From Apostichopus japonicus (Eukaryota; Echinodermata; Holothuroidea; Aspidochirotida; Stichopodidae), in the NCBI RefSeq assembly GCF_037975245.1, contig NC_092569.1, forward strand, positions 16,166,001 to 16,230,000: a stretch of 64,000 nucleotides of DNA, given 5' to 3'. A program made the position numbers and the translations under genes. Under the pieces are notes generated by a model. The model made no database searches, was not told the origin of the DNA, and was given only the letters and a program-made list of their open reading frames with translations. Below, piece after piece: positions 1 through 64,000 of this stretch (positions are counted from its first letter, which is position 1; the number at the start of each line of letters is the position of its first letter).

Positions 1-59
1 GTACAGTGTGTGTACAGTAAACCTCTGATCATCGATGAGAATATGGCAGCAGTGATCGA

Positions 60-953
60 ATGGTTTCATTTATATCTTTCAGTTGGTCTTATTTAACAGT
101 GTCCTTGAAGTTCATGCCGACACCGACTTTCTTTTTATCTTTTTATTTGTGTAATCGTGATATCGACTTGTGTGGGCTATTGCCCTATATGACCGCTGAG
201 AATGGTTTTATTAATTGTTGACTGTCACAAAGACATAAATACACGTGGTCTGAGCATTCAGTGGTTGTAGAAGACGGGTGTAGTACTGCGTAGAAAGAGA
301 AGCAATGTGATAGCCAGAGCAGATTACGTCAACAGGAAAGATAAAGGAAATCATCCCCTGTAACATGATATGCTAGACAACAAGAATTATACAGATAAAC
401 AGATCAAGCCCATAAACAGATCAAGCTCAGGAGTTTTAAATTTTAAATTATATGCAGTCGTTCTCTGTTTGAGAAAAAAACAATTTAATGTCTTTGAAGG
501 TACCTTTACAGGTTATCAGTGCTGAATTATTCCAATAACATTAGCAGGGTGTGTTTTGGTTGGCTATGTATGTATTCAGTAAAATTAATGGTTACATTTA
601 TTTATTTCAGTTGGTCTTACTAAACAGGTGCCTTGAAGTTAATGCCGACACTGACTTTCTTTTCATCTTTATTTGTGTAATCGTGATATCGACTTGTGTC
701 GGCTATTGTCCTATATGAAAGATAAAGGAAATCATCCCCTGTAAAATGATATCTAGCCAACAAGAATTATACAGATAAACAGATCAAGTCCATGTAGGAG
801 TTAGCAGTTTTAAGTTTTGTTTGGTCGTCCTCTGTTTAAGAAAAACCAGTTTAGTGTCTTTCAAGTTACCTTTACAGTTAATCAGTGCTGAAATATTACA
901 ATAACATTAGCAGAATTTGTTTTGGATAGCTATGTATGTATTCAGTAAAATTA
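60..953. repeat. Partial tandem duplication in the spacer
   Basis: Bases from about 60-587 are repeated at about 591-953; both copies begin at a TTTCAGTTGGTCTTA stretch and end at ATGTATTCAGTAAAATT. The second copy lacks an internal piece, joining CTATATGA directly to AAGATAAAGG. The other units carry only one copy of this segment. Confidence 0.7.
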
Positions 954-2539
954 TAGAATTTGATGACAATTTTTCAGCCTCATAAGAATACTTTTCTTTT
1001 CTGTTTTTTGAGACAGACTTTAGTAAGTAATAATAATAAATACATATTGGATATACTTCATCCTTTATTTGTGTGTGCAGCATGTCAATACATACATACA
1101 GTAACATATGAAGAAAGGAAAAGCATACATTTCGTGGTGGAGGGAGAAGGGGTTGGGGTTGCAGGGGGAGGGGAATGGGCGAATGTTATCTGTAATCAAT
1201 GATCACTTTTGCTCGATCTCTTCGAATCGGCCAAAATTGTAAGAAAAGTTTGTATTTGTTTTTTATTTATAATGGAATGCATAACGGGCCTGTAATAAGC
1301 TATTCGAGTCATCAAATTGTTTGATATTAAAAACGCAGTAGCTGACTAATCCCATTCACTTTCAAACACAGATGAAAAAGTTGGAAATTTGCAATACATT
1401 CATATTGGAGTTTTTTTACGCATTCAATAGCACTGTGGAAAAGTTTCTTTGAGATTTCCTTATTTTATAATGAGTTACTTGCGTTCATTAGGTGAGCAGC
1501 AATAGAAAATAAAAGTACCGTAGTATCTATATCAAGGTTAGAACTGCATTTACATGTATGTCCATTGATTCTGTAATGGTTTATTGATTGAAACAGACAT
1601 GACACGCAAAGTGTGAAGGCATTCTGGCGTATGAAGACATGTAATTTTATTGGTAATTGTAATGTTGCCAACGTAATGCACATCAACAACAGCGATTAAG
1701 ACATGGTTTGAAATTATTATTAAATGTAATACACAAATTTAATTATATGAAAGTAAATCAATTGGCAAATTACGGAAAGCAGTCGTGTTGCGGCGCATGT
1801 TAAGCAATGAATGGTTCAAACCCTTTGGTGAGATGAATTACTTTCAATAGTATCGTTTTAAGCTGAAAACTAAGCTACTTTTTTTTTATAAATCAAAGAA
1901 TGAAAAATTTAGACGCCAAGGGGTTCATTCTGATACACATTTATACAATAAATAAATACAATTAGTGCTTAATGCCAGTTTTTGCTAACAAATATTTCGT
2001 GTGATTTTGAAGAAAAAATGGGTGTACAGCCGTATAGAAGTAGCTCAATTCTTCTCCAACTGAATGAGGAAAGTACCCCGACTGATCCATTTACCCCGAC
2101 TGACCATCTAAGGTAGAGGTGGGGAGGAGGGGGAGGGGGTGCATGGTCTCTGTGAGCGAGTATTATGAATTACGCTCATACCTCAAAAGGAAGAAGTGTG
2201 CTTTATGTTTCCCGTAGCTAAATTAACGCTGACCAAACTTCAATGCATCTTTCAAAGGGTTTAACCGTGATATTTCTGCTCCTCTTGACTCCTCGTGACT
2301 TGACTCTCCGAAATAGCTGGGTCTACTTCAATTAATTTCCTTTTGTCTTGCACACATACTAATTGTTAAACTACTGTTTCAATAGATAACACTATACACT
2401 TTTACTGGTAAGTAGCACGTTGGCTATGGTACGTAATTTTTCTATTTCTCAAATGAAAATGTTTAGCCGCGACGAAGCCGAAAGTTTGTTCATTAAATCC
2501 TCCGAATCGACACAATTTCCTCAACTATGTTCGATTCGT

Positions 2540-3250
2540 TAATGTACTCTAAAATGCAATAATCCAAAAACAAGCAAAGATAAACAAGATTTAGTATCTA
2601 ATATTGAATGATATCTTCATTTTAATGTAGTTTTTACCAAATGTATTAATAATCTGGTGAATGGTTATATATTATTATTTATAGTAACACTTTATATGGT
2701 AAAGGGTTTGCTCGACTTACTGTGAAGTACTGTGTTAACAGTTAAAAGGATCATGTTCACGGGTGTTTCAAAGTGTCTATATATTTGTATTTATGGGGGA
2801 GGTGGTGGTAAGGGATGTTATACATACTTATAGGCAAAATCGTTTTTTTTTTTTTTTTTTTTGGTAAATGAATTTATAGGCTGGCTGCCTTCCACTATAT
2901 GTATCACGTTATGAGATTATTTTTGTATGTGGAGTAAGGAATGTATCTTACTGATGAAATTCCCCCAGTTATGTTCAAATCATTAATGTACTCTAAAATG
3001 CAATAATCTAGAAACAGGCAAATATGAACATGATCATTATTAGCCTATGATTTCTTGAATTCGATGTAATTTTTGGCAAATTTATTAATACTTGGGTTGA
3101 TGGTTATTTATTACTATTTGTAGTAACACTTTGGTAAGTTGTATGGTAGTTGACAGTTATATTGGTAATAACCTGGCAGAGATCATGAATATGTTTACAG
3201 GTTTATCAACGTGACTATATATTTCTATGAATAAGGGTGGGGGGGGGGGA
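2540..3250. repeat. Diverged duplication, about 440-bp period, with G-rich ends
   Basis: Two related blocks, about 2540-2815 and 2984-3250, each start 'aatgtactctaaaatgcaataat', pass through 'agtaacactt' and end in a G-rich run after a 'tatat(a)tttgtattta' or 'tatatatttctatgaat' stretch. The same pair occurs at about 15920-16217 and 16370-16641 downstream of gene B. Downstream of C only the second block remains (28632-28806). Confidence 0.65.
3239..3249. repeat. Poly(G) run 3' of gene A
   Basis: Eleven G on the plus strand, about 305 bp past the stop codon. Equivalent runs sit 3' of B (16630-16641) and C (28788-28806). Confidence 0.9.
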
Positions 3251-3553
3251 CAAGCTTCTTTCAATTAAAGGTGCTAACATTATTATATTTGTCATCAGCT
3301 TACTGTTGTTTAAACATTCAACACACATACAGTACAAAGGATTTACTCTCAGGGTGGATAAATTACTTGAAATTTATTCTTCTTCAGTATTCGTCATTCG
3401 CAAATATTATCAAAAAACAGTTATCAGTTTTGACAAAGAGGTATATTTAAAGTTATTCGTCAAGTGAAATTATTTTTTCATTGTGTTCGAAAGTTGTAAG
3501 TTCATTTAACTAAGAGCACTCGTTGATTGATGTTGCTTTCTGCTTCTGATGTA

Positions 3554-6500
3554 TTACACTGGACGTATCTTCATTTCTGCGTATTTAATGTTGTAATTAC
3601 CTCCTGGAAGACTATACCAGCGGATGCTTTTATGATTAGTACTTCCCGCTGAGTAAAGTCCGTTTAAACTGACATAATAATTATAATGATTGTACCACCA
3701 AGCTCCATGACAATACTGGGCCATGTTATGACTACCATTAAGGTCGTTGTCACGGTCTAATGTCGTAAATGACTGGTTCCTGAAGTATGCCATTCTATCA
3801 ACCGCTGTGAAAAAGAAATCACGAGATAGAGATAAAAATGCATGATTATATCTACAATAATATTAAGTTATTTCCATACGGCATAAATTAAGAGGATTTT
3901 CATAGTAGAATTTGTGTAAGATTAATGAAACACTGTCATATTAAACAAACATTTTCTTTAAATTTTTATTTATTTCCAAACAAATGTCGTTTACACTGCT
4001 TGAGGAATTATTAGTGCCTTTGGATGAAACTGAACTAATATGGATTTGCTTTATTATATTTTTGTGTTTTTTCCCAACATTGTTAGTAAACCCGGATATA
4101 TTTTATTGCAAACTGACCATCGCTTTACTATAATACTGGAACCCTTTTCGAACGTAAATTAATAAATATAATAAATACGGGACAAAATAGCTGAATTTAG
4201 AACCAGTTTGTTGTCAGTATCCAACTTTCACATCACACCTTATGGATTCATTTTTCTTCATGATACACACTATGTTTATTTCAAGTTATATATCATTGTG
4301 GGAATCGTCTTATGGTTTTATTATTGTTTATGAAGTCTATACAGATTTCTAATTTATTTTGTTTATTCTCTTTTTGTTCTGTTTCCATAAGAACGAAGGT
4401 GATGCCTTTTAGATTATTAGAGAGGATGAAGAAAAAGTTATAGGATGATGGGCAGATGAAAAGGAAGTTGGAATAGGTTTGTTGTTATCAATTACAATGC
4501 ATTCTGTCACTGTAGGTATATGTATCAACCCGAGTTCATTTAAGGTATATCTTTCAACATGAGTTCATTTTCGGAGCGCATTCATCATGGATTCCAACCA
4601 CAGTTCTACCTGGCCAGGTTTCTTCCGATTTGATGACAAACAATGTACTATTTGAATTAAAATAGAGTCAGTAATTGACTATGACCGTCGGCTGTCTATG
4701 CTTGAGCTCCCAATGTTATCGATTATCAAACATGAGTATACTTTATTAAATTTCACATTCGAACACATTAAATGAAACAGATTTATTTAATATTTCTGGA
4801 TATTTTGGAGACAGTGTGCTCAGTGTGATAGCGTTGACGTGATGTATTCGTCTTGTTTTTTTTGTTTTTTTTATAACAACAGAAGTAGAGTATAACGGCC
4901 ATTGCCCGGGAGGTTTGCAATGAATCGTTGCAAATGTATGCAATGTTATAGTAAAACATGTAAAAGAGATTGAATATCGGTTTTGAGCTGATCATTTCTA
5001 AAATGTCTGCGTATATGCTACATATTTGATGAATGGTTACAATCTTCTAATGGACTGACAAACTAAATACACGGGTACATTTAGGTAGTTATGCATAAAT
5101 TGGTAGAGGCGTTCATAATTTCCTTGCTAATACTCAGTCCTTTGAAATATTTGTTTTAAGGTATTGATGCTGACAAGCAGAATCAACGAGGTTGTATATG
5201 TACGTACCTGTAGTGCTGGAGCTATCGTAGTCTCCAAGGCCAACTAAACGATATTTAGTCTTTTCATCGCTGATCCTAAACAGGTCGTACTTGGCAAAAT
5301 AAGGATCTCCATTCACGTTGTTTAAATCAATGCGAAGCATGTAATCCTTTTGGTTAGTTAAGAGTGATATTTTATCGTTGCCAAGCCAAAATTCCCTTTT
5401 CAGGAAACCAAAGCCATCTCTGTAATCATCCCAGTCTCTGTAAAATTCTACGGAACCATCGACCCGGCGTTGGAAGACCTGGTTTAGTTTCAAAAGAAAA
5501 ACATTTCATATTTGGTTTGAAAATAAAGAACAATGTGAACCATTAACGTTTGAGGATATGCTGTATTAGACCGAGTGTAGTTAGTGTTTTAATGGTGCGT
5601 CTAACGTTGAACAGATACAATAGCCTGTGCATCATTTACATTATTCTTTTTCTAATAGAATACATTGGTATCATATCACTTTAGCTCATATTGCAGTAAT
5701 ATGGCTGTAGACACATTTGAAGGTAGCGAAAAACTGTCTCGCTATAAGAGAAAACAATCATACTTAAGATTGTTAAAGGTTACTCGTGCAGTTTTGTTAA
5801 GCGTTATTAGAAATAAATATCTAAGACGGTAAATTTGAAACTAAGTAACGTTTTCCTGAGAATTTCCTTACCGAACGAATCAGCCCCTGTAACACACATA
5901 ATCTGTATCAAGGAATCGCTTTTTAATGAACCAATAAAGTATAAAATATCAAAATACTGCAGCAGGCACGCTAAGTAGAAATTAATTAAGGCTTATATTA
6001 TGTTATGTTCTTACCGTCCAGCCTCCCCCGTCAATTGAGTTATTACAGTAAACTTGAAAAGGTTCATTGGCTCCATCTGGCTTAATCAGATAAATTCCAG
6101 ATTCAGAGGAACTCCCTTCACATTGGTCGTAAACTTCTTTACAATCTCGAGGATATTCTGGCTCTTGGTAGAAAAAGTAGGAGGAGTCTGAAGTAATGAA
6201 AGGAAAAAACTTCAAGTTGTAAGAAATGGATGCGATCATGTTTAAAGTGAACTACCGAACTCGATGTCCCGTTTACCGCTCTATCGATACAATTGGAAAT
6301 TACGGTTTGTAAGAAAAAAAGAAAAAAAGCTTTCCAAATATTAAACATAACCTTCCATACATTTTTTTGGTGCTTGGAATAACACCATTGAAGTTAACGT
6401 CGTCAAATCGTAAAAAGGAACAACAAATATAGAGAGAAATCTTAAACGAAGTCACGGAATATCCCACCTCTTCCCCCGCAAGAAAAATAAATCCTGATAA

Positions 6501-9500
6501 GTTCTGGTAAAAAGGTCAATTAAATTTAAAACGACAAATAATTGCGTTCTTTCCCACCGCTGTGACAAACATTAAAATGCTTCTCAGCCAGTGTTAAAAG
6601 CGTGTTGCTTTTCGATTTTTAGACATTTTAGCTTTTTTTCACTAAATTACAAAAACCAGAGTACGCCTTTCCGTGAAGAAAAAATTATGACTTTAGGTAG
6701 TAGCTTTTAGTTCATATTAATTACTACATCATGAAACGTATTTACGTATATTAAGTATTAAGTATTAACGCATATTAACCCAAAATATGTGAAGACCACA
6801 AAAGCAGAAATCACCACTATTGTCAATCTAGATCATTAATATGACTGATCGATTAATACTGTTTTGATGATATTATTTGAAAACGGTTCTGAATATTAAG
6901 TGACATGAATACTATATATGTTTTTATTCACCGATAGTTACTCTGTAATAATTGCTTCCTAAAAGCATGAAACCCAAAGCAAAAATGTAAATTAAACTAA
7001 ATGCTTACCGAAATTATAAATGAAGTAAACTAATTTAAGAAAAAAAAAACATACTGTCAGTTCTTTTTATTATAAGCCGTTTCCAGCCAGCTTTAAAAGT
7101 GGGTTAATTTTCGTTTTACAGTTAGTTTTCTAACTAAATTAAATAATCCACAGTACGTCTTTATGTGAAGAAAGCATTGCAAACACATCAAACAGTCGAT
7201 GATGATATAAGGTAGTAGGTATTGGTACATAGTTGATTAAAAAAAAAAAAAAAACGGAAGTGTAACGCATATTAAACAAACGTGTGTACCAAAAATCAAA
7301 CGAAAATCACTATACATGTCAATCGAGTTACTGATATGAATGATTAATTAAGTTAGATTAATCATTTACTTCGATGGGTACCTCTAAAATAAAAAATAAT
7401 TAAATTAAATTGCATTCATACTTGTAATGGCCTTTGTTAAAACGTGACTTTTTTCCCCCAACAATTGAAATATGCGTGTAAAATAGTAGAAACAAAAAGG
7501 AATAATGATGATAAATTTTTCTTACCTCCAGTGCTTCTTTTGTTCCTTCCAGAATTTTCCCGTCCAACATTCTAAAATGGAGATATGAAAATTGACATTT
7601 GAAAGAATCAACATTCCGATATGCGGGATCGTCTCGTTTGTGAAGGCTACTCATCGCTGAAATCAAATCACGATTAGAAATTCAGTTTCAAATATTGTTA
7701 AGTACTGTTTATCTTTGATTAAAATCCAATGTAGTGAAACCAAGAATCGTTAACTTTGTCACCATTTAGGTAATCCTAATTCTTTCACTGACAGAGAGGC
7801 AATCAATTTGACCCCACTCGATTGACAATGTTTCTGTATTGTTCATATTAAGATCTCTCTGTTTGACTCATTTGTAGGAAACATTATGGGAAATCAATCG
7901 ATTATTCCAACACTCTGTTCCAACACAGTTGAACTATAGGGTCTATAACGTGTGTATAGAACTTTCTGTAAGTCGTGACTTATTTTAATGAAAACAAAAC
8001 GTGGTTCTATTCTATACTGTGGTCTTTGTGTTTTTTGACGACAAACCTTAAATAAACAAAGTTGAAACTATTTTGATGACAGAATGACTGAATAAACAAA
8101 TTACTTATTCAACGCCATTCTTGCCCTGTTTCCCGCCCTTATAATATATAACTTAGATAAAACAGTATAGTAGACGTTTTAATTTTCGCGACATGAAGTG
8201 AGAAAGGAATATGATTCCTTCCCGTAGGAGAACAAAAAATCAAAATTGAATTCAATGAGCTTTTTGAAATGAAATGAATCTAGAAAATACTAGTAAATTT
8301 GATAGCTTGAGACTAAGACAAACACACGGTTTTCTAGACGTTCATAATTTTCATAAATATATCTCACATTAATGTTTGCGTCTGTGTATTAAAACGTAAA
8401 TACGACTATCGTAGTGCTTAGCTGAGGTAATTATCGTTAAGTAAGTTAAGATTGATGAAAATATTACGAATTGACTTTCATGTACGTACAAATATAATTT
8501 GAATTATCCTAGTTAATATAATTTAAAAAAATGTTAGAAAGTTCAGTGATTTATCTTCAATAGTACTAAGTGTGGTAAGTACTCTCACCGCTTGTTCTTT
8601 CAAGGTTCTGTTTGCTTAGTAAGTCTACCATTTTGACATTATGGCATATATGATTTATTTGTAATTAATAATCTAGAATACTCATTAAAATTCCCTCATA
8701 AACTACGACCACCAATACAATTTATGCATCATAATAATCAAACTTGTAATGGGTGCTTTACTGCCTTTCTCACGTTTTCAAATGTTTCCAAAGATAAAAG
8801 CCTATATTTTGACTGTTTAATGCAGACATAATTCCTTAAAATGTACATAAATGACTCCCTCGGTAGAATAAATAAGTTTCAGTAGTGCGTGTCCCGATTA
8901 GATATTTACAATTTTGGTAAATTTTGTTGTTTGGTTTATTTGCAGAGTTAAACAAGCCGAATCAACTTTATTCTCTACTTGGTATGTTGGTCTGTGTTGA
9001 TAGTAAGTTTAATTTATGAAATATAGACTAAAGTAATTTACAGTTGGAAATATTATATACTGGTACTTGGTAGATTCACATCGAATGTAATCGATTCAAT
9101 ATTTACATCAAGAGTTTTAAATCAAGTGATTTATGAGTATACTTTTTTTTATTTTAAGGCATCATTCCACAACATATAATGTAAATATAAAGACGTTTTA
9201 AGTTTGATTGGTTGGTCTCGGTTTGTGTACAGTACCCTACCTCTCATAATTTACCTACGAATAGATTAAATGTCAAATATGAAGGTCTAAACTATGTTTG
9301 TGCAGAAATATTGAAAGACTACATTCGGCAGCCCAAGTGTCAGGAGCGTTAACATTTGTTAAAATTAATAACTTATTGCTTTCCTAAGTAAGTAGTAGTC
9401 ATTTAAGTATCAGGTTTTTAACTATTTGATTTCTTCATCGATTGTTAATCAGGTTACTTGCTATTTTGAAAGGTATACCTGAAAACACATTTGTCAAATT

Positions 9501-11117
9501 TATATATTTCTTGGCGCAAAAATGGAGAATGCCCATCCAAGAATATCAGCAATCAAAGGCTTAGAACTGCTTACTGGGAAAATGAACATTATCATAACAC
9601 GGACGTAATATTCGCTACCAAATTTCTTCCAACAGAATATATAATATATATCCAATGAATGGGAAATAAATATTTATTTGAGAGATAATTTAAAGACCAC
9701 TATTATTAAACACGATACAACGGTGACATGAAACATGATATTTTACTCAGTCTCTAGAATAAATTTGTTTGATATACATTGTAGTAATACGGTGGACTTT
9801 GGCCAGACATATCCGAAGTTCATGTGGGTAATCTTGATGAAATTAAATCAAGAAGTTTCTTTTCAACTTGTTTTACTGCTATAAAAAAAGGAATTCTATC
9901 ACGATTTCCTTGATGACATGTCAAGAAAGGAACGCGCTCAAAACACAGGAAAGAACAAACGACAATGTCGATTGATATAAACAATGAGCTCGCAATAGAA
10001 TAAATATATTTCTAGAATAACGGTTATATTTAGTAGCTATTAACATATGCCAAAATCGTTGCATTGTATATTTATACAAGTCAAAACAACTTTATTTTTT
10101 TGTCTGCTTTTGATGTGCTTTAGTCTTAAATGTAACTAATGGAATATATATTTGACATTTGAAATTATTGGATCTTATTTTCTTGATATAGAAGATAATC
10201 GTTTGAATATTTCCCGCAACTTAAGTTTTTATGATTTATGAGTATTTTTTTTTATGTAAGACATCATTTAACCATTTAATCTAACTTACCTAATCCGATA
10301 ATTAGATAGTGTTACGTTTTATCGATTGCTTCAAATAGTTCCTATTATTGTTTCAAGGCATTAAGTTATTGGTATTGCACTGTACCTTGTATCTAGCAAG
10401 TCACCTTCCATCATGTATTTTTAAATATATATTTAAATTGCCGAAAATGGATATTGGAACTATATTTATACTATAGGAATGATGCACCAGCTTGGAAGCA
10501 AGTTAAAGATGGCTTAAGGAAAAATTTCAGTTAATCCTTGTTAAGGAATCCACAGTTATATCCTTACATATGATAATTATTTTCCCTTTTTAATGTTATC
10601 GATCATTGTTACAGTTTATTTGCTATGTTGTACGATATAATTAAATACCCGTTTGAAACGTGATCGTTTCCACGATATATCGGCAAGCCATTGTCAATTT
10701 TAAATTGCTTGTTGTATTCGTTAAAAAAAAAAAGGAATTCATATCGTTGTTTTAATAAAATAACTGATATTGTAACCCATTTTCAAACCCATGTCTATTT
10801 ATGATATGGTGTACTAAGACGTCCTATACATTATATATAGTTTACAATGAGCACTCTCGATTTTCCTTTTTAATATGTAGATTAAGTACAATATACCAAT
10901 ATTTTACAAACAGACAAATACATCAATTGAACACCGACAACAAACTCAAACAGCATGGTAAAGAACAACTGAAAAATCATATTTAGTTTAACAATTATTG
11001 TGTTAAAATATTCAACTTTAACTTGATAACAAGATGAAAGAAACTTACGGTTTCTGCCTGAAAAGCTGGAAGTTGAGAGAAGAGTCCCAAAACACAAAAT
11101 GTTAAAATGAACTGCAT
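3554..11117 (-). CDS. FReD gene A: secreted fibrinogen-related lectin-like protein, five exons, 269 aa
   Basis: Coding exons are 11049-11117, 7526-7571, 6015-6187, 5208-5478 and 3554-3804 (phases 0,1,0,1); every junction is GT-AG and the sum is 810 nt. Residues 1-23 are a hydrophobic signal peptide (MQFILTFCVLG...). Residues 32-35 are RNKR, a furin-type site. The FReD runs from PRDC (51-54) through VYC (84-86), DGGGWTVFQRR, FWLGND, DRDND (203-207) and GAWW (220-223) to KIRPV at the end. Sequons lie at N87 and N196. The family is secreted and binds carbohydrate or acetyl groups through a calcium-stabilised pocket; that role is inferred here. Cysteines are C54, C61, C86 and a lone C218; the usual second FReD disulfide pair is absent. 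The start codon has A at -3. A possible AATAAA lies 3373-3378. No frameshift or stop is seen. Confidence 0.9.
7572..11048 (-). other. Intron 1 of gene A, with a conserved block near 10.6-10.7 kb
   Basis: This 3.5-kb intron separates the signal exon from exon 2 and has counterparts in B (20619-23419), C (33400-37322) and D (46564-50489). Most of it is AT-rich and drifts between copies by point changes and indels. A block at about 10615-10725 is much better preserved, matching B 22970-23075, C 36850-36962 and D 50135-50240. It contains the inverted repeat GAAACG-TGAT-CGTTTC at 10655-10670. No extra FReD exon was found inside the intron. Confidence 0.6.
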
Positions 11118-11224
11118 CTTGACGAATTTTCTGGTCTTAACGATCGCAAATCTCAAGAAGGAATGAAATAAACTTTCTGGCAGCGAACCAGTTCAATCAC
11201 TTTCTGAGCTTACCCTGCGTACTA

Positions 11225-11279
11225 TGACGTGGTTGTTGACACGTGTCACCGAAGAGCTGATTAACCATTTACATTTATA
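11225..11279 (-). promoter_or_regulatory. Core promoter of gene A
   Basis: On the minus strand TATAAATG lies at 11272-11279, about 155 bp before the ATG at 11117. About 25-35 bp further on is the perfect palindrome TGACACGTGTCA (11237-11248), which contains an E-box CACGTG and sits where transcription should start. A TGACGT half-CRE (plus-strand reading) lies next to it at 11225-11230. The same three elements in the same order precede B, C and D, within sequence conserved down to the ATG. Confidence 0.65.
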
Positions 11280-11289
11280 CTATTTGTTA

Positions 11290-12980
11290 TAACCTGCATG
11301 ATCACGTAAATGAAAGCATAAGCTAACAGGTTTTCTATGGTCCCTTAAAGAGTCAAAATGATGACAATTACTATTAGTCCATTTTGATAGCTTAAATTGT
11401 ATAGACGTAATGCGATGTTGCTTTAATGGTCACATTAGTTATATTATATTCATATACAATCTCAACCAACTCAAAATGTTTCTTTCGATAACACAAATTG
11501 TATCGCATTATATATATTACACTCAGCTTATTAACCTTTCACCTACAAGTACTTCCGTAAGTTTGAATCCTAACGTACTACTTTCAATTAACTGAATTTC
11601 GTCTCATGTTGCTTACCATCAACAGTTAAAAGATGTTAAGGAAACTGCTGTAAAGCCCCTTAAGCAGTGCCAAAAATCCAAATATATATCTACAATCAAG
11701 CCTTAGGATACCGTTAACAGTATCAAACCTCCATATCTAGGGAAACACGATTTTTTTTTTTTTTTTAAATCCCACCCAAGCTCTCTGCAAGTTGCCATGT
11801 TTTTATGAAATTACCCAGGATGCAACGTTTGCATGACGTCACACATGCACCTCGGCAGAGTCGGACTTGCCGCTATGCAGATTCTCTCGTAGAACCGCGT
11901 CACACAAAACAACGCTCGCGTACGGTATATGCTGAAACTACTAAACTATCACTAATTTTACAAATATAACAACAGCCGGGTTGAACTGGACTTTATTATC
12001 CAGAAATCTAAAGAAAAATAACTTAAGTCACCATGTAGCCACCTTGTGTTCGATTTGAGTAATGTATACAGACGAGATGTAGCCTAGGCCTAAATAGTGT
12101 ATCGTCCAATGTCCACAATCGTAGTTCGATTAACAAGTATAGTTACTATATATCTTAGTCATATAGTAACTCTACTCGACATACTGTGACTGCGATCATC
12201 ACTTCGTCGATGAAAAGTATCGTTCATTAGAGCAATTCAACATGACTGAGGCCCACATTATCCCAGATTACTATTGCGTAGAACTGACTCCATCACCCCG
12301 ACATAATGTGCGACAAAATAATAGTAATTGCAGAAGAATGTGATTGAGCCGTAGTTTAAAATTCGAAAGCAAACAATGACAATCAATGTGCGTCTGTGTT
12401 AACATTCATCTTGCAAAATACCAATTTACGCAGATTTATTAATACACGACATTCAGTGTACGTATGCATCTAACATTCAAAATTGGTTAAATAGTTTACA
12501 TTAACTTGAATTTTGAAAGTGCTTTACATTCTTTTAATAAATATCCTAAAGTCTTACAAGTTGTGTAAACATTAACTTTGTAAATATTATTATAGTTGGC
12601 AACGCATTTTCAGGAACTTCTGAGCCTCATGTATGACGTCGTAAACAGCTGATTTTCTGCCTCCTTCTCCTCCAATATGGAGGATAAGGGCGGATAAGGG
12701 GATAAGGGCGGGGAATTTGACTTTGTGTTTTATTCAATGAAGTCGTAAAGGAATAACATGATAAATGACATTATTGGTGGTGTAAATATGTAAACTAAAA
12801 CTATGTGAAGAGTTAATCAGGCAGTATTGCTCCCCATTAATGTTAGTTTATACAAGTGTAAGGATTTATGTGTTTTATAGTGTCTTTGTGAAGTTACCCT
12901 TACTACCAACATGTTAAAAAGGCTGGAAGGGTGTTCTTTTAATGAATTGAATTAATTACGTAGGACTTCATCAATTCCTA
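11290..12980. promoter_or_regulatory. Conserved upstream region of gene A
   Basis: This block recurs upstream of B (23.66-25.36 kb), C (37.56-39.25 kb) and D (50.73-52.45 kb). It holds a full CRE palindrome TGACGTCA (11834-11841), CATGGCAAC nearby on the minus strand, a relatively CpG-rich stretch (about 11870-11935), a hairpin-forming segment (about 12130-12182) and a G-rich motif (12688-12713). No coding frame survives in all four copies. It may be distal promoter or enhancer; that is inference from position and conservation. Confidence 0.45.
12688..12713 (+). other. G-quadruplex-type motif upstream of gene A
   Basis: Four G-runs of three or more with loops of 7, 4 and 1 bases fit the G3+N1-7 pattern. 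Just before it is a 7-bp inverted repeat TCCTCCA-ATA-TGGAGGA. The B copy (25063-25088) keeps all four runs; C and D have lost at least one. Confidence 0.6.
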
Positions 12981-13403
12981 GCATACATTGTACAGTATGT
13001 TTACAGTAAACCTCTGAACATCGATGAGAATGTGGCAGCAGTGATCGAATGGTTTCATTAATTTATTTCAGTTGGTCTTACTAAACAGGTGCCTTGAAGT
13101 TAATGCCGACACTGACTTTTTTTTCATCTTTTTATTTGTGTAATCGTGATATCGACTATTCTCATAAATGACCGATGAGAATGACGGAACTTTTTATCAA
13201 TTGTTGCCTGTCACAAAGTCATACATACACGTGGTCTGAGCATTCAGTGGTTGTAGAATTTATAGTCATGCGTAGAAAGAAAAGCAATGTGATATCCAGA
13301 GTAGATTACGTCAACAGGAAAGATAAATGAAAATCATGCCCTGTAAAATGATATGCTATTCAACAAGAATTAATCAGATAAACAGATCAAGCCCATGTAG
13401 GAG

Positions 13404-13693
13404 TTAGAAGTTTTAAGTTTATATTCGGTCGTCCTCTGTTTGAGAAAACCAGTTTAGTGTCTTTCAAGTTACCTTTACAGTTTATCAGTGCTGAAATATT
13501 ACAATAAAATTAGCAGTAAAATTCTAAAAATTGATGATAATATTTCAGTTAGAAGTTTTAAGTTTATATTCGGTCGTCCTCTGTTTGAGAAAACCAGTTT
13601 AGTGTCTTTCAAGTTACCTTTACAGTTTATCAGTGCTGAAATATTACAATAAAATTAGCAGTAAAATTCTAAAAATTGATGATAATATTTCAG
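13404..13693. repeat. Exact 145-bp tandem duplication
   Basis: Bases 13404-13548 and 13549-13693 are identical by eye, both starting TTAGAAGTTTTAAG and ending ATATTTCAG. The other spacers have a single copy, so the duplication is recent and specific to this unit. Confidence 0.95.
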
Positions 13694-16202
13694 CCGCAGA
13701 GGAATATTTTTTCTCTTTCTTTATAGAGACAGATTTTACTAAATAATAACAATAAATACATATCGGATATAATTATTCCTTTTTTATGTGTACTGTATGT
13801 CTATATATACATACAGTACGATATGAACAAGGAAAAGCATATATTTCGTGGGGGAGGGAGAATGGGGGGATGGGAGATGCACCAATGTTATTTGTAGTCA
13901 ATGATCACTTTTGCTTGATCTCTTCGAATCGGCCAAAATTGTACGATTTTTTTTTAATTTTTTTTTTATTTATAATGGAATGTATAACGGGCCTGTAATA
14001 AGCTATTCGAGTTGTCATAATGTTTGATATTAAAAACGCAGTACCTGAATAATCCTATTCACTTTCAAACACAGATGAAAAAATGGGAAATTTGCAATAC
14101 ATTCATATTGGAGTTTTTTGACGTGTTAAATAGTACTATGGAAAAGTTTCTAGGAGATGATTTTCTTTAATTATTTTAATCAGTTACTTGCGTACATTAG
14201 GTGAGCAGCAATGGACAATAAAAGAACCGTAGTATATATTCCAAGGGTAGAACTGCATTTACATGTTTGTCCATTGACTCTTTAATGGGCTAATGATTGA
14301 TACAGACATTACACGCAAAATGTGAAGGCATTCTGGGGTATGAGTATGGTTGTGGCTGGAGAGCCCCATTGAATTTTCAAGTGCTTACTGCTGTCGATAC
14401 TTTGCAGCTCTGATTTTTTGGAGGGGGCTCTTCTCAAACAGTGATATTCTTACGGCGATAGGAATTGCATTTGGTTTATTATTATTATTATTATTATACT
14501 ATTGGTAATTGTATTGTTGAAAGGTAATGATATAAAAGGAAAGACCACTTAATATTCATTTGAGTTTCTGCAAAGTAAACATGGTTTGAAATTAATATTA
14601 AATGTTAATACACAAGTTTTAATAATATGAAAGTAAATCAATTGGCAAATTACGGAAAGTAGTCGTGTTGCGGCGTATATAAAGCATTGAATGGTTAAAA
14701 CCCTTTGGTAAGATAAATTAATTTCAATTAGTTTTGTTTTAAGCTAAGAACTAAGCTACCAGGAATTTTAGAGCTAAACTAAAACGGAATTTAAAACTTG
14801 CAAATTTGTCTATTGTTTTGTCTGATGTTATGACTATTAAACAATCTTACAAAAATGAAGGTCGAGCGACAATATGACATTGTTTAGTAACAGGGGTAGG
14901 GTAAGATGCAGGTAGCCCCCTCCTCCTTACTTATTGCTATTGTGATCGACAGTGGGAATGCGACGCCCCGTCTGCGCATTTGCTACACCTACGGATGAAC
15001 TCAAAAGCAATTTGCGGGATCGCTCTCAGACTGGTTTATCAATTGAATTAGAAAACAAGAGTTTCAGATAATCAAATGATGGAATTTTTAGTCACATTTC
15101 TCTTTGTAAACCTTGAAGTATCTTTTACAAATATGGCATATTCACGAAATCCCTCCCCTCTAAATTTACGAAATGTATTGAATTTCCATCTGGGAACCCT
15201 ACGCTAAATAATAAATTAAAAGATTCCCCCAGTGACTTGAGTAGTGACTTGCATGGGACAGTGGTGAATCGAGGATTCCACAAAGGAAGGAATGCTGCCC
15301 TGGTGTCATTAAAGCCGTCTCCTATTCAGGGATTTTGTTGTTTTTTAACAATCAAAGAATGAACAATTCAGACACCAAAGAGTGCATTCTGATACATATT
15401 AAGACAATAAATTAAATAAATACAAGTAGTGCTAAATGCCAGTTTTCGCTAACAAATATTTCGTGTGATATTGAAAAGAAAAATTAGGTGTACAGCCGTA
15501 TAGAAGTAACTCAATTCTTCTCCAACTGAATTAGGAAATTACCCCGAATGATCCATTTACATCGACTGACCATCTGAGGTAGAGATGGGGAGGGGATGGG
15601 GCATGGTCTATGTGAGCGAGGATTATAAAGTACGCTCCTACCTAGGTTTTAACACGTGATATTTCTGCTCTTCTTGTGACTTGAAACTCCGAAATAGTTG
15701 GGTCTGCTTCAAATAATTTCCCTTTTGTATTACACACATACTAACTGTTAAACTACTGTTTCAATAGATAACACTATACACTTTTACTGGTAACTATAGC
15801 AAGTTGGCTATACATGGCACGGAATTTTTCTATTCTCAAATAAAAATGTTTAGCCGCGACGAAGCCGACAATTTGTTCATTAAATCCTCTGAATCGACAC
15901 AATTTCCTCAACTATGTTCGATTCATTAATGTACTCTAAAATGCAATAATCCAGAAACAAGCAAAGATAAACAAGATTTAGTATCTAATATTGAATGATA
16001 TCTTCATTTCGATGTAGTTTTGTCAAATGTATTAATGCTCTGGCTGATGGGTATCTATCTATTACGATTTATAGTAACACTTTATATGGTAAAGGGTTTA
16101 CTACAACTAACTGTTAAGTACTGTGTTAACAGCCATATTGATAATAACCTTAAAGGGATCATGTTCACAGGTGTGTCAAAGTGTCTATATATCTGTATTT
16201 AT

Positions 16203-16217
16203 GGGGGGGGGGGGGGG
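16203..16217. repeat. Poly(G) run, 15 bases
   Basis: A run of 15 G at the end of the first of the two duplicated blocks 3' of gene B; the matching place 3' of gene A is only a short G-rich stretch, so the run length is unstable. Confidence 0.9.
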
Positions 16218-16907
16218 ATGGTAAGGGATGTAATACATACTTATAGGCAAAATCATTTTTTTTTAAAGAAATTCACAGACTAGCTGCCTTCTATTACAAA
16301 TATCACGTTATGAGTTTCGTTTTTAATGTACCTTAACTGATGAAATTTCCTCAATTATGTTCGAATCGTTAATGTACTCTAAAATGCAATAATCCAGAAA
16401 GAAGCAAATATGAACATGATCATATTGAATGATTTGTTAAATTCGATGTAATTTTTTGGCAACTTATTGATACTTGGGCGGATGGTTATTTATTACTATT
16501 TGCAGTAACACTTTGGTAAGTTGTATGGTCATTTAACAGTAACATTGACAAATACCTTAAAGGGATCAAGGGATCATGAATATGTTCACAGGTTTACCAA
16601 AGTGACTATACATTTCTATTAATATGAGAGGGGGGGGGGGGACAAGCTGCTTTCAATTAAAGGTGCATCAGCTTACTGCTGTTTAAACATTCAACACACA
16701 CACAGGACAAATGATTTACTCTCAGGGTGGATAATTACTTTATACTTCTTCAGTATTCGTCATTCGCAAATATTATCAAAAAGCAGTTATCAGTATTGAC
16801 AAAGAGGTATATTTAAAGTTATTCGTCAAGGAAATTATTTTTTCATTGAATTCGAAAGTTGTAAGTTCATTTTTTCTAGAAACATGTTGATGTCTGCGGC
16901 TGATTTA

Positions 16908-19900
16908 TTAAACTGGACGTATCTTCATTTCTGCGTATTTTATGTGGTAATAACTTCCTGGAAGACTATACCAGTAGATGCTTTTGTAATTAGTACTTCC
17001 TGCTGAGTAAAGTCCGTTGAGACTGGCATAATAACTATAAGACTTGTACCACCACGCTCCATGATAATACTGGGCCAGGTTATAACTACTATGAAGGTCG
17101 TTGTCACTGTTGAATGTCGTAAATGACTGGTTCCTGTAGAATGCCATGCTATCGTATGCTGTGAAAAATAAAACACGAGTTCGAGATAAAACGCATGATC
17201 ATATTAACAATAATATTAGGTTGTTTCCATACGGCATAAATTAAGAGAAGTTTCATTGGAGAATTTATGAAAGATTAATGAAGCACTATTTTATTGAACA
17301 AAAGTTTTCTTTAAATTTGTATTTATTTCCAAGTAAATGTCGTTTACACCACTTGAATGATATATTAGGGCCTTTAGATGAAAACTGAACTAATATGGAT
17401 TTGCTTCATTATTTTGTTTTTGTTTTTTGCCAACATGATTAGTACACTAGGACATATTTTTATTGCAAACTGGCAATCTCTTTACGATAACACTAGAACC
17501 CTTTTCCAATGTCAATTAATACAATGAATACAATAAAAACTGTACAAAATGGCTTAATTTAATCCAGTTTGTTGTCAAGTATCCAATTTTTACATCACAT
17601 CTTATGGATCCCTTTGTACTTAATGGTACACATTATGTCTATTTCAAGTAATATATCACTGCTCCGACAATGGTACCGGTATATGGGAATCGTTAAAACA
17701 AATTAATCGATAATTATTGTGAAGAACATTATTTTTTCATCAATGGTTTTATTTACCAAATTATTGGATTATTGTTTAAGAAGTCTAAAAAGATGTCTAT
17801 TTAATTGTCATTAATCTCTTTTCGTTCTGTTTCCAGTTGGACGGAGGTGAGGTCTTTTTGATTATTAGAGAGGATGAAGAAAAATTATGGGATGATGAGC
17901 AGATAACGAGGAAGTTGGAATAGGTTTGTTGTTATAAATTACAATGCATTCTGTCACTGTAGGTATAAGTGTTTCAACCTGAGTTCATTTAAGGTATATC
18001 TCTCAACCTGAGATCATTTACGGAGCTGATTCATCATTTACTCCAAACACAATTCTACCTGACCATTGAGCTGATAATTTCTTAAAATGTCAACGGATAT
18101 GCTACATATTTGATGAATGGTTACAATCGGCTAATGAACTGACAAACTAATTACATGGGTTAATTTGACAACAAATGTTAGAAAGGGAGGTAATGGGTCA
18201 AGGTAGTAATGCATAATTTGATAGAGGCGTTAATAAACTCCTTGCTAATCTTCAGTACTTTGAAATTTCTTTGATAAGGTATCGATGACAAGCGAAATCC
18301 ACGGGGTTTTATATATACGTACCTGCAGTGCTGGAGCTATCGTATTCTCCAAGGCCAACTAAACGATACTTAGTCTCTTCATCGCTGATCCTAAACAGGT
18401 CATACTTCGCAAAATAGGGATCTCCATTCACGTTGTTTAAATCAATTCGAAGCATGTAATCCTTTTGGTTAGTTAAGAGTGATATTTTATCGTTGCCAAG
18501 CCAAAATTCCCTTTTCAGGAAACCAAAACCATCTCGGTAATCATCCCAGTCTCTGTAAAATTCTACGGAACCATCGACCCGGCGTTGGAAGACCTGGTTT
18601 AGTTTCAAAACAAAAAAATGGTTTCAAAATAATGAACAATTTGTACAATGTACCTTTGATGTGTATGACGTATCAGTGTGGTAGTGTTTAATGGTTCGTC
18701 TTACGTTGAACAGATACGGTAGCCTGTGCACCATTATTCTTTTTCTAACAGAATAAATTGGTATCATATCATTTTTATGGCTGTAGGAACATTTGAAGGT
18801 AGCGAAAAACTGTCTCGCTATAAGAGAAAACAATCATACTTAGGATTATTAAAGGTTACTCGTGAAGTTATGTTAAGCGTTATCAGAAATACATATCTAA
18901 GACGGTACATTTTAAACTAAGCTACGTTTTCCTGAGAATTATATCAAACTAAAAGATACGAATAAAGAATGCATGCCTTGTCGAACGAATCAGCACCTGT
19001 AACACACATACTCTGTTACAAGGAATCGCTTTTTACTGAACCAATAAAGTATAAAATATCAAAATACTGCAGCAGGCACGCTAAAAGTAGAAATGAATTA
19101 AGGTATATATTATGTTATGTTCTTACCGTCCAGCCTCCTCCGTCAATTGAGTTATTACAGTAAACTTGAAAAGGTTCATTGGCTCCATCTGGCTTAATCA
19201 GATAAATTCCAGATTCAGAGGGACTCCCTTCACATTGGTCGTAAACTTCTTTACAATCTCGAGGATATTCTGGCTCTTGGTAGAAAAAGTAGGAGGAGTC
19301 TGAAGGAAGCAAAAAGAAAAACTTGTAAGAAATGCATGCGATCAATTTTAAATTGAACTACAGAACTCGCTGTTCCGTTTACCGAACTCTCGATAAAAGT
19401 GAAAACGGTTTGCAAAAAAGCAACAACAAATGTTTATCAAAGTATTAAACATAAATCTTCAATGCATTTTCCTGCTTGGGAGAACACCATGAAAGTAAAA
19501 AATTTAAAATCATAAAAGAACGCAACAAATATATAGACAAATCTTAAATTGAAGTAGCAGAACACCTGAATAAATGTCTATTTAATTTAAAACGACAAAA
19601 GTTGGCCTCCTTTTCACCGTCGCGAAAAACCTTTCATTTTTTTAAATTTCCCAGCCAGTTAAAAGCGGGTTGCTTTCCATTTTTTTTTTTTTTACATTTT
19701 TTTAGTTTTTTAAACTAAATTACAAAACCACGTCATTTGAGTACGCCTCTCTGCCAAGAAAGAATTATAACTTTAGGTGGTAGGTTTAATTAATATATAT
19801 ACCTACCACATCAAGAGACTTAAGTATCAATGCATATTAACCAAAAATATGTGAACACCACAAAAGCAGATATCACCATCATTGTCAATTAAGATAATGT

Positions 19901-22900
19901 ATATGAATGCTCAATGTCGTTTCTGTAATACTGTTTTTGATGGTAGCATGTTTGTTTACAAACAGAATTGAATATGAAGTGAGATGAATATTATATATGC
20001 ATTTATTCACCGACGGCTACATCTATCATGATGGTTTCCTAAAGGCATGAAAACCAAGTTAGAATTGAAAATTAAGATACATTCAATCCGAAATTTTAAA
20101 TGAAGTAAACTCATAAAAAACGATCAATTTTAGTAGCTATGTTTGTTTAAGGAACTGTAGACAAATGTTGGCCTCCTTTTACTATAAGTATTTTGACTAT
20201 AAGTTGTTTCCAGTCAACTTTAAAAACTTAAATTAAATTTAATAATCCACAGTACGTCTTTATGTGAAGAAAGCATTAAATAAATATTAATTAGTCGATG
20301 ATGATATACGGTAGTAGGTGCATATCTAATTACCACATCACGAAACAGCATATTAGACAAATGTATGTAAAAACAAAACAGAAATCACAATAATTGTCTA
20401 ATTAAGTTAGATGAATCATATATATCGATGGGTACCTCTAAATTGAAACAAAAAATGAAAATTACATTCATACTTGTAATGTACTTCTTTAGAACATGTA
20501 TTTTTTTTGTAAAAGATTCATGTTAAAGTTCATTGATAAAAGAAATGAATAAGAATGATCATTTTTTTTTACCTCCAGTGCTTCTTTTGTTCCTCCCAGA
20601 ATTTTCCCGTCCAACATTCTAAAATGGAGATATGAAAATTAAAAACATAAAAGTCAATGAAGTCACTAAAAGGACATTCCGATAGCGGGAGGGACTCGTG
20701 TGTAACCTGTACTTACCGCCGAAATCAATTTAGTTCCAACTTATTTTTAAGTTGCTGATAATCTTTGGTTAAATTCCAATGAAGTAAAATCAGGGATCAT
20801 CAACTATGTCACCATTAGGTCATCTTAATCATTTCACTAATATAGAGGCATTAACTTTGACCCCACTCGTATGAGAAGGTTTCTGTAATATTCGTATTAA
20901 GATATTTCTCTTTTACTCAGATAATAGCTTCCTTGTAGGAAATATAACGGGAAATCAAAAGACACTATTCCAACACTCTTTTCCAACTCAGTATAACTAT
21001 TCAGTTGATAACGAATATAGAACTTTCGTTAAGTCGTGACATATTTTAATGAAAACAAAACGTGTTTCTATTCGATACTGTGTTGTCGTTGTGTTTACTT
21101 CTTGGCATTGATGTTTATAGACAAACTTTAAAAAAAAAATTTTTGAAACTATTAAGTTGACAGAACGACGAATAAACAAGTTACACACTCAACGCTATTG
21201 TTGTCCTGTTTCCCGCCCATATACTTAATAACCTAGATAAAACAATAAACTGTGCCGCTTGAATTTTCCCGACATGCAGTGAGAAAGTAATTTGATTCGT
21301 TCTGGACGTTCACAATTTCATAATATATCTCATATAAATGGTCATGTTTGTGTTTGTGTAGTAAAAGGGAAGTACGACTATAGCAGTGCTAACTTGAATT
21401 TATATCGTTTAATATAAAATTAAGGATTGATGAAAATGTTACGAATTGAGTTTCACTTTTTAATTATCCTAGTTAAAAGAGTCGCTTTCGTATCCCTGAG
21501 CCATTTCTACATTTCGTCATGTCATCTTGTTTATTTTTTTTACAGTTTAAGCTATTTGGAATGCATCATATTAATCAATATTGTGTTTGAGAAATTAGAA
21601 AACTTCAACGCACTGATCTAGACAACATTTTATCATCAAGAGTGATATTCGATTTTAATGTTGTTCAAAAATTGCAATGGATTCTTCACTGCCTTCTCCA
21701 ATTTTTCAAATGTTTCCAAAGAAAAATCCTATTTGACTATTTTATATAGACATAATTCCTTAACATAAACTAACAGCGTTCCTCCAGCAGAATCTTTAAT
21801 ACAAATTCTAATCTAATCTAATAAACGGAAAATGTATTTGAGAGATAGTTTACAGGCCTTTATTCCTACATACGATGCAACAATTTAATTAAGCCTATAC
21901 CCAAATATGCTATTTTAAACAGTCTCATTCATAACAAATTGTTCAGTTTTCCTTTTGAACTAATACGGCGTACTTTTTACGTTCGTATTAAACAATACAT
22001 TAGATTAAGGCAATGGGAGGTTCTTGTCATTTGTTTAAACTGTTATTAAAAAGAATTTAAAATTCCATCGCTACTTTGTCGATGTCATACCAAAGAAAGC
22101 ATGCTCTAAAAACACGGCAGAGAACAAACTATTGTTTCTTTTGAAGTAAAAAATGTCTTACATTCATTTGTAGTGATACGGCTGACTTTGGCCAGACATA
22201 TCCGAAGTTCATGTTGTAAACTTGATGAAATTAAGTCGAGATGTTTTCTTTTCAATTTTTTAAACTGCTATAAAAAGAAATTCTATCACGATTTCCTTGA
22301 TGAGATGTCAAGGAATGAACGCGCTCAGAACACAGGAGAGAAAAACTACAATGTCGATTGATATAAACAATGAGTCTTGCGGTAGAATAAATACATTTCT
22401 ATAATAGAGGATTGCCAAAATCGTTGCTTTGTTTATTTACACAATAAAACAAGTCAAAACAACTTTATACTTTTTGCCTACTTTTGATCTGCTTTAGTCT
22501 TAAATGATACTAACGGAATATAAATGTGACGTTGGAAATTATTGGTTTATATTTTCTTGCGATATAGATGATAATCGTGGGAATCTTTCCCGCAACACCA
22601 GTTTTTATGATTAATGAGTATTTTGTGATTTAAGACATCATTTAACCATTTAATATAACTTACCTAATCCGTTAATAAGAAAATGTTACTTTTATCGATT
22701 GTTTCAAGGCATTAAGTTATTGGTATTGCACTGTACCATGTATCTAGCAAGTCACATTCTTTCATGTATTTTGAAAATATATACTTGAATTGCCAAAAAT
22801 GGATGTTGGAACTATGTTTGTACTAAAGGATTGATGTACTAGCTTGGAAGCAAGTTAAAGATGGCTTAAGGAAACATTTCAATTAATCTTTGTTAAGAAA

Positions 22901-23488
22901 TCTACAGTTATATTCTTACATATGATAATTATTCTCATGGTTTTTGTTATCGATAATTTTTACAGTTTATTTGCTATGTTGGAAGATATAATTAAATACC
23001 CGTTTGAAACGTGATCGTTTCCACGATATATCGGCAAGCCATTGTCAATTTTAATTTGCTTATTGTATTCGTTAACAAAAGGAATTCTTATCGTTTTTTT
23101 AAGAAAATAACTAATATGTGAACCCCTTTTCAAACTTATCTCTATTTATGATATGGTGTAATCAAATTTCTTATGTTTTATTCCGTGCATTAGGTAGTTC
23201 ACAATTAGGACTCTAGTTTTTTTTTAAATAAGTACAAAATATCAATATTTTACAAACAGACAAGTACATCAATTGAACACCGACAATAAATTCAAACACC
23301 ATGGTAAAGAGAAAATGAAAAATCATATTAAGTTTAAAAATGATTAAGTTAGAAAATCATTTATCACAATTAAATATTTAACTTCAACTTGTATTTGATA
23401 AAAGATAAAAGAAACTTACGGTTTCTGCCTGGAAAGCTGGAAGTTGAGAGAAGAATCCCAAAACACAAAATGTTAGGATGAACTGCAT
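16908..23488 (-). CDS. FReD gene B: secreted fibrinogen-related protein, five exons, 269 aa
   Basis: Coding exons are 23420-23488, 20573-20618, 19127-19299, 18323-18593 and 16908-17158, with the same lengths and phases as gene A. The signal peptide has GFF in place of GLF. Exon 3 carries GSPSESG, and exon 4 ends SSSTA rather than SSSTT. Exon 5 has no cysteine at all (QYYHGAWWYKSYSYY), so the C-terminal FReD disulfide cannot form; the calcium-loop region reads NSDND instead of DRDND. Intron 1 is only about 2.8 kb, shorter than in A, C and D, because a middle segment is missing. The 5' splice site after exon 2 reads GTAAAAAA, weaker than the GTAAGA of the other copies. The gene is otherwise intact. 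Function as a secreted pattern-recognition lectin is inferred from the family. Confidence 0.88.
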
Positions 23489-23596
23489 CTTGACGATTTG
23501 TTCTGGTCTTAACGATCACAAATCTCAAGAAGGAATGAAGTAAACTTTCTGGCAGTGAACCAGTTCAACCACTCTCTGAGCTTACCCTGCGTACTA

Positions 23597-23651
23597 TGAC
23601 GTGGTTGTTGACACGTGTCACCGAAGAGCTGATTAACCATTTGCATTTATA
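23597..23651 (-). promoter_or_regulatory. Core promoter of gene B
   Basis: TATAAATG on the minus strand at 23644-23651, palindrome TGACACGTGTCA at 23609-23620 and a TGACGT element beside it. The ATG is at 23488, so the predicted 5' UTR is about 125-130 nt. Confidence 0.65.
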
Positions 23652-23880
23652 CATTTGTTATAACCTGCATGATCACGTAAATAAAAACATAAGCTAACAG
23701 TTTTCCTGTTGTCCCTTAAAGAGTAAAAATGATGACAATTACTATTAGTTCATTTTGATAGCTTTAATTGTATAGCCGTAATGCGATGTTGCTTTAATGG
23801 TCACATTAGTTATATTATTTTCATTTACAATCTCAAACCAACTCAAAATATTTCTTTCGATAACACAAATTATACCGCGT

Positions 23881-23906
23881 TATATATATATATATATATA
23901 TATATA
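23881..23906. repeat. (TA)n microsatellite upstream of gene B
   Basis: About 13 TA units; the matching place upstream of A, C and D has only a few. Confidence 0.9.
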
Positions 23907-25359
23907 TTACACTCAGCTCATTAACCTTTCACCCTATAAGTACCTACGTAAGTTTGAATCCTAACGTACTACTTTCAAATAACTGAATTTCGTCTCATGT
24001 AGCTTAGCATCAACAGTTAAATGATGTTAAGGAAACTGCTGTAAAGCCCCTTAAGCAGTGCCAAATATCCAAATATATATCTACAATCAAGAGGATACCG
24101 TTTAACAGTATCAAACCATCCATATCTAGGGAAACACGAGTTTTCTTCTTCTTTTTTTTGAAATCCCACCCAAGCTCTCTGCAAGTTGCCATGTTTTTGT
24201 TAAATTACCCATGATGCAACTTTTGCATGACGTCACACTTGTACCTCGGCAGAGTTGAACTTGCCGCTATGCAGATTCTCTCGTAGAACCGCTTCACACA
24301 AAACCACGCTCGCGTACGGTATATGCTGAAACTACTTAACTATCACTAATTTTCAAATTATTACAACGGTTGAACTGGACTTTATTATCCAGAAATGTAA
24401 AGAAAAATAACTTAAGTCACCATGTAGCCATCTTGCTTTCGAGTTTGAGTAATGTATTCAGACGACATGTAACCTAGGCCTAAACAGTGTATCGTCCAAT
24501 ATCCACAATCGTAGTTCGAGTAACAAGTATAGTTACTATATAACTTAGTCATTAGTAACACTACTCGACATACTGTGACTGCGATCATCACTTTGTCGAT
24601 GAAAAGTATTGTTTATTCGAGCAATTCAACATGACTGAGGCACACATTACCCCATTTGACTATTGCGTACAACTGACTCAATCCTGCGACAAAAAAATAG
24701 TAATTTCAGAAGAAAGTGATTGAGCCGTAGTTTTGAATTCGGAAGCAAACAGTGACAATCAATGTGCGTCTGTGTTGACATTCATCTTGCAAAATACCAA
24801 TTTACGCAGATTTATTTATACACGACATTCAGTGTACGTATGCATCTATCATTCAAAATTGGTTAAATATTTTACATTTACTTAAATTTTGAAAGTGTTT
24901 AACATTTTTTAAATGATATCCTTAAGTCTTACAAGCTGTGTAAAAATTAACTATGTAAGTATTGTATAATTTGGCAACGCATTTTCAGGAACTTCTCAGG
25001 TTCATGTATGACGTCGTAAACAGCTGATTGTCTGCTTCCCTCTCCTCCAGTATGGAGGATAAGGGCGGATAAGGGGATAAGGGCGGGGAATCTGACTTAT
25101 TGTTTTATTAAATGAAGTCGTAAAGGAATAACATGATAAAGGTTATTGTTGGCGTAAATATATATATACTAAAAGTATGTGAAGAGTCAATCAGGCAGTA
25201 TTGCTCTCCATTAAGGTTAGTTTATACAAGGAGAAGGATTTGTGATTTTATAGTGTCTTTGTGAAGTTAACCTTACTGCCAACATGTTACAAAGGCAATG
25301 GAAGGGAGTTCTTTTAATGAATGGAATTTATGACGTAGGACGACATCAATCATATCATA

Positions 25360-28300
25360 CATTGTACAGTATGTGTACAGTAAACCTCTGAACATCTAAG
25401 ACAATATGACAGCAGTGATCAAATGGTTTCCTTTATTTCTTTCAGCTGGTCTTACTAAACAGTGTCCTTGAAGTTAAGGCCGACACTGACTTTCTTTTCA
25501 TCTTTTTATTTGTGTAATCGTGATATCGACTTGTGTCGGCTCTTCTCCTATATGACCGTTGAAAATGATGAAAACTTTTTATCAATTGGTGCCTGTCACA
25601 AAGACATACATACGCGTGGTCTGAGCATTCAGTGGTTCGAGAAGACGTGTGTAATACTCCATAGAAAGAGAAGCAATGTGATAGCCAGAGCAGATTACGT
25701 CAACAGGAAAGATAAAGGAAATCATCCCCTGTAAAATGGTATGCTAGCCAACAAGAATTATACAGATAAACAGATCAAGCTCATGTAGGATTTACAAGTT
25801 TTAAATTTATATGCAGTAGTTTTCTGTTTGAGAATAACCACTTTAGTGTCTTTCAAGTTACCTCTACAGTTTATCATTGCTGAAATATTGCAATAACATT
25901 AGCAGGATGTGTTTTGGATGGCTATATGTATGTATTTAGTTATATTCCAAAAATTGATGAAAATATTCAGCCGCACAGGAATACTTTTCTTTTCTCTTTA
26001 TTAAGTTAGGTCTACTAAATAATTACAATACATCTTGGATATTCTTCATCCTTTGTTTGTGAGTACACTGTATGTCTAAACATCCATACAGAAACCGTAC
26101 TATATGAACAAAGGAAAAGCACATAGCTGAAACATCATGCTTAAGGTTGCTAGTATTTCGTGGATAAAAGAAATGTTTAAAACTTTGGCATTGCACCTTC
26201 TCCTTACCCGAAAAATGTATTATAAACTGTAATTTTAAGTCGATGCTCATAAACAACAACTTTATAATAATGGATTTGATAAGACATGGATGTATACAAT
26301 CAAACAATATGTGCGTGAACCTTACGTCATATTAATTTAACAATAGGATATTGATGTTGCATGTGATCTATAAAAAGACTAATTGAACCTCAGATAAATA
26401 CCTCAATTGACGGCAAATCACCGATAAAGGCATTAAAGTCCCAGCTACATTCGATGTCGACGGTATACATATTTTTTTATTTCTTGGGGGGGGGGGTGAG
26501 GAGGGTAGGACGGGGATAAGGGAAGTAGGTTGGGGAATGGGGAATAGACGAATGTATACTGTAGTAAATGAACACATTCGATCGAAATCTTCCAATCGTC
26601 CAAAATTGTACGAAGCAAAGCTCATCGTCATGACTATGCGGTTATTTACTACTCAATTGTACCAAAATACGTTTGTCGAGTTAAGTATCGACGACTTTGT
26701 GTTATAATGTAATGCATAACTGGCCTGTAATAAGCTATTCGAGTCGTCAAAATGTTTGATATTAAAAACGCAGTAGCTGACTAACCCCATTCACTTTCAA
26801 ATACAGATGAAAAAGTGGGAAATTTGCAATACATTCATATTGGAGTTTTTTGACGTGTTCAATAGAACGATGGAAAAGTTTCTATGAGATTTTCTTAATT
26901 TTTAATCAGTTACCCCCCCCCCCCCCCCGCCTGCGTTCATTAGGTGAGCAGCAATATAAAATAAAAGTACCGCAGTATCTATCCCATAGTTAGAACTGTA
27001 TTTACATGTATGTCCATTGTTCTTTAATTGTCTAATGAATGATACTGACATGACACGCAAAGTGTAAAGGCATTCTGGCGTATGAGGACATGTAATTTTA
27101 TTGACTGAGGGCGCTGTCATATCTGGCCTAGTGTGTGTAATATGTACTGTTTACAGATCACTTAGTCAAAGCAATGAGCAGATCGGGTAGAAAGCTCACA
27201 CGCATTTTCACACACCTGTTGCATCTTGTATGGAAATGCGCTGGGTGATTGTCTAGTGAAAGGTTCCTTTTGTGCAATTTTGCCTACGAAAAAACAAGTG
27301 CTCTGTGAAAAACAAGTGCTTAAAACAGTTAGTCTAACTAGAATGTTCCAAAATATGTTTAAAAAGATCTCTTAGTTCATAGTTACTAATATAAATTATC
27401 AACTTACGGTACTGTTATGATCTGCAGTCAGTCAATGCATGTCAGTGCAAGTTTCGAGAAACTAGATAGGGTCGATATTATAGCGCCCTCTGTTAATTCT
27501 GGGCGTGGCTGGAGAGCTCAATTGAATTCTCAAATGATTATTGTATGCGATACTTTGCAGCTCTGATTTTTTTAGGGCGCTCTTCTCAAACAGTGATATT
27601 CTTACGGCGATACGAATTGCATTTGGTTTTTATTATCACTATATTGATAATTGTAACGTTGCAAACGTAATTAGAAAACGAAAGACCACTCAATATTCAT
27701 TTCAAACTCTGCAAATGGATTTTAACAAGAGCGATGACAACATGGTGTGAAATTAATATTTAATGTAATACACAAGTTTAATCATATGAAAGTAAATCAA
27801 TTGGCAAATGGCGGAAAGTAGTCGTGTTGCGGCGCATATAAAGCAATGAATCGTTAAAACCCTTTTGTAAGATAAATTACTTTCAATCAGTTTTGTTTTA
27901 AGCTAAGAACTAAGCTACCGGGAATTTTAGAGCTAAACTAAAATGGAATTTAAAACTTGTAAATTTGTCTATTGTTTTGCCAAATGTTATGACTATTAAA
28001 CAATCTTATGAATATGAAGGTCGAGTGACAATGTGACATTGTTTAGTTAGAGATGTAGGGTAAGGTGCAGTTAAACTCCTCCTCCTAACTATTGCTATTG
28101 TAATTGACTTTTGCTACACCTTCGGATGAATCCAAAAGCATTTTGCTGGATCGCTCTAGTTTATCCATTAAATTAAACAAGACTTCCAGATAATCAAATA
28201 ATGGAACTTCTAGTCACATATTTCTTTGGAAACCTTGAAGTATCTGTTAACAATATTGCATATTCACGAAACCGGCTCCCCTCCAAATTTACGAGATGTA

Positions 28301-29142
28301 TTGAATTGCCATCTCTACGCTAAATAACAAATCAAAAGATTCCCACAGTGACTTGGGTAGTGACTTGCATGGGACAGTGGTGAATCAACGATTCCACGAA
28401 GGAAGGGGTGATGCCCTGGTGTCAGCCGTCTCCAATTCAGGGATTTGGTTGTGTTTTTTAAATCAAAGAATGAACAATTTAGACGCCATTCATTCTGATA
28501 CACATTTAGACAATAAATAAATACAAGTAGTGCTAAATGCAAGTTTCTGCTAACAAATATTTCGTGTGATTTTGGAAAAAAAGGTGGGTGTACAGCCGTA
28601 TAGAAGTAGTTCAATTCTTCTCCAACTGAATGAGTTTATTGATACTTGGGCGGATAGTTATTTATTACTATTGTAGTAACACTTTAGTAAGAGGTATGGT
28701 AATTTAACAGTTACATTGACTATAACCTTTACGGGATCATGAATATGTTCACAGATTTATCAAAGTGACTATATATGTATATGAAAAGGGGGGGGGGGGA
28801 GGGGGGCATGCTGCTTTCAATTAAAAGTGCTAACAGTATAATCTTCGTCATCAGCTTACTGCTGTTTAAACATTCAATACACAAACACACACAGGACAAA
28901 GGATTTACTGTCAAGGTGGATAATTATTTGACATTTATTCTTCTTCAGTATTCGTCATTCGAAAATATTATCAAAAAGGAGTTATCGGTTTTGACAAAGA
29001 GGTATATTTATAGTTCTGAGTCAAGTGAAAGTATTCGTTCATTGTGTTAAAATTAAGATGAAAACTTTATTTTTCACGGGACTCTGTGACCCTGATGAAA
29101 CTTCATCTTTTTTGATTGGAGTTGTTGTCTGCGTCTGATGTA
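25360..29142. other. Intergenic spacer between the gene B upstream region and gene C
   Basis: No gene is supported. It follows the other spacers but differs in three ways: a segment at about 26.1-26.64 kb whose first part also occurs at 53.2-53.34 kb; an inserted MITE-like element (27107-27490); and a deletion at about 28634 that joins the middle of the spacer to the last G-rich block. Poly(G) at 26486-26496 and 28788-28806 and poly(C) at 26913-26928 are present. Confidence 0.55.
27107..27490. mobile_element. MITE-like element with GAGGGCGCT terminal inverted repeats
   Basis: GAGGGCGCT at 27107-27115 is matched in inverted orientation by AGCGCCCTC at 27482-27490, giving a 384-bp element without a coding frame. 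The related insertion in the next spacer has longer matching ends. The first spacer runs straight across the equivalent position without it, and the second lacks it with an imprecise junction. No clear target duplication can be read, and the superfamily is not recognised. Confidence 0.5.
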
Positions 29143-32100
29143 TTACACTGGACGTATCTTCATTTCTGCGTATTTTATGTGGTAACTACTCCCTGGAAGA
29201 TTATACCAGAAGATGCTTTTGTAATTAGTACTTCCCGCTGAGTAAAGTCCGTTTAAATTGGCATGATAATAATAAGAAGACTTGTGCCACCACGCTCCAT
29301 GATAATACTGGGCCATGTTTAAAGTACTGTGAAGGTCGTTGTCACTGTCGAATGTCGTAAAGGACATGTTCCTGCTGTATGCCATTCTATCATACGCTGT
29401 GAAAAGGAAACACGAGATGCAGATAAAACGCATGATCATATTAACAATAATATTTGGTTGTTTCCATACGGCATAAATTAAGAGAAGTTTCATAGTAGAA
29501 TCTGTGTAAGATTAATGAAATACTGTCACATTAAACAAACATTTTCTTTAAATTTGTAGTTATTTCTAAATAAATGTTGTTTACACCACTTATTAGTGCA
29601 TATTATTAAATGAAAACTGAATTAATAGTGCCTATTATTAGATGAAAACTGAATTAATATGAATTTTCTTTATTACATTTTTGTGTTTTTGTTCAAAATT
29701 ATTAGTACACCACGATACATGTTATTGCAAACTAACCATCTCTTTATGATAACACCCTTTCCAACGTCAATTAATACACACCATAAATACGAGACAAAAT
29801 GGCCCAATTTAAACCAGTTTGTTGTCAAGTATCCAATTTTCACATCACACTTTATGGATTATTTTTTGTATTTCATGACACAGACTATATCTATGTTAAC
29901 AAATATATCGTTGCTACGACAATGTTACCGGTATGTTGGAATCGTAAAAGACAAAAATCAATAGTTATTATGAAGAACATTATTTTTTCATCAATGGTTT
30001 TATTTACCAAATTATTGGATCATTGTGTTAAAAGTCTATAAAGATTTCTACTCTGTTATTATTTTCTTTTCTTGATGTTGCCAGTTGAACGGAGGTGATG
30101 TCTTTTTTATTATTATAGAGGATGAAGAAAACTTATGGGATGATGGGCAGATGACAAGGAAGTTGGAATAGGTTTGTTGTTATAAATTACAAGGCCTTCT
30201 GTCACTGTAGGTATATGTATCAACCTGAGTTCATTTAAGGTATATCTTTCAACCTGAGTTCATTTAAGGTATATGTATCAACCTGAGTTCTTTTAAGGAG
30301 CCCATTAATCATGGATTCCAAATACAATTTCACCTGACCAGCTTTCTTTCGATTTGATTACAAACATTCTACTATTTGAATTAAAATACAGTCAGTATTT
30401 GACTATGCTTCAGCTCCCGATGTTATCGTTTGTCACACATGAGTATACTTTCTTAATTTCACATTCGGACACAATCAATAAACCAAATATAAAGAAGATT
30501 AATGGATATTCTAAAGACAGTATTCTCAGTCTGATAGCGTTGACGTGATGGATTCGTCTGGTGTTTTAATAACAACAGAAGTGGATTAACGGGCATTGCC
30601 CGGGAGGTGTGCAAGGTATCGTTTTATGCAGATTTATGCAATGTTATTGTAAAAATGTTAATGAGATCATAATTATTAATATCGTTTTTGAGCTGATCAT
30701 TTCTAACATGTCTGCGTATATGCTACATATTTAATGAATAATTACAAACAGCTAATGAACTGACGATTCTAATTACACGGGTTAATTTGACGACAAATGT
30801 TAGACAGGGAGGTAACGGATCAAGGTAATTATGCATAATTTGGTAGAGGCGTTCATAATTTCCTTACTAATATTCAGTCCTTTATTTATTTTTTTTTATT
30901 ATTTTTTTGAAGGTTTTGATGCTGACAAGAAGAATCAACGAGGTTTTATATTTGCGTACCTGTTGTGCTGGAGCTGTCGTATTCTCCAAGGCCAACTAAA
31001 CGATATTTAGTCTCTTCATCGCTGATCCTAAACAGGTCGTACTTCGCAAAATAGGGATCTCCATTCACGTTGTTTAAATCTATGCGAAGCATGTAATCCT
31101 TTTGGTTAGTTAAGAGTGATATTTTATCGTTGCCAAGCCAAAATTCCCTTTTCAGGAAACCAAAGCCATCTCGGTATTCTTCCCAGTCTCTGTAAAATTC
31201 TACGGAACCGTCGACCCGGCGCTGTAAGACCTGGTTTAGTTTCAAAACAAAAACATGTCATATTTGGTTTTGAAATATATAACAATGTGAACGATTAACG
31301 TTAGAGGGTACGATGTATTAGACCGAGTGTAGTTAGTGTTTTAATGGTGCGTCTAACGTTGAACAGATGCGGTAGCCTGTGCGCCCTTTGAATTCTTCTT
31401 TTTCTAATGGAATACATTAGTATCATACAATTTTTGCCCACATTGGGAACAGGCATGTAGCTGTCGAAACATTTTGAGGTTTTGAATCTTTCTCGCTATG
31501 AGAGAAAACAATCATACTTAGGATTATTATATGTTCTCGGGAAGTTATGGTTAGCGTTATTAGAAATTCATATTTAATACGGTAAATTTGACACTAAATA
31601 ACGTTTTCCTTTGAATTAAATCAAACTGAAAGATGTGAATAAATAATGTATGCCTTGTCGAACGAATCAGCACCTGTAACACACATAATCTGTATAAAGG
31701 TAACGCTTTTTACAGAACCAACAAAAAGGAAGCACGCTAAATATAAATTAGTTAAGGGTAATATTATGTATGTTCTTACCGTCCAGCCTCCTCCGTCAAT
31801 TGAGTTATTACAGTAAACTTGAAAAGGTTCATTGGCTCCATCTGGCTTAATCAGATAAATTCCAGATTCAGAGGAACTCCCTTCACATTGGTCGTAAACT
31901 TCTTTACAATCTCGAGGATATTCTGGCTCTTGGTAGAAAAAGTAGGAGGAGTCTGAAGGAATGAAAAGGAAAAACTTGTAAGAAATGAATGCGATCAACT
32001 TTAAAGAGAACTACCAAACTCGGCGTCCCGTTTACCGGTCTATCGATCAAACTGAGAATTACGATTTGCACAAAACAAAAATGTTTTTCAAAATATAAAA

Positions 32101-35100
32101 CATAAACCTTCCATACATTTTCTTGCTTGGAAGAACACTATTGAACAAAACATTGTAAAATCGTAAAAACAACAAATATACAGAATTTTTTTAAGTTAAG
32201 TAACAGAATACACCCCTTTCCCCTCCCACCGCAAGAAGAAAATCCTGATAAGACTGGTAAATATGTCTATTTAATTTAGAACGACAAGTGTTGGCCCTCT
32301 TTTTACCGCCGCGACAAATATTAATGGCTTCCAGTATTTTTTTTTTTTACTTTTCAGACAGTGTTAAAAGCCTGTTGCTTTTCGATTTTGAGATATGTTA
32401 GCTTTTTTTCACCAAATTATAAAAACCAGAGTACGCCTTTCAGTGAAGATATAATTATGACTTAAAGTAGTAGGTTTTGGTTTATATATAATTACCACAT
32501 AAAGAAACGTATATGTATTACCGCGTATTAACCAAAATATGTGAAGACCACAAAAGCAGAAACCACTAAATTGTCACTCAATATCATAAATATGACTGAT
32601 CGATTGAGTCTCTGTAAAACTGTTTTTGATGATAATACTTTTAAAAGCGGTACTAAATATTAAGTGAGATGAATACTATATATGTATGTATTTACCGATG
32701 GGTATCTCTATGATAATAGTTTACTAGGGCTGAAACCCAAATTAAAAATGAAAATGAAGTAAACTTTAATTCAAAATTTTAAATGAAGTAATATAATTTA
32801 AAAAATCCTAATCAATTCTAGTAGCTATGTTTGTTTAAGATTAATCGACAAATGTTGGCCTACTTTTAGATTACCGCGAAAACTTTAACAGTCTCTCAGT
32901 ATTTTTACTATCAGATGTTTCCAGCTAGCTTTAAAAGCGGGTCAACTTTCGTTTTACAGTATTTCTTGTAACCAAATTAAATAATGTATAGTTAATCTTT
33001 ATGTGAAGAAAGCATTTTAAACATATCAACCAGTCCATGATGATATAAGGTAGTAGGTATTGGTGTATATTTTATAACCATATCACGAAACGGAAGTATA
33101 GCAGCATACGACACAAATATATGTCAAAAAAGCAAAAATCACAATAATTGTTTTTCGAAATCAATGATATAGATGATTAATGAAGTTAAATAGATCTTAT
33201 ATATTAATGGGTACCTATAAATTGAAAAAAAAAATACATTAATACTTGTAATGTCCTTCTTTAGAACTCGTTGTTTTTGTTTTGTTAAAGATTTATGTAA
33301 AAATCATTGGAATAGTAAAGAAAATATGAATAACAATGATACATTTCTCTTACCTCCAGTGCTTCTTTTGTTCCTTCCAGAATTTTCCCGTCCAACATTC
33401 TAAAATGGAGATATGAAAATTGAAATATAAATTCAACAAAGTCACTTAAAGGACATTCCGATAGGCGTGTGAGGGACTCGTTTTTAAAGCGTACTTACCG
33501 CCGAAATCAATTCAGTTCCAAAGCATTTTTAAGTTGCTGCTAATCTTTTGTTAAAGTCCAATGAATTGAAAACAGAGATCATGAACTATGCCACCATAAG
33601 GTCATCTAAATTTCACTGATATAGAGGCATTTACTTTGACCTCACTCTTGTGACAATGTTTCTGTATTATTTATATTAAGATCTCTTTGTTTTACTCAAA
33701 TATTAGCTCTTTGTGGGAAACATTACGGGAAATCAAGAGACACTATTCCAACACTCTATTCCAACACAGTATAACTATTCAGTTTAAAACGTACATAGAA
33801 TTTTCGTTAAGCCGTGACATATTTTAATGAAAACAAAATGTGTTTCTATTCGATACTGTGTTGTCGTTGTGTTTACTTCTTGGCATGTTGTTTGAAGACA
33901 AACTTTTTACAATTGTTTTCGAAACTATTAAGATGACAGAATGACTTAAGAAACAAGTTACACACTCAACGTTATTGTTGTCCTGTTTCCCGCCCTTATA
34001 TTGAATAACCTAGATAAAACAATAATATGTGGCGATGAATTTTCGCGACATGAAGTGAGAAAGTAATATGATTCGTTCTGGACGTTCACAATTTTCTTAA
34101 AATATATCTCATATTAATGGTCATGTTGTGTTTGTGTAGTAAAGGGAAATACGACTATAGCAGTGCTTACTTGAATTAATTATCGTTTAGTAAGAAATTA
34201 AGGATTAATGAAAATATTGCGAATTGACTTTCATGTACATACAAATGCGTCTCGAATTATCCTAGTTAAATGAGTCGCTTTCGTATCTCTGAGCCATTTC
34301 TGCATTTTGTCATGTGACCTTGTTTTTTTAAATTATTTTTTTCAGAATAAGCTGAATGAATAGCCCAGCTTCAACTTGAAACATAATTTACATTTATAAG
34401 AAAGTTTAGAGATTTATCTAAAATAGTACTAAGTACGGAGGTACTCTCACCGTTTCTTCCCTTCAATGTTATGTTTGCTTAGTAAGTTCTACCAGTTTGA
34501 CCTTATGGCACATATGATGTATTTGTTAGTAATAATCTAGAATACTTATTAAAAATTCCTTCATAAACTTATACAACATATTTTAATTTGCTACAATTAA
34601 AGCTATATGGAATGCATCATATTAATCAATGTTGGTTTGAGAAATTGGTAAACTTCAACGCACTGATCTTGACAACATTTTATCATCAATTGTGATTTCG
34701 CTTTCTGTGTTGTTCAAAAATTGAAATGGACTCCTTACTTCCCACTCCATTTCTTTTCAAATGTTTCCAAAGATAAATCCTTTTTTGACTCTTTTATATA
34801 AAAATGATTCCTTAACATAAACTAGCAGCGTTTCTCCATTAGAATCACTAATACAAATCCTAATCTAATCTAATAATTCTTGGAAAGACATATTTATTTA
34901 AGAGATATTTTACAGGCCTTTATGACTACATACGATGCAACAATGTTATTAAGCCTATACGCTAATATGCTATTTTAATCAGTCTCATTCATAACAAATT
35001 GTTCAGTTTTCCTTTGAAGTAATACGGCGTACTTTTGACGTTCGTATTAAACACTACATTAGATTAAGTCAAAAAGTGATTCTTGTCATTTGTTTAAATT

Positions 35101-37391
35101 GTTATTACAATATTTTGATATTCCATCGCTATGTCCTCGATGTCATGCCAAGGAAAACATGCTCTAAGAACACGGAAGAGAAAATTGTATTCTTTCTTTT
35201 TACGTAAAAATATGAGTCTCTCGGTAGAATAAATAAACTTCAGTAGTGCGTATCCCGATTAGATATTTACAATATTGTTAAATTTCGTTATTTAGTTTTA
35301 TTTACAGAGTTAAAAAAGCCGAAGCAACTTTATTCTCTCCTTGTTATGTTGGTCTGTGTTGATGGTAGGTTTAAGTAATGAAATATATGACTAAAGTAAT
35401 TTAAAGTTATTGTTTAATATTATGTACTCGTACTTGGTAGATTCACATCGAATACAATCGATTCAATATTTACATCAAGTGTTTGTGATTTATGAGTAGA
35501 ATTTATGAGTTTAAGGCATCGTTCCACAATATCTAATATGAATATAAAGACGTTTTAAGTTTGATTGATTGCTCTGAGTTTCTGTACAGTACACTACATC
35601 CTATAATTCACCTTCGTTCAGATGAAATGTCAAATATGAATAATTAAACTATGTTTGTGCTATAATATAGAAATACTAGATTCGGCAGCAAAATGTCAAG
35701 AGCGTTAACATTTGTTAAAATTGATAATTAATGCTTTCCTAAGTAATTCACAGTAAGTTGTAGACTGACATTTAAGTATCTGGTTTTATCTACTTTGATT
35801 TCTTTCATCGATTTCTTAATCAGGTTACTTGTTACTTTGAAAGGTATAATTGAAAACATATTTGTCAAATGTATATATTTCTTGGCTCAAAGAAGGAGAA
35901 TGTCCATCCCAGAATATCAGCATTTAAAGGTTAAGATCCGATTACTGGTAAAAGCAACATTTATCGTAAACGTGTATGTAATATTCGATACAAATATCGT
36001 CCAACTGAATATCTAATACATATCCAATGGATTGGAAAAAAAATATTTATTTGAGAGAGATTATAAAGGCCTTTATCTTTAAACAAAATAAACACGGTAT
36101 GATTTCAGAGGCTTTGAAAGAAATTCTATCAAGATTTCCTTGATGAGATGTGAAGGAAGGAACGCGCTCAAAACACAAGAGAAAACAAACTACGGTGTCG
36201 ATTGATATAAACAATGAGTCTCGCGGTAGAATAAATATATTTCTATAATAGTGGGTATCCTGAGTAGATATTCACAATTGCCAAATCGTTGCTTTGTTCA
36301 TTTACTCAGTTAAACAAGTTAAAACAACTTTCATCTTTATTTGTCTACTTTTGATCTGCTTTAGTCTTAAATGTAATTAACGGAATATCTATTTGACATT
36401 TGAAAGTATTGGATATTATTTTCTTGATATATAGAAAATAATCGTTTGAATATTTCCAGCAACTTAAGTTTTTATCATTTATGAGTATTTTTTTTATGTA
36501 AGACATCATTAAACCATTTATTCTAACTTACCTAATCCGTTAATAAGAAAATTTTAAGTTTTAGCTTCAAATATTTGCAATTATTGTTTCAAGGCATTAA
36601 GTTATTGGTATTGCACTGTACCATGTATCTAGCAAGTCACCTTTCTTCATGTATTTTTTTAAATATATATTTGAATTGCCAAAAATGGATAATGGAACTA
36701 TGTTTGTACTAAAGGATTGAGGTACTAGCTTGGAAGCAAGTTAAAGATAGCTAAAAGGAAAATTTTGAATTAATTCTTTGTGAAGGAATCCACATTTATA
36801 TCCTTACATATGATAATTATTTTCACGTTTTTTGTTATCGATAATTGTTATAGTTTATTTGCTATGTTGGAAGATATAATTAAATACCCGTTTGAAACGT
36901 GATCGTTTCCACGATATATCGGCAAGTCATTGTCTATTTTAAATTGCTTATTGTATTCGTTAGAGTAAAAAGAAATCTTATCGTTGTTTTAAGAACATAA
37001 CTAATATGTGAACCCCTTTTCAAACCCATCTCTATTTATGATATGGTTATTAATAAAACTTCTTATATTTTATTGCGCACATGAGATAATTCACAGTGAG
37101 CATTCTAGATTGTTTTTTAATTCGTACATTAAGTACAATATACCAATATTTTACAAACAGACAAAATCATCAATGGAACACCGACAATAAACTCAAACAG
37201 CATGGTAAAGAGAAACTTGAAAAATCATATTTAGTTAAAAAAATAATTGAGCTAGAAATTCATTGGTCACAATTAAATATTCAACTTCAACTTGAATTTG
37301 ATAAAAGATAAAAGAAACTTACGGTTTCTGCCCGAAAAGCTGGAAGTTGAGAGAAGAGTCCCAAAACACAAAATGTTAGAATGAACTGCAT
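29143..37391 (-). CDS. FReD gene C: secreted fibrinogen-related protein, five exons, 270 aa
   Basis: Coding exons are 37323-37391, 33354-33399, 31780-31952, 30960-31230 and 29143-29396. Exon 5 is 254 nt, one codon longer than in A and B, the extra residue lying in the loop before NLNG. Exon 4 begins VLQRRVDG and has DWEEYRDG where the others have VFQRR and DWDDY. The signal peptide ends AFRAET rather than AFQAET. Exon 5 has no cysteine (QYYHGAWWHKSSYYYHANLNG region) and carries FDSDND at the calcium-loop position. The RNKR site and the exon 3 sequence match gene A. A good AATAAA signal lies at 29066-29071, about 70 nt past the stop. All splice sites are GT-AG and no break is seen. Family role (soluble lectin, calcium-stabilised pocket) is inferred. 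Confidence 0.9.
30210..30296. repeat. 29-bp minisatellite, three copies, intron 4 of gene C
   Basis: Copies at 30210-30238, 30239-30267 and 30268-30296, each with GTATAT followed by CAACCTGAGTTC and ending TTTAA. The equivalent places in A (about 4513-4575) and B (about 17960-18020) have two less perfect copies. Confidence 0.85.
34840..36240. repeat. Diverged internal duplication within intron 1 of gene C
   Basis: Two segments share the same succession of phrases: a TATTTATTT-GAGAGAT-like stretch followed by AAAGGCCTTTAT or ACAGGCCTTTAT, then a 'gatg(a/t)(g/c)atg...aagga' stretch and 'gagtctc(t/g)cggtagaataaat'. They lie at about 34870-35235 and 36020-36235. The same pair can be followed in D. 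Gene B lacks the stretch between them, which explains its shorter intron. Confidence 0.45.
36894..36909. promoter_or_regulatory. Intron 1 inverted repeat GAAACG-N4-CGTTTC (gene C copy)
   Basis: A perfect 6-bp inverted repeat with a TGAT spacer inside the best-conserved part of intron 1. Identical sites are at 10655-10670 (A) and 23006-23021 (B). In D (50172-50187) the right arm gains one T. Position in the first intron suggests an enhancer element; the binding factor is unknown. Confidence 0.4.
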
Positions 37392-37498
37392 CTTGACGAT
37401 TTTTTCTGGTCTTAACGATCACAAATCTCAAGAAGGAATGAAGTAAACTTTCTGGCAGCGAACCAGTTCAACCACTTTCTGAGCTTACCCTGTGTACT

Positions 37499-37554
37499 AT
37501 GACGTGGTTGTTGACACGTGTCACCGAAGAGCTGATTAACCATTTACCTTTATA
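37499..37554 (-). promoter_or_regulatory. Core promoter of gene C
   Basis: TATAAAGG on the minus strand at 37547-37554 and palindrome TGACACGTGTCA at 37512-37523, with TGACGT next to it. The start codon is at 37391. The TATA box differs from A, B and D by one base (TATAAAGG against TATAAATG). Confidence 0.65.
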
Positions 37555-38388
37555 CATTTGTTATAACCTGGATGATCACGTAAATAATAACACAAGCTAA
37601 CAGTTTTTCTATTGTCCCTTAAAGAATAAAACTTATGACAATTACTATTAGTCCAATTTTATAGCTTTAATTGTATAGAGGTAATGCGATGTTGCTTAAA
37701 TGGTCACATCAGTTACAATACATTCATATGCAATCTCAAACCAATTCAAAATATCTCTTTCGATAACACAAATTATATGGCATATATATTAAATTTAGCT
37801 TTTTAACCTTTCACCTATAAGTACCTCCGTTAGATCGAATCCTAACGTACTACTTTCAATGAACTGAATTTCGTCTCCTGTAGCTTACTATGAACAGTTA
37901 AATAATGTTAAGGAAACTGCTTTAAAGCCCCTTAAGCCGTGCCAAAAATTCAAATATATATCTACAATCAAGAGGTTACCATTTAACAGTATCAAACCTC
38001 CATATCTAGGAAAACACGAGTTTTTTATTAATGAAATCCCACCCATGCTCTCTGCAAGTTACCATGTTTTTTGTGAAATTTCCCAGGATGCAACGTTTGC
38101 ATGACGTCACACATGTGCCTCGGCAGAGTTAGACTTGCCGCTATGCAGATTCTCTCGTAGAACCGCTCCACACAAAACCACGCTCGCGTACGGTATATGC
38201 TGAAACTACTAAACTATCATTAATTTTTAAATTATTACAACGGTTGAACTGGACTTTATTATCCAGAAATCTAAAGAAAAATAACTTAGTCATCATGTAG
38301 CCATCCTGCGTTCGATTTTGAGTAATGTACACAGACGACATGTAGCCTAGGCCTAAACAGTGTATCGTCCAATGTCCACAATCGTAGT

Positions 38389-38440
38389 TCGAGTAACAAG
38401 TATAGTTACTATATAACTTAGTCATAGTAACACTACTCGA
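38389..38440. other. Two-stage hairpin upstream of gene C
   Basis: An outer pair TCGAGTA (38389-38395) with TACTCGA (38434-38440) encloses an inner pair GTTACTAT (38405-38412) with ATAGTAAC (38424-38431). Copies upstream of A, B and D keep most of the pairing; in A the inner arm grows to 10 bp (GTTACTATAT with ATATAGTAAC). Confidence 0.5.
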
Positions 38441-39249
38441 CATACTGTGACTGCGATCATCACTTCGTCGATGAAAAGTATCGTTCATTCGAGCAATTCG
38501 ACATGACTGAGGCCCACATTATCCCATATGACTATTGCGTAGAACTGACTCCATCACCCCGACATAAGATGCGACACAAAAATAGTAATTCCAGAAGAAA
38601 TTGATTGAGCCGTAGTTTAAAATTCGAAAGCAAACAATGACAATCACTGTGCGTCTGTGTTGACAGTCATCTTGCAAAATACCAATTTACGCAAATTTAT
38701 TTATAAACGACATTTAGCGTACGTATGCATCTATCCTTCAAAATTGGTTAAATATTTTACATTTACCTGAATTCTGAAGATGTTTTACACTTTTTAATTA
38801 ATATCCTAAAGTCTTACAAGTTGTGTAAAAATTAACTATGTTAATATCATTTGAGTTGGCAACACATTTTCAGGAACTATCACATGTGCATTTATGACGT
38901 CGTATACAGCTGATTGTCCGCCTCCCTTTTCTCCAATATGGAAGAAAAGGGCGGATAAGGGGATAATGGCCGGGAATTTTTTTTTTTTCATTCCATGAAG
39001 TCGTAAAAGAGTAACATGATAAAGGTCATTATTGTTGGCGTAAATATGTATACTGAAAGTATGTGAAGAGTCAATCAGGCAGTATTGCTCCCCATTAAGG
39101 TTAGTTTATACAAGGAGAAGGATTTGTGTTTTTATAGTGTCTTTGTGAAGTTACCCTTACTACCAACATGTTAGAAAGGCAATGGAAGGGAGTTCTTTTA
39201 ATGAATGGAATTTATGACGTAAGACGACATCAATCATATCATACATTGT

Positions 39250-42200
39250 ACAGTATGTGTACAGTAAACCTCTGAACATCTAAGACAATATGACAGCAGT
39301 GATCAAATGGTTTCATTAATTTATTTCAGTTGGTCTTACTAAACAGTTGCATTGAAGTTAAGGCCGACACTGACTGTCTTTCCATCTTTTTAATAGAGTA
39401 ATCGTGATATCGACTTGTGTCGGCGATTCTTCTATATGACCGATGAGAATGACGGAACTTTTTATCAATTGTTGCCTGTCACAAATACAAACATACAAGT
39501 GGTCTGAGCATTCAGTTTTTGTAGAAGACATGTGTAGAACTGCATAGAAAGAGAAGCAATGTGATAGCCAGAGCAGATTACGTCAACAGGAAAGATAAAG
39601 GAAATCATCCCCTGTAGAATGATATACTAGCCTACAAGAATCATACATATTAACATATCAAGCCCATGTAGGAGTTATAAGTTTTTAGTTTATATTCGGT
39701 CGTCCTCTGTTTGAGAAAAACCAGTTTAGTGTCTTTCAAGTTACCTTTACAGTTTATCAGTGCTGAAATATTACACTACATTAGCAGGATGTGTTTTAGC
39801 TGGATACGTATGTATTCAGTAAAATTCTAAAAAAATTATGACTATATTTTATAGGCAGAGGAATATTTTCCCTTGTTTCTTTATTCAGACAGGTTTAAGT
39901 AAGTACTTACAATAAATACATATTGGATATTCTTCATCCTTTGTTTGTGTGTACTGTATGTCTATACATACATACAGTGCCATACGAAGAAAGGAAAAGC
40001 ATATATTTCGTTGTGGTGGGAGTACGAGGAAGGGGGGGGGGGTGGATGGACGAATGTTATCTGTAGTCAATGATCACTTTTGCTCGATCTCTTTGCATCG
40101 GCGAAAATTGTACGAAGAAAATGTATATAATTTTATTTGGAGATTTTTGTCGTGTTCAGTAGTACTATGGAAAAGTTTCTAAGAGATGATTTTATTTCTT
40201 TTAATCAGTTACTTTCGTGCATTATGTGAGCAGCAATGGACAATAAAAGAACCGTAGTATCTATCCCAAGGTGAGAACTGCATTTACATGTATGTCCATT
40301 GACTCTTTAATGGTCTAATGATTGATACAGACATGACACGCAAAGTGTGAAGGCATTCTGGTGTATGAGGACATGTTATTTTATGGACCGAGGGCGCTGT
40401 CATATATGGCCTAATGTATGTATAATGAATCTTGTATAGAAATGCGCTTGGTGATTGTCTAGTTAAGGTTCCACTTGTGTGCAGTTTTGCCTAGGAAAAA
40501 AAGTGCTTCATGAAACACAAGTGTTTAAAACAGTTAGTCTAACTGGAATGTTCGAAAATATGTTTCAAAATATCTCTTAGTTCATAGTTGCTCCAGAAAT
40601 ATTTTATAATATTAATTATCAAAGCACGTTACTGTTATGATCTGCAGTCAGTCAATGAAACTTGCCAAGTTTCGCGGAAATAGTTTGACCCATATGACAG
40701 CGCTTGCTGTTAATTTTAGGCGTGGTTGGGGGGCCCCGTTGAATGCCTTAGGATGAATGCAGACGACACTTTTCCTTTGCAGGTACCACAACAGAAAAAA
40801 AGGAGCTAAGATGACCAAATGTAATGATGGTTTTAGCATAATATCAGTTACCATCATCTGTCTTTATGCCGTTATGTGAAAGAGAATAATTTAAGATAGT
40901 GAGGACTGAAGGTGATATAACCCATTTTATACATTCTTTGGTTAAATGTTGATATTACTCCGAGCAAGCAGACTGAAGGGTTGGTCTCAGTTTGCTACAT
41001 TTGCTCCTCTTCTAGCTCAAAATCAAAACGGTCATGATATGAAACTTTGCAAGTGCCATGACAGACCAATATGTGGTGGGTAGGATATGTATGTATTTTA
41101 GATCCTCCTGCAAGCAGGAACTCGCGAAGAAGCCTCATTGACTTATCAAAGCCGCAAGCTGACTAAAGTCAGTATCTTAGATTAATATTTAGCGTCCATG
41201 ATTATGAGTTGTCAATTGTCAAAAACTCTGTAACTAGACGGCACACGTTAATCTTGAAGTAACTCGAACTGGAGCTATTATGATTGGAAGGCACCGGCCT
41301 TATCCACTTTCAACTGACAAACGGAGTGAGCTAACGATCCGTATGCCAGTTGAAATCTTCTATCAATGCTTTGGCGGGTCTTGAAAGTTTAATTGAACGA
41401 ATATTGTGGTGCGACACCTGAAGCCACGATTTAATAGAGGACGCTCTTCACAAACAGTGAAAAACCTCAAGGCGATGCAAATGTAATTAAGAAAAACGAA
41501 AGACTCCTCGATACATATTTGAATCTCTGTAAATGAGCATTCCCGACAGCGCTTAACATTGTGCATTTGCTGTTTTTTGTATCAATGAGATAAATTTTAC
41601 ATTTTTATTAGCTTTTTGTTATGTTTACCGAGCAAATTCAAGAGTCGGTGCTCGGTGAAAGATCTTACACGTTGTTTTAAGGACAAGAAAGTAGATTTAA
41701 GTAAGTATTCATCCTCTTTAGTGATACAAGTTGGTGAATGAGATGTTTGCAACTCATGGTACATATTTTGAGTTCAACAAGTCATAAAAGCATTATGCTT
41801 TCTTATTCAACTTTATATGTTGTTTCAATTCAAACATAACAACATCCTCTTGCCTTCTTGCCTGTGATCATTTATACCACTATTATCTATGGGGACGAAT
41901 TGAATACTTTAGTATGGAATATATTAATAAGTTCATACGGTGAGAGAACAATGTCTTACTTTAAAAGATATTTTCGTGTATACGTTGAGGATTACGTTGA
42001 AAATTGGCGAGTGAAGGAAATAATGTTGGACTGCCTTATCGAGTCGATTGAGTTTTAATGATAATTCGATGTCATATACAGGACTACATGAGAAAGTAAG
42101 AAAATATTCCTGGCATGTACAGAAATGTATTGTTTGTGTGTAATTGTGCACTTCACGGTAATTAGAGCGTAACGTAACTTTCTATCGCTGACTCCAAACA

Positions 42201-42742
42201 AGTAACTCAAATTTTGTGCATAGTAACAGGACAGGCCCCATACCTTTTTTTTTATTGTACTGGGTCGTAGTGGTTAAGGGCGATGGTAGGGGAGGGGGGT
42301 GGGACCAATAAGTGAAGTCGTGCAGAGCTGCGGTCAAGTGAAATATTATTTTTCTTGAACGGCAGATAGGGGTGGAGGAGTGGAAGATTGCTAAGAGGCA
42401 AAACCTGTAAACTGGAGTCATGTGGATAACGGTTTTTTTTTGTGTAGCATATATTGGGCGTTTTTCTCGATTACTGTCAATCTCATTTTAGTAAAAAAAA
42501 AATACAATTTGCATAAAAAACGCTCGATAAAAACCACAGTGGTTTCACAATGAAAAGCAAAACTCAAGATGGACGAGTCTGGAAATAATTATATTCATCT
42601 TCCTTTCCTATTCATTTATTTGATGTTATCAAAATTATAAGGATTTGTTGTTAAGTCAATAGTCCAATATATATAAGTCTAGAGTTTATGACGATGATAC
42701 AATGTTTGGTGATCATCCTAGTTGCTGAGAACGGTCGATGCA
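39250..42742. other. Spacer between the gene C upstream region and gene D, with a change of subtype
   Basis: No gene is supported. The left part (39.25-40.7 kb) follows the other spacers. About 40.74-41.4 kb is single-copy in this window and holds short palindromes (TCCTGC-AA-GCAGGA near 41106; CTGACTAAAGTCAG near 41158). From about 41.5 kb to gene D it matches 58.4-59.6 kb beside gene F and not the flanks of A-C. A poly(G) run is at 40032-40042. Confidence 0.5.
40390..40707. mobile_element. MITE-like element, second copy, with GCGCTGTCATAT ends
   Basis: The left end reads GAGGGCGCTGTCATAT (from 40390) and the right end, on the minus strand, GCAAGCGCTGTCATATGG (to 40707), so 12 or more terminal bases match inverted. 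At 318 bp it is shorter than the copy at 27.1 kb but starts with the same interior and occupies the same place in the unit, so it was probably copied with the unit rather than inserted again. Confidence 0.55.
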
Positions 42743-43529
42743 TTACACTGGACGTATCTTCATTTCCGCGTATTTTATGTTGTAACTACTCCCTGGAAGA
42801 TTACACCAATACATGCTCTTGGAAGTAGTACTGCCGGCTGTGTACAGTCCGTTCAGGTTAGAATTATAATCACAATAACAATAAGTACCGTGCCACCAAG
42901 CTCCGTAACAATACTGGGCTAAGTTATAACTAGAGTGACGATCATTGTCGCGATTGAACGTCGTAAATGTCTGGTTTCTGTGATTCGCCATCCTATCGAT
43001 TGCTGCGAAAGGAAAACACAAATACGAGATGAAGTAGACATGGTTCTTCATTATATTATTTATTTACACGATTTACTTAAATACTGGATGCATCATTACG
43101 ACTTTCTGGATACATTTGTTGGAGATAATGAACAGGCTATACAATATAATATGTTAGAATCCTTCTAAAATGTTATGTTGATAGTTACATTGTTGTGCTT
43201 CAAGAGTACTCGTGGTAATCACATGTGATATCACAGCTGTCATTGAAAAGTTTTTTTTTTTAAATTCCCATTTTGGGATCAATTTGTATTGACTTTGCAT
43301 TCCCCCAAGTTAAGGTATAAACGATTGGGTAGAAATGCAATGGTTTTTGATATTTTTTTTTTATTTGGTGTACAGTAAAACTATGACATCACTCACACTT
43401 GTTTCCATGAAGTACATTTATTAAACCAAGTTCCTTACAATTTCAGCTATTAAAATATGGATAAATTTTCCAATTACTGGAAAATTAATGACAAAGCTTA
43501 GATCCATGTGCTTCAGTTGTCATAGGTAG

Positions 43530-43609
<80 letters not shown>

Positions 43610-46600
43610 TGTTTCTGTTTAATTCCCTTTTCTTAGTTTGTTTTGTTTTGTTTTGTGTTTTTTTGTTGTTGTACTTTCCTAAAGGGTTTTATTGCTATGA
43701 CTATATGAGAGCAGGGTAGGAAATAGGAGATGTCATACTTTGGACATTCCATTTCCCTATATCTCTACTTCCTGGTTGACACTCAGATAACAAGGGAAAT
43801 TAATTTGACGAAGAATATTCTATGTTTATAATCATATCTTGCGACTTTTCAAGTAACTATATTTATTGTCATCTGTATATGCAGAGTTTACTACCTACCG
43901 TTGCCAAATGTCACAAATGGCACATTTTTCCGAAATGCCAATTGTTTATAACCTTTAAATTTTGTACTGATATATTTATCGTATTGATAGAAACACTGTA
44001 TTAACCATATATCATATACTGCTGATGTTTAAATTCCGAGTGAGAGTTATACATCAGAACAGCAGGGAAATACAAAGTGCAAACACATAACTTATTATAT
44101 ATACGTACCTGTTGTGCTGGAGCTATCGTATTCTCCAAGGCCAACTAAACGATACTTAGTCTCTTCATCGCTGATCCTAAACAGGTCGTACTTCGCAAAA
44201 TAGGGATCTCCATTCACGTTCTTTAAATCAATGCGAAGCATGTAATCCTTTTGGTTAGTTAAGAGTGATATTTTATCGTTGCCAAGCCAAAATTCCCTTT
44301 TAAGGAAACCAAAGCCATCTCGGTAATCATCCCAGTCTCTGTAAAATTCTACGGAACCATCGACCCGGCGTTGGAAGACCTGGTTAAGTTGCAAAACAAA
44401 AACATGTCATATTTGGTTTGAAAATAAAGAACAATATAAAAAAAAAAAACGGTTTACGTTTGAGGGGTATGATGTATTAGACTGAGTGTAGTCAGTGTTT
44501 TAATGTTAGGTCTTACGTTGACGGTAGCCTGTGCACCATTTTGATTCTTCTTTTTCAAATGGAATACATTGGTAACATATATTTTTTGCCCATATTGCGA
44601 ACAGTAATGTAGCTGTAGAAACATTTTGTGGTTTCGCAAAACTTTCTCGCTATAAGAGAAAACAATCATACTTAGGATTATTCATGGTTATTCGTGAAGT
44701 TATTTTAAGCGTATTTTAAATACATATCTAATACGGTAAATTTGACACTAAGTAACGTTTTCTTTAGAATTAAATCAAACTAAAAGATATGAATAAAGAC
44801 TGCATGCCTTGTCGAACGAATCAGCACCTGTTACACACATAATCTGTATAAAGGAATCGCTTTTTACTGAACCAATAAAATAGAAAATATCAACATACTT
44901 CAGGAAGCACGCTAAATAGAAATTAACTAAGGCTAATATTATGTTATGTTCTTACCGTCCAGGCTCCTCCGTCAATTGAGTTATTACAGTAAACTTGAAA
45001 AGGTTCATTGGCTCCATCTGGCTTAATCAGATAAATACCAGATTCAGTGGAACTCCCTTCACATTGGTCGTAAACTTCTTTGCAATCTCGAGGATATTCT
45101 GGCTCTTGGTAGAAAAAGTAGGAGGAATCTGAAGGAATGAAAGAGAAAAACTTGTAAGAAATGGATGCGATCAATTTTAATGTGAACTACCAAACTCGAT
45201 GTCCCGTTTTATCGGTCTATCGATACAATTGAAAATTACGGTTTTCAAAAACAAACAAAAACTGTTTTTCAAAATAATGAACACAAAATTTCCATACTGC
45301 TTCTTGCTTGGAAGAACAACATTGAAGTAAACATTGTAAATTCGTAAAAGAACAACAAATACACAGAAAAATCTTAAATAAAGTAACAGAATACACCCCC
45401 ATCCCACCGCAAAAAAAAAAAGAATCCTGATAATTCTGGTAACTATGTCTATTTAATTTAAAACGACAAAAGGTTGGCCTCCTTTTCACCACCGCGACAA
45501 ACATTAAACGGCTTCCAGTAGGTTTATTAACTTTTCAGCCAGTGTTAAAGAGTGTTGCTTTCGATTTTTAGATATTTTAGTTTTTTTCACCAAATTACAA
45601 AAACCAGAGTACGCCTTTCAGTGAAGATATGATTATGACTTAGGGTAGGGTTCATATATAATTACCACATTAAGAAAGGTAAGTAATAACGCATATTAAC
45701 CAAAAATATGTGAAGACCCCAAAAGCAGAAATAACCATAACTGTCAAACAATATCATTAATATGACTGATCGATTAAGTTTCTGTAAAACTGTTTTCGAT
45801 GATATTATTTTAATAACGGCTCTGAATATTAAGTGAGATGAAAACTATATAGGCCTATGTATATATTCACCGATGGAAACTCTATAATAATAGTTTCCTA
45901 AAGACATGTAACCCAACTTAAAAATGTAAATTAAGTTACATTTTAATTACAAATTAAGTAAACTAATAAAAAAAAAACAGATCAATTCTAGAAGCTATGT
46001 TTCTTTAAGATTATTCAATAAATGTTGGCCTCCTTTAGACCACCGCGAAAATCGTTAAAAGGCTCTCAGTTTTTTTCTAACTATAGGTTGTTCCCAGCCA
46101 TCTTTAAAAGCGGGTTAAGTTTCGTTTTACAGTATTTTATTGTAACCAAATTAAAAAATACGTCAGTACGTCTTTATGTTAGGAAGAATTTTAAAACATT
46201 TTAAACAGTCGGTGATGATGGTTTTGGTGCAAAGTTATTATTACCCCATCAAGAAACGGAAGTATAACAGCAAATCAAACAAATGTATGTCAAAAAAAAA
46301 AAACAGAAATCACAATAAGTGTCATTCAAAATCAATGATATAAATGATTCATTAAGTTAGATGAATCATATATATATCGATAGGTACCTCCAAATTGAAA
46401 AAAAAAAATTACATTGATACTTGTAATGTACATCTTTATAACATGTATTTTTTTTGTAAAAGATTCATGTCAAAGTTCCTTGAAAAAAAAAGAATAAGAA
46501 AGATAACTTTTTCTTACCTCCAGTGCTTCTTTTGTTCCTCCCAGAACTTTCCCGTCCAAGATTCTAACATGGAGATATGAAAATTAAAAATATAAAAGTC

Positions 46601-49600
46601 AACAAAGTCACTAAAAGGACATTCCGATATCGGGAGGGACTCGTTTTTAAAGGGTACTTACCGTCGAAATCATTTTAGTTCCAAAGCATTTTTAAGTTGC
46701 TGCTAATCTTTGGTTAAAGTCCAATGATGTTAAATCAGGGATCATTAACTATGTCACCATTAGGTCATCTTAACCATTTCACTGATAGACACCATTTACT
46801 TTGACCCCATTCGTATGACAAGGTTTCTGTATTATTCGCATTAAGATCTTTCCCTTTTACTCATATATTATCTTTTCTGTAGGAAACATTACGGGAATTC
46901 AAGAGACACTATTCCAACACTCTATTCCAACACAGTATAAGTATTCAGTTTAAAACGTATATAGAACTTTCGTGACATATTTAAATGCAGACAAAATGTG
47001 TTTCTATCCGATACTGCGTTGTCGTTGTTTACTTATTGGCACGGATGTTTATAGACAACTTTAAAAAAAATATTTTTAAACTATTAAGATGACAGAATGA
47101 CGAATAAACAAGTTACACACTCAACGCTATTGTTGTCCTGTTTCCCGCCCTTTTACTGAATAACCTATATAAAAAATAAAAAAAAAACTGTGCCGCTTGA
47201 ATTTTCCCGACATAAAGTGAGAAAGTAATATGGACGTTCACAATTTTCATAAATATATCTCATATTAATGGTCATGTTTGTGTAGTAAAAGGGAAATACG
47301 ACTATAGCAGTTCCTACTTGAATTAATTATCTTTTAGTAAGAAGTTTAGGAATGATGAAAATATTACGAATTTAGTTTAATGTCAATACAAATGCGTTTT
47401 GAATTATCCTAGTTAAATGAGTCGTTTTCGTATCTCTGAGGCATTTCTGCATTTTGTCGTGTGATCTTGTTTACTCTTATCATTTTTTTCATTATAAGCT
47501 GAATGAATTGCCCAGTTTCAACTTGAAACATAATTTACAATTATTAGAAAGTTTAGAGATTTACCTAAAACTGTATTACGAATGGCGGGTACTCTCGCCG
47601 TTTCTTCCTTCGAGGTTCTGTTTGCTTAGTAAGTTGTACCATTTTGACCTTTTGGCACATATTATGTTTTTGTTAATAATAATATATAAGACTTATTAAA
47701 ACTCCCTCATAAACTTAAACCACCGATACAATTTATTACAATAGAAGCAATATAGAATGCATCATATTAATCAATGTTGTGTTAGAGAAATTGGAAAACT
47801 TCAACGCACTGATCTAGACATCATTTTATCATCAAGTGTGATATTCGCTTTCTATATTGTGCAAAATTTTAATGGATTCCTCACTGCCTTCTCCATTTTT
47901 TTTCAAATGATTACAAAGATAAATCCTTTTTGACTATTTTATATAAAAATAATTCCTTAACATAAACTAACAGCGTACCTCCATTAGAATCTCTAATACA
48001 AATCCTAATCTAATCTAATAAATCTGGAAAAACATATTTATTTGAGAGATATTTTACAGGCCTTTATTACTACATACGATGCAACAATGTTATTAAGCCT
48101 TTACCCTGATATGCTATTTTAAACAGTCTCATTCAAAACAAATTGTTCAGATTTCCTTTTGAAGTAATACGGCGTACCTTTGACGTTTATATTAACTCTA
48201 CATCAGATTAAGGCAATGAGTGACTTTTGTCATTTGTTTAAACTGTTAATAAAATATTTGGATATTCCATTGCTATGTTGTCGATGTCATGCCAAGGAAA
48301 ACATGCTCTAAGAACAAAGGAGAGAACAATGTATTCTTTCTTTTTATGTAAAAAAATGAGTTTCTAGGTAAAATAAATACATTTCAGTAGTGCGTGTCCC
48401 GATTATATATTTACAATTTTGTTTAATTTTGTTGTTTGGTTTATTTACAGAAATAAACAAGCCGAAGCAACGTTATACTCTCCTTGGTATATTGGTCTGT
48501 GTTGATGGTAAGTTTAATTAATGAAATATATGATGAAAGTAATATAAAGTTATTTTTTAATATATATTTACTGGTACTTGGATTCACATCGAGAATAATC
48601 CATTAAAGATTTAAATCAAGTGTTTATAAGTTATGAGTATAACTTATGATTTTAAGGCATTATTCCACAAGATATAATATGAATATAAAATCGTTTTAAA
48701 TTTGATTGATTGCTCTGAGTTTCTGTACAGTACACTACATATTATAATTCACCTTCGTTCAGATGAAATGTCAAATATGAATGTTTATACTATGTTTGTG
48801 CTATAATATTGAAAGACTAGATTCGGCAGCAAAGTGTCAAGAGCGTTAACATTTGTTAAAATTAATAATTTATTGCTTTCCTAAGTAAGTAGTAGACTGT
48901 CATATAAGTATCATGTTTTTAACTATTTTGATTTATTCATCGATTGTTAATCAGGTTACTTGCTATTTTGAAAGGTATACTTGAAAACACATTTGTCAAA
49001 TTTATATTTTTCTTGGCGCAAAAATGGAGAATGCCCATCCAAGAATATCAGCAATTAAAGGTTTAGAACTGCTTACTGGGAAAAGGAACATTATCATAAC
49101 ACGTAGGTAATATTTGCTACCAAATTACATCCAACAGAATATATAATATATATTCAATGAATGGGAAAATAATATTTATTTGAGAGATATTTTAAAGACC
49201 ATTATCGTTAAACACGATACAACGGTGACATGAAACATGATATTTTACTCATTCTCCAGAATAAAATTGTTTGATATACATTGTAGTAATGCGGGGGAAT
49301 TTGGCCAGACATATCCGAAGTTCATGTGGGTAAACTTGATGAAATTAAATCGAGAAGTTTTCTTTTCAACTTGTTTTACTGCTATAAAAAGAAATTCTAT
49401 CACGATTTCCTCGATGAGATGTCAAGGAAGGAACGCGCTCAAAACACAGGAAAGAACAAACTACAATGTCGATTGATATAAACAATGACTATCGCAATAG
49501 AATAAATACATTTCTATAATAACGGTTATATTTAGTAGCTATTCACAAATGCCAAAATCGATGCTTTGTTTATTTAAACAATTCAAACAAGTCAAAACAA

Positions 49601-50558
49601 CTTTATTCTTTTTTTCTGCTTTTGATCTGCTTTAGTCTTAAATGTAATAAACGGAATATATATTTGACATTTGAAATTATTGGATCTTATTCTCTTGATA
49701 TACAGAAGATAATCGTTTGAATCTTTCCCGCAACTCAAGTTTTTATGATTTATGAGTATTTTTTTTATTTAAGACACCATTTAACCATTTAATCTAACTT
49801 ACCTAGTCCGTTAATAAGAAAGTGTTAAGCTTTATCGATTGCTTCAAATGCTTCCTACTATTGTTTCAATGCATTAAGTTATTGGTATTGCACTGAGCCA
49901 TGTATCTAGCAAGTCACCTTCCTTCATGTATTTTTTTAAATATTTATTTGAATTGCCAGAAATGGATGTTCGAACTATATATAATTGTACTATAGTATTG
50001 TAATACTAGCTTGGAAGCAAGTTAACGATGGCTAAAATGAAAAAAAATTCAAGTAATTCTTTGTTAAGGAATCCACAGTTATATCCTTACCTATGAAAAT
50101 CATTTTTTTATTTTATCGATAATTTTATAGTTTTATTTGCTATGTCGGACGATATAATTAAATACCCTTTTGAAACGTGATCGTTTTCCACGATAAATTG
50201 GCAAGTCATTGTCAATTTTAAATCGCTTTTTGTATTCGTTAGAGTAAAAGGAATTCTTATCGTTGCTTTACGAAAATAACTGATATTTGAAACCCTGTTC
50301 AAACCCATCCCTATTTATGATATTATTAAAAACAGACAAATACATCATATGAACACCGACAATAAACTCAAACAGCATGGTAAAGAGAAACTGCAAATTC
50401 GTATTTAGTTTAAAAATTATTGAGTTAGAAAATCATTTATCACAATTAAATATTCAACTTGAATTTGATAAAAAATATAAGAAACTTACGGTTTCTGCCT
50501 GAAAAGCTGGAAGTTGAGAGAAGAGTCCCAAAACACAAAATGTTAGGATGAACTGCAT
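42743..50558 (-). CDS. FReD gene D: secreted fibrinogen-related protein, five exons, 272 aa, second exon 5 subtype
   Basis: Coding exons are 50490-50558, 46518-46563, 44956-45128, 44109-44379 and 42743-43002. Exon 5 (260 nt) belongs to a different subtype from A-C: it opens AIDRMANHRNQTF, has NRDND, and carries three cysteines around the pocket (QYC, TYC, YCD). Exon 2 reads NLGRESSG before the conserved RNKR. Exon 3 has SSTESG and DGGAWT, where the FReD family almost always has DGGGW. Exon 4 has IDLKNVNG. Intron 4 contains a 74-bp (TA)n run, and the 3' flank matches gene F rather than A-C, while the promoter and intron 1 match B and C. An AATAAA lies at 42615-42620. The reading frame is intact. 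A secreted lectin role is inferred from the family. Confidence 0.9.
43534..43607. repeat. (TA)n microsatellite in intron 4 of gene D
   Basis: About 37 TA units. Gene F has a longer run at the same place; A, B and C do not have it. Confidence 0.95.
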
Positions 50559-50667
50559 CTTGACGATTTTTTTCTGGTCTTAACGATCACAAATCTCAAG
50601 AAGGAATGAAGTAAACTTTCTGGCAGCGAACCAGTTCAACCACTTTCTGAGCTTACCCTGCGTACTA

Positions 50668-50722
50668 TGACGTGGTTTTTGACACGTGTCACCGAAGTGC
50701 TTATGAACCATTTACATTTATA
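50668..50722 (-). promoter_or_regulatory. Core promoter of gene D
   Basis: TATAAATG on the minus strand at 50715-50722, palindrome TGACACGTGTCA at 50680-50691 and a TGACGT element beside it. The start codon is at 50558. The stretch between palindrome and TATA has small changes relative to A-C, but the elements themselves are kept. Confidence 0.65.
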
Positions 50723-52186
50723 CTATTTGTTATAACCTGCATGATCACGTAAATAAAAACATAAGCTAACAGTTTTTCTGTTGTCCCTTAAAGAGTAAAA
50801 ATGATGACAATAACTATTAGTCCATTTTGATAGCTTTAATTGTATAGACGTAATGCAATGTTGCTTTAATGGTCACATTAGTTATATTATATTCATATAC
50901 AATCTCAAACCAACTCAAAATATTTCTTTCGATAACACAAATTATATCGCATTATATATATTACACTCAGCTTATTAACCTTTCACCTATAAGTACCTCC
51001 GTAAGTTTGAATCCTAACGTATTACTTTCAATTAACTGAATTTCGTCTCATGTAGCTTACCATCAACAGTTAAATGATGTTAAGCAGTGCTAAATATCCA
51101 AATATATATCTACAATCAAACTTTTGAATACCGTTTAACAGTATCAAACCATCCATATCTAGGAAACACGAGGTTTTTTTTGAAATCCCACCCAAGCTCT
51201 CTGCAAGTTGCCATGTTTTTGTGAAAATACACAGGATGCAACGTTTGCATGACGTCACACATGCACCTCGGCAGAGTCGGACTTGCCGCTATGCAGATTC
51301 TCTCGTAGAACCGCTCCACACAAAACCACGCTCGCGTACGGTATATGCTGAAACTAGTAAACTATCATTAATTTTTAAATTATTACAACGGTTGAACTGG
51401 ACTTTATTATCCAGAAATCTAAAGAAAAATAACTTAGTCATCATGTAGCCATCCTGCGTACGATTTTGAGTAATGTATTCAGACGACATGTAGCCTAGGC
51501 CTAAACAGTGTATCGTCCAATGTCCACAATCGTAGTTCGAGTAACAAGTATAGTTACTATATAACTTAGTCATGGTAACACTACTCGACATACTGTGACT
51601 GCGATCATCACTTCGTCGATGAAAAGTATCGTTCATTCGAGCAATTCAACATGACTGAGGCCCACATTATCCCATATGACTATTGCGTAAAACTTTCTCC
51701 TTCACCCCGACATAAGATGCGACACAAAATTAGTAATTCCAGAAGAAATTGATTGAGCGGTAGTTTAAAATTCGAAAGCAAACAATGACAATCACTGTTC
51801 GTCTGTGTTGACAGTCATCTTGCAAAATACCAATTTACGCAAATTTATTTATAAACGACATTTTGCGTACGTATGCATCTATCCTTCAAAATTGGTTAAA
51901 TATTTTACATTTACATGAATTCTGAAGATGTTTTACACTTTTTAATAAATATCCTAAAGTCTTACAAGTTGTGTAAAAATTAGCTATGTAAATAACATTT
52001 AAGTTGGCAACGCATTTTCAGGAACTCTCTCAGGTGCATGTATGATGTCGTAAACAGCTGATTATCTGCTTCCCTCTCCTCCAATATTAAAGAAAAGGGC
52101 GGATAAGGGCAATAGCCGGTGAATTTGATTTTTTTTTTCATTCCATGAAGTCGTAAAGGATTAACATGATAAAGGTCATTATTGTT

Positions 52187-52193
<7 letters not shown>

Positions 52194-52264
<71 letters not shown>
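52194..52264. repeat. (TA)n microsatellite upstream of gene D
   Basis: About 35 TA units. The matching places upstream of A-C carry only short TATATA stretches. Confidence 0.95.
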
Positions 52265-52265
<1 letters not shown>

Positions 52266-53359
52266 TAAAAGTATGTGAAGAGTATATCAGGCAATATTTC
52301 TCCCCATTAAGGTTAGTTTATACAAGGAGAAGGATTTGTGATTTTATAGTGTCTTTGTGAAGTTACCCTTACTACCACCATGTTACAAAGGCAATGGAAG
52401 GGAGTTGTTGTAATGAATGGAATTTATGACGTAAGACGACATCAATCCTATCATACATTGTACAGTATGTGTATAGTAAACCTCTGAACATCTAAGACAA
52501 TATGACAGCAGTGATCAAATGGTTTCATTAATTTATTTCAGTTGGTCTTACTAAACAGTTGCCTTGAAGTTAAGGCCGACACTGACTGTCTTTCCATTTT
52601 TTTAATAGTGTAATCGTGATTTCGACTTGTGTCGGCGTTTCTCCTATATGACCGATGAGAATGACGGAACTTTTTATCAATTGTTGCCTGTCACAAAGAC
52701 ATACATACACGTGGTCTGAGCATTCAGTGGTTATAGAAGACGTGTGTAGTACTGCGTAGAAAGAGAAGCAATGTAATAGCCAGAGTAGATTACGTCAACA
52801 GGAAAGATAAAGGAAATCATCCCCTGTAAAATGATATGCTAGCCAACAAGAATTATACAGATAAACAGGTCAAGCCCATGTAGGAGTTAGAAGTTTTAAA
52901 TTTATATGCAGTCGTTTTCTGTTTGAGAAAAACCAATTTAATGTCTTTGAAGGTACCTCTACAGGTTATCAGTGCTGAATGATTCCAATTACATTAGAAG
53001 GGTGTGTTTTGGTTGGCTATGCATGTATTCAGTAAAATTCTTAATATTGATGACAATAATTCAGCCTCAGAAGAATATTTTTTTCTCTTTATTCAGACAG
53101 GTTTTAGTAAGTAATAACAATAAATACATATTGGATATTTTTCATCCTTTGTTTTTGTGTACACTGTTTGTCTAAACATAAATACATAAACCGTACTATA
53201 AGAAAAAATGAAACGCACATAGCTGAACAAAAATTGGGCTCAAAGTTGCTATTTTGTCGTGGATAAAAGAAATGTTTAAATTTTGGAATTGCATCTTCTC
53301 CTTAACCAAAAAAAAACTTATTATAAACTGTCATTTTAAGCTAGATCTGCAAAGTAATA

Positions 53360-54440
53360 TCATCATAATCATATATGTATTAATTGTGAGCAATCTTGTG
53401 ATTTACATGTATCGCTAACTAACTTTGTAACCAAAGCAGATAATGCTGATAATTATTCGCCGGTTTTATAGGCGTATACCATATCGATATGAAACTTTTG
53501 TTTTTAGACATCATACTTCAAGATAGCTGGTTGAGGTCGCTGTATAACTGACTTGATTAAAGTCTCTGTACGTGTTTGTCAAATTTAAGCTTCGACCTTT
53601 CCAGCTTACTGCATTTTAAGTTCAGTAAAAATGACACCGTTCTATGAAATTTTCATATCAATATTAATTATATTTCTTGAGTTATCTGACGTTAAAATGT
53701 TGAGGTGAATAAAATTCGCCAGATTTATTAACGAGTCCGTAGATACTACAAACTTCAATCAAAATTTGTAAGCCCCGCCCAACATATCATGCGCCAATAA
53801 TTTTTGTTTTCTATTCACGACCGTTAGGCCTAGGCTTACTTTACTTTCGTGACTATCCTGTCTTAGGTTCATTCTCTTGTTTCTTTCTCTCGGTCTTATC
53901 GATGTAGCTGGTGGAATTGTGTCATTTCCTCCCATTGCAATGAATATACAAGTGTTTTTAGACGTTTCCTCAGTTGAATTGTAAAAAGTGGATGACACGC
54001 GTACTTGATCGTGCCGCATGTGTAGACTATTTGTTTACATTTGTGTAACTAACCTGCTGGCATAGGCGTTCGCAGTGATTTTACGGTAAACCATAAGGTC
54101 AACAGAAAATACATTTTTTTTCTTTTGATTGCGACAGCTTTTCTTATTAAACCCACCTGGTCGGTGTGCATTCAGAATACGAAACATTGAATCTACTTCC
54201 GTTCGGAAGTTTGTTTTCCGAAGTTCATCAGCAAACACGTATTGAGACTTGAATGCACGACAGCATCTAAGAAAGCCATCAACAAAATTATATATATTAA
54301 ACTATTACTGAGTTGGTAATTTATTTTTGTCTCGATGTAGCTTTTGGGTACTTCTAAGATATACTTGAGCGGACAATTGTGTATGTTAATACGACCATCA
54401 TACCTTACACCATAGTTTCCTAAAAGAATAAGTGTCTAGT
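53360..54440. other. Single-copy island with promoter-like motifs
   Basis: This stretch has no match in the other units and looks less AT-rich. It contains a GC box GCCCCGCCC (53772-53780), a CCAAT box (53794-53798) and a palindrome of two head-to-head ETS-type sites, ACTTCCG-TT-CGGAAGT (54195-54210). Minus-strand open frames at 53759-54019 (86 codons) and 54035-54238 (67 codons) are not recognised. A donor-like CAG/GTGGGT occurs within the second at about 54157. It could be a promoter and first exon of an unrelated gene, or the edge of an insertion; neither is established. Confidence 0.25.
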
Positions 54441-55150
54441 TCATTGATGCAGGACACAGCTAAATATACCTTTATGGTTCTTATAGGCGATTGTTAAAAA
54501 AAATATTCTTGGACGGTAGATGTTATGAGGGGGGGGGGGGCGGGGTAGGTGAGTGGAGGATTGCTTAGAGGCAACACCTGTAAAATGAATCTCAATATGA
54601 ATCATATTTTCTTGTATCTTACATATTGGACAAAATTCCGCGGCATTCTCGATTTCTGTGGAAGTCATTAGGCGGTGAACTTCAAGGTAAGGTTTACATT
54701 GTGACAAACACAATTACAGACTGATGTTATAACCCAATATTTGAGATCACTTTTGATCGAACATATACAACGGCGTATGTACTACCTCGATACCAATATG
54801 TTTACAAGAATTTCATGTTCAGCCCTTTGTAAATATAAATAAGCTGACAGTTTAATAAAGAAATTATATTTCTAACCAATAAATTTACAACTCAGATAAT
54901 AATACAAATAAAACACTCTAGAAAAAAAAAAGCAACAGCGTCACTCGATAAATACAACATAAAGGATTTATATAAAAACTCAAGATGGGTTAGTCTGGAA
55001 ATATATTCATCTTCCTGTAATATTCATCATTCAATTTTGAATCAAAGAGATTTGTTGTTAAGTTGATATTCCAATATTTCACAAGTCTAGAGTATATGAC
55101 GATGATACAATGTATGGCGATCATTCTAGTCGCTGTGAACCGTCGATGTA
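54441..55150. other. 3' flank of orphan exon E
   Basis: Related to the 3' flanks of D (about 42350-42742) and F (about 59210-59601): the shared parts include the stretch around 'gaggattgctt' with 'gaggcaa(c/a)acctgtaaa' and the final bases before the stop. A 12-base poly(G) run lies at 54529-54540. No gene is seen. Confidence 0.5.
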
Positions 55151-55415
55151 TTACACTGGACGTATCTTCATTTCTGCGTATTTGAGGTGATAAGATCCAC
55201 CTGGAAGATCATACCAGAAGATGCTCTTGTATAATACGTACTGCCGGCTGCGTACAGTCCGTTCAGGTTACAGTCATAATAAAAATCATAGCAATGGGTA
55301 CCGTACCACCAAGCTCCGTGACAATACTGAGCCAAGTGATAATTAGAGCGACGATCATTGTCGCGGTCTAACGTCGAAAATGTCTGGTTCCTGTGATTCG
55401 CCATCCTGTCGTATG
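55151..55415 (-). pseudogene. Orphan, frameshifted FReD exon 5 (copy E)
   Basis: This is a terminal FReD exon of the D/F subtype with no exons 1-4 beside it. Its acceptor (TTGCAG before CATACGAC) is intact and the phase fits exon 4 of the family. It encodes AYDRMANHRNQTF, LDRDND, and a pocket loop with three cysteines (QYC, THC, YDC). It is 265 nt against 260 in D and F: one extra codon in the loop plus two extra bases near 55230-55240. The two bases shift the frame after AGST, so the last 20 or so residues, ending KIRPV in the other copies, are lost and translation would stop at 55168. It lies downstream of gene F in the direction of transcription, so it could be a dead fragment or an alternative last exon of F. 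Confidence 0.8.
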
Positions 55416-57802
55416 CTGCAACAGGAAAACACAAATAAGAAAAGAAGTAGACAGGGATCTTCATTATCATATTAAATACACGTTTGAATTATTTTCCACG
55501 AATTAAATAGTAAATGCATTTTTAGGACTGTTTGGGTACAACCGTTGAAGGTATACAATCTCCAAAATTTCTCCTGTAAGTATATTTGTAAATTATAATA
55601 TTGATAGTTACATCGTTTTGTGCCAAAATGTACTTGTGGTGATCAGATGTGATGTCATAAATGCCTTTGATAAATCTGATTTTTTAATAAAATGTAATTC
55701 TAATGTTGGGAACTTTTCATTCCTTCAAGGTAAGTTCTGAACAATAAGATAAACATCTAGCAACTATTTTGTTGTATAGTGTGCAGTACAACTACGACAT
55801 CACATCTGTTTGCACCATGTTTAGTTATTATACCACTGGCAAGTTACTACCAATTTCAGCTTTCAATATATCGATAACGGTCACAGTTGGTGGCAAGTTT
55901 TATTAAAATGCTTAGAAACTATTTCTCTTTTATCAGTAATCTCATTTACCCCTTGATTATCCTAGGAGTTTGACAGGTCTATATATATTTTAAATTAGTA
56001 AAGAAGCTCTCCTTTAAGCTTGTAATATATTTTTTTCATCTATAAGAAACTCATCCGTACCAAGTTTCTTTTCGCCAGCCTGATGGGAAAAAATGAAATT
56101 TATATGCTCCCTTGTTCACTCGTTCCCACCTCTACTCGCTCCCTCGTCCATAATTGTCTTTTTGGATCATTGTACATGTTATGGTACTACGTATGTTAAG
56201 TGCGCATAAAAAAAAGCGGGCGCACTCTCGAATTAAAATTTAGGAAACCAAATAATTCAAGAACGACACATTTATCGTCAGTGTGTTAAGCCTTTGTTTT
56301 ATTACTTTTATCAAGGACATGCTGAGGCACCAACTTAATCTGAACTGTAACATTATACCGCTAGTAGAATCACCCACTTCGAACACTGTTTCTTTGCCTT
56401 TTGTTTGGTATGAGAAAGAGCCCTTTCAAACATCTAGGTTTATGAATTAAAATGTCTCTACTACTTAGTCTAGCATGCAGACCATTATTTCAGTTGCTCA
56501 GATGCAACCCAAAACACAATTTTAAGGGCTCCCAAATATAACTGGTTTCCAGTGTATCTTGTTTTTGTTTTGTTTTTTTGTGTCCGACAAGTCATGTTGT
56601 ATATCATTTACGGATACGTTGCTGTTTATATGGGGTTTTAAAGAATTTACGTTGGTTTAGTCATTACAATTATATAAAAAGATACTGTAACAGTTACAAT
56701 TTACCATGAAAAGGCGCATTCCAAACAATCTACTATTCTAAGAGGAATATTTCGAATTCCGGGCTAAACTATGGAAACATTGTGAGCACTCTGTTCTCCC
56801 GGTGTATCAGGTATTACGACTTAGATTCTGCCTTAAGCGATCCTTTAACGATAATGAGATTTACTTGAAGTATTTTTCTTGGTTCGATTTTGATTGCTTT
56901 ATTAGTTAAAATTGGTAAAGGTGGGTACCGGTTACTTAGTTAAAACTGATGGGTGTTATAATTTCTTAACATGTGTTACATTTATGACCAGTTGCTACTG
57001 AGGACTTAAAAATAGAAAATACCAAACACACAATCTTATACATAATGATTGACTGGACAACCAGACTAATTTAAAGGTTTCGCCAATTATTTCGTCCACA
57101 TTTTAACAGAAAGTGGATGACACTTAACTGTTAAACGCTTAAAATCTGCATTTTGAACCATCTTTACAACGTCAGTTAATAGGTTTGGCACAGTAGTATC
57201 TGCCGACATGTCTAACATGTGTTGCGGTGTTATAACATACTTCAGTTTATACTTATTAACGGTTGCCTCTTATGAACAGTACAAACTAATCAAGAGTCCG
57301 TTGCCAAATTAAGACTACACTAGATCATCTGACTGTTTTGACCAAATGAAAGTTATTATATAAAATTTGAGATTCCACTCAATGTTGGAAATTTAGCCGC
57401 CAAGACATTTTTTAAAGTATACATTAATCACATGAAATGATCTACCGCAATGCCTACCGTAAAATTCGTCCACTGTCGGGAAACCTCTGCAGAGGCTACA
57501 GTGTAGCACCAATGTGAAAGTTCCATTACCTTATCTTCTCTAATTCTATCGTTAACTATATGTAAATCCAGACTTTAAAAAATTTCGAACAGTTTACGAC
57601 CATTGTTATTAGTAACTTTATCCCCATGGTTGTACCGAGCTGTGCAAATATCTTATAGATCAAGATCAGATTTTGAGTTCAAATCATTGTATAAGTTATC
57701 GGAATCAGTTCCATGCATTTAAACTCTTCAGAGTCAAATAGGTTACTTAGCGTGTTCGTTATTGCATATTCATAAATGCCTAAACAAACTTTCTGTATAC
57801 TG

Positions 57803-57833
57803 GACCAGTCTCGAATGCGATTCGAGACTGGTC
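57803..57833. repeat. Perfect inverted repeat, 14-bp arms, 3-bp loop
   Basis: GACCAGTCTCGAAT (57803-57816), loop GCG, ATTCGAGACTGGTC (57820-57833). There is no T-run after it on either strand. It has no counterpart elsewhere in the window. Confidence 0.9.
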
Positions 57834-58230
57834 GAGTGTATTGAGAGGAGAATTGCTTCAGGATCGAATTGTTAGACAAACACTGGTTTGTTTCCGTGGC
57901 AATCATGACGTCATAATTAAAAGAAATGAAGACATGCCATGAGTATATGCAAATATGTTTATGGGCAAAGAAATTTTCCAAATTGCAAAGAACACTGTAC
58001 AGTATATATAGCCTACTTTCAATCAGTTACAGCAGTTAGTACTGTATATGTTTTCAGACACACAGAGTCTCAATACACACTGTACGTACTTCTTAAATCA
58101 TCCAGCTAAATACTTCGAGTAACATGAATGACTTAGGGATAAATTTTGAGCTTAATTTTGGGCTAGAGTCAATGTCAGCACCCTTATCGAGGTGCTTCAA
58201 CGAAGAACCGAAGCGTAAAGCGTCCAATGT

Positions 58231-58256
58231 CATTGACATTGACATTGACATTGACA
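58231..58256. repeat. CATTGA hexamer repeat
   Basis: Four successive CATTGA units followed by CAT, in the single-copy stretch left of the gene F flank. Confidence 0.85.
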
Positions 58257-59601
58257 TCATTTATTTCCATCATCAATTAAATACAAGAATGTTGAGCGTA
58301 ACATTTTTAAGCTCACAGAAAGCACAATACAATATAGAGACAACATTCGTTGAATGGATATATATGTAGATAAATCAAGATCATCATACTCATTTGAATC
58401 TCTGTAAATGACATTCACGACAGCGCTAAAATTGTGCATTTGCTGTTTTTTTGTATTAATGAGGTAAACATGACATTTGTCTTAGCTTTTTGTTATGTTT
58501 ACTGAGCAAATTCAAGAGTCGGTGCTCGTCGAAGGATCTTACACGTTGTTTTAAAGACAAGAAAGTATATTTAAATAAGTATTCGTCCTCTTTAGTGATA
58601 TAAGTTGGTGAATGAGATGTTTGCAACTCATGGTACATATTTTGAGTTCACAAGTCATAAAAGCATCATGCTTTCTAATTCAAATTTATATGTTGTTTCA
58701 ATTCAAACATAACAACATCCTCTTGTCTTCGTACCTGTGATCATTAACCCAATATTATATATGGGGACGAATTGGATACTTTAGAATGGAATATGTTAAT
58801 AAGTTCCCACGGTGAGAGAACAATGTCTTACTTTAAAAGATATTTTCGTGTATACGTTGAGGATTACGTTGAAAATTGGCGAGTAAAGGAAAAAATGTTG
58901 CACTGCCATATCTAGTCGATTGATTTTTTTCGATGTCATATACAAGACTACATGAGAAAGTAAGCAAATATTCTTGGCGTGTACGGAACTGTATTGCTTG
59001 TGAGTAATTGTGCACTTCACGGTAATTAGATGTATCGTAACATTCTATCGCTGACTCCAAAACAAGTAACTTGAATTTTGTGCATGGCTACAGGACAGGC
59101 CCCATACCTTTTTTATTGTACTGGGTCGTAGTGGCTGGGTCGAAGGGGTTTGGGGATGGGGCCAATAAGTGAAGTCGTGCAGGGCTGCGGTAAGGTAAAA
59201 TATTATTGTTCTTGAACGGTAGATAGGGGTGGAGGAGTGGAAGATTGCTTCGAGGCAAAACCTGTAAACCGGAGTTATTGTGGATAAAGGTTTTTTGTTT
59301 TGTAGCCTATATATTGGGCATTATCCTCGATTACTGTCAATCTCATTTTAGTAATGAAAACAATTTAATTTGCATTAAAAACGCTCGATGCAAACCACAA
59401 TGGTTTCACAATGAAAAAAGAAATCAAGATGGACGAGTCTGGAAATAATTGTATTCATCTTCCTTTAATATTCATCATTCGATGTTATAAAATCATAAGG
59501 ATTTGTTGTTAAGTTAATAGTCGGATATTTCACAAGTCTAGACTATATCACGATGACACAGTGTTCGGTGATCATTCTAGTTGCTAAGAACGGTCGATGT
59601 A

Positions 59602-63325
<3,724 letters not shown>

Positions 63326-64000
63326 CTAAAATTGAAGATATGAAAATTGGCATTTGAAAGAATCAACATTCCGATATGCGGGATCGTCTCGTTTGTGAAG
63401 GCTACTCATCGCTGAAATCAATTCTTGATTAGAAATTCAGTTTCAAATATTGTTAAGTACTGTTTATCTTTGATTAAAATCCAATGTAGTGAAACCAGGA
63501 ATCGTTAACTTTGTCACCATTTAGGTAATCCTAATTCTTTCACTGACAGAGAGGCAATCAATTTGACCCCACTCGATTGACAATGTTTCTGTATTGTTCA
63601 TATTAAGATCTCTCTGTTTGACTCATTTGTAGGAAACATTATGGAAAATCAATCGATTATTCCAACACTCTGTTCCAACACAGTTGAACTATAGGGTCTA
63701 TAACGTGTGTATAGAACTTTCTGTAAGTCGTGACTTATTTTAATGAAAACAAAACGTGGTTCTATTCTATACTGTGGTCTTTGTGTTTTTTGACGACAAA
63801 CCTTAAATAAACAAAGTTGAAACTATTTTGATGACAGAATGACTTAATAAACAAATTACTTATTCAACGCCATTCTTGCCCTGTTTCCCGCCCTTATAAT
63901 ATATAACTTAGATAAAACAGTATAGTAGACGTTTTAATTTTCGCGACATGAAGTGAGAAAGGAATATGATTCCTTCCCGTAGGAGAACAAAAAATCAAAA

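Follow-up and report, generated by a model that had tools for sequence, protein, structure and literature searches.

The minus strand of the 64-kb window analysed in this work (contig C9:16166001-16230000) carries a tandem array of genes for secreted FReD (Fibrinogen_C) proteins with a unit of about 13 kb, and our results show that exon 5 of these genes is one of two old cassettes (class I and class II), each accompanied by an intron 4 and a 3' flank of its own. Exons 1-4 and their flank form a module that has stayed similar throughout the array. Recombination has joined modules and cassettes anew several times, with the seam just beyond the exon 4 donor. We put the probability at about two in three that the array represents a germline-diversified family of small secreted FReD recognition proteins, built from these cassettes and a variable loop. 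Such a division of labour within a single array, with a homogenised scaffold, two swappable terminal cassettes, and a triplet-repeat loop at the expected binding site, makes it possible to ask whether an antibody-like loop repertoire can be obtained from germline copies in an echinoderm.

Organization of the array

The genome search (671,581,487 bases in 35 contigs) recovered at least 37 exon-5 and at least 35 exon-4 matches over about 0.56 Mb, between 16.15 and 16.72 Mb of contig C9; these counts are lower bounds, with 150 candidates scored per search. Beyond the array, more than 110 further FReD matches were obtained for exon 4 and for exon 5 alike, in several clusters that lie mostly on contig C9. 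Seventeen genes were mapped across 260 contiguous kb, each with its own exon set; exons 3 and 4 were read in these first 17 genes, and exon 5 was read in all 37 copies.

The gene model comprises exon 1 (a 23-residue signal-peptide-like start), exon 2 (46 nt), exon 3, exon 4 (90 codons), and exon 5 (about 83 codons), and the splice sites follow the consensus in nearly all inspected copies (Table 1). The spliced proteins of copies A and F matched Fibrinogen_C (PF00147) over the full length of the domain (E 1.4e-65 and 2.2e-64; residues 51-268 of A and 51-271 of F against positions 2-220 of the 221-position profile), and the Pfam scan of these two proteins returned no other domain. The stretch ahead of exon 3 amounts to about 38 residues. 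The 46-nt frame of exon 2 is open in eight of the nine copies scanned, the ninth (H) ending differently; another frame of this exon, reading LDGKILEG, was dropped because the splice phases require the 46-nt frame. Directly ahead of the FReD, exon 2 of copy A (Table 1) and its equivalents encode GRNKRS, which we take to be a furin-like site and which might serve to free the FReD domain.

Table 1 Features of the array in the window (positions of the window, minus strand as indicated)
Feature	Position	Strand	Remarks
Window	contig C9:16166001-16230000		array genes on minus strand
Copy A exon 5, class I cassette, coding part including stop	3554..3804	-	acceptor AG, then CG
Copy A hypervariable loop YNHYNYYVS	3668..3694	-	TAC AAT CAT TAT AAT TAT TAT GTC AGT
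Copy A exon 4	5208..5478	-	ends in phase 1, donor GTACGT next
Copy A exon 3	6015..6187	-
Copy A exon 2, 46 nt	7526..7571	-	phase 0 in, phase 1 out
Copy A exon 1, coding part, signal-peptide-like MQFILTFCVLGLFSQLPAFQAET	11049..11117	-
Copy B exon 5, class I	16908..17158	-	loop 17022-17048
Copy B exon 4	18323..18593	-
Copy C exon 5, class I	29143..29396	-	loop 29257-29286
Copy C exon 4	30960..31230	-
Copy D exon 5, class II	42743..43002	-	loop 42857-42892
Copy D exon 4	44109..44379	-	3' border by analogy with other copies
E, frameshifted class-II-like exon 5 relic	55154..55419	-	two frames: 55154-55231, 55231-55419
Copy F exon 5, class II	59602..59861	-	loop 59716-59751
Copy F exon 4	61112..61382	-
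Copy F exon 3	61927..62099	-

Several genes of the array are disabled, as stop codons occur in 4 of the 37 exon-5 copies (Z, O, L027, and L028) and exon 4 of copy G is frameshifted. Identical loops are shared by J/L005/L006/L007, N/Q, D/L054, H/L030, I/L019, and F/P, and these copies, which lie far apart in the array, are signs of recent segmental duplication. No exons 3 or 4 were found beside the exon-5 relic E, of which an intact relative, copy L, is situated about 88 kb away. A second relic similar to E was located at C9:16367865-16368071 (window coordinate 201865-202071), and there too no neighbouring exon 3 or 4 was found. Both relics lie a few kb downstream of the near-identical copies F and P, and are therefore part of a block duplicated about 147 kb apart. 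The idea that E serves as an alternative 3' exon of F was dropped, because E is frameshifted and a similar relic is present 147 kb away beside the near-copy P; E is treated here as the remains of a lost copy. Some units also contain long TA microsatellites (window about 43506-43689, 52180-52325, and 60374-60629). Two similar open frames of 118-125 codons lie on the minus strand upstream of exon 1 of two copies (window 38141-38518 and 51289-51645), probably by chance.

Two exon-5 cassettes and a shared exon 1-4 module

The two classes became apparent when mean p-distances within class I, within class II, and between classes were compared (six genes per class, P being omitted from the class II means). 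There was no class structure in exon 4 (0.041/0.048/0.047) or intron 3 (0.138/0.170/0.154), whereas the between-class value stood out in the first 600 bases of intron 4 (0.214/0.231/0.565) and in the first 300 bases of the 3' flank (0.156/0.161/0.438). The between/within-class ratio was 0.95-1.07 from the 5' flank through exon 4 and rose to 2.0-2.8 from intron 4 through exon 5 to base 300 of the 3' flank, beyond which it was 1.5. The break could be placed about 15 nt beyond the donor of exon 4, at which point a common GGTACGTATATATAA-like start gives way to dissimilar sequence (12 copies), although the introns 4 of the two classes may be homologous but saturated instead of unrelated.

Trees of 13 genes gave the same picture. 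On the 5' module tree, the class label needs 5 changes against a mean of 4.5-4.6 for shuffled labels, and class I as one clade is rejected (AU p 0.00014); copy L forms a long branch in this tree. On the joined 3' module tree, which includes exon 5, a single class change with support 100 sorts 13/13 genes, and the last 400 bases of intron 4 sorted 18/18 further loci with 0 cross-hits. Copies A and F illustrate the exchange best: they differ at 7 of 997 positions of the 5' flank and 12 of 270 positions of exon 4, but from the seam on at 275 of 476 positions of intron 4 and 58 of 246 positions of exon 5, so that they are close kin in the exon 1-4 module and carry different cassettes. In the whole array, 11 of the 15 class II and 20 of the 22 class I assignments were made by intron 4 or the 3' module tree, and the other six by exon similarity. 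The class I placement of copy A comes from its 3' module DNA, against its place in the exon-5 protein tree across clusters, where it groups with L058 and class II and where class I is not one clade; that tree has 71 columns and several long branches, with stop-bearing and duplicate rows left out, and the conflict could be explained by exchange inside exon 5.

These observations bear on the simplest account of the array, namely that each exon 5 has changed in place by selected point mutations while the scaffold was held by purifying selection, as the first-pass annotation had proposed. A dN/dS of about 0.2 in exons 3 and 4 and a higher ratio in exon 5 agree with it, but the tree of exons 1-4 ignores the two classes seen in intron 4, exon 5, and the 3' flank, and A and F are nearly the same sequence up to intron 4 and diverge from there on. 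The distance, tree, and intron 4 results thus refute this account as a full explanation, which we regard as very improbable and which could hold only within a class. An artefact of assembly, in which misjoined or collapsed copies mimic module swaps, is hardly credible either. It is true that assembly is difficult for a long array of similar units and that identical loops occur in several copies (N/Q, F/P, D/L054, and J/L005/L006/L007), but the seam is found at one place in 12 copies, the joined 3' module sorts all 13 genes into two classes, and an A. japonicus assembly of matching size (671.6 Mb in 34 scaffolds) is described as made from HiFi reads (PMC10344927).

Exon 5 is old as well as fast

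The first-pass annotation had placed exon 5 of copy A correctly and had described a strongly variable exon 5 behind near-constant earlier exons; this contrast was confirmed and runs across the array, although the limits given for the earlier exons were slightly too narrow. In the ten pairs formed by A, B, C, D, and F, exon 3 differs at 0-3 of 58 residues (0-2 had been claimed), exon 4 at 2-6 of 90 (at most about 5 had been claimed), and exon 5 at 10-28 of 82-85 residues plus 0-4 gapped columns. Between A and F, for which more than 20 changes in exon 5 had been counted, we found 24 of 82 plus 3 gapped columns, and the five loops quoted there are right in every letter. Length changes occur in whole codons, as had been noted, and are confined to the loop: in 37/37 copies the segment that runs from the N(Q/M)(S/T)F motif to WW spans 28 residues, and that from LNG to the end spans 37 residues in 36/37, L025 having 38. 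Copy A carries a second LNG motif.

In 13 intact genes (leaving out Z and O, which have stops, G, which has the frameshifted exon 4, and Q, a copy of N), dS was 0.434 in exon 5, 0.124 in exon 4, and 0.066 in exon 3, and the corresponding dN values were 0.151, 0.025, and 0.014. The resulting dN/dS was 0.35 for exon 5 (0.27 without the loop), 0.20 for exon 4, and 0.21 for exon 3; where means were taken for class II in this set, P was omitted as well. Relative to exon 4, dN of exon 5 is thus raised about 6-fold and dS 3.5-fold. Because dS is raised as well, much of the excess divergence of exon 5, including the difference between A and F, is due to age, and exon 5 is old as well as fast. The annotation had preferred diversification over a simply older exon, for which equally diverged silent sites would speak; for the exon as a whole the silent sites have indeed largely diverged too, and what survives of the preference is the loop and the selection in class I. 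Its "fixed scaffold" likewise stands in part, since exons 1-4 are alike, yet partly through homogenisation, because their silent sites and intron 3 are similar too.

The hypervariable loop

The loop between GAWW and LNG has 8-16 residues and occurs in 28 distinct forms among the 37 copies (24 among the 33 stop-free exons). At the DNA level, it is an interrupted tract of TAT triplets, which varies between copies in length and in residues. Codons were counted in 29 distinct loop DNAs from which the first two and last two codons had been removed: TAT made up 100 of the 191 central codons, and 177 of the 191 end in T, compared with 805 of 2713 elsewhere in exon 5. The one-step neighbours of the Tyr codons in the loops were Asn (26), Cys (20), Ser TCY (11), Asp (5), and His (5). 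Phe and stop codons are also one step from TAT and would both be expected to be common under slippage and mutation alone, but Phe was absent from the 191 central codons and from all 28 loops, and the only loop stop codon belongs to the disabled copy Z. The chi-square p value of this codon distribution (1.7e-8) is too small, since related loops are not independent, and should be taken as indicative only.

Comparisons of closely related copies show the kinds of change involved. A single TAT and two further bases distinguish L052 from L053, and J differs from L010 by an Asn to Asp change in the loop and one base elsewhere. D and F differ at six framework bases and four loop residues, while F and P differ at five bases ahead of the loop and at no loop residue. 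In 15 exons sampled from the more than 110 further FReD exon-5 matches of other clusters, the loops have 6-9 residues, except that of L058, which has 12. Among the open-licence papers listed for coding trinucleotide repeats in the loops of lectins, none was relevant.

A probably rebuilt ligand pocket

The best PDB match was ficolin-2 (E 5.8e-51), in which the loop has 8 residues. The residues were numbered with WW as 409-410, as implied by the spacing to Cys401 when aligned with ficolin-2 and by the numbering used in PMC3908420, so that the loop runs from 411 on. In FIBCD1, according to the structural description in PMC3908420, the acetyl oxygen is bound through the backbone N of Cys414 and of His415, the Cys401-Cys414 bridge connects the calcium site with the acetyl site, and the methyl pocket is lined by Tyr405, His415, Tyr431, and Trp443. 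On this alignment, the variable loop does fall, as had been suggested at first, on the segment lining the S1 pocket of FIBCD1, but the Cys pair that shapes this pocket is gone, so that any diversified specificity would be that of an altered pocket.

Cys401 together with Cys414, the ficolin-type pocket pair, was found in 0/37 array exons but in 14 of the 15 exons sampled from other FReD clusters. Cys405 together with Cys415 is present in 15/15 class II exons and in 0/22 class I exons, four of which have C405 alone. The remaining one of the 15 exons from outside the array, L058 (C9:32268570-32268850, 16 Mb away), reads NSG for NCA and has Cys at the 405 and 415 equivalents. In the exon-5 protein tree, the array exons and L058 are united (97/93) to the exclusion of the canonical exons, indicating that the loss of the canonical pair is derived. 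As the canonical pair is absent and class II has an alternative one, the acetyl pocket appears to have been rebuilt, not just varied. We predict from the residue positions that C405 and C415 of class II form a disulfide reshaping the pocket; in FIBCD1 the acetyl methyl is contacted by residue 405 as well as residue 415, and such a bridge would therefore fill the old pocket.

The S1 pocket residues Tyr405, His415, Tyr431, and Trp or Tyr443 are not kept as a set either. Across the 37 copies, Cys, Tyr, Trp, or Asn occupies the 405 equivalent, and the 415 equivalent, at which His never occurs, holds Cys, Asn, Ser, Tyr, or Asp. In place of Trp or Tyr, the 443 equivalent has Gly or Ser in 16 aligned copies and Asn in copy H, and the placing of the 431 equivalent in the ficolin-2 alignment is uncertain owing to a two-residue gap. 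The D-N-D motif, presumably the calcium site of acetyl-binding FReD lectins, is invariant in 16/16 aligned copies, and the disabled copy L027 has DNE.

Selection on exon 5

By counting, dN/dS of the loop was 1.31 over 13 genes; the value for the class I loop was 5.6, which rests on only about 7 silent sites and was not used as proof. The selection models were run on 13 of the 22 class I exons (G included, four exons with stops and five duplicates excluded) and on 13 of the 15 class II exons. In the partition model, omega was 1.66 in the class I loop against 0.63 in the rest of exon 5 (p 4e-5), and 1.11 against 0.45 in class II (p 6e-5), these p values being taken from chi-square without a recombination check. 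A loop omega above 1 was not significant at 5% in this model in either class (p 0.063 in class I and 0.7 in class II).

The site models gave a clearer result for class I. The comparison of M1a with M2a in our own implementation yielded a 2dlnL of 32.1, with 11% of sites at omega 5.7; 2dlnL was 26-40 across five variants and 29.6 with the loop removed, whereas the same model gave no signal on exons 3 and 4 (2dlnL 0.5 and 0.0). As a recombination null, 36 data sets without positive selection and with one recombination breakpoint were simulated. Among them, 12 exceeded 5.99, which means that p values taken from chi-square in the usual way come out too low for paralogues of this kind; the maximum was 17.5 and 0/36 reached 26, so that the class I result corresponds by simulation to about p < 0.03. 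Positive selection at the loop and pocket-side sites of class I exon 5 is thus supported beyond a recombination-aware null. For class II, M2a was unstable across variants (2dlnL 0.08-8.7) and stayed inside the range produced by recombination alone, and positive selection in this class was dropped after the tree-choice and recombination controls.

The class I columns with a posterior above 0.8 are equivalent to 384, 399, 401, 413, 436, and 444. Position 401 is that of the pocket Cys, 413 lies in the loop, and 444 adjoins the pocket residue 443 as numbered in PMC3908420. Judged from the alignment, several of these columns would be S1 residues or their sequence neighbours, and 384 is neither. In class II, column 62 lies near the 431 equivalent, where the two-residue gap makes the placing uncertain.

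A competitor to a selected repertoire is that exon 5 is merely older and its loop a drifting coding microsatellite, with no selection for diversity. A dS in exon 5 that exceeds those of exons 4 and 3 by factors of 3.5-6.6, the class II loop omega of 1.1, not above 1, and the T-ending, TAT-microsatellite-like triplets speak for this view. Neutral stuttering does not fit so well with the absence of Phe from the 28 loops and the restriction of stops to the disabled copy Z, given that both are one step from TAT, nor with C405 and C415 in 15/15 class II exons, and the class I site signal persists without the loop (2dlnL 29.6) and beyond the recombination null. We therefore consider this explanation unlikely.

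Proposed mechanism and function

Each gene joins a homogenised exon 1-4 module to one of the two old exon-5 cassettes, modules and cassettes having been recombined repeatedly. We propose that the dissimilar introns 4 block homologous exchange between the classes; with exchange blocked there, conversion or unequal crossing-over would level exons 1-4, and exon 5 would evolve within its class. Triplet slippage and point mutation would supply loop variants, from which selection would retain polar, hydrogen-bonding residues (Tyr, Asn, Ser, Cys, His, and Asp) and purge stop codons and Phe. Positive selection on the loop and pocket-side sites would act in class I, where it is supported, and is not supported in class II, in which the invariant pair at the 405/415 equivalents may reshape the pocket after the loss of the canonical one.

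The resulting proteins would be a repertoire of soluble recognition lectins, probably directed against microbes. This immune role is suggested by FReD biology and by the sea cucumber FReD transcripts raised by LPS: such transcripts are reported to rise in the intestine of Holothuria glaberrima after LPS (PMC2702171), and a 2.58-fold increase at 4 h after LPS is described for A. japonicus coelomocytes, which was not so in H. glaberrima (PMC4264123). A serious alternative, although in our estimation a rather less probable one, is a repertoire for ligands of regeneration, matrix, or self-recognition and not of microbes, which conflicts only with this last step of the proposed mechanism. It agrees with the report that FREP genes of A. 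japonicus, of which 21 form a tandem cluster, are up-regulated in visceral regeneration (PMC5638244), and the LPS responses in H. glaberrima intestine (PMC2702171) and A. japonicus coelomocytes (PMC4264123) argue against it. Neither the regeneration report nor the LPS reports are linked to this array.

Beyond the repertoire reading, we tentatively speculate that the TAT tract is a built-in hypermutable diversity generator of the germline, and perhaps also of somatic cells, situated in the ligand loop, where slippage and one-step changes from Tyr codons would make new Tyr/Asn/Ser/Cys/His/Asp loops of varying length, with cassette swaps spreading the loops. If this rather unlikely reading were true, the two Cys architectures would be two loop frameworks, and each animal and population would possess a CDR3-like repertoire without V(D)J joining.

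Comparison with known systems

FReD expansions are known in many invertebrates, and to our knowledge the site and manner of variation of their recognition surfaces are mostly unclear. No description of this array or its loop system was found among the open-licence papers listed, which does not imply its absence from print. The array proteins share the Fibrinogen_C domain with ficolins, tachylectin 5A, and FIBCD1, and their variable loop sits where the FIBCD1 backbone is described as binding the acetyl group (PMC3908420). They differ from these lectins in lacking the C401-C414 pair, in never having His at the 415 equivalent, and in having neither Trp nor Tyr at the 443 equivalent in the copies aligned; the loop also ranges up to twice the 8 residues of ficolin-2, and the collagen-like domain of ficolins was not found in the array proteins A and F. 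The FREPs of the mollusc Biomphalaria are likewise described as an expanded and diversified FReD gene family, whose variants are ascribed to gene conversion and point mutation (PMC7588048). The N-terminal IgSF domain of mollusc FREPs was not found in proteins A and F, and unlike them, the array varies in a loop exon of the FReD itself.

Among echinoderms, the SpTransformer (Sp185/333) genes of the sea urchin, described as small, highly diverse genes that form a clustered family and carry repeats in their second exon, encode a protein family other than FReD, and the array instead has one triplet tract in a loop of known fold. Clustered protocadherins and other variable-exon clusters, as they are described, resemble the array in that one part of the paralogues is levelled and another part diversified. 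Protocadherins share a constant exon, whereas each mapped gene of the array has its own exons. Variation of the loop exon seems to be a means of obtaining many recognition proteins on a single frame. The array also recalls antibody CDR-H3, a length-variable loop rich in Tyr, Ser, and Asn on a conserved fold, with the difference that the diversity of the array lies in germline paralogues.
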